A stretch of 64,000 nucleotides of DNA. Source: Clavelina lepadiformis. Its lineage: Eukaryota > Chordata > Ascidiacea > Aplousobranchia > Clavelinidae. The stretch lies in the NCBI RefSeq assembly GCF_947623445.1, contig NC_135245.1:15321501-15385500 (forward strand), read 5' to 3'. The position numbers were made by a program, and so were the translations under genes. The notes beneath the pieces are model-generated. The model did not search any database, was not told the DNA's origin, and worked only from the letters and a program-made list of their open reading frames with translations. This document shows positions 1 through 64,000 of this stretch, in pieces (the first letter of the stretch is position 1; every line of letters starts with the position of its first letter).

Positions 1-238
1 TACATGTTTTATTCTTTCATTGGAACGTTGCTTTTTTAGGATGGCATAGTCTTCATGCTGCTATATTATTAGCTTCGGTACATTACATATAGAACGTTAT
101 ATTATTCATTTCAAATTAAAGGTTAATTCCTATGATAATGTCCTGATGCATTATAACTCAGAAGTCAAACTCATACTGAAGCAAGTTATTTTGATCCAAT
201 TATGTATGTCATATATAGCAATAATTTGTATGTTACAG

Positions 239-2204
239 GTTCTTGGTACAGCTGGATGTAATCTCCATCAAGTAGTAACTCCATCTGGTGAAGCATTTCT
301 AGCAAGTCTTCCAACGAAATTCAGAAAAAATATCTGGATTAAACGAGGTAGGTAAAATGCATTCGTCAATTTTAAGCGTCCCTTAACTCAAACCTTTTAA
401 TTGGTTTGAGCGAATCTTTTGGAAAACTGAATCTAAACCCATGAAGGAAAAAACCTGACCAGGGTTGAACCTTTTTCGACCATAACCACTTTTAAGTGCT
501 GTAACTTTATCGAAAAGTTATTGAAAACTTGTTTTTGATTCCAACTTACTTTGCAGTAAATAACAATTCTTAAAACTGATGTAAAAAGTCCTAAACCAAG
601 AAATACCGAATCCTGTTAAATATCTTGAGCAACAAAGTGCTACTTATGCTGTGTATCATAATTCATAAGATATTCAAAAGGCAATTAGCTGGGTAACGTT
701 ATTTGAATTTGAGAGGCTGGGGTAGTATCAATTTTGCTGAACTCGGAACAGAGTAAATGAGTTTTGTAAAAGGACCGAGTTAACCACTTTTAACACCTTT
801 GTTTTAAGTAGGCCTATATACTGTACATTTGTAAAATTGTAATATTGATGTTTCAAAAGTACATATCACTGGCCAGTAGTAATAATACCAGCAATACTAA
901 TTAAAATTGTTTAGCTTGCGTGTCAGTTGGTATATCCATAATGGACAATTAGTTGAACGAAACAGTATTTCAAACTGACTATTTCACTGGCATCTGTTTA
1001 CCGAAGATGCCAAATCATAATACGATGACTGGCAGATTTTCACTGATGGGTTAATCACTCTCGTTTTAGACGAAAGGTTGAAAGAAACACTGTGGCGCAA
1101 TGGTTAGCATTGGGGCTCGTATGCTGGACGTCTCGGGTTTGAATCTTAATAATGTTTGACTTCATTTCTTTGTCCAGATTCATTTTTAATCTAATTTAGC
1201 CATGAGAAGTGAGAGTCGGAGGGGATTACTTTCAAATTATTTTAGATTTTGTAAAAAAATATGATTTTAAGTTGAAAAATATTCTTTATTTCAATTCGCA
1301 GACTAGCTTTGTATTTTGATTATGACATGTGAGAGTTTGGGTCAGAAGGGATTAGTTTTAGATCAATTTACACTTTGGAAAATTAGTACGTCGTTTTAGG
1401 TTGAAAATTAGCATACATTTCGATTGGCTGACTAGTGTAATTCCCGTTTACCATATTTTTCTACTTCGGTAAACGGTAACCAGTAAAATAAGTTTTTATT
1501 TCATCGACCACCATTACCGTTCAAGTAAGAAAATACCAATTGCGTAACCAGCTAGCTGTTTACCGAAGTAGCTTTTTTCAAATTTGGTAACCATCAGCCA
1601 GTGAAATAGACGCTGCTATATTATTATTTATGGTATTTTAGGTGATTATGTGGTCACTGAAGCTATCCATGAAGGAGATAAAGTGAAGGGTGAAATTGTT
1701 CGAATATTATATCCTCAACATATAAAAGCCATCAAGAAAGAAAATATGTGGTTAGTAATCATCTATTCAATAATTAAATTTAGTTCTGTTCCTACGGTGG
1801 TATCAATTTTTGCATATTATTTCTGCAATTGCTTCAGCTTAATCCAGCTATTCTGAGCTTTAGGTGATCTCTTTTGTGATCAATCACAGCTGGTCTGAAA
1901 ATAGTGTGAAAATAATAATCTTTTTTGTGTTTGTAAGTATTTAACAATCTGTGTTACTGTATATCAACCGATGATGAACTTTCGTTAAAGGCCGCAGGAA
2001 TTTGACAAAACTTTAAAGACTTCAACAATGAATACTTATCAAGAAGCTCAATTCTCCACATCTCCATCAGCCGACAATGACATGGATAGTATTGGAGAAG
2101 ACAGTGAGGAAGATGATTTTTCTGACATTCCACCCAATACAAATAGACCTCCAGAGATTAGCTTATCAGAAACTGATGAAGAAACATCAAGCGATGATGA
2201 ATGA
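239..2204 (+). CDS. EIF1AD: EIF1AD (eIF1A domain protein, Obelix) homologue, 3' three exons; 5' exon outside the window
   Basis: EIF1AD is a small eIF1A-like OB-fold RNA-binding protein, largely nuclear. Three exons are visible: 239-347, 1642-1750 and 1991-2204, joined by GT-AG introns whose phases fit exactly (donors GTAGGT and GTTAGT). They encode about 143 residues. The first exon matches the human core in order: [12 protein letters not shown], then [18 protein letters not shown]. The second gives the rest of the OB fold ([16 protein letters not shown], then the run ending KKENMWP). The last exon is the acidic Ser/Asp/Glu tail with the family's NTNR motif and a TGA at 2202-2204. Human EIF1AD is about 165 residues, so only the start exon (roughly the first 28 residues) is missing; no candidate for it is seen in bases 1-238. 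The gene converges on the POLR1G-like gene downstream. The identification is confident, from memory of the human sequence. Confidence 0.93.
979..1609. repeat. Nested inverted repeats in EIF1AD intron (possible MITE)
   Basis: A 13-bp arm CTATTTCACTGGC (979-991) is matched by its exact complement at 1597-1609. Inside it a 14-bp arm CTACTTCGGTAAAC (1461-1474) pairs with 1558-1571. The GTTTACCGAAG word also follows the left outer arm. Such layered arms suggest a decayed foldback or MITE filling half the intron. Family not recognised and no target duplication found. Confidence 0.45.
1090..1150 (+). repeat. tRNA-like sequence (SINE head or tRNA fossil)
   Basis: An A-box-like TGGCGCAATGG (1093-1103) is followed 33 bases later by a B-box-like GGTTTGAATCT (1136-1146), the spacing of an internal Pol III promoter. 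A full cloverleaf could not be drawn by eye, so a tRNA-derived SINE head or a decayed tRNA copy is likelier than a working tRNA gene. It lies within the EIF1AD intron. Confidence 0.4.
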
Positions 2205-2518
2205 GTTTCGTGTTGTTGGACACTCGTTCCACACTGTGTGGTGGAACCATTTGGGTTCTTCTCTATCATGTCTTTCAATTATATATGCATATGGACAATA
2301 CTGAGTGCAGTAGAATCAATGATTGAAATGACCAATCAGATATTCACTGCCAGTTGCATTTGGTGCAAGGTCTTGTTTAGGTTTAATTTTAACGATAATC
2401 TGTTTTACCGAACAAAGTAGAGGTGTTGTACCGATTCTTTCATTACTAAATCAATTTATCTTAGGTGGTTTTATGTGTTCGTGATTCATAAATATCCTTG
2501 TCGTACGTTGACCAAATC

Positions 2519-2588
2519 AATAAACTGACGGTAGTCACTAAGTAAGAAGGTTGTGTTTTTTGCATATTCATTACTTTGCTGAAATAAA
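2519..2588 (+). terminator. EIF1AD polyadenylation signals
   Basis: Two AATAAA hexamers, at 2519-2524 and 2583-2588, lie about 315 and 380 bases after the EIF1AD stop codon. Either could define the 3' end. The next gene, on the other strand, stops at 2719, so the two transcription units converge within about 130 bases. Confidence 0.6.
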
Positions 2589-2718
2589 AATTTGAACAAG
2601 GCCAACAAATACAACACTTTATCACTGATTTGATTTAATAGATCGAAAACAATAACTTTAGTATCATGTCACAATTTTCTGATTTTAAACCGTTAGCAAA
2701 TTTGATAAAATATAGAAT

Positions 2719-3399
2719 TTACTCAGGAAGGTGAATTGTTCTTTTATGTTTCTTTTTCTTCTTGGTTGGTTGGTCCACAACAAGATCTTCGTTTGTTGGT
2801 GTGTTGCTGTCCTGCTTTTTTAATTTGCGCTTCTTTTTCTTCTGTTTCATATTTTTATTGGTGCCCATCACGCCATTGTTAAGGTTCATATTAGGTGACA
2901 ATGCTTCAGGGGGTTTTGAACCAAAAAGAGTAAGTCTATGTTTAAGTCCACCCGGCATCGAGGGTGGGGCAGGTCTTTTTATGCAATTATTTGCATCCGG
3001 AATTCCTGGTGTATTCAGCTCCGTGACTTTAATAAAACCAAACGGGACAAATACTTCCACATTTTTGCTGTACGAACCAGTTTGTTGACGAAGAACATGC
3101 AATGATGATTTTTGCTGTGGTAAGAGATTTTGTTTGCAGTCAATAGCATAACTAGTCTGTTTCTGGCCACTATTGGAAGGTGAAACTTTAATGTTATTTA
3201 TGGCATCCAAGGAGATATTAACATTATTCAGCTGCTCAAGGTTGAAGTTTGGTGGTACTGCCATAACGTATGTTTTGATATAATCGGCATGAGCTTCATC
3301 AGATGTCTCTTTAGCCTGTGGTACTGGTTCATACTCCTTTAATTTCCCACTAATTATTGAATGAACATTTATGTCTTCGTGTTCTCCTGACGCATTCAT
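2719..3399 (-). CDS. POLR1G: RNA polymerase I subunit POLR1G (PAF49/CD3EAP, yeast RPA34) homologue
   Basis: POLR1G pairs with POLR1E (PAF53) as a TFIIF-like heterodimer on RNA polymerase I in the nucleolus and supports rRNA transcription. The 226-residue ORF has the family's three hallmarks. Residues about 43-72 (YVMAVPPNFNLEQLNNVNIS and following) match the human segment LIQAPADFAPECFNG. Residues about 143-164 (PPSMPGGLKHRLTLFGSKPP) match human PPQIPPGLRPRFCAFGGNPP. The C-terminus is a lysine-rich, nucleolar-type tail with two basic runs (about 184-196 and 212-220). The human protein is about 510 residues, most of the difference being its long repetitive basic tail, so this is a short form like the fungal subunit. 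The ATG at 3399 directly follows a TTTGCAG acceptor-like sequence, so a 5' non-coding exon, or a different start further upstream, is possible. Similarity is modest but ordered. Confidence 0.75.
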   Translation of the reverse strand: MNASGEHEDINVHSIISGKLKEYEPVPQAKETSDEAHADYIKTYVMAVPPNFNLEQLNNVNISLDAINNIKVSPSNSGQKQTSYAIDCKQNLLPQQKSSLHVLRQQTGSYSKNVEVFVPFGFIKVTELNTPGIPDANNCIKRPAPPSMPGGLKHRLTLFGSKPPEALSPNMNLNNGVMGTNKNMKQKKKKRKLKKQDSNTPTNEDLVVDQPTKKKKKHKRTIHLPE

Positions 3400-3661
3400 T
3401 CTGCAAATTAGGAATTAAAGATAAACGGCTTCCTGTTTGATTTATTTTCAAATAAAATTTACTAGCATCATATATCAGATCTGAAAGAAAATAATTGGTA
3501 GAAATGTATATAATATGTATATCATTCTTCTTGAGCACAACCAATTTTTTAATAAAACACTACTGGACAAGTCTTATCAGTTTGCATTAGTCTACTATTC
3601 GAATGCAAGAAATCACACGCATTGTTTTGCATCCATGATCGCCAAATTTCTAAAACCATAC

Positions 3662-3700
3662 GTTTTAATGTAAACCTCCCGACCCGCTTTACATTAAAAC
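3662..3700. repeat. Perfect 13-bp hairpin
   Basis: GTTTTAATGTAAA (3662-3674) and its exact complement (3688-3700) flank a 13-base C-rich loop, CCTCCCGACCCGC. No coding context. It may be the tip of a decayed foldback element, or a structured site just upstream of the POLR1G-like gene. Confidence 0.5.
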
Positions 3701-4103
3701 TTGGCCTGCAATGTTATTTTATACATTGAACTATTTCCGGCCTGCGAGATCATTGTACAGTATAACTTACTTTTTTCAAGCAAGAAACAAGATTATAACA
3801 AATCGCAAAATACAGCAGTTGCCCCACCATACAACAAAATAAATCGATTTATTCTAACGCTTGTAATCTGGGCTGCTTTTTTCTTCATTGTTTGTTAATT
3901 CTTTAATGCTTTTGCAAGGAGAAAAATGAAACAGTGATGTAAGAGAAGAATAATCAAAAATAGCCAAGTCAAAAACATCAAAAATTTGGTGTTGTTTTGC
4001 TGCCTGTTCCAACTCATGTTTCGTGTCACGAAACGTTCAATCAAGTTTTATCCTTACGCCCGCAGCGTTTCGGCCCCTGGTGCGATTGAGTTTGACACCC
4101 CTG
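3701..4103. mobile_element. hAT-type transposon end fragment
   Basis: The stretch ends with GAGTTTGACACCCCTG at 4088-4103, the complement of the common hAT terminus CAGGGGTGTCAAACTC, preceded by the GC-richer sub-terminal block usual in that group. No matching left end or exact 8-bp target duplication was found, so the left border is a guess. Confidence 0.5.
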
Positions 4104-7100
4104 GTCTAAACCAAAGAACAATCACACTACCGTGCGATGACGCTGTAGTTTACCATTCACAAATCTTTACAGCTTGCAAGGGTCCTGCTTAGCATCAAGA
4201 AAAGTAGTTACTTTCCCAGCAAGTAGAAAAAGTAAATTAACAATAAAGAGAGATTTTTAAATATTAATTTATGGAGTCAAAATAAAGCCCCAATCATTAA
4301 TATTATTCACCACTAACTATGTAGCTTCAAGACGAGGGTTTACTTGACTACAACCCGAAGCTATAGTAGGGCACTGTGCGAAAAGTACAGGTAATACTTG
4401 GAGACTATGTCATTGATTGATATAAACAATCACTCTCATTGTTATTTATATGACAGAACGCATTGTTTCATAACCTGGTGAAAGATCTCGATTTATTTAT
4501 GCCATCCAATGTAACACTTATGCAACCAAATATGCTAAGTTTAAAAGCATCTTAGTAACTTTTCACTCCTCACTCAAAGTGACCAAATTCATGAAAAATA
4601 CTTTAAGACAAACTGAGCATACAACTGAAAAATAAGAATTCCTTGAAATAGAATGGTAATTCTGCCTATAGCACACATACTATAACATGCAGACAACGTA
4701 CCGAAGAACAGCTGTGCGATAAGACACTATGATACTGTTGCACACGTTGGCTAGTGCACACAGCATACATTCAGAGATGGACACGAGTGTGCTCTTTATT
4801 TTTTGGAACGTGAACGACACTATTTTTTCAAATTAGGAGTGTGAGCAAATTCCTGTTTTAGGGCTATCTGCTCATCGCTTTTGTTTTGCAAAAACACACT
4901 ATGAAAGCACAAAATAGAAAAAAGGTTTAGAATATCTCTAGAATATCACAGCATACAAATGTGCTATAGGCCTATACCTTTGAATTGCCAAAAATAGCGA
5001 GAGCACAAAAAGAGGGCGCTCTTTTTCTCAGGTAGGAGCAGGAATGTCAGCGACGTTATTTTAAAAAGAACGGTTGCCTAGCTATGCGTACAATATATTG
5101 GTATAAGGTATAATATAATTTCATAACGACAAACTTTTCAAACGCACATAGTTCACACATCCCAGCAGTGCACAAGCATGTTTCACAAGTACCAGTAGTC
5201 TACATACCAAGCTGACTTATGGATTGGTATCTAATGGATAATGGTATGTTGGTCCAGTTGCATCAATTCCAAATTTGGGGTATCCTATACAAGCGCACAA
5301 CCAGATTATGTTACAGCTTGAGAAGCTAGGGTTTAGCATACAATGGCATCCTGTGATTGTGCACTTGTACACTAGATCCCAAATTTGGAGAATACAGGTA
5401 CAAAAAAAATAAAAATAAATGTCTGTATCATTTGGAGTGTGTGCAATGAATAATTCAGTAACTAGGGCTGAGGCGATGAGGAATTTGGCCTATTGCCGAG
5501 TTGAAGTCGTGCAAAGACCAGAGCTGCATTATTTGAGCTTTTAGTTGTACAGTAAGTAGGCCGACTTAAGTAGGCTACCATTTTGGTGACTCAGGGTACT
5601 TATTTTGCAAGACGGCGTACTTAATTATTTTTTAAAATATTTAAATTGGTACCTGTTCGTTAATTTTATACTTAGTTTGTTAGCCTATTAGTTATTAATC
5701 TTTTTTGATTAGTCTTATCTTACACGTCGGGCAAAGACGTACAGTCCTACTGGTCCAAGGATTAACTTTGAAGTAGCAGCCAGTACGGGCAATCCCCTAA
5801 CACAGTTTTAAATCTTCCAGGATTTCCTTTATCTGTTAGCATACACATGGTATAGCCTACCATGATTTCACGCTTTCACAACATTTGACTTTACCGCGTC
5901 TTTCGTAGTAAAAACCGTATCTTCATACGCAAACCATTTCCATGCACAACCCAGAACCCTTAAATTACATGGCGTCGTCCACAATTATAAATCACTGCAA
6001 AGAATGTTCACCTGCAGATGCTCTCACAAGCTTGCTAAAAAGCACCGGACGTTACTTTATAGCCTGGAAAAGGAAACTTTAAGATTATACTATTTGATTA
6101 ATTATTGGGAAATGGTTGCATTAGCGTTCTCTTGAGTTTGTTGGGTAGTGATTATGTAGAAAAATCTCCGTCCTAGCTTACCATATTTTTTCGATTGTAA
6201 GTAGTGGTTTATAAAATTTTTGTAACATTATTTTTACGGCTTTCGTTCTTTTTATCAAACCGAAGTTTTATCAAGCACTTTTTAGGTTGACCGCAATCTA
6301 TTGACAAAAATAGTTTTCTCCCTTTTTCTTTTGTATATCTGTGATATATCTGTGTATCTGTCGTATTCGTAGAGAACAGTGAGTTACATATAGTATTTAT
6401 ATAGTATGTAGAGTTACAAATTGTTACATATACAATATTCCAGAAACATAAATTATGTTCCTGTACATCTAACAATTACAGGTGGCTTACAAACATTGGC
6501 TGCTTACAATGTTACAATGAACTAAATACGGTACAGTAATTTGATTTTTTATTGAAGTACTTTTATGTTTTTTTCTATGAATCTATACTTTATTTTGGGA
6601 AAGTTTTGGGAACTCCCTTCAGCTTACACTTCTTTAATCAAGATGGTGAAACAAATCAATTACAGAATTGATGTAGAATAGTAGGTCTAAGTGATAGCTA
6701 GAGCTAGGTAACTAGACCTGGATAGCGTCTTGACCAGAAAGTACGGCAGGTTTTGAGGAGAAATCGCACGTGCAAAGATGCAAATCTTGATGTGATGGTG
6801 TGTACTGAAGGCTCAACTTTTGGTTTATTTTTTATAAATTGACGTTCAAACAACCAGGTTTTCTTTATTTATTTATTATAAACCAGGTTTAAGATAAAAA
6901 ACGTTTGGCTTGCATGTTTATAAACCTCGTGTACGCAGGTGCCACCTTTTCCACTATGGCATAGCCAAAGCCGTAAGCTCTAGGTTTATATAAGTTCCAT
7001 GACGTATGTACGTACGCATGACGTCAACAGAGTATTTGATTTAATTAATTTATCACTTGGGGAGAGTTGAAATTGCTTTATTACACCAAATTGTTGCAAG

Positions 7101-8643
7101 CATTACAAAAACTGCAAAGAACTTCATACTTTATTAAGTATTGACACATTGCGGACCTTACAATTGTAATTCTTGAGAGTATAAAGTTACTGTATGCACA
7201 AATTACAGTATACAAATGACAAGGTGTGATAAACAAGAAAATGTGTCATCTACGGGGATCAAATCCAAGTAAATTATTTCGTTAGTTGACATGTAGCGCC
7301 TGTAGGTTGTTGCGTTGCTGTCACGATGCTGCGTTGTTGACTCCTTGTCACAGAAGGTTGCTATCGCTGTTCTCTGTCTACTTCGCTCATATATTAAAGG
7401 AAAAACAAGCACGTCCTTCTTACTTCAAGTCTTTAATCGAACTGATGTCCTGCGCGCAGGCAGTGCAAAAACGAAAGAGGCAGTAAAACGAACTAACAGT
7501 GCTTAAATAAACATGTGCTGGGAGCACCGCGAGGGCGCCAGCCAGCGACAAAACAAACAAAACACCCAACGGCCGCTACATACATCCCACCTTTTCATTT
7601 TTGTTGTTAGACCCCAGTGTTTGTTAGCGTGTTGCGCTACCTGTGGTACAATCTATCTCTTGTGTCGGTCATTGGTATGCAAAAAGTCGGTTTAAGCTGT
7701 TTAGGGTTAAGTTGAAGTTAAATTTAGATTAGAAGGTCGATTTAGGTTAGGTTTAGTTTACTATGCTAGAATATTTAAGTTAAGTTAACAAGAAACCATG
7801 AAAAAATATCTTTAAACATGATCTTTTCCGGTAAAATAGTGACAGCCTTGAATAAAATATGTAGCTCATTTCAGTTGTTGTCATTCTTGCAACAATTCAG
7901 TGTAACTAGTTAATTTATGTGTTAACTGTTTTTGGTCATTTAACCAAGCAATATGACAATAATAGTAATCTGGTAAAACATATAGGCTGATATCCTAGAC
8001 CAGTACAGCTAAAATCCTAGATCATGCATATTTATTTTCAAGAAATTTGGGCTTTATAGTAATCTTGGTTGACAAACTTTAAAACATTTTTAAACTTGAC
8101 ATATGTTTAAATTTTAATTTAGTACTACTGTAATTATGGCTTTCAATTACGTGGATAAAATTTTCGAAATATAACATAGGTTATAATATCCTAGATTGGA
8201 TGTTTACCAAGCATCCAAGGGAATAAAATTAATTTCACATATAATGGTTACTGTTTCATCTTGTTGTGCGCGGGATTTCTCACCCAAAAACAGATAACTT
8301 TCCAGTCTGGGTTATATCACGCTGTTTAAACTAAAAATATTAATTTTTTACTATAAATAAGCATACTTTTTGTAGAAAAGTTTACTGTTGCTGAATAAGT
8401 ACACCAATAAAGCTAATATTAAAAATTGCATGACATACACATAATATATAGACATGTTATATTGCAAATATATAGCATAAAGGCTGTTTCGCACTTACAG
8501 ATTAGTAGATCCACATCAGTCACACTTTCCAGTAGGGAGCAGGCCTTCAATTTTTCAGTAATATAAGCTTGGCCTAATACATATTTTTGAAGATTTAGCC
8601 TGCAGGTTATATTAAAATTTTATACGCAATACGTGGTAACCCC
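4104..8643. other. Intergenic, no supported gene
   Basis: AT-rich DNA with only short, stop-bounded frames. It contains one TGACGTCA (CRE) word at about 7020, a locally GC-rich stretch at 7290-7600 that I cannot classify, and a TTAGGTTAG-rich dispersed repeat near 7680-7800. I see no splice-consistent exon chain. Confidence 0.5.
7680..7800 (+). repeat. Dispersed repeat, copy 1 (TTAGGTTAG-rich)
   Basis: A block of about 120 bases containing TTTAGGGTTAAGTTGAAG, ATTTAGATTAGAAGGT and TTTAGGTTAGG recurs inverted at 34480-34640 and direct, more diverged, at 51990-52115. The copies lie in unrelated surroundings, which marks a mobile or formerly mobile sequence of unknown class. Confidence 0.55.
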
Positions 8644-9593
8644 ATGGATCCATGGAATGGAAGCTGTAGAAGTAATGGCCATGTGGAGAGTAGTGAGCTA
8701 ACTAATAACAATGAACTGGGTTTTGCCGATTCATTTTTAGCTGGCAATGGCAATCATTCAGCAGTGAATGAAAATATAGTAATCTCTGCACCATTACCAC
8801 CACGTGAAGAAAGGGCTGATGCTTATTTACATCGTTTGGGTAGGTTCAAACTTGATAATGTAAATTTGAAAATATATGTCAGTTAGATTATTGGTTTAGC
8901 AATAACTATAAGTAACAAGCATTAATTATTTTTGAAGATATCATTTTATATTGGATACATATGTCTTATGCTTTTTCTTCTAAACTATAGAATTTTTCTT
9001 TAAAAAGCTTTATTGTTCTTACACATGTTTAGTATATTTATACAACAATACTTTCATGAATGAATTGATCAAAAACGGTAAATATAAACTTTTTGAACAA
9101 TGTAGAAGGCAAATTGCTTGCAATGCAACACACAAGTCAATCAAAACTTTCAGCAAATGGAATGATCAAGTCACTACAATTGCGAAAAGAAATTTTTTTT
9201 GAAAATGTCTTGGATAGCACAATATCTGATAGTACTTGGTCAGGTAGGTTAATTTTGTGTTTAATGTTATTAATTTTGTCAATATCAAGCAATCTTCTTA
9301 AGTGAAATGGTCTGCATATATACTGTTATGTATTTAGATCATAAGTAGAAATCAATGATCTTTGCTTCAGCATAGGTTTTTTTCTATTTTTCTATACAGA
9401 GGAGAACATAGATTATATTGGATCTACAGAAGAATCATTCCCGAAAGATATTCATAGAAAACTTTATCCTGAACATCATGCTGTAAATAAGGTTGAACTG
9501 CTAGCACTATTGCAGCATGATACATTGTCCAAGATAGTGGAGTCACCGTTGAATCAAAATGATGATTTGAAAAACACAAGTGTGTTGAAATGA
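8644..9593 (+). CDS. CCDC32: CCDC32 homologue, complete, three exons
   Basis: CCDC32 is a small cytoplasmic protein reported to help assemble the AP2 clathrin adaptor and so support endocytosis. Exons 8644-8839, 9106-9243 and 9400-9593 join in frame (GTAGGT donors, TAG and CAG acceptors) into 175 residues, close to the human length of about 185. Residues about 27-31 (FADSF) match human FSDSF. The later segment APLPPREERADAYLHRLG matches human APLQDSEVYLASLEKKL in position and character. The second exon carries MIKSLQLRKEIFFENVL, matching human MLRTLAQAKKECWDRFL, an amphipathic helix. The third exon is a charged tail ending TSVLK. The ATG at 8644 is the first in frame and lies in ATGGATCCATGG. 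No canonical AATAAA was found close downstream. Identification rests on ordered short matches, so moderately high confidence. Confidence 0.8.
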
Positions 9594-11460
9594 TTCAAAT
9601 TATACCTTGCTGTGCCATTAGTTGTGTTGGTGAAGTCAAAGTATTTTTGTAGGAATTTATAAATCTGTTCGAGTAATGGTGTGCGATTTTGTAATGTACT
9701 TCATATGCATTACTTATACTTGGTGATGAGAATCATTGCTAGAGCCCCAGTAATAGAGCTTATCTTTGCGCAAGCTTCGATCAACTCAAACATATTAATC
9801 GGTATACATGTGTTGCTTTTATTACTGTTTTTATTTTTTGTGTTACCAAGGGTATCCTGATTTGCACCAAAATGTTTAAAACACTAAACCCAATATGTTT
9901 AAAGTTGCAAGCACCTATTTTTTATGATATGTCTCCATTTTAAAAATTTTGCTTCTTTTACAACGATTATTATTAACATTTAATGTGACTAAGTTGTACC
10001 TTGATCTACAAAGCTGCAGTTAAACTTTTATTTTAGCTTTTAGTGACTTGAGTAATGTAACCAAAACACGTGATTAATGGGAATGCTGTAAAACAATATT
10101 TTTTATTGTCTGCACTCATTCATATCTATGTACATTATACAACCAGAGATATAGATAACTTCTCACATGATAATTAGCAGTTGATTTCTTAATTTTTGTG
10201 CTTGCTTTGAGTTGTAAGCATCATTTTTTCCTGGAATTTTCATGTTTTTATCTTAAATTTATTGGCAGATTAATTTTGCTTGCTAGATACCAATACCGAG
10301 TCTTGACACTTTTTGCTTAACTTAGTTTATGTTTAAAAATTAAACATTTCAGTGAAACTGCCTGATAATTTTTGGAATGAAATTACAAAAATAGAAACAG
10401 CCTTGAAAAAACAGTTCGATGACGTACATTCAAATTTCTGCATTTTGAATTGCCTTGTACTTTGTCTCCCCAATTACGCTAAACTTGTAAAGTTTCCCTC
10501 ATTTTGTGACGTTTAATTGATTGACTGTTTGTTTTTTCTATAGCATTAATGTTGTGTTATTTTGGAGTTTAGAGAAATAGTGCAATTCGTAAAATGTTTG
10601 TTTTATCCGTTAAAAAAGTTCCTACAATTTATTCTGGCGATATTTTGTATGTAATGACAAAGTTAATATATTGCCATTTGTTATCAGTCAAGTGAACGCC
10701 ACTAATTGTGGCGGTTAATGAATCACCATTTAACACAGGGAGAATGTCATCAAAATAAAATGAAAATTTTAGAAACAATAATGGGCGACGTTACATGGTT
10801 TTCACCGTTTAAACAACTACAAATAAAATGTTCACAAAGATCCCGTATATGTTTGATGCCAAGAGTGTGCTAGTTAGGGCTAATCTTGTAGCAATAACTG
10901 GCTATACAGCGTATACTAATCCCGTCATCCGAAAGATCACTTAAACTATTAAGAGGGTCAAAAAATCATTTTTAGCAACCCCAATTGCTACCATCACAAC
11001 CAAAACATAAGGGAAAAAAGGGAAGTCTAAGATTTATTGATCACCTTTTGTACTAAACAACAGTGTCATTAGGATTGTTACGGGAGGCGAAAGAAACCAC
11101 ATAATGGAATTGGAATTAGATTAACGCAAAAATTTACTCTTATAGCAAACGATTTAAACTTTTGCAGAAGACTAATTATGTCTTGTATATCTTCCTCTGT
11201 TGTAATTAATCCCAACTTTTAAAATTAAAAACTCCGTACACTGTTTCTATTTTTGTTTTACTTGTTTCGACTATTTGCGTGAAACGATGAAGATTTCGGA
11301 TATTCTCGGGGTGACACAACAACAAAAACTTGCGGCACCGAAAACCTGGCTATGAAAATAATACGTGTGACTTCATATTATTTGAAAATATAGCGGCTTT
11401 ACTAGATACAAAAGTAACGAGGAAATACCTTCAAATTGTTCGCAATTTTCAAAAAAAAAT
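9594..11460. other. 3' flank of CCDC32 and intergenic DNA, no supported gene
   Basis: AT-rich, many short poly-T runs, no frame with recognisable protein similarity and no clear repeat structure seen by eye. Confidence 0.45.
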
Positions 11461-11673
11461 TTAGTTTAAATTGTATTGGCAAAAGGGAATCCCGCTAGCG
11501 TATGATGGTTCGTGATTGAATACTCCACTCGGACTTCCAGTTAACAATCCCACTTGGATCATGACACGTGTCTTGGATGTACCTGAAAGCGGATAGCCTG
11601 GATACCATCTACTGGACGTGACCTTTCTACCGGACGAATTCAATGTTACTTGCCGTGTTGGATGTTCGGATGG
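11461..11673 (-). CDS. Exon-like ORF next to the palindrome, unrecognised product
   Basis: On the minus strand a frame of about 70 codons starts after a clean acceptor (CTCTGTTTCAG, cut at 11673/11674) and runs to a stop at 11461-11463. It is noticeably less AT-rich than its surroundings. The predicted segment begins PSEHPTRQVTLNSS and contains SSRWYPGYPLSG; the character is that of an extracellular or terminal exon, but I recognise no family. If real, its upstream exons lie to the right, so the 11.6-kb palindrome starting at 11798 would sit inside its intron or would have cut the gene. It could also be chance. Confidence 0.3.
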   Translation of the reverse strand, partial: PSEHPTRQVTLNSSGRKVTSSRWYPGYPLSGTSKTRVMIQVGLLTGSPSGVFNHEPSYASGIPFCQYNLN

Positions 11674-11911
11674 CTGAAACAGAGTTGCAACAAAAATATA
11701 ACCAAAGTGATTCACAATACCTGTGACATGAACTTTTCAAACGAAAACAAGCACAACCATATTGTATCAATTTTCCTAGTAGAAAGAGCTAGTAGTATAG
11801 TGGTGCCACCTCAGGACTCTTACCGCCACCGCCACCGCCAACCCGCCAACCCGCCAACCGGCAATCTGTCAGATTAGGTCATTCAAGTAATTAGGTCATA
11901 TGTAAAAAGAG

Positions 11912-12090
11912 AAAAGTGACGTCATAGTTTTCGTTAGCGCCACCACACGTAAAGAAAAAAGATGTTAGAAAAAGTACAAGTGTAAAAGTGACGTCATAGT
12001 TTTCGTTAGCGCCACCACACGTAAAGAAAAAAGATGTTAGAAAAAGTACAAGTGTAAAAGTGACGTCATAGTTTTCGTTAGCGCCAACGT
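11912..12090 (+). repeat. 72-bp tandem repeat with CRE sites, left arm
   Basis: Units start at 11912, 11984 and 12056 (two full, one partial). Each begins AAAAGTGACGTCATAG, so each has the complete palindromic CREB/ATF site TGACGTCA, followed by TTTCGTTAGCGCCA. Sites are exactly 72 bases apart. It lies upstream of both genes of the arm and could act as a cAMP- or stress-responsive enhancer; that role is inference. Confidence 0.8.
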
Positions 12091-12329
12091 GTGGTGTTCT
12101 AGATTTGTAGAGGAAAAAACATCTTGGGTTTGTGGATATTCGATATCAGTTACATCATAGTTTCAGTGTAAAGTATACAGAACGATGAACCGTATGCATT
12201 GCCACCTGGAATCATATGGAGAAAAGCCTAGAGTAAGAATGCGTTAATTGACACACTAACATGACCTGGTTATGAAATCCAGCTTGGGTTGAAATAAGCC
12301 AGACTTTAGAAACAAAGCATTGGAAGGTA

Positions 12330-12620
12330 TTACAACCAATCCATTCGATTCCAGGTGTAAGAGAAGAATAAATAATAGCTGGTACCCAGATGTGATTTTT
12401 CTTGACCCGATTATAAAGGCAAGTCCAAACTTGTCTGATTGAAACAAGTGTGTTGGACAGGTCGAAAGGGTGGTATATTGCGCAATCTCACCAATCCACT
12501 CACAGCCAGTTGTGGGAAAGAATAACGGAAAGCTGGTATCCAGATGTGATTTTTCTTGACCCGGTTATAAAGGCAGTCCAAACCTGTCTGATTGAAACAA
12601 GTGTGTTGGACATTACTATT
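12330..12620 (+). promoter_or_regulatory. Duplicated TATA-bearing block, left arm
   Basis: A module is repeated about 154 bases apart (AGCTGGTAC at 12377 and AGCTGGTAT at 12531). Both copies contain CCAGATGTGATTTTTCTTGA, then a TATAAA box in GATTATAAAGGC or GGTTATAAAGGC, then TTGAAACAAGTGTGTTGGAC. This looks like two tandem core promoters in front of the small gene at 12782-13627. Function is inferred from the TATA boxes and position. Confidence 0.45.
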
Positions 12621-12781
12621 CAGCTAGAGCAGTCATCTTTGTTAAAAAACTGTACTTGCTAGCATTAGATATAATCGTTTAGAGGAGGTAAACTTGTTTC
12701 GCATTGATAATTAATGAATAATATTGGATATTACTATTCAACAAAGCTTACGGTTTTAGTAATAAATTAGTATTTTTACAG

Positions 12782-13627
12782 TACCAAGAAGATTAAACTT
12801 CAACAAAAAACACATCAGAAGGAATAGGAAACGCTGTAAATTTTGTGTGCGGACATTTACAAAGTGAGTACACAATAAACTTTATGGATGAAATATCATT
12901 TTCAATCTATACTGTATATTAGTTTAAGAGATTTGAAAAAACATATGAGACGCTCACACCAACCGCGTGTAGTACCAAGACCCCAGATTCCTCGCCCTAG
13001 AACGATTGTGGTGGATGGCGATACAATCGCAGAGGATATTCCTGAAGATTACAGGTAAAAATAAAACATGATTGATATCAAATAACAATTCATGAAAGGA
13101 GTTTATTTTATTTTTGAAGGGGTATCTATCAAAGCAATTGGCGAGCAATACGAACTCATTTTCATATCGGTAATACGGTTCAAGAGCGTTACACGTTTCG
13201 TATCCCTGACCAAAGCATGATCGATCAAGGTCTCGAATCATTATGGCCATACTTTCGTGAAAATATTTTCCAGAGACAACGACAACCGTTCAAAATCCGT
13301 GTCGCATTTGGATTTATTTTACGACATGAAGGAAATGAAGAAGACTTACCAGTAGTATATCGTTACTTTCATCCGGACAATCACTCCGATTATTTGTATT
13401 TAGGCCCTGAAACCATCCGCGATCGAACCGAATTCGATCAATTCCTTATCGATATTCAACGGAAGAATATCAGACAATGGTCGGATAGATTAAAATCCGA
13501 AAGCGCTTGGGTCGTGGAATCTATCTGTAATGTTGAATTTTACATCAATCCACTTCGGTATATACCGATTGGTATACCAGAAGCATTACCTGAATTTATT
13601 ATTTCAAATAAAGGTCGATTTGTATGA
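12782..13627 (+). CDS. C2H2-finger protein with Maverick/Polinton-type N-terminal domain, left copy
   Basis: Three exon-like blocks (12782-12863, 12923-13054, 13120-13627) with GT-AG borders. The first two cover a C2H2-type zinc finger followed by a Pro/Arg-rich linker. The third carries a domain with FRIPDQSMIDQGLESLWPYF, a mid-section YRYFHPDNHSDYLYLGPE and an end block WVVESICNVEFYINPLRYIP. The same order (finger, an F-R-S/H-containing core, then W-V-x-x-I ... Y-N-P-L-x-G ... L-P-x-x-I-x-N-K) precedes the DNA polymerase region in many Maverick/Polinton-type elements of invertebrates, as I remember them. Only this N-terminal part is present, so as a virus-like remnant it is a fragment. An AATAAA follows at once (13632). 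The start codon was not located; an upstream exon is likely. The link to that family is inference. Confidence 0.5.
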
Positions 13628-14563
13628 GGTGACAATAAAGAAAAAACGTGTGATTTGGAATCTCCCCATCCAGATACATATGATGAAATACAGCCTACAG
13701 TAACGCCTACACAAAACAATTTACAGTGTTCAACCACTTCATACAGGAAAAAAAAATTTTAAAACAACTTTAAGTTGTCAACGTTTTATTCCATTATCCA
13801 ACTTTTAACCTAAGAATAGAGTTTGAGATATAAATTTATACTAAACTATAGCTCGTGTAATTGGGTAATGCGAAGAAGTCTTAAGTATATAGCCCCGAAA
13901 AACATAGCTTTAGGCTATTCGCTTTTCAAAAAATACAAAATATTGGAATACATCGATCGACGGATGAAATAAAACTAAGACCGCGTTTCGTTAGGTATAG
14001 AAAAACTATAAAATTTTCTTGCTTTGGTTGAATTATTCAAACCATTTAAACTTATTCCGCTGATCATATTCATATATACTCAACTTTCTTTAGAAAAGAA
14101 CGCGTTCAAACCGAAAGAAATGATTCCAACACCACAAAATTGGAAAATAAATATGCGGTTAAAAGCAAGTGTAAACTGTTTTTGATTGATTCTTCCTAAG
14201 CCAACTTAACTTATAAGTTATGATTTAACAAAATGCATTAAAATAAGCATATTTTTTCCTAAACACTGTTTGGTTTGATACACTTTAGTTTGGTAAAAGC
14301 ATGACGAAACAGTATGTAAACAATATATGGTTTAATTAACCTGGTTATTTATTTTTTTTATTTTATTTTTTTATTTTTTCATATGCAAATACTTTTTGCA
14401 CGTAAAACAGAAGTTCTTAAACTTTTTCATCTTACTTATTCCCACAAAATAAATGTAAATGTGAGAAGAATCAAGGAGCAACGAACTGCTTGTATACCAT
14501 TGCGATTAAGTTTCATTGTTTATCGAGGTAGTAGTGATTTAAGTTATCTCTTTACAGAATGAA

Positions 14564-16945
14564 ATGCAAACGGATCACCTTACCGCGGATTTCCCGGATC
14601 TAGAAAGTGACGGGAGGTTGTTGAGACAAGTTACAGATCCACCAGGACAACAAAGTCGTTACATTCCACCCGGTAGGTTGGAAAATCATGTTTGAGAATC
14701 ACGTTCCAGAGAAACGTAGGTTTTTACGTCACGATCCTATTTCTGTTAGTACAGGTGATCCAACACGCGAGACCTATCGTCTTTCAACTTTCAAACTATT
14801 TCCCAGAGAAGTACAGGTCGATGTTCGTAAGTTGGCTGCTGCTGGTTTTTATTTCACTGGTTTTAAAGACAGGACCAAGTGCTTCAGGTAACGTCTTGTT
14901 CATTAAAATAGAGACTTGGATACATAAAATACGGGACTTAATTTCTAATCAAACAAATACGTTTAAACAAGTTGTGCGAATAGTTTTACGTTCAAAAACA
15001 CTATCATAAAACAAATCTCAACTTCATTCCAGTTGTGGTCAATCTGTCCAAGAATGGGAAGTCGAAGATGACCCGAAGCTACTCCGATGGCATAGATCCA
15101 ATTGTGATATCATTAACGGAAAGGATACAAGAAACATACCAATCGGTTAGTTAAGACAAAGATTTCAATTAATTTGTAAGAAAAAAAAAAAGAGAAGCAT
15201 CGAATCAATCTGATCTGTAATACCAACAAAGTGTAAAGATGGATCGATGTTTAAAACGTCTCAAAAGCGTAAATGAACCGAACCAAATCTTGATTCTTTT
15301 TTGTAGTTTCATGAAACTACACCTGAAATTGCCTTATTATACTACCGTTTACGCTGTCATAATAGAACGAGTTACGTGAGTGAGTAGTGAATTCTCCGTT
15401 CATACGACGTTACTTCCACTACCTTGTAAATATTGATTAAATCTAGATTCCATTCTTCGTCAATTCGAACTTATTCCACCCCATGGCCATGGAAACGCTA
15501 CAAGTTCAGCCACACGACCGCCAACATCTGGGAATCCACAGGCTTCAGCAGATCAAAGAAAAGTCATTACAAATGGCATTGGTATCACATCAAATTCACC
15601 AATGTTTCAAACAGCTACATTTAGAAATTCTTCGTGCTCCACCCCTCCACCTAGTGTGGTTGCGTCCACCATCGCGAATTCACATAGAAATCTTGCAATT
15701 AATTTGGAGAACATGAACTTGTTTCCATGTTTGAATCCGGTAAATCCCCACATGAAGAGCAAGAAATCTCGTCTCCAAACTTTCCTTGATCACTCGTCAT
15801 CGTGGCCTACTCATAGGATTCGCACAACTCCCAGACAAATTGCAAACGCAGGAATGTATTACTTGGGTGAGGCTCATACTTTCAAGCTTAGGTCTCATAC
15901 CATAAAAAAAATAAAAAAATAAAAATAAAATTTGGTAAGTTGTAGAATTACAAAGTGAAATATTCTCCAGGTGTAAGAGATCGTGTAAAATGTTGGTATT
16001 GCAATGGAGGATTACAAAATTGGGAGAGAGATGACGATCCATGGCAAGAGCACACCAAGTGGTTTCCATTGTAAGTTGAATTTTCTGTCTCCATGAAAGA
16101 ATTTACCAGATTTGGCTTTTTTATGATTTCTATGTTTAACAAACTTGGATCTCCTGCCCAGGTGCGAGTTTGTTCTTCAACAAAAAGGTCCAGATTATGT
16201 TCATGGGATCGCCTTTCGATTCCCCAATCTAAGAAGACCGACAATTCGGAATCCAGCAAATCCAAATCAACTCAGGAATATTCAATCAGGACAAATGTAA
16301 ACCTCCTAAAGTCATGTTCTTGATCATCATCTTGGTTTTGTTCTTTGTAGTTATCTATTTCTTTGTTTAGTTTACGAAACGGACATCGAAATGGTGGCCC
16401 TGAAATCATCGATCCCAGGGAAGAGATAAGATCTCTAGAGCGGAAAGTTGACGGAGAGATGTCTTCGTCTGAACTGGTGGAGCAAGCAAAACTAATGGGA
16501 TTCGACGAAAGAACGATAAAAACTGCTTTGAAAAGGTGAAATTTTGTCAAGAAAGCTATTTTTTAATTTTTATTGCATTACAATTATCAATAGCATTGAA
16601 AACCGATCTTTCTACAGGAAATATGAAACCACTGGTTATGGATTTTCTAGGCTTGAAAATCTCGTTGAGTCTATTCTTGCGATGGAGGAAGAATCTGCTT
16701 CCAATAGATCTGAAGAAGAAGGATTGGCAACAAAGAAAGCAACTCCTTCAATAGCATCTGGACTTCAAGAGATTCGTCGTTTACAGGAGGAAAGAACGTG
16801 TAAAGTTTGTGGCAACGAACAAGCGAGTGTTGTTCTTATTCCATGCGGACATATTGCTTGTTGTATTGGTTGCGCTGAAAACGCATCGACTTGTCCCATT
16901 TGTCGTTTGCGAGTTCGAGAAAAAGTCCGATCTTTTATTGTTTAA
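14564..16945 (+). CDS. Inhibitor-of-apoptosis protein (BIR-BIR-UBA-RING), left copy
   Basis: IAPs bind caspases or their activators through BIR domains and ubiquitinate targets through the RING; they act in the cytosol. Eight exons join without a break: 14564-14672, 14755-14887, 15033-15145, 15447-15866, 15971-16070, 16162-16296, 16371-16535, 16618-16945; 500 residues. BIR1 (about 45-110) has [20 protein letters not shown] and CFSC. BIR2 (about 225-295) has [15 protein letters not shown] and a canonical C-x2-C-x16-H-x6-C. A UBA-like region (about 365-410, [19 protein letters not shown]) precedes a complete C3HC4 RING (about 453-490) and the family's terminal VRSFIV. This is the XIAP/cIAP layout with one BIR fewer. 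BIR1 has odd zinc spacing (see findings). ATG 14564 follows an acceptor (TTTACAG at 14551-14557), so the true start may be in an upstream exon. No disabling change is visible. Confidence 0.9.
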
Positions 16946-17261
16946 AGCAAAAGTTTGGATTCTTTTGAAATGTAAGTCAACGCCGCGCTATGGTGATTTG
17001 ATATGAAGTGTGAACCGTATTTAGAGCGCTACCTTGCGTTATCCTCACAATCGATTCAGTTACAAACATCATCGCTGGCTGGCAGTACGATAACATCCAA
17101 AACTTTTCAATTTAAATTGTTATTCAAAAAACTTGCCTTGTATAGTATTTTCTGGAATTTCCCAAAGGTTCTTTTCAAGTTTTGAACATGTATTCACGTT
17201 GCTATCATATTATAATTCGTTACATAGCCATTTATTTCATCACCGTTGCGCAATATGCGTT

Positions 17262-17934
17262 TCGCGATCGTCATACCTTGAAATCATTTGCCTCTGGCTA
17301 CTCTCCAAGCTTTCAAGGAAAAGTATGAAAAAGCAAACTTATATTCACGATCGATCAGCATGATGATAGTCTTAAAATAGATATTCGTTTCTATTGGAAT
17401 CATACTCACAAATATATCAAATTGAAACGTTTAAGAGGTCTGTAAACACACACATCCAGTATGCTTGTGCTTTTTTAATAGGTTCAGTGATAATACAACA
17501 CACTCAAGGATTAAAATAAAGCAGTAATTCCTGAAAGCGGGTTACAAGATTCTTCGATCAGCAAAACAAAAATTCCAACGCTTAAACGACATGCTTTAAA
17601 ATACAGCTTCTTGAAGGAATTTCGTAAAATCACGCTGTAACAGTGTGCAGAAGTTTCGCAAGACAACGACTTAGTTTTCGGCTCACTTGACTGATCATTG
17701 TCTGTCACAGGATCACTTTCCTGGTTTCGGCGCAAGAAACATTGTTAAAATCAACACACGATTGGAGGAATCGAATCGCTGAAATGTTACAAAAGGTATT
17801 TTTCATCAGGGCAATCGTGAAACGTCCGGCGCCAAACATTCTATTTGGAGTTTCAAACGCATATTGCATATTTTTCATCAGGGCAATCGTGAAACGTCCG
17901 GCGCCAAACATTCTATTTGGAGTTTCAAACACAT
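17262..17934. other. Unique 673-bp centre of the palindrome with a 62-bp direct repeat
   Basis: The centre is not part of either arm. It contains an exact 62-bp direct repeat (17797-17858 and 17869-17930) separated by GCATATTGCA. The word CGCATATTGC occurs at the repeat joint and again where the right arm begins, and its complement GCAATATGCG closes the left arm. This shared word at the breakpoints suggests template switching or homology-assisted joining. An AATAAA at 17515-17520 could end transcripts from the left IAP gene. No coding frame is convincing. Confidence 0.7.
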
Positions 17935-18250
17935 AACGCATATTGCGCAACGGTGATGAAATAAATGGCTATGTAACGAATTATAATATGATAGCAACGT
18001 GAATACATGTTCAAAACTTGAAAAGAACCTTTGGGAAATTCCAGAAAATACTATACAAGGCAAGTTTTTTGAATAACAATTTAAATTGAAAAGTTTTGGA
18101 TGTTATCGTACTGCCAGCCAGCGATGATGTTTGTAACTGAATCGATTGTGAGGATAACGCAAGGTAGCGCTCTAAATACGGTTCACACTTCATATCAAAT
18201 CACCATAGCGCGGCGTTGACTTACATTTCAAAAGAATCCAAACTTTTGCT

Positions 18251-20632
18251 TTAAACAATAAAAGATCGGACTTTTTCTCGAACTCGCAAACGACAAATGG
18301 GACAAGTCGATGCGTTTTCAGCGCAACCAATACAACAAGCAATATGTCCGCATGGAATAAGAACAACACTCGCTTGTTCGTTGCCACAAACTTTACACGT
18401 TCTTTCCTCCTGTAAACGACGAATCTCTTGAAGTCCAGATGCTATTGAAGGAGTTGCTTTCTTTGTTGCCAATCCTTCTTCTTCAGATCTATTGGAAGCA
18501 GATTCTTCCTCCATCGCAAGAATAGACTCAACGAGATTTTCAAGCCTAGAAAATCCATAACCAGTGGTTTCATATTTCCTGTAGAAAGATCGGTTTTCAA
18601 TGCTATTGATAATTGTAATGCAATAAAAATTAAAAAATAGCTTTCTTGACAAAATTTCACCTTTTCAAAGCAGTTTTTATCGTTCTTTCGTCGAATCCCA
18701 TTAGTTTTGCTTGCTCCACCAGTTCAGACGAAGACATCTCTCCGTCAACTTTCCGCTCTAGAGATCTTATCTCTTCCCTGGGATCGATGATTTCAGGGCC
18801 ACCATTTCGATGTCCGTTTCGTAAACTAAACAAAGAAATAGATAACTACAAAGAACAAAACCAAGATGATGATCAAGAACATGACTTTAGGAGGTTTACA
18901 TTTGTCCTGATTGAATATTCCTGAGTTGATTTGGATTTGCTGGATTCCGAATTGTCGGTCTTCTTAGATTGGGGAATCGAAAGGCGATCCCATGAACATA
19001 ATCTGGACCTTTTTGTTGAAGAACAAACTCGCACCTGGGCAGGAGATCCAAGTTTGTTAAACATAGAAATCATAAAAAAGCCAAATCTGGTAAATTCTTT
19101 CATGGAGACAGAAAATTCAACTTACAATGGAAACCACTTGGTGTGCTCTTGCCATGGATCGTCATCTCTCTCCCAATTTTGTAATCCTCCATTGCAATAC
19201 CAACATTTTACACGATCTCTTACACCTGGAGAATATTTCACTTTGTAATTCTACAACTTACCAAATTTTATTTTTATTTTTTTATTTTTTTTATGGTATG
19301 AGACCTAAGCTTGAAAGTATGAGCCTCACCCAAGTAATACATTCCTGCGTTTGCAATTTGTCTGGGAGTTGTGCGAATCCTATGAGTAGGCCACGATGAC
19401 GAGTGATCAAGGAAAGTTTGGAGACGAGATTTCTTGCTCTTCATGTGGGGATTTACCGGATTCAAACATGGAAACAAGTTCATGTTCTCCAAATTAATTG
19501 CAAGATTTCTATGTGAATTCGCGATGGTGGACGCAACCACACTAGGTGGAGGGGTGGAGCACGAAGAATTTCTAAATGTAGCTGTTTGAAACATTGGTGA
19601 ATTTGATGTGATACCAATGCCATTTGTAATGACTTTTCTTTGATCTGCTGAAGCCTGTGGATTCCCAGATGTTGGCGGTCGTGTGGCTGAACTTGTAGCG
19701 TTTCCATGGCCATGGGGTGGAATAAGTTCGAATTGACGAAGAATGGAATCTAGATTTAATCAATATTTACAAGGTAGTGGAAGTAACGTCGTATGAACGG
19801 AGAATTCACTACTCACTCACGTAACTCGTTCTATTATGACAGCGTAAACGGTAGTATAATAAGGCAATTTCAGGTGTAGTTTCATGAAACTACAAAAAAG
19901 AATCAAGATTTGGTTCGGTTCATTTACGCTTTTGAGACGTTTTAAACATCGATCCATCTTTACACTTTGTTGGTATTACAGATCAGATTGATTCGATGCT
20001 TCTCTTTTTTTTTTTCTTACAAATTAATTGAAATCTTTGTCTTAACTAACCGATTGGTATGTTTCTTGTATCCTTTCCGTTAATGATATCACAATTGGAT
20101 CTATGCCATCGGAGTAGCTTCGGGTCATCTTCGACTTCCCATTCTTGGACAGATTGACCACAACTGGAATGAAGTTGAGATTTGTTTTATGATAGTGTTT
20201 TTGAACGTAAAACTATTCGCACAACTTGTTTAAACGTATTTGTTTGATTAGAAATTAAGTCCCGTATTTTATGTATCCAAGTCTCTATTTTAATGAACAA
20301 GACGTTACCTGAAGCACTTGGTCCTGTCTTTAAAACCAGTGAAATAAAAACCAGCAGCAGCCAACTTACGAACATCGACCTGTACTTCTCTGGGAAATAG
20401 TTTGAAAGTTGAAAGACGATAGGTCTCGCGTGTTGGATCACCTGTACTAACAGAAATAGGATCGTGACGTAAAAACCTACGTTTCTCTGGAACGTGATTC
20501 TCAAACATGATTTTCCAACCTACCGGGTGGAATGTAACGACTTTGTTGTCCTGGTGGATCTGTAACTTGTCTCAACAACCTCCCGTCACTTTCTAGATCC
20601 GGGAAATCCGCGGTAAGGTGATCCGTTTGCAT
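18251..20632 (-). CDS. Inhibitor-of-apoptosis protein (BIR-BIR-UBA-RING), right copy
   Basis: Mirror image of the left IAP gene with identical predicted exon sequences wherever compared. Exons in coding order: 20524-20632, 20309-20441, 20051-20163, 19330-19749, 19126-19225, 18900-19034, 18661-18825, 18251-18578. The 500-residue product has the same two BIRs, UBA and RING. It converges on the left copy, with 1.3 kb between the two stop codons. Identical introns as well as exons show that the copy arose by DNA duplication and not through an mRNA. With no selection-only explanation for identical introns, the duplication must be young or the arms are being homogenised by gene conversion. Confidence 0.9.
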
Positions 20633-21568
20633 TTCATTCTGTAAAGAGATAACTTAAATCACTACTACCTCGATAAACAATGAAACTTAATCGCAATGGT
20701 ATACAAGCAGTTCGTTGCTCCTTGATTCTTCTCACATTTACATTTATTTTGTGGGAATAAGTAAGATGAAAAAGTTTAAGAACTTCTGTTTTACGTGCAA
20801 AAAGTATTTGCATATGAAAAAATAAAAAAATAAAATAAAAAAAATAAATAACCAGGTTAATTAAACCATATATTGTTTACATACTGTTTCGTCATGCTTT
20901 TACCAAACTAAAGTGTATCAAACCAAACAGTGTTTAGGAAAAAATATGCTTATTTTAATGCATTTTGTTAAATCATAACTTATAAGTTAAGTTGGCTTAG
21001 GAAGAATCAATCAAAAACAGTTTACACTTGCTTTTAACCGCATATTTATTTTCCAATTTTGTGGTGTTGGAATCATTTCTTTCGGTTTGAACGCGTTCTT
21101 TTCTAAAGAAAGTTGAGTATATATGAATATGATCAGCGGAATAAGTTTAAATGGTTTGAATAATTCAACCAAAGCAAGAAAATTTTATAGTTTTTCTATA
21201 CCTAACGAAACGCGGTCTTAGTTTTATTTCATCCGTCGATCGATGTATTCCAATATTTTGTATTTTTTGAAAAGCGAATAGCCTAAAGCTATGTTTTTCG
21301 GGGCTATATACTTAAGACTTCTTCGCATTACCCAATTACACGAGCTATAGTTTAGTATAAATTTATATCTCAAACTCTATTCTTAGGTTAAAAGTTGGAT
21401 AATGGAATAAAACGTTGACAACTTAAAGTTGTTTTAAAATTTTTTTTTCCTGTATGAAGTGGTTGAACACTGTAAATTGTTTTGTGTAGGCGTTACTGTA
21501 GGCTGTATTTCATCATATGTATCTGGATGGGGAGATTCCAAATCACACGTTTTTTCTTTATTGTCACC

Positions 21569-22414
21569 TCATACAAATCGACCTTTATTTGAAATAATAA
21601 ATTCAGGTAATGCTTCTGGTATACCAATCGGTATATACCGAAGTGGATTGATGTAAAATTCAACATTACAGATAGATTCCACGACCCAAGCGCTTTCGGA
21701 TTTTAATCTATCCGACCATTGTCTGATATTCTTCCGTTGAATATCGATAAGGAATTGATCGAATTCGGTTCGATCGCGGATGGTTTCAGGGCCTAAATAC
21801 AAATAATCGGAGTGATTGTCCGGATGAAAGTAACGATATACTACTGGTAAGTCTTCTTCATTTCCTTCATGTCGTAAAATAAATCCAAATGCGACACGGA
21901 TTTTGAACGGTTGTCGTTGTCTCTGGAAAATATTTTCACGAAAGTATGGCCATAATGATTCGAGACCTTGATCGATCATGCTTTGGTCAGGGATACGAAA
22001 CGTGTAACGCTCTTGAACCGTATTACCGATATGAAAATGAGTTCGTATTGCTCGCCAATTGCTTTGATAGATACCCCTTCAAAAATAAAATAAACTCCTT
22101 TCATGAATTGTTATTTGATATCAATCATGTTTTATTTTTACCTGTAATCTTCAGGAATATCCTCTGCGATTGTATCGCCATCCACCACAATCGTTCTAGG
22201 GCGAGGAATCTGGGGTCTTGGTACTACACGCGGTTGGTGTGAGCGTCTCATATGTTTTTTCAAATCTCTTAAACTAATATACAGTATAGATTGAAAATGA
22301 TATTTCATCCATAAAGTTTATTGTGTACTCACTTTGTAAATGTCCGCACACAAAATTTACAGCGTTTCCTATTCCTTCTGATGTGTTTTTTGTTGAAGTT
22401 TAATCTTCTTGGTA
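21569..22414 (-). CDS. C2H2-finger protein with Maverick/Polinton-type N-terminal domain, right copy
   Basis: Mirror copy of the left gene: exon-like blocks 22333-22414, 22142-22273 and 21569-22076. Same finger, linker and domain and the same borders. It represents the same N-terminal fragment of a virus-like element protein and has no polymerase part beside it. Confidence 0.5.
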
Positions 22415-22575
22415 CTGTAAAAATACTAATTTATTACTAAAACCGTAAGCTTTGTTGAATAGTAATATCCAATATTATTCATTAATTATCAATGCGAAAC
22501 AAGTTTACCTCCTCTAAACGATTATATCTAATGCTAGCAAGTACAGTTTTTTAACAAAGATGACTGCTCTAGCTG

Positions 22576-22866
22576 AATAGTAATGTCCAACACACTTGTT
22601 TCAATCAGACAGGTTTGGACTGCCTTTATAACCGGGTCAAGAAAAATCACATCTGGATACCAGCTTTCCGTTATTCTTTCCCACAACTGGCTGTGAGTGG
22701 ATTGGTGAGATTGCGCAATATACCACCCTTTCGACCTGTCCAACACACTTGTTTCAATCAGACAAGTTTGGACTTGCCTTTATAATCGGGTCAAGAAAAA
22801 TCACATCTGGGTACCAGCTATTATTTATTCTTCTCTTACACCTGGAATCGAATGGATTGGTTGTAA
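22576..22866 (-). promoter_or_regulatory. Duplicated TATA-bearing block, right arm
   Basis: Mirror copy of 12330-12620, with both TATAAA boxes kept on the minus strand and facing the small finger gene. Confidence 0.45.
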
Positions 22867-23105
22867 TACCTTCCAATGCTTTGTTTCTAAAGTCTGGCTT
22901 ATTTCAACCCAAGCTGGATTTCATAACCAGGTCATGTTAGTGTGTCAATTAACGCATTCTTACTCTAGGCTTTTCTCCATATGATTCCAGGTGGCAATGC
23001 ATACGGTTCATCGTTCTGTATACTTTACACTGAAACTATGATGTAACTGATATCGAATATCCACAAACCCAAGATGTTTTTTCCTCTACAAATCTAGAAC
23101 ACCAC

Positions 23106-23284
23106 ACGTTGGCGCTAACGAAAACTATGACGTCACTTTTACACTTGTACTTTTTCTAACATCTTTTTTCTTTACGTGTGGTGGCGCTAACGAAAACTAT
23201 GACGTCACTTTTACACTTGTACTTTTTCTAACATCTTTTTTCTTTACGTGTGGTGGCGCTAACGAAAACTATGACGTCACTTTT
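23106..23284 (-). repeat. 72-bp tandem repeat with CRE sites, right arm
   Basis: Mirror copy of 11912-12090 with the three TGACGTCA sites kept, making six in the whole palindrome. Confidence 0.8.
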
Positions 23285-23693
23285 CTCTTTTTACATATGA
23301 CCTAATTACTTGAATGACCTAATCTGACAGATTGCCGGTTGGCGGGTTGGCGGGTTGGCGGTGGCGGTGGCGGTAGGAGTCCTGAGGTGGCACCACTAAG
23401 CCACCCTTTAGGTCAACAGACTAATTTAAACCGTTATACATCGTATTTCTCGGTTTGTTAACCGTTCCTATCTCTTTGCTTTTATATTTACGTGTTCAGA
23501 TTTTTTTCCTAGCCTAGGAATTCCCAACTCTTTTTATTCCTCACACCTCTGGAAAACATTCGATATAGATTGTCGTATCCTTTGCTTCCATGAAATGTAG
23601 CTTTCAACCAACAAAATAACAGCCGGGGATCCAAAAATTGCCTTTCTCTGCAGGTTTCGCACCCCTTAAAAAGTTAACTCGTAACCTCAAGAG

Positions 23694-24900
23694 CAGTTCC
23701 CAAACTAGGGTCCATACAGTAGTTTCAGAGGGTCCGCAATGAGAATTAGTCTTTAAAGCAGTTTCAGAGGGTCCGCAATGTACAGCAATGATTGTGATTC
23801 CATAATAAAGCTAATTGTCATTATTATTAGTCTTTATATAGTGACATCATGCATCCATTATGCTGTACTACCTGCTATCAGCGAATTGTTCGCATTAGTT
23901 AGAAAGTTGTTACATTATTGAAAGAATCGTGACTGCACTAGTGTACTTGTACAAGAAACATGGGTCAACTGACCCTTGAACAGAGGAGTGACTGTCGCGA
24001 TGTAGATGTGGTAGCAGACTGAGTTGGTAGCACTTAGTAGATAAGAGAGTTCCTGTCAAGTAGCCCTAGACTTCGTCGTCGGAACCATTCATACTAGGAA
24101 ACCACGACTTGTAGAAAGCAAAGCTTGGCTCCTTTGGAAAAATGAGGTCCTTCACATTTTCAGCTATTAAATTTAGTCCTATTTATCAGTTTTTATTAAT
24201 GTTTTTCAGTAAATTATATTATCAGCATTGTAAGATTATTATTATTATAAATGACTCCTATGAAATTCAGATATGACGATTCATTTTTCCAATTTGGGTT
24301 TATCGTGATAAACTCTGCTGGAGAAGAAAAACCACAGTGCGTTTTGTGCCATAATGTTTTGGCAAGCTCTTCACTAAAGCCGTGCAAGTTGAAGAGACAC
24401 TTGGAAACGAACCATTCCAGTTTGCAATACAAAGGTGTAGATTTCTTCAAACGTCATTAACAAAGTTTCTAAAATTCCAGGTTTGATGGCACTGGAATGT
24501 TTTTTCAAGGAAAATGTAGCTGGTTTGAAAGCTTCTAATGTGGTTTCAAGAGAAATAGCCTGTAATGAAAAGTGGTATATGGTACCTTAACCTGTAAGGT
24601 TTACCCACTTCACTACAATGGTTACGTAGCCTACTTGAAAAACATTTGGAAGGCGAATTCTTGTTCTGCGAACCTCTTGACACAACTACAAAGGCAAAAG
24701 ATATATTCAACAAAGTTGACAGATTTTTTCGGAATCATGATCTACGATGAGAGCACGTAGGCCTAATTGGTGTTTGCACTAATGGTGCTCCCGCAATGTA
24801 CGAGGATCGCAGCTGTGGACTGAGGACTTCATTATGTTGCTCTCAGGCTGGCCAAAAACGTGATCATGATTCCGGGGATGGTGTTTCTTTTTAAAGAAGA
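23694..24900 (+). mobile_element. Decayed hAT transposon (ZBED5-like transposase remains)
   Basis: The left tip CAGTTCCCAAACTAGGGTCC (23694-23713) matches the common hAT end CAGTGGTTCCCAAACT. A sub-terminal phrase TTTCAGAGGGTCCGCAATG is present twice (about 23732 and 23762). A frame at 24251-24460 gives a BED-type zinc finger (PQCVLCHNVLASSSL, then LKRHLETNHSS). Further on, around 24660-24800, fragments in other frames resemble FLFCEPL, then IFNKVDRFF, and VCTNGAPAM, which are the transposase core motifs. The transposase is broken by stops and frameshifts and lacks its C-terminal half. No right tip was found; the dispersed repeat starting at 24922 may have replaced it. Confidence 0.65.
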
Positions 24901-24921
24901 GTTTAAAATTTTAAAGAGCTC

Positions 24922-25485
24922 TTGATAACAAGGGAATTTTATAGTACTGTATACAGATCGAATATAGTGTAGAATTCTTGTTTTCAAACATCTGCTTTGC
25001 AAAGCATTGCATTGCGTACCGATGACTTCCTGTTTTCTGTTTTAAGTCATAACATAAATGTCGTGCCTGCCTATCCCGCGGGTATTATTCACAGCTGTTC
25101 AATGCGTTCAGTCTACTAAGATAAGCGCTGTAACATGGACGTCTTTATTCCGTTGCTGTGCCAATGTTTTGTCTAAATGTATTTGTTCAAAGAAACTTCA
25201 ATGTAATCAGTAGGCTATATACAGTTGTTATTCCTGTCTAACCATTGTTGAATTCAATTTGAAGAAGTTCAGTGTCAAGATAGACAAATTTATTGTCATC
25301 TTCACAAGACAATAAGCCGTCAAGGTGAGCAATTAAATCTGTGGGTGAGAAAAATAGACAACGACTTCATGAAACTCGTAGCCTACATCATCACCCGCAA
25401 TAAACATTTCAACAAGTAATTATTGTAGTGGAGTGGGTCAACCTCTTAAGTTCAGGTGCCATATACCCACTTTTCGTTACAAGTT
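24922..25485 (+). repeat. Dispersed repeat R1, copy 1
   Basis: Shares about 450 aligned bases with 34670-35142 in the same orientation, for example CAGATCGAATATAGTGTAG, CTGTGCCAATGTTTTGTC and GTAGTGGAGTGGGTCAACCT. This copy has an extra segment of about 70 bases near 25290-25365. The class is unknown; length and lack of coding potential would fit a solo LTR or a long MITE. Confidence 0.65.
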
Positions 25486-25539
25486 TATTTTTAAAATCTT
25501 AGGTGCACTGTGGCGTTTGGATATAATCAAATTAAACAA

Positions 25540-26175
25540 GTTCTATAATTGGCATTTGTTAAGCAATTTTTGTGTCTCCAGTTAGAGGAAATTGAATGTT
25601 TAAACAGATGTATTATTCGTGGTTAGTAGTTATTCAAACAAAAGAGTTTGAAGTGTTTCAAGTACTATATTGTATTTTTACCGTGTAACGTTTTGATGGT
25701 ACTTTGGTCAAGAGCTTCGGTGACAATAGAATAATATTAGATGTGACATAGCTTGTACGTAGCAATGCAAAAATAACATATGGCACTCGCCCATTGGTCA
25801 AAATATGGGAGTATAAAACCTAATGTTTGGTCTAAATCTCTCTCTTCTCTCTGATCTTTTGTCGCTCTTAGCTATACTTCTGTTCTGCTGAATTGAAGTT
25901 ATTGCTGAATTATTCGGAATTAGAATCATTACTGAATTTGAGTTATAGCTTGGTTTAAATGTGGAAAGATGGTGTAAATGTTTCTAATTTGATACAACCT
26001 ATTCGGACAATATAACATTTAGACTTTATGAAGTTGGTGTTGATTTGAAGAAACATTATAGAGACAGCAAACGCAACGGAGTCAAAGACAATTATCTATA
26101 GGAGTCTAGCAGTAAGACTAATAGTCTTGGCTTTAGGCCTACCTAAAAGCAATCCACACCACCATCCCCACAGCA
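25540..26175 (+). repeat. Dispersed repeat R2, copy 1 (has TATA-like core)
   Basis: Matches 57195-57860 in inverted orientation over more than 600 bases. It contains CCCATTGGTCAAAATATGGG, then GAGTATAAAACC, then a CT-rich run: a CCAAT-like box, a TATA box and a start-like region in the usual order. A solo-LTR nature is possible, but ends and target duplication were not found. At 25598-25605 it has a single GTTTAAAC, the site that holds a 41-bp insertion in the other copy. Confidence 0.65.
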
Positions 26176-28611
26176 CGATAACAAATCCTAAACATGCCCT
26201 CGAAATTTCCCTTAATTTGGTGTAAATATTCATAACTTGTGTGTTTTTTGTTTAGTTTAAATGCATTCTGTGTCTGGTGGCGATGTTAACCTTCCATCGT
26301 TGTAGCACCACTGTAATTCACATATTGAACATAGCCCTCAGGGCTTTGCCGCTTGCTCCCGTTCGTTGATTGTCTGTGAAGGTACTGTAATGAAATGATT
26401 GTTTATCGTTCCTTAGTCTGTAAGGGCGACCACTTCAATTACAAAGTTTGTCTCTTGAATTGTTGTCCTCGAAGTAAATGAGTCTCAGGTCGTTGTTTCG
26501 CTTTTCTTAATCTTAGAATTAATTGTACACCATGACAACTGTATAAACTGATTATATTGTTTCTTGTTTAAACGATTACATTAAATAAGACATTGGGACA
26601 GCTACATAATAAAGTCGACCACTTTCTAGGGTTAACTTAGTAGACTGTGACGCAATGAATAGCTATATATGAAAGAATAACTCACGTCACGATTTATAAC
26701 GATACACAGGAAGTCATGCATAGGCGACACGTAACGCAATGCTTTGCTTTGCTTTGCTTTGCCGATTTCCGTATTCTATGCGGCATTCGATTTGCAAGCA
26801 ATTTTATATTATCATCACAGTACTTTTTTTTGTCCATTCTGCTACAAGGTTTGCTTCATGCATTTCGCTCCCTGCGGTCAACTCCGAAAAATAAACAATA
26901 TATTACAGTCACGTTTGTGCAAACAAGCGATCTAAAGAACTGCCAAAAAGTCAAACGACTTGCACAATGTCGATTCGCGAAGCAATGAAGCGTGTCATTT
27001 GGTGGGAGAAAATACAACCAGCTAGCATGGATCGAAAATGTGTTGATTGATGCGCGCCAATAGATTTGCAGAGGCTGATGTTTGTAGCGAGGAGTTGTGA
27101 AAACGTGATGCACATTAGTAGAGCTGATTGTCAAGTGGTTAGCAAATAAATTTGTTATAACTGGAAAACGCCAGTTGCTATACGGAAATGGAAAAATCAA
27201 CATTTGAGTTAAGATAACCAGATATATACTAAAACACTTGAATGATTAGGAAGTGTTGTTAGGTTAGTTTTTTTCCAAAAAGACTAAATCTAATCGGCTC
27301 AAGTCTTTTAGTATCCTTTGTATTTTCTATATCGTGTCAGTATTGGCTTGTTATTTCTTCTTACAAAACAGCAAGCACATTTTACATTCCAATGTTGCAT
27401 CATACAACATAAAGTTTTCCAGACAGCCAGTGCAAACTCCGTGGCGAATGAAGTACAGTATTTGCTCTGGTTTCAAGTATGCCACGGGAAGTGGTACATT
27501 GCAAAGGATTAAAAAAGCAATACTCTGCTGTGCTGAAGCAGGAAACGTTACTAACTGCTGGCTTATCATATTACGTTAGAGTTGCGTCGTAAATTGATGC
27601 TGTTAAACTGGTTAGCTGCTTTGATATCTTTGTGCTGCCATGAAGACTGTCAGTCTGTCAATATTAAAAGGATAAAAAATCGTACGTTCGAAACTATTTT
27701 CTCAGTTTCTTGTGATAACATATAGCAAACTAAGCCTAAATTAAATATTCTTTATAATCTTAGTCTAACAGGACATAGACCATAAATGGCTAAAATCTAC
27801 TTTACCCATTCTCCAAACCTTGTCGTCTATTATCTTTAACAATTCAGCTACGTGACCTACTTAAGGTGAAATAATTACTCTCATCAATCAACAGTTGCGA
27901 AAAACGCTTCGTGTATTTTAAAAAATTAGCATGGCTAAACAAATGGGTTTATGCAAAAAATCAAGCTTTTTTATGACGTTTCGGTAGTAGTACTTTTATA
28001 GTAGCTTACGTAGAAGATAAGCGTAACTTATTAAACTATGTAGCCTAGCTGTAAGTATGACGGTCCATAGCTATAATGGTTGATAAGAATTAGAAAACGT
28101 GTGATAAATTATGTTCAAAGATGGTCATAAGGGAATTACGTAAGAGTTACTATTGCACTAAAATGTTTTTCTCGGTATGTTTAGAAATAGTAGAAAAACT
28201 TGCTATATAGTATATAGGCTCGATAGCAGTGGCCCGTGACTAAGGAGATTTTACAGTGGTGTAATAAATACAATGAATTGCCGCCAGATATTAGTTATAT
28301 GGAGGTATTGTTTGTCGGTAAATTAAAATTCACACCAACAAATTATAGCCAGAAATGCGTATAGTCAGCTGTACTGTGTCTGGTGCTGCAAGCGTGACAA
28401 CTTGCACTGTAAGTGTATTTTGTAGGACAAAGTCAATGTATTGCTGTTACCACAGCTTATGTTGTTTTACAGTCCACTCTACTCCTACTGCCAATTAACC
28501 TGTCACTAAAACACAGTAACGTGTTGTTGCCGTGACATTTACCGAATCGGGTGTGTGCGGTTTGTTTGGAAGTTGCTGAAGGGCGTTGAGTTTCAATGTA
28601 TAGGTTTACAT
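26176..28611. other. Intergenic, no supported gene
   Basis: AT-rich. Contains a short pentamer run (GCTTT repeats, about 26741-26762) and several short overlapping frames on both strands near 26716-27203 and 27318-27579 with no recognisable similarity or exon chain. Confidence 0.45.
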
Positions 28612-28790
28612 CAGGGGTGTCCAACCCGAGGCCCGCGGGCCACATTTGGCAGCACAATACATCGGAGCCGGAGCTATTTTTCAAACAACTGGCTCCAGGC
28701 CTCCAGCTCCATTTGAATTTCTTGTAGAGCTCCAGCTCCGTTGAAAATGCACGACTCCTTGCTCCGGTTCCCGTTCCAAAGCCCTGCAAA
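28612..28790 (+). mobile_element. Two abutting hAT-type end fragments
   Basis: CAGGGGTGTCCAACCCGAGG at 28612-28631, followed by GCCCGCGGGCCACA, is a typical hAT left end. Right beside it is a GC-rich block with GGAGCCGGAGC and GGCCTCCAGCTCC ending GTTCCAAAGCCCTG near 28787, a second hAT-type terminus facing the other way. Neither has a full partner nearby. A matching CACCCCTG end occurs at 39160, but the flanking 8-mers differ. Confidence 0.5.
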
Positions 28791-30237
28791 TATCAACACA
28801 TTTGTATTTATTCCTTCATTGTTTGGTGAAGTTTGTAGTTGATTTTCTTACAAGCTTAATTTTTCGGTATTTGCCCATAATGATTTTACCTGTGCCTAGA
28901 ATGTTACGTCTTTGTCGGCATTAGTTTATTTATCTATTTGCTTGTTTATGAACAGTTTAATTTAAAAAAGTTCAGGATACGCTTAGGGTTGTGCAAAAGA
29001 AATTATTTGATATTTTAAAATATTTTTCCAATCCCATACAAGAATAGTTTTGAGCCAGCAATAACTACACTGATTTTTCATAAACAATCTGGTTTAAGAG
29101 ATTATCCGAATTTTTTGGAAAATTATTGCAATTGTTTATTTAATGAATGGAAATGGTTGGTTGGCCATTAGTGGTGAAATATTTGTACATTGATTAGAAT
29201 TTAAGTAAACTTATAACTTATGCTGAATACACGCATATTTTTGTTGGTTTAAGTTATAAGCCAACACATTCCCTGTAAGGTATAAAAAATAGTAAGGTAT
29301 ATAAAGGTAAAATCCGCTCGAGCGAAGTCACTGTGTGGATCCAGTCGAACCAAGTCGATTGATTGATTTTCATTTTCCATTTGAAAGTCAAGCAATTCGA
29401 TAGTTTAAAAGTCTTTAACGTAGCGCTATGAATAAAAAATTTTGTATTACTGTGCAGAGAATAGATTTGATGTAACAAAAATTTCATGAAAGCGGAGTAT
29501 AAATGAAAACTAACTTAAACTTATTGTGGCATTGCCTACAAGCAATATGTTTCGTAACAAGTCGTGAAGTGGTTTCAAGTCTCCTCAACTGTCGTTTTTA
29601 CGATGATAGCTGACGAAATACTTAGCACTGCACTTAAACCAAAATTTTTCAAAATCAAGTGCCATCGCACGTATACACTCGCCTCATATTAGTTGTCGTC
29701 ACGGTTATACGCTTATAATTTCACAGCAGTTGATACGTTTGTGCGGAAAAGTAACGAAGGTATTAATGAAACTGCGTATGTTAAATGTCTGTGAAAAGTT
29801 TTTATGAATCATATCAAGAACCTTGGAAGCAAGAGTTGAAATCAGAGTAATATCGGTACGAAAATTAAGAAACGACTAATTTTAGGTTCGGTTGTTAGAG
29901 TTTCGATATTCTAAAATGCCCATTCCTTACGCTAGAAATATGGTAGAGAATCAAGGAACAATCGTTTAGCTTTTGGAAAGGATCCAGATCATCCACGAAA
30001 TTATGTTTAATTGCGAGCTAATAGGGCTGTTTTGAGAAATTTGATTTTGATTTTTGAGATTTTTGTTTGAATTGCATCAGTGCTTTGCTTTGCAATTAGA
30101 AATATACAATAGTGATGCTGCTGCCACAGCTATACAACGCATTTAATGGCTTTTTTCTTACTTCATCTGCAGGTACGAAATAAATATGTTTATAAACGTG
30201 TCAGTTTTGTATTATCGTGATCATATTCGTTGAACAT
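28791..30237. other. 5' flank of the 984-residue gene
   Basis: AT-rich, no supported gene. A strong acceptor-like CATCTGCAG lies at about 30164-30172, 65 bases before the start codon, so a 5' non-coding exon probably lies in this stretch. Confidence 0.4.
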
Positions 30238-33200
30238 ATGCTGGGAAGAAAAATGCCTTGCACATTTCCGATATACTCAAAATCTTCTGTTGTGCATGTT
30301 AAACCTGCGACAAGAAAAATCAATGAACCTGTGGTTGATCCGAAGCCACAGACAAACTCAAATGGACCAAACCTTTCAAGTCAAAGAAAAGTCGAAATCA
30401 AAAATGCCTCGGATAAAGTGAACATCAACGACTTTGTACAACGCTTTGGCACCACGTACACCCAGAGATATTCTTTGGATAATAGCAAACTGTGGGATTT
30501 CCCGAAAGACAGTTTTATCTACGACAACCCAGATGACTATTCCAAAAGTACAGAAACTCGAGAAACCTTACCACACTGTGCCATAAGTACCCCTTCGGTA
30601 CAGCCTGTTGCACAAGTGCCCAGAGGTTCCCGCTCCGTTCATCCAAGATTGCTGTCTCCCGCAGCTATTACTTTAGTAGTACCCCGAGGATTGGCACAAC
30701 CAGTTGCTAGAACGTCGCTAAATAGTGGTCAGATATATACCTCTCAGTCTTTTTCCTTTCCCATTGTTCAACGACCTTCTTTTACGACTCTTGGTAGGAC
30801 ACGCTGCGTGTACCCATCTCCTCGACCATATTATCCGCCCAGTTATCCCACTAACTGTTCGAGCACTTACGACATGACGCGTGTCACCTATTCAGGATGT
30901 GGGTGCTGTTCTTTAAATCGTTATCATTCGCCAGCTGCCCGTAGTTCTACGCCCCAACTGTCATATTCCAACTTGCAAAGGATTTCGTTCAACCCAAACT
31001 GCCGTCCCGTTTATCCTCCTGTTACAGTACAAAAATCCGCTTTCCAGCAACCTCAGTTGAGCCCGATTTTAACTTATAACCAAAACGTTGAAGGAGTAAT
31101 TAGGAAAAAGCCTGCACGCCTGTGTTACGAAAAACCAGCCTTGGCCAAATCGCTGCAGTTGATTGCTAAAGAACATTCCTATTCTACAAAGCCGCCTTGG
31201 CAAGAAGAAGAGACCACTGTGGATTACGTGGTGGAACAGATAGAGCTGTGTTCAGAGCACAAACCGTCAAGAGAGGAATTATTAGTTTACTTGGACTACA
31301 ATGAGGAGAAGAGTAATGGGAAGGTGCCGAGTTTATCGCAAGATGATCAAGGCTACTCCACATCACTGACCATGGATGGAAGATCGGATGAGGAAGTAGC
31401 TCGTCGAATTCAAGTCTATCAGAATCCATCATCAAATCAACACAATAGCTACAGGAAGGAGGAAATTCCTTTTTATAATACCGGATCAAAAGCGATCAGA
31501 CAATTTGCTCGGCGAGCAAAACCCAAGGGAGCTGATGAAGAAATGGGTATTGATAATGACCTTGTGTGGAATCGACCCTTCACAGAAAATGAAAATGTAA
31601 ATAACGCGTCATCGACTTTAGAACTCAGTAACAGCCTTGTGGGTAATACGAATACAAAAAAAGGTTGTTCTGGCAAAAAAATTGATTTTGCTGACTCATT
31701 GTACGGTGCATCAGTGATGGATTGTAACGATAAAGCCTCTGATCGCCTTCCGAAATTAACTTGCATGCCCGAGATGAACGCAGTTGTTGAAGAGTGCGAC
31801 CAAGCAGAAAATGGGAATGACTGTATGATTGTTGACCACCTGCCTCCTGCATTTACCCATGTAAAAGACCTGAGTGAAAACGAATTAGCAAGTGCCGACG
31901 AGTGCAGTTCTCACTCTTCAACAATTAGCCTCGACATAAATCAGCCGTTCAGTGAATCTGATGCTGACCCTGCTACAAATGGTTACGTTGCGTCCAATGA
32001 TACGTCAAACGATACCTCGTCGTTATACGACACAGAAACGGCAGAAAGAACAGAACGCTGCCTACCTCAAGGTCTTGATGCTGGTAGGAGCAGTACGGTA
32101 TCAAACACTAACATGCTGCGTAATGATTCTTCGGACACCGACCGACTATTTCAGTGCATTATCGCAACCCCTCAAGCCACTTTTGACGGTCGTATGTTAT
32201 CAGCAAAAAGAAAAACAGCGCGTCAGTCATTTCGAAGCGTCAAACGCAAGAAGGTTTGTGAGAGTTGCTTGAACAACAACACGTCGACGTGTGAGTCAGA
32301 AGCTTGGAAATCGAGTTGTTCGGAGGACACTTCATCGGTCACTTCATCGGTCACTTCATCGCCCACCTTGTCGTTGACCCCCCTGACAATTTCTACTGTT
32401 CGCAAAACTGTAAAGTTACCGGGGAAATCCCGAGAAGTTTGTCGCTCAACAAAAATTCAAAGAAGAATGGCAAGAATGATGAAGTCAAAAAGGTCGCCGA
32501 ATGAAGTAGAAGCAAATAGTTTAACAAGTGACAGAAATCCTGTCTGGCTTCATCCTTTGGACGACTCATTCTCATGTGCCAGCAGTGACTTAAAACTAGA
32601 CAGCATCCGGAGCTTGAGGGGTAAGGAGCGGGAGGAGCATCTGAGTGATGTAATTCGGTTTGATGAGGATGTTTCCGTGGATACCACTTCATCCAGAACG
32701 GATACGATCCCTTCTCCGAGCATCCTAAAAATGAAAACAGCCTCGACTAAATTCTTTCCGAGATTCAGATCCCTGAAAAAAACAACACATGATCCTTACA
32801 CGGACTCACTGCTAAAATTTATCGAGGACTCCATTGATGTGGACTTCCCGAGGTGCAAAGAGAACATCCTCGTAAGTAAGACTTTAAGTCCGAAAACGAA
32901 TAAAACTGCCCGAATGTCCACTGCCTCATCAAGCAAACGTCCAAGCCTGGAACAAATTTACCGGTCCAACTTAAACCGATTCCTGAGTAATTGCTCCTTG
33001 AAATCCTGTTGTGCTCAGAAGGATAAAAACTGGCCAGACGCCATCGAGCTGAATCCATGCACCGTTAGGTTGCCCAGTTGCGCACGAACTAAAGTTGCTG
33101 ATGGGCCCTTTGCAATGATCCGCTCGTGTCAGGTAATACTAAACGATTTTCTGCATTGATAAGTACCATTTCGTAACAATGTGATATGCGTCCTTGGAAA

Positions 33201-33329
33201 AGTTGAACTGTTGTGTGGTTACTTTTTTATCTGTTTTTTTTTTGGCAACTTCATTCCACTATTTTACAGCGTTGTGTTCATTGGCCATATTGTGCTTCAT
33301 TCAGCGAAATAGCAAAAAGCCGACGATAA
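30238..33329 (+). CDS. Unrecognised 984-residue Ser-rich protein, two coding exons
   Basis: A single frame of 965 codons (30238-33132) is uninterrupted, very long for this AT-rich DNA. I start it at ATG 30238; the frame extends to a GTG at 30217 that is not a likely start. A donor (CAG then GTAATA) at 33132/33133 fits an acceptor at 33269 (TTTTACAG) in the same phase, giving a last exon 33270-33329 that adds 19 residues including RCVHWPYCASFSE. No domain is recognised. The N-terminal third is Pro/Tyr-rich (about 190-290, with CGCC near 230). The middle has acidic patches. Residues about 695-730 are Ser/Thr-rich with SSVTSSVTSS. Basic patches at about 665-680 and 745-760 could be nuclear signals. 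There are no membrane segments or signal peptide. The composition suggests a largely disordered regulatory or cytoskeletal protein. It is most likely a host gene specific to this lineage. Confidence 0.65.
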
Positions 33330-34479
33330 ATTGATAAACGATAAACTGTTTTTGTAGCTTTTTTCGCATGCGATTTGTCTTTCTTTGTCATGATTGAAAC
33401 GTTTGGCGTTTCCCAGAATCCAAAAATTGCCACAAATATTTACGGAATTTCAACACAATCTTGTGATTTTCATCCTTGCAACATTTTTATGCTGACACCA
33501 TGTAAAAAGTTTATTAATATTTTGTTGTTGTTGCGATGCGTTTTTCTCTGTTTCGTTTGGTTGGTCTTCAAATTAAGTTCCACGCCATATTTAGTGGGAA
33601 AAGATCACCAATGAGTCGTTTTGTTTCCTCTTCTTTGCAATTTACACTGTGGATAGTGCCTAAAAGTGTGGTCTTTACCGGGCCAAACCGTATCTCATCT
33701 TGCCAAAGTAGACTCCTATTGAAGTTAATGCGTGCAAAGTCGATTTCTGTCGATTCCACACAGTTATTCCTGTTTCAAATTGCAATCTTTTTCTACCTAC
33801 ACGCTTCTGTTATGCTTACATTTGCGTTGCCGTTGTTCGATTCTTCCCAGTAAACGTTGGCCATACGATATGCGGGTCCTGAGTCTTTATATAGGGAAAC
33901 AGCACGATAGATTACAGTAAATGTTAATTTTCCTTGGTAAATAATAATTAATTGATTATTCTTTGCAGTATTCAATATTGAATCAAAATGCAATTATCGC
34001 ACTGCGACCTGTATAGTATAAAACAATGGTGGGGTGGCCTCCCATGTGTTGGCGGTTAAAATTTTTAAAATAGTTCAATGGACTAACGGGCTACAACAAC
34101 AACGGCTACGACTTCGCATTATAAACGCATTTATTCAGTGTAGGAAGTACGACAGTGTCATGTCACCAATCGCAGTCTTGTGAAAAATAGCATTACGTCA
34201 ATGTTTGACGTGACATTCATTGCTTTAGGCACAAATGTATTGCTGTAATCTATAAAAATGACAGTTTTCTTTCTGAAAGCGACAATGAATGGAAGATTTC
34301 ATATTCAGTGGGATGAAACTGTACTTCATCAACAAATCGCAATACCACAGTGGAACGGTAAACTGGGTTTGTGCCAATTTAGGTTGAATACCGCATTGAG
34401 TCCGCTGAAAGGAATGACTGCCACTATTTCACCCGAAAAATCGTGCATTCAAAGCTATTTTTCACAGTGTTTTGTTAAC

Positions 34480-34640
34480 CTAAGTTACAACTTATAACAT
34501 ATTAACCTAACCTAAATCTACCTTCTAATCTAAATTTAACTTTAATTAAACCCAAAATAACTAAAATTAAGTTTTTCATGCATGTCCTTCTAACCTAAAC
34601 ACCTTTCGTTAACTATACGTGCCTGAGCTGTATTTCTATT
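34480..34640 (-). repeat. Dispersed repeat, copy 2 (TTAGGTTAG-rich)
   Basis: Inverted relative of 7680-7800; on the minus strand it reads AAAGTTAAATTTAGATTAGA followed by TTTAGGTTAGG. Confidence 0.55.
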
Positions 34641-34669
34641 TTTGGATGATTTTGCACAGATCGGGTTGT

Positions 34670-35142
34670 GATAATAAGGGGATATTATAGTATTCAGATC
34701 GAATATAGTGTAGTCTTCCTGTTTCCAGAAATCTACTTTGTGAAGCTTTGCATTGTGTTGCAATGACTGTTTACCGTTTTAAGTATAAATATGGTGCTTG
34801 TGTATCCTGTGTGCATCATTAGCATTATTATTCACAGCTGTTCAATGCAGCAAGTCTACTGAGATGAGCGTTGCAACATGGAAATCTTTATGCTGTTGCT
34901 GTGCCAATGTTTTGTCTAAATGTTTCTGTTCAAAGAAACTTCAATATAATCAGTATATACAGTTGTTATTCCTGTGTAACCATTGTTGAATTTAATTTGA
35001 AGAAGTTCAGTGTCAAGACAGACAACGACCTCATGAGACTTATATATCATCACCCGCAATAAACATTTTAACAAGTAATTATTGTAGTGGAGTGGGTCAA
35101 CCTCACAAGCTTGGTGCCATATACCCACTTTCCATTACAAGG
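34670..35142 (+). repeat. Dispersed repeat R1, copy 2
   Basis: Same orientation as 24922-25485, diverged by many substitutions and small gaps. It ends near CATATACCCACTTTCC. It lies 170 bases before the hAT element at 35324. Confidence 0.65.
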
Positions 35143-35459
35143 TTTACAAAAATATTATACTGGACAAGTTTTTCCAGGTCCATCTTGTAGCTTAATAAAC
35201 TTTTGCAGTACAGTATAGCTGCGTAAGATTGCTATAGCCGCCTAAAATTAATTAAACGTAAGATATGCGGGCCCTGAGCATAGATATCTTATATATAATA
35301 ATATATTGCTCTATAGTATAGATCAGTGTTTCTCAACCCCGAGTCCGCGTAAGGTTTTTGTGAGTCCGCAAGCCCATCAATTACCGTATACTGTATAACA
35401 CTGGGGAACAATTTTGAACAAAAAATTTGTTGACTTTCATTTTGCACTTGATTTAGGCT

Positions 35460-37360
35460 AATTCCGGTGTGCTGAATTCAAAAATGCCGCCAGTTTTCTT
35501 CTATCACGTCAAGTTTTTGCTCTACAGCATACATCCAAAATATGCAACTTTTCACGACTTCAGCTGTATTGTTTTTCCATTTGTAATAGGAATGCACAGG
35601 CTAATCATATTGTAAGTTATATACAAGAAGAATCAACTGAATTATTAAGCAAAAAAGGCACAGGCATCGATTTAGGTCGATGCTTTTCCCCCATTTTTGG
35701 TTGGAGGATGCAATCATCCAACGAAACTAGATAAGAATGGTAAAATTGAAGTTAGTTGCTTTCCACTTTCAACCCTGTATGTACTCGTACTTTCCAGGAA
35801 AACAGACAAGCAATAAAATAATATCTGTTCCTATCCTTGCAGAGTGATGAGTGGTGGTTCCAGGTTCATAAAATTTCACACTATTGTGCAATTTTGCATC
35901 AGTAACTGTCAAATGCCTTTAAAAAAATGACGACTCGGTTACACCACACGTTTAAAAAGCTTGTCAACTGCGCTCAAAACACGTGTTGCCTCGCTTTGAA
36001 GTTGTAGTTTCATAAAAGCGTGGAATGTTTTTTGGAAAAGGAGCGAAGGTATCGTACTTTCGTTCGAGAGAAAGTGCGTTTTTACCATACTTTCGGAGTG
36101 ACAGTAGCTTTGTGTATTGCCATAAAATACAGGGTTTACTGGAGGAGTTGGGAATTCCGATCTACAACTCAATTGAATGGCGAATGTTCATTGACAGCTC
36201 AAAGAGGATCTTAAAGTGCGTCCTTCTCTATAATAGCAATTTATATGGTGCAGTACCAATTGCACATTCAGTTAGTCTTTGTGAAGAATACGGAAACATA
36301 AAAAGAGTCATTGAATTGTTGCAATATCACAAGCACAATTGGATCATATGTGTTGACCTTAAAATGTTATGTTTTCTTCTTGGTCAGCAACACGGATACA
36401 CAAAGTACCCCTGCTATTTGTGTATGTGGGACAGCAGAGCTGGAGATCAGCACTGGGTGGAGAGGAACTGGCCTCCGAGATCTGACCTTAAACCTGGTGA
36501 TCCCAATATTCTACGTGAAACACTTGTTGACAGAGAGAAAATTATTTTCCCACATCTGCATATAAAGCTCGGCCTAATGAGGCAATTCTTTAAAGCATTG
36601 ACAACTGAAAGCAACTGTTTTAATTACCTCGTTTGGGCTTTTCTTGGCCTGTCAATACAAAAAATTAAAGCTGGTGTATTTGATGGTCCACAAATTCGGC
36701 AACTCAACAAAGATGAACGTTTCAGTGGTTCAATGTCAGAATTGGAAGAAAATGCGTGGTTATCATATAAAAACCTTGTCAAGGGATTTCTCGGGAATGC
36801 ACGGGCAGAGAATTATATCGAAATCGTTCTGAAGCTATTGGAAAGCTACAGAGAACTCGGCTGCAACATGAGCATCAAGATGCAGTTTTTGCATAGCCAT
36901 TTTGCTAATTCCCCAGAAAACCTTGCTGCGGTTAGCGATAAGCAAGGAGAAAGATTCCACCAAGATCTGAAGGTGATGGAGGAAAGATATCAGGGAAGAT
37001 GGGACTTACAAATGCTGGCTGACTATTGCTGGAGTATTAAGCGAGAATGCCCACAGCTTGAACATGCCAGGAAAAGCTACAAGCGTAAATTTTTGCCCTA
37101 AAACTCGCACTTTATTTGTCCTGCAGAAGCAATATGCGTTTTAAGGAACAGAATAGAGCTATACAAATGTTTATTTGAAAACCATTGAGTTACTTTCAGT
37201 TGCTTGTAGTTCTTAAAAAGATTTATACAATGAACGCAAATGTCTTAAATGTTGTACTTTTTTGTGGGTTATGAGACAAAGCGGTGGGTGGCTAGCTCAA
37301 AAACTTGACGTGATAGAGAAAAACTGATGTCATTTTTGGAATCAGCGCCCAAAAGTTAGT
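35460..37360 (+). mobile_element. Element of unnamed family nested in the hAT transposon
   Basis: A block at about 35463-35525 and its inverted counterpart at about 37285-37350 share the reading CAAAAACTTGACGTGATAGA plus about 40 further bases at roughly 80 percent by eye. They bracket the 358-residue ORF. I take them as sub-terminal inverted repeats of a separate element inserted into the hAT. Exact ends and target duplication were not resolved. Confidence 0.55.
36025..37101 (+). CDS. Transposon-associated protein of a widespread unnamed metazoan family
   Basis: This intact 358-residue ORF from ATG 36025 belongs to a family I recall from many arthropod, mollusc, cnidarian and vertebrate genomes, always as an uncharacterised multi-copy protein. 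Motifs in order: WRMFIDSSKRILKCVLL (about 53-69), ICVDLKMLCFLLGQQHGYTK (about 108-127), CYLC.WDSRAGDQHW (about 130-145), HLHIKLGLMRQFFKAL (about 178-193), GVFDGPQIRQL (about 217-227), FLGNARAENY (about 256-265), GERFHQDLKVMEERYQGRWD (about 310-329) and the end RKSYKRKFLP. Conserved acidic residues and a Cys/His set (CYLC, HLH, FH) would suit an RNase H-like DDE nuclease, but that is inference. Related proteins seem longer at the N-terminus, so this may be a truncated copy. Confidence 0.7.
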   Translation: MFFGKGAKVSYFRSRESAFLPYFRSDSSFVYCHKIQGLLEELGIPIYNSIEWRMFIDSSKRILKCVLLYNSNLYGAVPIAHSVSLCEEYGNIKRVIELLQYHKHNWIICVDLKMLCFLLGQQHGYTKYPCYLCMWDSRAGDQHWVERNWPPRSDLKPGDPNILRETLVDREKIIFPHLHIKLGLMRQFFKALTTESNCFNYLVWAFLGLSIQKIKAGVFDGPQIRQLNKDERFSGSMSELEENAWLSYKNLVKGFLGNARAENYIEIVLKLLESYRELGCNMSIKMQFLHSHFANSPENLAAVSDKQGERFHQDLKVMEERYQGRWDLQMLADYCWSIKRECPQLEHARKSYKRKFLP

Positions 37361-37642
37361 CAAAAACAATCGTTAGATCGAAGTCAACAAAAATTGTGTT
37401 CCCTTGTGTAATTAAGCATAGGTCATAATTTTCGCGACGGCTTTTCGCCTCAAAACGTAGGGGTCGCAAGAGATACCTTGGTGTGTTGGATAATTTAGAA
37501 TAGTCTGACAAAGAGCATTGCTTATTTCTCTTGTTACGCTGGTGGCAATCCAAATCCTTAATTCTTTTGTTCTCTTCTCCTTCCAACTCCTGTCGCGCGA
37601 ATCACCTTCTTTTTTCTCTTTTTTGAAAGGAGTTTCTTTCCA

Positions 37643-38851
37643 GGTATTGGGAATGATGCACAGCTCATGGTGTTTGTGCGATATGTTGACACAAATGACT
37701 ATGAGGAGCAATTTTTGTTTTGCCGTGCACTTGCCAAAAACACCACTGGAGAGCAAATATTTAAGAAAGTGGATTCGTTCTTTAAAGAACATCAGCTTGA
37801 GTTGTCTGACCGTGTGTCTGTTTGCGCTGATGGCGCTCCTCCGTCCATTATGGGAAGTAAAAAGGGTTTTATGAGTTTCGTGAAAAAGGAAAACAAAAAC
37901 ATTTCAGTTGTTCATTGTCTTCTCCACCGAGAAAATCTGGCAGCAAAAGAGAAACAAGAAGACCTTGCCATAGTTTTCAAAGAAGTTGTTTCTGTGGTCA
38001 ATTTTATTAAATCTCGTCTCTTGCACACTCGTTTATTTCGTGTATTATTTGATGAAATGGGGGCAGAACACAATGGGCTTCTGTTCCATTCAAACATTCG
38101 TTGGTTATCGCGAGGAAAGGTGCTGGAGAGAGTGGCCAACTTACGAGATGAAATCAGCACCTTTTTGAAAGAACAGAAGCATGAATTTGTTGATCGCTTT
38201 AACGATGACAAATGGATTGCCAAATTGCTTTTCTTAGCTGAATTTTCAGCCATATGAACCAATCGAATGGCTCTATGCAGGGAAAAGACAAAAATATTTT
38301 AGATGTAACAGAAAGCATTGATGCGTTCAAAAGTAAGTGGAAAGATGGCTGCTTTTCCAGCGTTGTCTTATTTGTTGAGGAGAAAAAATTGATTTGCGCG
38401 GTATTCGTCGAATCTTTCTTGAGCACCTCAATACATTTGCTTCTGAGCTGGATCGATATATTCCTTTCCACAATTATAACAAGATATTTAACTGGGTACG
38501 AAGTCCTGTTAAGGTGTCAGCGTTAGAGGTTCATTCAGAAATAGACTGCATTGCTGAACAGTTGATTGAACTGCAAAGTCGACAGATGTGGAGAGACAAG
38601 TTCAAAATTGTTTCTCTGACTCAATTTTGGGCGAATGTTCTATCGGAGGAACCTAATCTTTCTGACCTCTGCAAACAAGCAACAATATAGCTCTTTTGCC
38701 TTTTCCGACTACATACTTGTGTGAAGCTGGATTTTCAACATTGGCTATGGTTAAAACCAAGTACCGGAACCAACTTCAACCGGAAGATGATATCAGATGT
38801 GCATTGACGACCATAATTCCTGATTTCGACAAACTTGTGAAACAAGTTTAA
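37643..38851 (+). pseudogene. hAT transposase, C-terminal part, frameshifted (ZBED5/SCAND3-like)
   Basis: The frame at 37667-38257 begins MVFVRYVDTNDYEEQFLFCR and continues through VSVCADGAPPSIMGSKKGF, VVHCLLHRENLAAK and RWLSRGKVLERV, the RNase H-like core of the ZBED5/SCAND3 group of hAT transposases. The frame shifts near 38255 and again near 38390; LRGIRRIFLEHLNTFASELD (about 38390-38450) continues the homology. From 38697 the dimerisation segment LPFPTTYLCEAGFSTLAMVK leads to a stop at 38849-38851. The part before 37643, including the first catalytic Asp, is missing. An acceptor-like TCTTTCCAG sits exactly at the start of the preserved homology. It is not expected to make an active enzyme. 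Confidence 0.8.
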
Positions 38852-39031
38852 CTTCAAGAACAAGATTTATAGTGCATATGTGCCCAATAAACAAACCGCT
38901 TCTGCTTTTTTATCTTACTGTTTTAGTGTTGAACTAACTTATTTTTGTTCCTATTACCTGAGTCCGCGAATACTTATGCTAATGGGAAAATAGTCCGTGG
39001 GCTAAAAAGGTTGAGAAACACTGGTATAGAT

Positions 39032-40199
39032 CAACAGACAAAGAAAGCAAACAATAAATACCAATTTCTCGGAATGTAAGTTCGCCATAAATTACGTAGG
39101 CGGTTCAGTCGATAATATAAGTCATCTCGAAAAATAGAACCTTCCCGTTGGACACCCCTGCATTACGTTATTTGCTCTCCTGGAGGGACAACATACAGCA
39201 GTTGGTATACATCGCAAGTTTCATTTATTTTCTATAACTTAAATCTAGTTTTCTGTGCCCTACATTCCCATTGCAAAAGTGAAGAATTCAGCAAATTAAC
39301 AAACACATTGCTCCAAAATGTTGCTAATATATAATTTAAATGAAGTATTGCCTACGTACATAGCGACAATGCAATTCCCAGACTGATTTGCTGGTGGTAG
39401 AGGGACAGCGGTGTGGACTGTTGAGACAATACCGTTAAGTTTAAATTTTGACACATAGCCTAACCCTTACGTTCGTGTGATGTAAATGGGAAAAAGTAAA
39501 TATAGTTGCAGTTAGTTAAACATGAGCAAACCCACAAATGAAAAGATTGAAGCGCGAAAATTAAAACTTGTCAACAATTTCGACATTTTCAGAGAATTTG
39601 AGTTTGGGCAGTTAGTAGGAACGTAAATAAATTTGTGGAAATCGCCAAAATGTTTAGTTATAATTCTTTTGTTGATATTCAAAATATTTTTCTTGCGTTA
39701 TCCAGTATATTGAATTGAGACAAGAACTAGAAACCCGCGGGCCATGGCAAATGACTTGCTATAGAGCTAGGAAGTACGCGATTGTTGATCTTTGCTGTCG
39801 CACCATGATGTGTCGAGCATCAACACCCAGGGTCGGATTAACCAACCGCTGGGCCCGTGGAAAGTTTAGCGGATCCTTCGAAAATATTTATTTATAACAA
39901 TTAGTCATTTTAAGCTTTTTTAAAGTTAGTTTTCAAAAAACTGCTTTATATGTATATTATATACCTATACAAGAAAATTAATGTCATATTATGCAAAAGT
40001 TTCTCAGCTGAATAAAACATATAATTATTGACTTGAGATGGCCATGTGGCAGCCGCCACTACGTTAATGCAATCCTTGTAGTACCTACAGTGCTTCATAA
40101 AAACTAGATGATAAGTCCGAGAATGCTATTAGCCAGAAGGGGTAAGCAACGCTTTTGAGAAATAAAAAAAAAGTTGTTTGTTGTAATCAACGTGTCACC
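39032..40199. other. Intergenic with transposon crumbs, no supported gene
   Basis: Contains a hAT-type end GTTGGACACCCCTG at 39147-39160 and a CAGGGTCGGATTAACCA phrase near 39830 that resembles other hAT termini. Neither has a proven partner. Confidence 0.45.
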
Positions 40200-40674
40200 A
40201 ATACTGCGAGCACCTATCGACAGAGGCCTTTTGGTGCGTGCGTTGAACATCGACTATCTTAATTGTTGTGTCTGTTTAAGGACAGCGCTAATATTTTCAT
40301 TCATTTTATTTTTCGCTTTCAATATGAGGGACGAAAAGTTGTGCCGACAGGTGGTTGCAAACATATTAGCAGTTACGATGACAATTTCCAGAAGTTAGAC
40401 AGGCGAATGTGACAAGGCCTCCAGGTAATGTTCCCTCTAAGCTGCGCGCGTGCGCAAATGCGCACTGTTGACACGGTCTCCGCGCAAAGAAAATCTGTGC
40501 TGCGCACAAGAAAAAAAATCCAACCTGAATTGAAAATAAACGCATCATAATGGCCACAGTGCGCACGTCTGATGTGGCTCACAGTGGTCCAAGTGACCGC
40601 TCAGGGAGTTAGTGTGTTTGCTCAGACTCGTGAAAAATTAGAGGGAACATTGCCTCCAGGGCAAAAACGTGCAT
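40200..40674 (-). pseudogene. Decayed relative of the 54111-54434 gene, split by a MITE
   Basis: On the minus strand the start region (ATG 40674) reads MHVFALEALSHSPV, matching MPVFALEALPHLPV of the 54-kb ORF. A stop follows after 14 codons and the rest drifts through several frames. Nucleotide similarity extends upstream of the start codon as well (about 40680-40850 against 54430-54620), so this was a genomic duplication and not a processed copy. A hAT MITE lies inside the block at 40426-40652, in the bases that match the early codons. Confidence 0.6.
40426..40652. mobile_element. 227-bp hAT MITE with 8-bp target duplication
   Basis: Ends read TAATGTTCCCTCTAA on the left and the complement of CAATGTTCCCTCTAA on the right, differing only at the first base. 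Identical CCTCCAGG flanks the element at 40418-40425 and 40653-40660. The inside is rich in GCGCGTGCGCAAATGCGCAC-type words. The empty-site reading is preserved in the related locus near 54410 (GCCTCCAGGGCAAA), which confirms the borders. Confidence 0.9.
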
Positions 40675-40859
40675 TACGGGCTGATATGAGAATGTAAAAA
40701 GTTACTAACGTGTTAGCATGGCCACCAATCCCAAATTACAAAAAACATAAATTAAACACATTTAATACTGTATAAAACAGAAGTTAAGCTGATAGTTTGG
40801 CAGAACATAAGCTTTGTCTTGAAATAGCGTTGCAGAAAATAAGATTTTCGTTAACTGTG

Positions 40860-42679
40860 GTCGCATTTGCAAGCTTTGTAGTCGACAGTTTAGCGAATAA
40901 ACGTTAATTATAGTGGACACGAAAAAAATACGCCCCTTCCCGCATCCTCTATTTATTTGCAGTAGACGTCAAGACTTACTGTACACACTACAATGGTTTC
41001 GAACTAAATTGCTACAACTGCTTAAGCTTTGTGGACAAGAACAGGCGACAGAGAGGTATGCATATATATTATGTATCGTTTATCAAGTCCTTGCTTTCGG
41101 TCAAGATAAAAATGAAGAAAAATGAAAAAAGCCAGAAAAGGCGAAAATAATCTGGGTCAAAAGCAAGCATAAATAGTAAATACAGTAGTGTGAATTAGCG
41201 CAATAAAAATGTTTACATGTAAAAACAACACGTGGGAAATGCGAGCAAGCAATAGTTACAAACACAATGAAACTGTGCAGTGGTTGCTTCCGGTTAGTGT
41301 ATGTTATTCGGCTAACAGCTGGAAGTTCAGTAGTTACAGAAAACATCTTGTGCCAATATAGCAGCTCTTTCTTTATATACATCATTTACAATAAAAAAAA
41401 AAACAGTAAAAAATAATTAATAAATTCACTGTTAAGCTTATGGCAAACACACAACACAGATAATTTCCATATCGTACCTAACCCACAACCGCAGGTACTT
41501 CGTAGAAAAAAAATAGCAAAAAACGTTCAAATATAAAAGGTAGGTCTGCAGATGGTGGAAGTCGGTTTCACTGGTACTTGGGCTGATTAGTCACATGCAA
41601 TCATTACAACAATGCAGCATTGTCTTTCTCGAAAGCTATTCGTTTATGAAGCTTGTATGAAAATGCACGTGAGACAAAAGTAAATTTTTAGCATTTACGA
41701 CAATGTGTGTTGTAAAGTTATCGAGTTAAATTCTTTTTTTAATTAAGTAACGACCACTCGGTTTTGAGATAAAAATTGAAGAAACAGCAGATCGTTGTTC
41801 AAGTTTTGACAAAAGAAGTCTTTCCAGAAAAACAATAAATACATTTGCTTGTGCCACAATAACGCAACAACAAAGTGCTAAAAAATGAAAATCGGGAGAA
41901 GCACTTTGGAGTCTGATAACTACGAAGTTTCTGTGGATCTGTTGTGTAAGAGCAAATGTTTTCATAATTTAATACTCTTGTTACCTGACACAGCAAACCA
42001 ATCATGACAACGGATGTTTAAGTGCAGTGCATTTTCAAAACAGTGTGAACATACATTGTACAATAAACAAAAACGTGCCATACAAAAACGCCATATATGA
42101 GATTTATCACTTAAATTAAAACTAGATATCGTGGGCACTTTTATAGATTACTGGAGAAACGTCTGCTACATATAGAACGAGACGTCTGAAAGTAAAAAAT
42201 GTCATCTCATGACAGATAAAGACATTAAAAGGAGATAAAACTTTGTTAATTGCGTCAATAAAAGTCCTTAAATCCGATGATATCATCATATGCAGTCTGG
42301 TCTTAATCAAGATCCGTTCATCAATTCTTCAAGTGATTTTGTTTGATCTTGATTGTGAAGTAATAATGCCTGCTTTACTTTCTTGCTCGGAAAACCCATC
42401 GCTAAAAACTGCTGTTGCAAAGTTAGGAAAGGTTTGGCCTGTAAATAGCAAAGTATCATACGTAAGGCAAAATAACATGAAAAATTCAGTATGGCCGAAT
42501 TAATAGATTAAGCGACACATCCAAAAACAAACATTCTAATAAACAAAACCACCTAGTGATTGCATTAATAATTAAAATTTACATTAAACGTAGAAACTTA
42601 TGGAGCGATGCACAAATAACTTAATTATAGACTGTGAGAATATTTTGTTATGTGCAGGTAAATATTTTACTTAGTAAAT
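40860..42679. other. Intergenic downstream of UBAP1, no supported gene
   Basis: AT-rich with scattered short frames on both strands; none shows recognisable similarity or paired splice sites. Confidence 0.45.
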
Positions 42680-42685
42680 TTTATT
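42680..42685 (-). terminator. UBAP1 polyadenylation signal
   Basis: TTTATT on the plus strand is AATAAA for the UBAP1 transcript, about 190 bases beyond its stop codon. Confidence 0.5.
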
Positions 42686-42876
42686 GTATGTGAGGTGAAC
42701 AACAGTTGCCAGAATCCTAAAAAATTATCCGTTTTGCAGAAGCCTGGCAATGCCTCAATAGTCAATACGAACAGATGGGCCTAACTCTGCTGCCAGCCAC
42801 GTGTTGCATTCAACACAGCATTTCCACACAACAGACACTAGACATTTGATATTTCCTATCTGGCGGTTTGGCGCGC

Positions 42877-45800
42877 TTATTTAACTTCAAATACATCCTC
42901 TAAATAACTTATCACCTCTTCTTCTTTTCCATTGAAAACTTCCAGGGCGTCCTCAATGTCATCAGTCGAAAAACCTTCTTCCGACAACCTCTGAAGTATG
43001 CAGAGATGATCAATGACCTGAAAAATATTCTTGCTCTGTGTTATAGTGAATACACTAGTGGTTGGCAACATGCAACTCAAATACCTTTACACAGCTTGCC
43101 TTTAAAGCTTATGCTAATTCAAATGCAAACTAGTGGACATGTAATAGTTGAATACTCCGAACTTTGGAAACTAATAAATGCAGACAACACTACAGGATGT
43201 ACGGCACCATACTCAAACAATTAATGGAAACTAACATATATACACAATTCAAAAGCACCACAGTCCATCAATGGGACAAGTATGAATTGCAACAACAGAG
43301 TTATATCATTACCACCAAACGCCATTCATCACCGCACCCAGTTCAAAACAGCTTGAAATTTCTTATGAAAGGAGTAAATAAGAAATGAAAATAAAACATA
43401 AAGCATTTCATTGATATTCACTTCTTTGTGGTCTTTGCCATATTTCTGCATTGTACGAATCACATCCTCCTCTTTAAATCCCATCGAGATGAAGGCTTGA
43501 GCAAATTCTCTTTCATCCGGCGCTAAGCCACAAATAATACCAGGACTCAGCGGGACAGCCTTATAAGATAAGTGAAATAATGAACAGGCAAAGTCATTAA
43601 ATGCATTACGACTTCAAACAGTAAAATGAAATTAAAATTTTTGACAAGGCAGAAATGTAGAAACTAACTACAGTATAACTGTAATGACAACATGAATTGT
43701 ATAGATGTACTAAATTACCATAACTATTAATTACACAAATGAAATATTAAATTCAAATAATCAAAAGCGTTAGGAAATATTATAAATATTTGTTACAGAA
43801 GCAGTGTTACTTCCTCAAGATATCTCACAAACAGTAAACTTTGTAAACAGATACCTGATAATTAGTTGGTACATGGGAAGATGAATTACCAGGCGCTAGA
43901 GGCTGAAAAATATGTAAAAATCATTTTGCAGTTTGAACCCAAATAGATTAGCCAAATATACACCATTCTAGAGGACTAACCCAAATAAATGATATAATCT
44001 TAAAAGTCTTCAGAGGGAAAATTATTTGACAAACGATTTCACATGACTTTAAATTACACTTGTTGAAGACAAATCAATGGATGATTACATTCCATGGTGA
44101 TTGTGGTTTGTGAGGCAAATAAAATATTCTTAATATTGCATCTTGCAGTAATATAAACCCGTACATATTTAGTACTTTTTGGTATCAAATTTTATGGTAT
44201 TTGTGTGCTTACAAACCCAAACATTTTTTCTCATGGTGTATTTTAAACAAGCTACATAATCTTAGCAGTCAAAACATGTTAACTAAGATAGGTCTTAAAA
44301 TCTGCTCTAGCTACTACTGGCATGAAACATTCAACATGGAGCTGTTATTATAATTATTTACATAAAACTAATCAAGAACTCAAAACTAAGTGATTCAACA
44401 AATTATGATTAACTGATTACAGTTTCATTTTATTCGACCATGCTCAGGAGAACTTCTCTTACATAGCATTCATTGACCACAATGCATGAAATAATTAACC
44501 ACACAAAAATTAAACATCAGTTTTCAAGCTCTTGCATACATTATGCATTTAGTTACACAGCACAGTAAATTGCAAAGTTACACATAAACATATCTAACAT
44601 AATAAACAATCTCATAAACTGATCACTCAATCAGCAAAAAAACTAACTCACACAAATACCAGTAAATTAATTATATATCATAATATCATAGTACCGTATT
44701 TATTAAAACTTAGTACATAAAAAATTGATTACTTTAAGCTCACCAGTGTAAACAAAGAATTGATATTTTAAAACGATGAGTGGATCAACTCACCTGTTTG
44801 ATAACATTACTTGGAAGCTGGGGCAGGCTTGAAAGAGCCTTGTTTATAGTTTCTTCAAACCTGGCTCGCTCCTCAGCGGACTTATTAGCCAAAACTTTAC
44901 TTCTAACGGCCTCGTAAGAAGTTGTGCTAGGCAGTTTTTCCTTATCTTTTGAGTCTGTATTATTGAGTTTTGCTTTGGAAGCAATTGTGCGCGGTTTTAC
45001 TTTCGGTTTTTCCAACTGTGGAATTTTGACGTTTACGTAAGTGTTTTCTGTATGAATGCCTTTGCTGGAATGAATCACAGTTTGCGAATTTGACTGTTCA
45101 ACTTGTAGAAAACTAGGAGACGATGTTTTTCTCGAGGATACATTGGCCCCATTTAACACAGTGGGAGAGGGTGATGACCTTGCAGTTGGCATTTCACTGT
45201 CTGGAGCATTACTCGTAAAATATTGAGGAAGCACGTTTGCACTGGCAGACGATAAATTTTCAGTGGAAACAGTGTCCTCCTCCATAGTGTACTGAACATC
45301 ATCTGTTAAAAGATCAGTGAGTTCATTTACAAGCGAGCTCTTTGCTAAAGCCGGGTCATTTTTGCTTCTTTTTGTGATTTTAACAGACACTTCCTCTGTG
45401 ACGGTCGGTGAATGCTGTCTGATACGTGGAACAGGATGAGTAACAGTTGCAGGAGTGGGTTCCACAATAGCACTACCTAACGGTCAAAACAAGTATAAAC
45501 ACATCAAGACACTGGGAAATTTTTTCACCACTTTTAAGTTAACTTCTAATCTTCTTACAAATGATACTTGAAAAGCTATGAAAAGATATCAGGCTATGGG
45601 TTATTGTGCGTAGAAACTGAAGGTATAACCAGAAATATCTCTTTTAATGACATCTAACAAACTAGCAATCTCTGCATAAACAAAAATGCGACATACTTTT
45701 GGTAACATGCTGTAGAACATCCTTCAGTTCTTTTAAATCATCTATTGATTTTAATTCCATATTTGAGAAAGGGTCTTGATCATTGTTCTCAAATTCATGA

Positions 45801-48800
45801 ACATCAAGCTGACCAAGTGCTGGTGGATCATCAGAATCTGTTGATTATAGAATCATATTTTAAACATTGTGATAAATTCAACAGTGGTATCAAACTAAAG
45901 CAAAAACAATGTAGGAAGAGTCAAGTCAATTTTGAAAACCATACAGTTGCAATCAAAGCGAAAAATGCAGGAATCATATTCATTAATGAAACAAAGTTGT
46001 TTTAACAACGGAATAAATGACAACAATGCTTACTTAAAGTGAGTGGCAAGTGCTAAAACAAATTGGGCTTAAATCATGGAATAGCTGTCAGTAACTACGC
46101 ATGCTGTAAAAAAACTCATCAATAAATTGTGGTGATAAAGGATTTATTGCCAAAATTGTCTCACAAATTTGCTGCTGAAACGAAGGCGACAGCAATTGTA
46201 ATGTGACAATGAGAAACCAACATATTTGATAGCTGGTGTTTGAAACAAGTATGGAAGAAGTAATAGATTTTCCAACACATTTCGGATGGAATACAACTTT
46301 GCAAGTAAGCAATTAGTTGCAATTGATGTTTTTTTTCTTGATAGAAATGTGACAAGTAAACAATGCACATATGTACAAAGAAAGCATTCATGTCCTTAGA
46401 GCAATTACAGGTACCAGACTATGTTAAGGACCAAGGACCAGGATTGAGTTCAGTGAGCTGTCGTTCAAGATCTACCTTCAACAGTATAAATCTACCTTCA
46501 CCAGATTGGGCTTAAATAACACAAAATATTCCTGTTGTGCACTGAAGTACTTTAAATGTAACTATTTCTTATCGCTTACAAAAATTTGTTCTATTCACAA
46601 ATGATTCCTTTCAAACACAAGCCCCATGCAAACGAATTTCACATTATAACATCATATAATAATTGCCAGCAATAATTCTTCGGCAGTTATTGCATTACAC
46701 TCAACATTTCTTTCGCTATGCTTACTGAGGACTCTTCTTTGGTTTTAGGTTAGATAATTATTCAAAGTAACTACTATAAAATGAGCATAAGCGAAACACT
46801 ACTAACACACTTTGTAGCTTATTAGGAGGAAGTTGCATTCAACAGTTATAAATTATGGAAAAAAAGATACAATCAGTTTGTTCTCTCTGATGACCAAACT
46901 TTTAATGGGAGCACCTTACATATATAGTTAAGTCAAGCTGCATTAATTGTCGGCTCGGTAACAGAGTGGTCAGAATAGAATGCTCAGCTTGCACTAATGT
47001 GGCTCAGGTTTCATACCCTGTGGCACTACCGCACAACCATTGTCCATTGTAATGCCCTTCGGTAAAGCATCAATGATGCTTGCTTTTGCCAAGTGCTGCA
47101 GCTGAATTTTCCAAATTCGAGCAATACAATATGAAAAAACAATCAATGTGTGTATTTAATAAAACTTGGAGAAAGAGAATAATATAGCTCCGTAGCCAGG
47201 ATCAAAGAATCATTGCTGAGATTAAGTCGTGTGGAGCTTTTCCTATTCAACGATATGGATTCAGTACCAAAAATAATACTTACTGTCCAAATTTTGATGA
47301 ACAGGTTGAGGAGTCAGAATGTTGGAGCTAGTCATATTGTTATAAAAAGGATTCTTTGGGTTAGGATTTTCGAATTGTTTCTTGCGCTCCTTTTCTTGCA
47401 GAAATTTTCTGTGCTTTTCTGCGAGTTCTTCCTTTTGTCTCTGCTTTCTTTTAAGCTCGCGTTGCTTTTCTTCTTCTAAACGTTGCTCCTTTGCTTGATG
47501 TCTCGCAATGACATTTTTTTCCAGAGAGAAATCATACTGGAAAAATAAGGAGATATTATTTCTAAGAACTTATACTAGCTGTTTCCAAAGAAGTTGCCTA
47601 CGAGTCACTGCTTAAAATACCTACTGTACATAAAAATGAGCTAAAAGTAATAGACTAGTGCAAACACAAATCGTTGTGCTTATAAATATCAAAAACACTT
47701 TGCCATTGCCAAATACTCCATAAGTAAACTGAAATAAAAATTTCTTTTTAACCCACTGCACCCAAAAATATGTCACAAATTGTCATTTGTTATGATGTAT
47801 ATATGTGGCAATGATTATAACATTGCTAAACAAAACCCAGTGTAATGGAATGACAGCAGAGCTGAATACCTTTTTTAAGAATGATCTCGCGAGCGATGGT
47901 CATTTTTAAAGGTGGGAACAGAACGACAAGTGGACTTTTTATTAAGGGTTATTCGTTCGTCGCTCTTTTTCTTTGTACAAATAATGCTGCAAACGCACAA
48001 AGAATGGATAAAACGATTGAATTAAAAAAAAATTTGGTTCAAAAAAGTTTGTTTTTGGACGATTCTAAGACTACATTTTTGCAGTGAATAAAATTGATCA
48101 CCATGAGATTAATTTCACACAACACTACGCAAATCAGACCCATGTGATGGCAGTTCAATATACCATATTTTACGGACCATAAAGCGCACTCGATTATAAG
48201 GCGCACTGTCAATAAATTGCTTTGATTAGTTTTTTGTTCATACATAAGGCGCACCGGGCTATAAGGCGCATCGGCAAGTTTACTTGTTACGTAATAAATG
48301 TAAGCAAGTCACAATAGTACAATGAGCAAAAGAAAAAATGAGCCTAGTGAATATCACAGTTGCTTTTACCGTAGTTTATTGTGTAAGACGGTGGTTTATT
48401 TATATAATAATACATTATTATAGACGTTAGGCGCACACACATACATTAGGCGCACCGGCTTATAAGGCGCACAATCAATTTATGAGGAAAAAAAAAGGAT
48501 TTAAATTGCACCTTATGGTCCGTAAAATACGGTAACTACTTGGCATTTTAAGCTAACAAAAATGGTCAATGATAGAGAGACTAACATAAATGAGCCGAGT
48601 AGTTATCACATATTACTTCACGTCGCCTTTATTTAATAACTTAACTGATACGATATGTGCTGTTAAAGTGAAGAACACTGAATTAATGAACGATGGCAGC
48701 TACAATTCTAGAAGGCTGTTCATAGTCTACTCCTATAATCATTTGTGGCAGGAGTGACCAAAACAAAACTATTTATAATTGGATTCTCCAAAATTTCCTA

Positions 48801-49868
48801 ACATTTACAACAAATAATGATAAGCAATGATTAAGCTACAGTTAGACACACTTTTACAATGCAAATACGGAACAAATGAATCGAATTTGTTCTCGAAAAT
48901 GCAACAGAGTGAAAATTGCTAAAAGAACTGAAGTGAGCACAAAACGAGCATGCTCAGTTTTTTATCAAAGAACGAAAGCAAGAACGGCACTCTTTCTTTC
49001 ATTGACGAGTGAGAGCATGAGCGACGCTCGTTTGAAGAGTGCTTGCCCAGCTCTGAGTGACATGAGAAGTTAGATTAAGTATGATTACTGAAAACAAGTC
49101 TTATGTAGGTGATAAGTAGCAAGTGTGGTTATTTATGTATTTTACTGTCAGAATAAGATTACCTTATAGATAACTAAGGCCTTCGGCACCAAACTTTCAG
49201 CTAGTACATGTATACTGGTAAACACAATAAACCTACTAAACTACAACTCAGTCTAAGTGGCATTCGATATAAAAATGTGATAGCTTTACCATAACCTGTA
49301 GGCTATAAACTAACCTAACATAATAAAATGCTGATAAAAAACTGTAATTAAGCATATACTCGTAAGGTAAATTTTTTCCACTCCAATTAAACCCAGGCTA
49401 CTTAATTCTTGCTTGAATTAAACACTAGTTGTTACAAATCTCATATTGATTTCACAATGTGACATCATAGCAGTACCAGTGCGTCACTCAGGCCACACTA
49501 AACAAACATTTTGCAAAGTTTTGAATTACAATTTTGGCAGCTATATTCTTTACTCATCAAACAACAAACACTTAAAAAAATTTAATTTTTGAGTATACTA
49601 ACAAAATTTTGTCTTCTTCGGTATACATAAATGGTTTATTCGTTTTAACACAAATCCCTCATTTCATGGACATAAAAACTATTTCCGTAATTCAGCGAAA
49701 ATCGGTATTTTATTGTGTGTAAGGCCTACCCACCTCACAGTCGTCTAAGATTACTTCTGGATCTTTCAAATCAAAATCGTATGGAAGCTCAATCTTTCGA
49801 TGAACCAAAATTGCATCAGCTAGCTTGAAGATAACTCCATCCAAACTCAGAACATTTGAAGATGACAT
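42877..49868 (-). CDS. UBAP1: UBAP1 homologue (ESCRT-I subunit), complete, seven coding exons
   Basis: UBAP1 joins TSG101, VPS28 and VPS37 in an ESCRT-I complex on endosomes and delivers ubiquitinated receptors to multivesicular bodies. Coding exons in order: 49734-49868, 47284-47536, 45697-45837, 44794-45476, 43855-43902, 43422-43559, 42877-43017. All phases agree; 512 residues (human about 502). The N-terminal UMA-type segment has VIFKLADAI and, across the first splice, YDFSLEKN (human YDFSLEKK). A Lys/Glu-rich coiled coil follows (about 55-110). Exon 3 gives DPFSNMELKSIDDLKELKDVL, matching human [21 protein letters not shown]. The middle exon is a disordered Ser/Thr-rich linker. The last two exons form the ubiquitin-binding SOUBA-type region: FAQAFISMGFKEEDVIRTMQ and EEGFSTDDIEDALEVF. 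ATG 49868 is the first true ATG of the frame. Intron 1 (2.2 kb) and intron 2 carry repeats. Confidence 0.92.
46950..47140 (+). repeat. tRNA-derived SINE in UBAP1 intron 2
   Basis: A tRNA-like head, CGGCTCGGTAACAGAGTGG (46951-46969), is followed by a B-box-like GGTTTCATACC (47007-47017). It leads into an unrelated tail that ends around the AATACAATATG near 47125. Head plus unrelated body is the SINE plan. It lies between exons 2 and 3, antisense to UBAP1. Confidence 0.5.
48163..48532. mobile_element. 370-bp MITE with TA target duplication in UBAP1 intron 1
   Basis: Ends begin CCATATTTTACGGACCATAA on the left and CCGTATTTTACGGACCATAA on the right strand, with TA on both sides (48161-48162, 48533-48534). 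The inside repeats TATAAGGCGCAC several times near both ends. The CCGTATTTTnCGGACnATAAGGCGCAC type of end is common in animal genomes. It is non-coding. Confidence 0.75.
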
Positions 49869-50161
49869 GATTTTCACTAAGGCGTTACTTATTTGCAAAA
49901 CAGCATATATGATAAAGATTTGTTAAGTTACAGATTAAAGAACAACAAACTTATCCAAAAAAACAATTAAGCACCTGTCAGTAACGACAAAAGAAAAAAT
50001 CATTCGTAATTTAATACTTTGCCAGTTGTAAAATGTTATACTGGAATATGTTAACATTTGTTTTATTTTTGTGCAACTTGAGATAGTCTCTGTATCAAGA
50101 AGTTATAACAACTTTTATTAAATCTAAAGTACACATAAACACTGTCAACATTCCGTGGGTA

Positions 50162-50239
50162 TATATAAGAAATCTATTCGGACGAAGTGGGAGAGTGCAC
50201 ACGTGGGTGCTAAGCGTTATGGACAACTGCAGGAGATGG
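50162..50239 (+). promoter_or_regulatory. Candidate promoter and first exon, head-to-head with UBAP1
   Basis: A TATA box TATATAAG (50162-50169) is followed 50 bases later by ATG at 50219 and seven codons (MDNCRRW) ending at a consensus donor, GG then GTAAGT (50240). It lies about 350 bases from the UBAP1 start and points away from it. No second exon was found, so it may be chance or a non-coding transcript. Confidence 0.3.
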
Positions 50240-50252
50240 GTAAGTTACTCAA

Positions 50253-53200
50253 CTTGTTTAACGCTCGATTTTAAATCAGGTGGCATCTGATCCAAACAAG
50301 GCCTATAGATACCAACGTACTAAATTACTGAGCTTGGACAGTTTCAGGGTCTGACAACTTAAGAGTCTGATATGGGAAAAGACATGTCAGTGACACAAAA
50401 TTTGTATTTTGTGCTAACAAATGATATTTTGGAAACAACTTTTGTCGCATTTTTAATGAAAAAATACTAAATTACGAAAATAAGAGGTAGTTGTGGTTCA
50501 TTGGAGGATTGTTTATAATTTGTATCCAATTTTGCATCCCAAATTCGCAAAGCAAAGTTTATCAAAATCAACCTGTTTAATGGTAAACCTACAGAGCATG
50601 GTTCTGTCCCTAAAAAGTTGTAGGTCTAAATCTATCTATAGCAAAGCCTGTGGTATATCACGCACAATATGTAAAGCATGCTTAAAAAACAAACAGGCTA
50701 AAAATTTTACTGCAGGTTCAGTCCTTTTCCCGGAAATAAAGTCAATGCCAGCAATTTGGCAAAAAGTTTTTTTTCTTCAATCCTTCAATTTTACTAAACT
50801 TGCTTAGCCATTGAATACAGCAGGGGTAGATACAGCAGAGCACTTGACTCAATTACATAAGTTAAAGTAAAGCAAAGGACATATTAGAACTGTTTATCAA
50901 ATCTGAAAAATGCCAATTTACTGATAAGTGATAATATATACTGGTACTTACAGAAGATATAAGTGAATCAACCCACCAGAAATAGTTCATGTGAAAAGGG
51001 GGAGTTATTTATGTTTAAGTAATCTAAAGGCTTATACTAGCAATTTGGAGGTTTTAATGATAAAACTGAAATTGATTATCGTTACCTTAAAAAGGATTTT
51101 ATAAAAAAATGGAATTTATTAGAAAGATCATGGATGCCTTATGATTATATACTGTATTTCCCCACAATGCAATGAAAAGAAGGTTGACTAACAACATAAC
51201 CTACATGAGCAAAGAGAGGCTAAGTGGTTTATCTCTGTTTCATCAACACAGAGATAACATTAATTTGAATAGAAGTCATTAATAATATTAACCGATTCAT
51301 TAAAAGCGGTCACCATAAACTCGATTTTGTGCTGCGACAACGCACTATGTTACTCCTTGTTTCTATTCATGAATTTACAAAGTTTTTCATGTTATCCGAC
51401 TATTTTTTAGTTATGGCATATACACGACATTATTGAATCAACAGAAATAATGATTTTTGCTGGAGTGTTTTCGCCCAGAAATAGGTCTCTTATACTTATG
51501 CACTCCAACTTGAAGGTGTTATGAAGTAATAAAAAATTAAATTATGAGTTTATGACATAAGAATTCTTCAATATCCTGATATTGGTGTGCAAATAACATA
51601 TCCTTTCACAGCATAAAGTAGAGTCAGCATAAAGTAGAGGCCATTACGAAATAGAAGTTTTTTGTGCACCGGAGAGTGTTTCAAAAACTGGTATGCACTA
51701 GATGTCATTGTTTGGTAATTACTTGCAACAATGTGAGCGCAAAAGTGGCTTTTTTGACCTACTTCGTACACGAGAAAGCTACGTTGTGCATCAGTATGTG
51801 TTTGTTCTTTCTTTCGTACCAAACATACAATGCTTTTTTTCCATACCACACAGGAGTAGAAGTAGCAATACACATTTAAACAATGTTCTCACTCAACTGC
51901 CTATATTCTTCAGTGACAGTGTCATAAACTTAACAGAATGACCATTTCATTGTGAATAGATCACGCAGTCCATAGTAAAAAGATACGCGTTTAGGTTAGG
52001 AAAATGGGTAGCCTAGCCTATTCAAATAGTCGATTTAAGCTATTTAGGGTTCAGCTATAGTTAGAAATACGTTAGGCTAATACGTTGTAACACTTACGTT
52101 AGGTTAACAAAAAAAGATGATAAATTGCTTTCAACGTATGATTTTTTTGGTGAATTAATGACAACCTGAACTTAACACATCTCTGCCGTTCTTGGTTCCT
52201 GCTATTGTAATTTGTAACAGCTTTACAGCTACACTGTACCAAATATCACAAGGTTTGTTGATGTCTTGGTCATCTGCCCTACGCATAGACATCGTACATA
52301 ATGTTTTTATTTTTAGCTGCTGAGAGCGAAAGAGTGCAGGGTTAAGAGTGAGTTCATGTCCTTCGTTACATAGCGCTATAAAAAAAGATGTGTTGCAACC
52401 AAACAATTTACGAAGAAAAGTTGCCAAGCTCCAAGGACTTAAAACTTGCAAAATGGTAATGCTTGTAAATCTAGATCGCCAAAAAGGAACAGTTAATAAA
52501 ATCTCTAAAACTGCAATCGAGATTTGGATCAGCGTAGCGTTTGCAGTGAAAGTAATAGATTGTCAACGGATGGCTTTTATTGGTAACCAAACTTTGTTTG
52601 AATAAATATATGCTTCTTCCCAAGTAATCGGTTAGTCATTCATTCGTTCAAGTGCCAACTACCAACCATTCAAATAATCGATTTTTTCGTAGGCCCTACT
52701 AAGTTTACCATAATAATCCACTTCCTTGTCGTGCCAGACGGAGAGAAGGATAAAAGGAATTTAATCATACCATATCAGTTTAATAGTAAATTTGTATGGC
52801 CAGTAATAAAATGTCCTGTTAAAATCATAACACCTTAATCGTCTCGCCAAAGCAGGATTGATTGGTATATCCAGCCAAATAAGCTACGTTTTTTACTGTA
52901 GTCTTGGCCAAGCTATATTTAACTGTAGTCTAAACCGTGACTATTTTGTTATCTAATTAAGTTAGAAAGCGGTCCAACACTGTATATACCTGGAACGGTG
53001 GCGTCTATATAGTCCTGTTCCTGTAGGCTACTTAATAAACTGCAAATGGTAATATTGGACCTGTTTCTTTTCTGTGTCCACTCTGTTTATCTGTTAGCGT
53101 TATTTGCAAGCAATTATTTTACTAATCGAATAACTTAGCCTACATGATGGACCATGACGGACATTTTTGATTCTGTTACCGAGTTACCATTTGCGTTCGA

Positions 53201-53293
53201 AGTGAGGGAAGTTTAAGATTAAAGTACCGGTAATTCTCTTTCTTTTGCACTTTCGTGCAAAAAGTAAACTCCTGCCATTATACGTATAGGCTA
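50253..53293. other. Intergenic, no supported gene
   Basis: AT-rich; contains TTAGGTTAG-type repeat copy 3 near 51990-52115. The short frames at 50493-50807, 51568-51941 and 52155-52605 overlap on both strands and show no recognisable similarity. Confidence 0.45.
51990..52115 (+). repeat. Dispersed repeat, copy 3 (TTAGGTTAG-rich)
   Basis: Shares GATTTAAGCTATTTAGGGTT and related words with 7680-7800 in the same orientation, more diverged. Confidence 0.45.
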
Positions 53294-53601
53294 CGGTGCT
53301 GTAACCGATTAATTTTTTTAAGACTCCAGTCAAATCAAGTTATTTGGGAAGTTGACTTAAGTCGAGTTAAATTAGTAACTGGATCAAGTCAAGTGATACC
53401 ATTGGCTATAGGCTACCTATAACCGATCGTTCACAACGAAATTAAATGTCTGTAATTCGGTTGATCAATAAATTAACAACTAAGATTTAATGACTTGCAT
53501 CAAATTAATCCCCAAGACTCGAATCAAGTCCAGTCATTTCAAACATTGACTCGAATCAAGTCAAGTAATTTAAAAACGTGACTCGAGTCATTAAAACACT
53601 G
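53294..53601. mobile_element. 308-bp hAT MITE with 8-bp target duplication
   Basis: The right end reads the complement of CAGTGTTTTAATGACTCGAG, and the left end starts CGGTGCTGTAAC with matching ACTCCAGTCAAATCAAGT sub-terminal words. Flanks are identical: ATAGGCTA at 53286-53293 and 53602-53609. The inside is made of degenerate ACTCGAGTC/CAAGTCAAGT words. Non-coding. Confidence 0.82.
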
Positions 53602-54110
53602 ATAGGCTACTATGTGACCTTGCTAAACCTTCTCCATGAAAATTTTCTTAGTACACCATTGTTAATAAACTGTTTCATTACGCTACAAAACAGAAAAATA
53701 CAACAAAACATCTTGCACCGCTGCCCAAACAGCCCTTAAATTAAGTAATAACTTAATTACTGCAACGTGTCTGTTGCCTAGTAGGCTACTATTTTTCAGA
53801 ACATCGTAGGAAGTCTCTGACATACGATATTTATCTGGCGGCCTGGTATCGTAACGCGTTTCCTCAGTCAGGAGATTAGATAGCTCAGCTAATTTCCGTT
53901 TCTTTGAAACTCTTTTGGCAGTATCCTCTCTAAGGAAAATAGAGGACCGAATGATATCCTGTAACCTAGGCTACAATGCGAACATAAGGCAGTTCTTTCG
54001 GTAAATATGCGAGTGAACAATAACGCTGTTCTGCATTATGTCGAAGAATACTTGCGTATGAACACAAAAAGACACAAAGTCTGCCACACAATAACAGTTA
54101 TGGGCTATAA

Positions 54111-54434
54111 TTAATTACAAAGTCCAAGTGCAAACACAATAAGACCTGTTAACACCAGCAATACGCAAATCCACATTGGGACGTACAGCAGCATGCATCG
54201 CGACTCTAAAATTAGTTCGGTCCACAACCAATCGTCTGGGCTTACTGATTGTCGCATTAAAGCTGTCCAAGGCAATTTTAGTATTGTTTTTATTTTCTCG
54301 TATTCAACGTGGGGGACGAAAAAATTGTGCTGACGCAGGTGGTCGCAAACATAGTCGCATAAGTAGTTATGGACAATAATTTCCACAAATTCGACTGGCA
54401 AATGTGGCAGGGCCTCCAGGGCAAATACGGGCAT
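54111..54434 (-). CDS. Small putative tail-anchored membrane protein, unrecognised
   Basis: The frame from ATG 54434 gives 107 residues. I reject the upstream TTG at 54452 as a start because the related pseudogene at 40 kb shares the ATG. The N-terminal 80 residues are soluble and Leu/Val-rich (MPVFALEALPHLPVEFVEII, then LCDYVCDHLRQHNFF). The C-terminus is one hydrophobic span, about residues 83-104 (LLYVPMWICVLLVLTGLIVF), with only a few residues after it, so a tail-anchored topology is plausible. No family is recognised. A decayed copy shows the sequence has been duplicated. It might be part of a larger spliced gene or of a mobile element; the intact frame and its conservation of start suggest a gene. 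Confidence 0.45.
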   Translation of the reverse strand: MPVFALEALPHLPVEFVEIIVHNYLCDYVCDHLRQHNFFVPHVEYEKIKTILKLPWTALMRQSVSPDDWLWTELILESRCMLLYVPMWICVLLVLTGLIVFALGLCN

Positions 54435-55439
54435 TAAGGACCAATAAGACAATGTAAAAATGTTATTATTAGCGTCAGCTCGGCAACCAAACCCAAATTA
54501 CAAACACATTATTTAAAGTTTTAAACAATTTTACAGAAAACACGCAATTTAAACACATTTAATATGAAAAAAAAGTTATGCTGATAGTTTGGCAGGACAT
54601 AAGCGTTGTGTCATCTTCAAGATGGAATCAACTTGCGTGTCTGGATGCAAGAAGAAAAAACCACTAAAATGAGCTCCTTCCCAGGGATCAGAGTCCCGTT
54701 CAGGTGGACATCAGTGGACGCGGTAAGACTCTTTGACGCAGGTCGGTTGTGAGCGGAAGTAGGTCAGGTACATCACTCATCTCCAGCCAGATGATTATTT
54801 GATCACTTGTTTTGAATATGCATACATCGACAGTGATTTAAGTGACAGGAAGAGTTAAATATATCGGATGCCCGGTTGGATCTTGGAACAAGCGATCTTG
54901 AAATTCCATTTTTATAGTTTGGTCTGCTTTTGCGGTGTGTAGAGAAGTTACTTTTTACATTCCAAAGTCTTTCGGTTTATGTTCGGAAAAACAATATTTA
55001 CAACGCAGGAGAGAGTACTGGACTTTGATTTTACAGCAAACGTTTTTTAGAGAATAATGGACATACAGTAAAAATAGATGTAGAGTGGCATACGATGCAA
55101 GAGAGAGAGAGCAATACGGTCATACTATCTTTGATACAAAGTACAATCGAGGTAATGTGGGTGTGTAAAGTAGGCCAGGCTTTTTCCAAAAGCGATTTCT
55201 GTCATAGATATGCAAGGTAGGCCTACAATAGACAGCAAAAACATTTTTGCATAAGCGCACATTAGCAGCAATGTGGAAAATGGGAGGAAAGAGTGCAAGT
55301 TAATAAACATTCTGGAAACGTGAACGTAAATAAGTGTTTATGAGTAAGATCTGATCACAGTGATTAAAGAAAGCCGTAAAATTAAAAAGGTGTATAACTG
55401 CTCATAAGTACAATTTGATTCCAGTGATTCAAAAGTAAG

Positions 55440-56520
55440 AGTAAATTTAGAAGTGCCTAAACATGAAGATAAAGGTGAGCTGGTCGAGTAACTGCCAGCC
55501 GGAGTACATGTTCTTAAACTGTCTTTCTAGTAAATATGTTTTTAATTTTTTACTGAAAATAATAGTTGATGTAAGCTCCCTTAAAAAGCCTGGTAAATTA
55601 TTGAATTGTTTTGGTGTACACTATTTTAAAAACTGTTGAGTGCACTGCTTGCTGTATAGAGGTAAAGTGTAAAATTTAGAACTATTTCTAATATTTATGT
55701 ATTGTTTTTTATTAAAAAAATCGTTATAGCAAGCGGGTATTTTTGTTGCCTGAATTTATGGATCGAAATACACGTGTTTAGGCTAAGTAAACTCTCAATT
55801 GAAAACAGCGTACTGATATTCTTGCTTCCTGTTATCATTTCTTCAAATTTATTACAAATTTTTTGTAACTTGTTTATTAAAGATTTTATTTATTGGTTGT
55901 TATAGGTATTTAGGTTGTTTTTGTTTAAATAGAGTTTCATTTTTCTGACTATGCTGAAATTTATTCGTAGTTTTTGCAGCAAGGTTGTCATGTGGATCTT
56001 CCAAGAAAGGTTTTCTTGAAGATGCAGACCTAAAATTTTATTGCTTTTCACACGCCGCTTAATAGATTTCCCTTCCAAGTGAAGCTTTATAATGTTATAT
56101 TTATGGCTAGGTTTGGTTTCAAAGATCATAAAATTGGTTTTGGCCGAATTCAGAGTTAGCCTATTGCTAATAAACCATTTTTGGGCAGTAATTCCTCTTT
56201 GATTTCTTTTTCTAACTCGTTGATATTTTTGCCCTGTTTAACCAGATTAGTGTCATCAGCAAACATAATTGCATCCATTTTTGTTAGACAACTTTTAAAG
56301 TCATTGACATAAATGAGGAAAAGTAAAGGTCCAAGAATCGATAATTGTGGAACTCAGTGTTGCATTTTGAAAGTTGAGCTAGATAAGGTTCCACTAAAAC
56401 AACAAAAAGTTTGTTTGTTTTTGAAACCAACAAGGTTTCAAAAAAAGTTTTTTTTCTGTGTACCAGTGTATCAGTTCTATTAAGTTTACTTTGTGTATTT
56501 CTGTCAATAAAATTTTATCG
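55440..56520 (-). mobile_element. 5'-truncated LINE, reverse transcriptase C-terminal part
   Basis: Reading from 56400 downward, fragments in shifting frames give VPQLSILGPLLFLIYVNDF (about 56310-56370), then IMFADDTNL (the catalytic YADD-type motif as FADD, about 56245-56275), then the frame at 55890-56129 with SNKILGLHLQENLSWKIH, and finally FNNLPGFLRELTSTIIFSKK (about 55540-55610). This is the order of a Jockey/CR1-type non-LTR reverse transcriptase. The endonuclease and N-terminal RT blocks are absent. Frames are broken by several stops and shifts, so it is a dead copy. The clade is not settled. Confidence 0.75.
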
Positions 56521-57194
56521 TTGAACATTATGCTAAGTAAATGAAATGCCGAGATGTACGCGCAACCTTCAACATCATGTGGAGTCAGATATACGTCACT
56601 TCAGCTATAATCATCTTGCCACCATCGCAGACAGCCACAGGACCAAGTTCAACTGAGTAAATCCAAAGAATATGGAAAAGGTGGGATTTAGTGAGAGGGA
56701 ATTTGCAATTACCATTCATTATATATGTAATGTATAAGTTTGGCAACATTAAACAAAATTCTGCAACCTAACTATCCCAATGGTTATATATTAAACATGT
56801 GATAAATATGTCTATATTTAATTTGCTGATTAATCGGTGGCAGGGCCGGCTTAAGCAAGCGCGGAACTCAATGCAAGAACTGATGTTGAAACTCCTTTTT
56901 TAAGTAAGTTTTTAAGTAGCTTGATGTAACAACTGCATTTTTAGACATATACAGTATCCTACAGATATATTGCGTTTATTATAATGTAGGCTACCTCATT
57001 GTACAGAAAAACTTAGCTTTCATGCTGTCTATGGAAAATTTTCCCGAACTCCGGGTGGGGTAATCCGTCCCTGGCCCAATTCGTCTCGTTCGATGTCGTT
57101 TAAGATTCTATTCAGTTTCATTCGGTTTTATTCGCTTTCATTTGGTATACAATCGTTCCCAATTGGTGCCACTCGGTCTCCTATGGGGATGATG

Positions 57195-57860
57195 GTGGTG
57201 GATTGCTTTAGTTGGCCTACAGCCAAGACTAATAGTCTTACTGTTAGACTCCGAGATAATTGTCTTTGACTCCGTTGCGTTTTACTGTCTCTATAATGTT
57301 TCTTCAAATCAACACCAATTTCATAAAGTCTAATTGTTATATTGTCCGAATAGGTTGTATCGAATTAGAAACATTTACACCATCTTCCACATTTAAACAT
57401 CGCTATAACTCGAATTCAGTAATGATTCCAATTCCGAATAATTCAGTAATAACTTCAATTCAGCAGAACAGAAGAAATAACTCAGAGAGAAGAGAAGTTT
57501 TAGAAGAGAGCGATTTAAAACGAAACATTAGCTTTTATATTCGCCGTCTTGACCAATGGGCGCGTGCCATATATTCTTTTTTACATTGCCACGTATAAGC
57601 ATGTTACATCTAATATTATTCTATTATCACCGAAACACTTGACCAAAGTACCATCGAAACGTTACACGGTAAAAAATACAATGCTACTTGAAACATTTCA
57701 AACTCCTTTGTTTGAATAACTGCTTAACCATGTAATACATCTGTTTAAACCATAGACACCTTAAATAGATTGTCTATTTAAGGTGTCTATGGTTTAAACA
57801 TTCAATTTCATCCCAGCTGGAGAAACACACACAAACCGCTTTTAAAGTGCCAATTTACCT
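57195..57860 (-). repeat. Dispersed repeat R2, copy 2, holding a 41-bp hairpin insertion
   Basis: Inverted relative of 25540-26175, for instance AAGACTAATAGTCTTACTGT and CCGAATAGGTTGTAT read here on the plus strand. The similarity resumes cleanly on both sides of the insertion at 57751-57791. Confidence 0.65.
57751..57791. mobile_element. 41-bp perfect hairpin flanked by 8-bp duplication
   Basis: Two 19-base arms, CATAGACACCTTAAATAGA and its exact complement, enclose a 3-base loop. GTTTAAAC flanks both sides (57743-57750, 57792-57799), while the uninterrupted repeat copy has it once (25598-25605). This is direct evidence of insertion with an 8-bp duplication. Confidence 0.85.
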
Positions 57861-58027
57861 AATTGTTATAATTTGTTTTCACGGTCGCCACACTCCATTT
57901 GATCTTATTCGATCCTTATTTGATTTCATTCTGTCCAAATCTGTCTTCATTCGGTATTCTGTGCTATCCTTTAAAACCAAAAAGTTTCATCAGTGATCGC
58001 ATTTGAGTTTACTATTTAATAGGCATA

Positions 58028-58356
58028 CCATATTTTTGTGATTGAAAACCGGGACGCTTCAGAACAACGAGCATCAGATAAATGTGGTTCATATTTTACT
58101 ATTTTCCTACTAGCCTACTATTACTGAACTAGCCAATGCGCTAACAATCTACCCAACCACTGGGCCATTTATTGCCCACTAGAATGACGTAACAATTACT
58201 TTCACATTTAACACAACGAAACAAAAACTCGCATCAGGCATCATTCTTCAGCAAGTTGGCTAAACCAAGGCAATGCTGGCTGGCCAAATGCCAAAGCGGG
58301 ACTTTTTGGTAGACGGACCCGGACGCCGGGACAAACCAGTAAAACGGGACGTATGG
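58028..58356. mobile_element. About 330-bp MITE-like element, TA flanked
   Basis: The left end CCATATTTTTGTGATTGAAA and the right end (complement CCATACGTCCCGTTTTACTG) share the CCATA start. TA borders both sides (58026-58027, 58357-58358), and GGGACG words lie near both ends. The left end is diverged. Confidence 0.5.
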
Positions 58357-58364
58357 TAAGCCTA

Positions 58365-58500
58365 CTATTTAAGCTTATCCAAAAACTGTTCATGGACGCT
58401 TTCTTCCTATCCACTATTTAAGCCTAATCCCAAAACAGTCCATGGACGCTTTCCTCATATCCGCTATTTAAGCTTATCCTAAAATCGTCCGTTTTTAAGT
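58365..58500 (+). repeat. 50-bp tandem repeat, about 2.6 units
   Basis: CTATTTAAGC recurs at 58365, 58414 and 58464, with CATGGACGCTTTC in the first two units. It directly follows the TA-flanked element. Confidence 0.7.
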
Positions 58501-58714
58501 GTCCATGGTCGATCTCGAAACCACTGCTTTGAGGGCCGAAGTACCATTTTGAGCAGTTTTGAAACGGCGACACGGCGATTGTGACGAAGGTCTTATGCAA
58601 GACGTCACTATATAAAAAATACAAATGGTTCCGGTCTAGTGCGCATGTGACCTTAATTTGTGATAGTTTGTTGTTGTTAACTTGTTATGGCGTTTTTCTG
58701 AGTGTAGGTTCAGG

Positions 58715-60157
58715 CAAGGCTGCCACTCGTAGGGATTTTACCCTACGGTAGGGTTTTTTGGCCCCTTGTAGGGTGTAGGGTGACCCTACGGGTTTTTCAC
58801 CTTTATTCATAGATTTCCTTTTGTTTAAAGTAAAATAAAAATAAATTCAAATAATAAATTTGCTGAATAATGACAAAAACATAGTCTAAGCCAGGGGTGG
58901 CCAAACTGCGGCTCTTTAATGAATTAGCATTGTTGAATTAGACATGCATTTTCCCGGTCTAGACGAGTTGTTTGATCAGATTATGAAACAATGCGTTGTA
59001 TCTCATGTAGTAACAATGGACTCATTGTTGTAACAATGGACACTTTAGTTAAGTAAATTGTCAGATTGAAGCTGTACGTCAGGGATGACCTAGTTTTAAG
59101 TCTTGGTTATGGTTATACTAATACTGTAATTGTAAATTGCAAAAAGAGTTGGAGAAGCCCAGCAGGTGGAGACTGGAGAGTGAGACTGTGAGACAGCAGA
59201 TGAGCAGAATCAGCAGATTGAACAGACAGGATTACAGGAATCAAGTGATCTTGTTTTGATCAAGTCAAGTGATCTTGAATACGATACTTTTATCATTAAA
59301 TTACAATAATTCTGGTTGTTGACAAGTTGACAACGGTAATGCCCAAAGAGGTGAGATCCAAAAATTCTAGGTTTCGATCGCAAAGCTACAGAAAAGAATG
59401 GGAAAAGGAAAACTGGGCACAAGGATGGTTAAAAGTTTCGTCTCAGGGAGCATCAAAAGCATTTTGTCAATTTTGTGACAAGAACATTCTTGCTGGGAAA
59501 TCAGAACTAATGAGGCATGCAAAAACTGCTCAACATTGTCAAAATGCTGCACAAGTTCTTGGAAGCACATCGATGGAGCAATATGTCACAAGTAGTCAAG
59601 GCTGCATCAAAGCTGAATTAAATACTGTGGCCTTAATTGCAAGACGCAATATTTCTTTCAATTTCATGTCATACATGGTACCAACCCTGAAGCATATTGC
59701 TAGTGATTCCAAAGCAATAAAAGATATGACCTCTGGTCGGACAAAAACAACATATCTACTAACAGAATGTCTAGCTGTTGATGCTCATGAAAGGTTAATT
59801 CAAGAGCTACAAGAAGCTAAAGGCTTTTCAATTCTCTGTGATAAAGCATCAGATATATCAATGAATAAAATCTTTTGTATAAAACTATAAACGTCCGCTA
59901 CTTATACAATGGATCACCAAGAACACAGTTATACCAACTCATTAGGCTAAAAAGGGAAACACAATTAGTGGAAACACAAACGTCAGTAAATGTTGAACTA
60001 CTTTAGTTCTGGTGCTTTTGAACTGAAACTAAAGTAGTTATAAAGTGCCATAAAACTGCCAAAATTTCTTTTTTTTTTGTTCAAACTGCGTAGGGAGATG
60101 TAGGGTTTTTTTAGGTGTGCTGGTAGGGTTAATTTCTTTTTTTGAGTGGCAACACTG
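58715..60157 (+). mobile_element. 1.44-kb non-autonomous hAT transposon with 8-bp target duplication
   Basis: The left end CAAGGCTGCCACTC (58715) and the right end, complement CAGTGTTGCCACTC (60157), differ at a few bases. Identical GGTTCAGG flanks lie at 58707-58714 and 60158-60165. Both sub-terminal regions are rich in TAGGGT words. It contains only the N-terminal part of a transposase. A second hAT-type end, CAGGGGTGGCCAAACTGCGG, sits inside near 58892 without a partner. Confidence 0.85.
59339..59890 (+). pseudogene. hAT transposase, N-terminal part only
   Basis: From ATG 59339 the frame gives 183 residues. A BED-type zinc finger is visible (KAFCQFCDKNILAGKSELMRH, then H). It is followed by the hAT N-terminal region (LNTVALIARRNISFNFMSYM) and the first catalytic segment, where the usual DESTDIS reads DKASDIS, so one acidic residue is changed. 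The frame then stops. The remaining 400-500 residues of a hAT transposase, with the other catalytic residues and the dimerisation tail, are absent between here and the right end. The copy would depend on a partner enzyme for movement. Confidence 0.75.
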
Positions 60158-60165
60158 GGTTCAGG

Positions 60166-62466
60166 CAAAGTTGACATTTTGTGTTGGTTCAAAATTAAGG
60201 CTTCTTGGCTGATTTTTTGGAAAAATGTAAGGAAAAAAGTTGTTTAAAAGTTGAAGCATATGAGAATTCCAGATACAAGAATTTGCTCAAAATACTGCAT
60301 TAAGTCCTTTTATCCTACATGTCGGCGGATACAAAAACTCAGCTAGGTGACCGGGCTTGTTTAGTAGCAAATTCAAATTGAAAAATGTTACTTTACATTG
60401 TTTAAGATAGGGCTTCGGATGAGCCTACAGCCCCTTAAACTTATCCTGAAACCCAACGAAATTAAGCGAAAACGTCGGTATTGCGTAAAAGCGTGTCCGA
60501 TCGCGGATTGCGTCGTGTCCAGCTTTTACCCGGTGCCGGTGTGTTTACTGCATATTAGTTTCGGGTTTTACTGTAAAACTAGGCTATGCCTCGAAACACC
60601 TCTTGTCAGCAAGTTCACACTTAAGTAGAGTAGGCCTAGCCAGTATTCGTCATGGTTGACATGTTAGCGTATTACAATAGACACAGTTAATACATCCATC
60701 TCGAACCAGCTGATTTTGGATGTAATAAGCGGTGGTATTAATAACCGAATAAACAAACAATGTCACTAAACAACCCTCTGGAGGTAAAAATGCAATAATA
60801 GAATTTACTGTATTTATTCAGCACAAAAAAAACTTGTGCAAAGAGACTTTGTTGCATTAGCTCATTTAAAAAAATCTGATAAAAATAGAATGATAAAAAG
60901 TAATTTTTTGTTTGAGAGGAGAAAAATAAACATGCTGTCCACTAATGTACAGCATTGAAGCAATTTTCAATTATCCGTTTCTTAAACACATCAACTCATG
61001 CACCTGCTCATCTGCTTTATTTTTCGCTTTTTCAATTTATGTTTTATGGATTTAACTAATTATATAGGTTTAGTGGCCATGCTAGTTGTTACCAGCAATT
61101 ATTAACGTTATTGTTCTTCAGCACGTTTTAAGCCTTTTTGGCTTTGTCACTTTTTCCTGTTCATTGGCGCTTGTTAGTAACAACTGGCTTGATTTCTCAT
61201 CCCCAATGCGCTTTTGACGAATAATAAATTAATGAAATGTAATCATATGTAAAGACATGCTGAGTTCGGTGTCGAAAAGATCATGCCAAAGTGAGTGTAT
61301 GCCGAGATTGGTGGTTTCCATTTCCATCCCTTAGATTGCTGTAAGGTAAGGCTGTAACCAAATCACCAGAATGAAGACAGCTTACCAGTAGCCTATTGGG
61401 CTGTAATGAAGGCTGACATGGCACATGCAGTAAATTACGTACGCTTGTCTTTTTCTGACAATGCCAATGAAAATAGGCCTAGCTTAGCTTATTTGTGAAA
61501 ATATTGATTACATTCCTGTGCTGTAAAAAATGGCAAACATGTTTGGAAAACAGAAGATCGAAAAAGTATGCTTGCTTATGCTTAGTAGTGCAACATTTTC
61601 TGGTTGTTCAAGATGATGTTTAAATTTTATAACAGTTTTGTGATTGTAAATGACATTATCATATTCATAACGAGTCAATTTTTTGCTTCCATATATATGG
61701 CTGCTGCCTATAATTTTTAGCTTTTTTATGGTCACTATAAATTGGTGTCTAAGCAGACAAACTTGCCTTACAAATTTATTTATCCTAGGTTGGCATGAAT
61801 ATGGTAAAATTTGACAGGCCCATGAAGACAAGTCTCATGTCATATTTTCCGTTGCTGCTTAGACTGGCATTTCTCGATCCAATTTTTTTCTGACTCAATA
61901 ATTCTTGGTAAAACGATTATAAGACACAATATCTTTGAATCCAAAAATAATAAACTCCATTGTTCTACATGATTACAGATTACATTGCAGTATTACTGTT
62001 TGACTAATATAATTGTTTCGTGGCTATATATGAGCAAAACATAAAGATAATTACGATCTACTTGCTTCTTGATAGGTTAATGCCTTAACTGTTGCCAGCC
62101 AGTCCAATGTGCATGAATTATTTGCAATTAGGCTGTCCAACACGCATAGAAAAAATAATGCTTTACAAATTTTGCATACAGAAATATATATGTACATTAC
62201 TTGTTGATGTTTATTACTGTGATCTTTATTTCCATGCTTAACAACACAGTTATATGTGCCGTGTTTACTGAAAGTTACTAGTTGAATGTTTTTTACTAAA
62301 TCATGTCGTATTTGGGTTTGAAAACTGTTTTTATTTACTCTACACACTTTTTTTTGTTTTGTGCAGGAATCACCTATGTTCTATGCAAAGAGGGTGATTA
62401 TATGGAATTTTTATGTTAGAAATTCTATAAAAACATACAATAGTACTTAAGTGGTGACTGAATAAT
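60166..62466. other. Intergenic or 5' flank of the terminal gene
   Basis: No supported coding region. A less AT-rich, CpG-containing stretch at about 60430-60560 could be a promoter or a 5' non-coding exon. A clear acceptor (TTTTGTGCAG, ending 62366) precedes the first coding exon by 100 bases. Confidence 0.4.
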
Positions 62467-63980
62467 ATGTTAAGCATCATGTCCCGTTATCGAAAAGGAA
62501 GGTGTCTACTTGCACAAGAATGTAACAACAAAGTGGAACCATCTCCTACTCAAAAGCGTTTTTCAATTTCTATATATCTGGCCACAGGTAAACATGACTG
62601 ATTTAGCCTTACCCTACAATATAATATACATATTATTTTCTGTTATTTTGAAGCGCCGTGTTGAACCTTACGTTACTGTTTTGGCATTATGATATTAACG
62701 AGACAGCTTTAGTTCATGGCCTCCCAAACAGGGATTTGTGACTTGCATAAACTTATATGAGTTTGGGCGTATTACTTCTAATGAAGTAGAAATTAAGGTC
62801 TAGAACCTAAGTGGTTACAAAACACTTGTCTATGGCATGTGTGATAGTAACCACCCACAGTAGGTTTACAAGAATTAATCGCAACATGTTGTTCAATTTG
62901 TTTAAATTACCTGCATGAACTGAGAACTTACTCAGTGGCTGGCAAATGATGTCCCTTTGCAGGATTATAGTGGTTAACTACCTGGGTATGTACCCATCTA
63001 CATATTCTGGCAGGTTTTAATACAAAAGAGCAGGTTCTGTTTTGTTTTTCATGACTTAAAAACGTTTCATAAAAATAAGAAAGCATGAAATATACAAAAA
63101 GATAATATAATGTGAAATGAAATTATAATCATAAATGTTTACGGTTTGTTTATATATATACTTATTGATTGTTGGCTATTTTGTCACATTGGTTTTGTTT
63201 TAATTTCTTATTTAACTTCGGTGTTTGTTTTTAAATTTCATGGCATTTTATCTAGGTTTCTGCTTTTTTATTCTTAATTTTTTGTTTAACTTGCCATGTA
63301 TGTACAATTAGCTTATTTCAGTGACTTTCCATCGTAGAACTTAGCAATATCTTGGTGGGGCATGCAAATTCGTTTGATCATGCAAATTCGTTTGATCATT
63401 TTCATAGCTCTGCACTTCTAAATTGCTGAAAGGTACCATGCACAAATATGGAAAGTTATTCACAAAATATTAAGTTGTCATTTTTAACGAACTTGAAAAT
63501 ATGGAAATGTTTAACGAACTTGAATTTATTGGTCTGGCAGCTGTTCTGCATTGGGAATATTTTGTTGGTGGTATAGTCAAACGTTTCCAGTTTGATGCTA
63601 GGTGTAATTTAAGAAGGGTAAACATTGAAAGTGACATGAACGTTTCCAAATAATTTTTTAGTTGGAAGGCAAACAGCAAATATTTATTCGAAAATATTCT
63701 AGTTAAAATGCTAATTTTCGAATCTCTAAAAATATCTTGCTTTTAAAATCGAACCTTTACCTGTCTATTTTTCTTGAGTAAATAATCCGTTTTTGTTTTA
63801 ATTGTAAATCAATGGAATTTTTTTTCCAAAACAGGTTTGATAGCAACTGCACTGATGTTCATATTTTTTTTCAACAAAAGTGAAACAACAGACTTGTTCG
63901 TAAATGATATAGACATCAGGACAAAGCGTGATAGTAATGAATTCTCAAAGAAAGTAGATGATGATTGGTATTCGAAAAGG
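62467..63980 (+). CDS. N-terminal part of a type II membrane protein, runs off the window
   Basis: Two coding exons, 62467-62587 and 63835-63980, join in phase (ACAG then GTAAAC; CAAAACAG then GTTTGATAG) and end at a donor (AGG then GTATGT, 63981). About 89 residues are encoded. A short basic cytosolic head (MSRYRKGRCLLAQ and following) precedes one hydrophobic span (about residues 37-53, LIATALMFIFFF), then a polar stem beginning NKSETTDLF. NKS is a potential N-glycosylation site. This topology is typical of Golgi glycosyl- or sulfotransferases and of membrane-bound proteases; the catalytic part lies beyond base 64000, so the function is unknown. Starts at 62467 and 62479 are both in frame. 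Confidence 0.6.
63361..63396 (+). repeat. 18-bp tandem duplication with POU octamer
   Basis: CATGCAAATTCGTTTGAT occurs twice without a gap (63361-63378, 63379-63396). Each unit has the octamer ATGCAAAT. It lies in an intron of the terminal gene. Confidence 0.7.
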
Positions 63981-64000
63981 GTATGTATTGACAGCTCATT

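Follow-up and report, generated by a model that had tools for sequence, protein, structure and literature searches.

Polinton/Maverick elements are recognized by their terminal inverted repeats starting with AG and by the 6-bp duplications generated at their insertion sites. Among adenoviruses and other viruses with linear DNA, defective genomes of the symmetric SYREC type or of the copy-back type are palindromes that carry one viral end on both sides; the adenovirus is a protein-primed linear replicon, and host DNA lies between the viral ends in SYREC. As for the Galileo/Foldback elements of Drosophila, we know of no Polinton genes or IAP cargo associated with them. According to the accessible part of the report on Galileo (PMC3573991), this element belongs to the P-superfamily by its transposase, and its very long terminal inverted repeats, which have been linked to inversions, are thought to have grown by recruitment of internal sequences. 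Maverick and IAP only co-occur in the available portion of another paper (PMC8905726), and the titles among the matches listed in a literature search included neither a Polinton with an IAP nor a giant-palindrome Polinton.

The window analysed here, a 64-kb stretch of the genome of the ascidian Clavelina lepadiformis, contains a palindromic element with the following features:

11785-11790, no strand: left-flank 6-mer AGAGCT, expected target-site duplication (position duplicated in relatives)
11791-11799, plus: true left terminus AGTAGTATA (comparison with the family tips)
11791-12552, plus: Polinton-type terminal repeat region, about 85% identity to the C5 Polinton at its right end
11798-17261, plus: left arm of the palindrome (arm-to-arm comparison)
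11912-12086, plus: 72-bp tandem repeat near the left tip, 2.4 units
12773-13616, plus: PolB 5' region, 96% identity to the C5 Polinton
13617-13676, plus: small later PolB piece, 98% identity to the C5 Polinton
14688-16945, plus: intact IAP gene of seven exons encoding 486 aa, with the domain order BIR-BIR-(UBA-like)-RING
17262-17934, no strand: central spacer, single-copy in the window (comparison with other elements)
17935-23398, minus: right arm of the palindrome (arm-to-arm comparison)
18251-20508, minus: mirror copy of the IAP gene (mirror coordinates; the sole arm mismatch lies outside)
21520-22423, minus: mirror copy of the PolB fragment
23110-23284, minus: mirrored 72-bp tandem repeat on the side of the right tip
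23398, minus: present right end, lacking the outermost 7 bp (AGTAGTA) of the family tip

Alignment of the arms bears out the near-perfect palindrome described in the original prediction: both arms, of 5,464 bp each, are reverse complements with a coordinate sum of 35196, and their sole mismatch lies at 11820/23376 (1 in 5,464 bp). The tandem repeats reported near the tips are present on both sides, and the introns are mirrored too, as had been claimed, since the mirror continues unbroken over the seven-exon IAP gene. Beyond the arms and within the 673-bp centre, mirror identity falls to the background level. Most of the sequence of this spacer forms part of both arms in the elements C9:4.98, C2:3.89 and C6:17.6. 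Arm flipping cannot be read from how the spacer is oriented, since palindromes look the same in both directions. A search of the 64-kb window against Rfam gave no match.

The true tip of the family starts with AGTAGTATAGTG, and the left tip lies 7 bp further out than the mirrored stretch. With 7 bp missing, the right tip is damaged, and the target duplication of the window copy itself is therefore unreadable. The genome contains 33 exact tips, compared to none for a control pattern, distributed over many sites with different flanks. The flanking 6-bp duplications are identical in 10 of the 11 complete tip pairs located elsewhere in the genome, C5:20033104-20036644 being the one pair devoid of matching flanks; they read TGCCTC for a Polinton on C5, GACTAT for a fold-back element on C4 and GCTGTG for C9:4.98. 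Ten of the 11 complete elements span 10.6-17.1 kb, including the C5 Polinton (13.96 kb). A genome search for an empty site corresponding to the window/C6:15.109 flank join returned only both flanks themselves. The window element belongs to mobile DNA with genomic integration, and the occurrence of a single copy genome-wide, which had been named as an argument against mobility, does not apply because copies with the same tip occur at many sites with different flanks.

The mobile unit with an anti-apoptotic ubiquitin-ligase-type gene put forward in the original prediction thus holds, but its TA-bordered tips do not, since the tip is located 7 bp further out on the left and the duplications comprise 6 bp. 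A TA-target (Tc1/mariner-like) transposon with a captured IAP, to which the TA bordering the mirrored stretch on either side might point, has a virtually negligible probability: these TA lie inside the terminal sequence AGTAGTATA, where they occupy bases 8-9, and intact relatives possess 6-bp duplications together with Polinton genes. This reading was rejected, the duplications found being of 6 bp instead of the 2-bp TA. The other possibility raised at the outset, namely that a host locus with IAP genes was recently duplicated in inverted orientation, would agree with the near identity of the arms and with the arrays of IAP-like exons that exist in the genome. It is nevertheless extremely unlikely in view of the Polinton tips occurring on both ends, of the relatives with matching 6-bp duplications, and of the seven palindromes at different sites whose arms were compared.

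Judged by sequence comparison, the window arms derive from a Polinton/Maverick end, consisting of the terminal repeat and PolB pieces. The virus- or transposon-type gene previously noticed in each arm corresponds to the N-terminal part of a Polinton PolB-type protein. Its 5' region comprises a C2H2-like finger, recognized by eye and interrupted by an intron, followed by a 169-aa exon, and gives a weak zinc-finger match alone in Pfam (E 0.053). Compared to the C5 Polinton, 2,723 bp are deleted internally at the point where the small later piece joins this region. The terminal inverted repeats of the C5 Polinton measure about 0.8 kb and share about 85% identity with the window tips. This relative encodes an integrase with rve (PF00665, 1.6e-13) and chromodomain (PF00385, 1.6e-10) matches in Pfam, a packaging-type ATPase of the Pox_A32/Adeno_IVa2 type (PF04665, 1.6e-08, and PF02456, 2.4e-05, each passing the curated cut-off), and a candidate adenain-type cysteine protease with weak matches below the cut-offs (PF00770, 0.068, and PF02902, 0.058). 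Its capsid protein is predicted to be of the double-jelly-roll type, the structural model (mean pLDDT 79) matching the Sputnik MCP in Foldseek at 1.2e-15, and also mavirus and PBCV-1; PF21738 was matched by 1 of the 32 aligned capsid sequences, the query itself remaining unmatched. Scanning viral contigs with the capsid alignment yielded 67 pattern matches and no confirmed relative. In addition, the C5 relative possesses long PolB-type ORFs, of which the window retains fragments only. They display family-B-like motifs, read by hand, which we take to mark a family-B polymerase. Pfam returned no relevant match for these ORFs and the second one matched nothing in the PDB; their label relies on the hand-read motifs and on the neighbouring genes.

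The window element accordingly resembles Polintons by its tips and its PolB fragment, but differs in retaining only the end and the PolB pieces, and in being nearly one full palindrome with two host-type IAP genes. The rve integrase and the chromodomain are absent among the parts identified in its arms. As these arms contain just PolB pieces and the IAP, the element is a non-autonomous derivative. The Galileo/Foldback elements have very long terminal inverted repeats in common with it; the ends of the window element are explained by the Polinton relative.

Several palindromes of different make occur in the genome, seven of which, located at different sites, were compared arm to arm. A third kind, the C4 element, is a pure right-end fold-back of a Polinton, each of its arms containing capsid and IAP genes: it follows about 7.5 kb of the Polinton right end collinearly before it reverses direction and returns over 4,609 bp to that end, with 7 mismatches along the turned-back stretch and no clear microhomology at the junction. 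The elements C9:4.98, C2 and C6:17.6, each with its own 6-bp duplication, have one centre in common; a second centre is found in C3, C7 and C6:15.13. Neither the Polinton parent, nor the palindromes of different make, nor the concerted arms had been foreseen in the original prediction.

Within each element, the arms evolve in concert. Across 15 overlapping element pairs, the differences between elements amount to 11,182 sites concerted in both arms, as compared to 1 site distributed by arm side and 136 confined to a single arm; the corresponding concerted and by-side counts are 72 and 0 for the window and C9, and 298 and 1 for C3 and C7. Private arm mismatches occur in all seven palindromes compared (1-18 each).

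Perfect palindromes are a known form of assembly artefact, through a missing adapter or a haplotype fold-back. The length of the elements is also close to the 12-20 kb shear size given in the available part of the genome report (PMC10884593). However, an artefact is very unlikely, because the flanks differ on the two sides and yet the duplications match, private mismatches distinguish the arms, centres are common to several sites, and the same part of the report indicates a 117-fold HiFi coverage for the species. It is also conceivable, but on the whole unlikely, that an ordinary Polinton insertion gained its long arms on the chromosome by break repair or recombination between its ends and was homogenized by gene conversion. 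For Galileo, the authors propose terminal repeats that grow by internal recruitment and are prone to recombination and conversion (PMC3573991), and the concerted pattern is also expected from gene conversion. Against this, all seven palindromes have their private mismatches and the palindromes are inherited as units: one centre recurs at different 6-bp duplications and the second in three further elements, so that the palindromes themselves have moved.

We consider it probable that the palindrome is a non-autonomous derivative of an adintovirus-type Polinton/Maverick, produced by snap-back copying of a linear replicon and mobilized by a helper. A Polinton end, made of the terminal repeat and an eroded PolB, was probably fused to genomic DNA containing a host-type intron-bearing IAP, and copying then probably snapped back, to give a molecule with the identical Polinton end at both sides. 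Having two good ends, this palindrome would again be a valid helper substrate, to be replicated in trans by the protein-primed polymerase of the helper and inserted by its retrovirus-type integrase with 6-bp target duplications. As each strand of a palindrome is self-complementary, one arm could be recopied from the other at each replication round, so that the arms would stay alike while the elements drift apart. Gene conversion on the chromosome could likewise yield concerted arms. The presence of one end on both sides and a protein-primed linear replicon would be shared with the SYREC or copy-back genomes; the Clavelina palindromes differ in being chromosomal, with target duplications, a transposing family and an intact gene.

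More tentatively, and with somewhat more reserve than assurance, these elements may be viewed as palindromic satellite genomes near capsid size, which carry two copies of a host anti-death gene and live off an endogenous dsDNA virus-like element, with snap-back as a general route for the capture of host genes by Polintons, hairpin copying homogenizing the arms at each cycle and mismatches dating the insertions. If true, snap-back would restore two functional ends to any one-ended fragment and make it transmissible, which offers a concrete and testable capture route; the arm mismatches may act as a built-in insertion clock, and giant palindromes of this kind become candidates for chromosome inversion breakpoints.

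Like the BIRC2/3-XIAP family and the viral IAPs, the palindrome gene comprises two BIR, a UBA-like stretch and a RING (PF00653, 1.4e-36, in two stretches; PF13920, 2e-11), with BIRC2 as its best solved relative, but the window genes are paired, mirrored and carried by a mobile element. The IAP would most likely delay the death of the cell that hosts the replication of the element. In contrast with the intron-bearing two-BIR form of the palindromes, the capsid-bearing elements, such as the C5 relative, have an IAP with one BIR and a RING (Pfam) in a single reading frame. These two IAP forms in one virus-like family would tie the control of cell death to the life of animal Polintons. As to whether the palindrome lineages A and B captured their IAP separately, a tree of 16 IAP regions leaves both lineages, C4:7.5 and C6:19.8 unseparated, with support of 42-49 at the relevant nodes.

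The seven-exon BIR-BIR-RING gene occurs in two palindrome lineages, A and B. Of the 8 palindromes tested, each in one arm, 7 have it intact, free of stops and with every GT-AG site in place; the C2 copy is frameshifted and fused to PolB. No IAP was detectable in two palindrome-type copies, the left half of C9:11.81 and one C1 element in halves, so the palindromic form needs no IAP. Between lineages A and B, dN/dS reaches 0.28-0.30, and exons diverge by 12-13% vs 22% for introns; selection being visible only between these lineages, the constraint may predate the capture. Within lineage A, exons are no less divergent than introns: the window and C9 differ at 13 of 1,461 exon and 5 of 793 intron positions, and the IAP of the window and of C6:17.6 at 4 amino-acid changes and 0 silent ones.

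The mirrored arms claimed in the original prediction are real: positions 11798-17261 and 17935-23398 correspond over 5,464 bp with one mismatch, and 72-bp tandem repeats were indeed found in both the left and the right arm. Arm-to-arm identity is at background beyond the arms and within the 673-bp centre, which is the part of an arm left behind by an asymmetric deletion at the middle of the palindrome. Each arm can be read against a related Polinton located at C5:10297750-10311707 (contig C5), as follows.

Order of features in a window arm, from the tip inward
Terminal repeat, matching the C5 element at about 85%
5' part of PolB, 844 bp, 96% to the C5 element
2,723-bp deletion relative to the C5 element
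Later PolB piece, 60 bp, 98% to the C5 element, then the IAP block

The same deletion and later PolB piece occur in eight of the 14 compared sequences (L009, L010, L012, L013, L015, L018, L025 and the window) and, because the later piece follows an identical deletion, these copies probably share a single ancestor. The palindrome at C2:3.89 has a longer PolB reading frame, continuing directly into the first BIR exon.

The C5 Polinton (13,958 bp, duplication TGCCTC) contains PolB-type, ATPase (PF04665, 1.6e-08) and integrase (rve 1.6e-13, Chromo 1.6e-10) open reading frames, and also encodes a protease-like protein (weak matches), proteins of 275, 137 and 435 aa and, on the opposite strand, a single-frame 229-aa BIR-RING IAP (BIR 7.4e-20, RING 5.3e-13). 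The first PolB frame has no Pfam match; the second, with two irrelevant weak Pfam matches and no PDB match, is presumably PolB, its motifs having been assigned by hand. The 435-aa protein is predicted (model mean pLDDT 79) to have the fold of the Sputnik, mavirus and PBCV-1 capsid proteins. Few capsid genes are both open and full-length (C5, C6:0.6165 and the C4 pair); besides these, C1:7.095 has a part of 403 aa, and four further matches are weak fragments. BIR-RING IAPs occur at C5, at C6:0.618 (internal stop in the match) and twice at C4. In one related element, the capsid-like protein is 96% identical to a database protein, and the IAP, across 89% of its length, matches a Clavelina lepadiformis protein at 98% identity. 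A 205-aa frame next to the BIR-RING IAP (L022:5613-6227, minus strand), the C5 copy of which has no Pfam match, has a 194-aa counterpart in both C4 palindrome arms. By eye, long retroelement-like frames of Gypsy-type look flank the Polinton on both sides (C5:10296700-10312800; L021, L022); since it stands between these frames, both elements may be young.

The element at C4:22273248-22285359 (duplication GACTAT) matches the C5 Polinton collinearly over some 7.5 kb, starting at the right end and moving inward; the match then changes strand at a point 2.9 kb back and leads out to that end again. The capsid protein and the BIR-RING IAP each have an open frame in both arms. Inspection of the turn-back junction revealed no clear microhomology. 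Such a structure is that expected of a copy-back product, later integrated. The two arms were also aligned with each other in six elements other than that of the window.

Arm-to-arm mismatches over aligned bases, gaps excluded
C9:4.98, 4 in 6,074
C2:3.89, 1 in 7,215, with 96 gap columns (BLAST: 8 mismatches)
C3:5.40, 8 in 6,045
C7:16.68, 3 in 5,888
C6:17.63, 18 in 5,143, with 517 gap columns
C4:22.27, 7 in 4,609

The palindromes with a seven-exon BIR-BIR-RING IAP form two lineages, A with one centre common to C9, C2 and C6:17.6, and B with another common to C3, C7 and C6:15.13; an A and a B palindrome are combined in the mosaic C6:15118846-15137713. The left half of C9:11.81, the mirror form of which rests on symmetric matches, and the C1:2.06 element yielded no IAP by tblastn. 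A stretch of 5,678 bp, C1:2054823-2060500, recurs inverted and 100% identical at C1:1798923-1804600, about 0.25 Mb apart; the identity extends past the element boundary, and the pair reflects either an extensive inverted duplication or a duplicate introduced in assembly.

Ungapped sites where four arms differ were compared in the 15 pairs formed by six elements (window, C9, C6:17.6, C2, C3 and C7). Both arms of one element differ from both arms of the other at 72 sites for window-C9, 40 for window-C6:17.6 and 298 for C3-C7; over the 15 pairs, 11,182 sites are concerted within elements, one separates left from right arms (C3-C7), none is crosswise and 136 are single-arm, these sums not being independent counts as pairs overlap and A-B alignment is poorer. 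Because sites agree across both arms and almost never by side, the arms have a common history inside each element. Chromosomal gene conversion between arms could also cause this pattern, of which hairpin-like strand replication would be a simple explanation.

A genome search with the initial 2 kb of the arm gave at least 106 matches, many of which form inverted pairs; the figure is a lower bound as 40 of 71 candidates were scored. Tip alignment gave the family terminus AGTAGTATAGTG(G/T)TGCCACC, the exact pattern of which occurs 33 times (control pattern, 0). Of these tips, 22 make up 11 complete pairs, and the other 11, including the window left tip, are devoid of an exact partner. Identical 6-bp flanks border ten of the 11 complete pairs (GCTGTG, CACTAT, TACGAA, AGTATT, TGCCTC, GACTAT, CAAGTC, ACTGAT, TACACC, CCGACG), the sole exception being C5:20033104-20036644. 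That region is nested: at C5:20027237-20036644, a lineage-A IAP copy adjoins a 3.5-kb element with both tips and unmatched flanks. The left end of the window element is complete, with flank AGAGCT, and the right end is devoid of its last 7 bp, so the target duplication is unreadable and the TA border, earlier proposed as the target site, is accidental, relatives having 6-bp duplications. AGAGCT (11785-11790) is the reverse complement of AGCTCT left of the C6:15.109 element (C6:15108758-15108763, L009), a pattern resembling two ends of one insertion, now 0.22 Mb apart; an inversion with breakpoints inside the palindromes is possible, and a search for an empty site joining these flanks found none.

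Polintons and viral IAPs are known kinds. These elements are non-autonomous Polinton derivatives transposing as palindromes, for which we infer a likely cycle: a one-ended fragment would be copied by end priming, snap-back would restore two ends, and helper enzymes would replicate and integrate the two-ended palindrome, the arms being homogenised every round. The IAP probably lengthens the life of cells where the cycle runs. A limited literature search found no Polinton family in which giant palindromes are numerous and IAP genes come in pairs; known elements include long-TIR Foldback/Galileo elements (PMC3573991) and a giant planarian retroelement also having BIR domains (PMC6431247).

The window IAP comprises seven exons with GT-AG introns; its 486-aa product includes two BIR domains, a RING and a UBA-like stretch under the Pfam cut-off. 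With one arm examined per palindrome, seven of eight IAPs are intact (window, C9, C6:17.6, C6:15.109, C3, C7 and C6:15.13), that of C2 being frameshifted. Seven of eight non-palindrome copies have stops under projected exon limits, a procedure that may overcount where limits moved (C4:7.5 has only 2), and the short, partial C1:27.6 copy is stop-free. Between A and B, dN/dS is 0.28-0.30 (12 comparisons), with divergence of 12-13% in exons and 22% in introns. Within lineages it is 0.14-0.52, with few changes and no ratio where silent changes are absent: the window and C6:17.6 copies differ by 4 amino-acid and 0 silent changes, and those of the window and C9 by 0.9% in exons and 0.6% in introns, exons thus differing no less. 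Owing to this weak within-lineage signal, evidence of constraint stays limited to the A-B comparison and the constraint may be older than capture, which slightly weakens the idea of palindromic satellite genomes living off an endogenous virus-like element, a tentative, somewhat doubtful reading.

The closest compared IAP copies, C4:7.5 (92%) and C6:19.8 (91%), both have stops; since C4:7.5 contains the lineage-A centre, this copy may be what is left of an old palindrome. Arrays of similar exons lie near C1:27.5 and C1:28.2 Mb. IAP-like exon arrays extend over C1:27.51-27.61, C1:28.21-28.29 and C4:6.45-6.47 Mb, and part of the C1:28.2 array recurs at about 18.5 kb.
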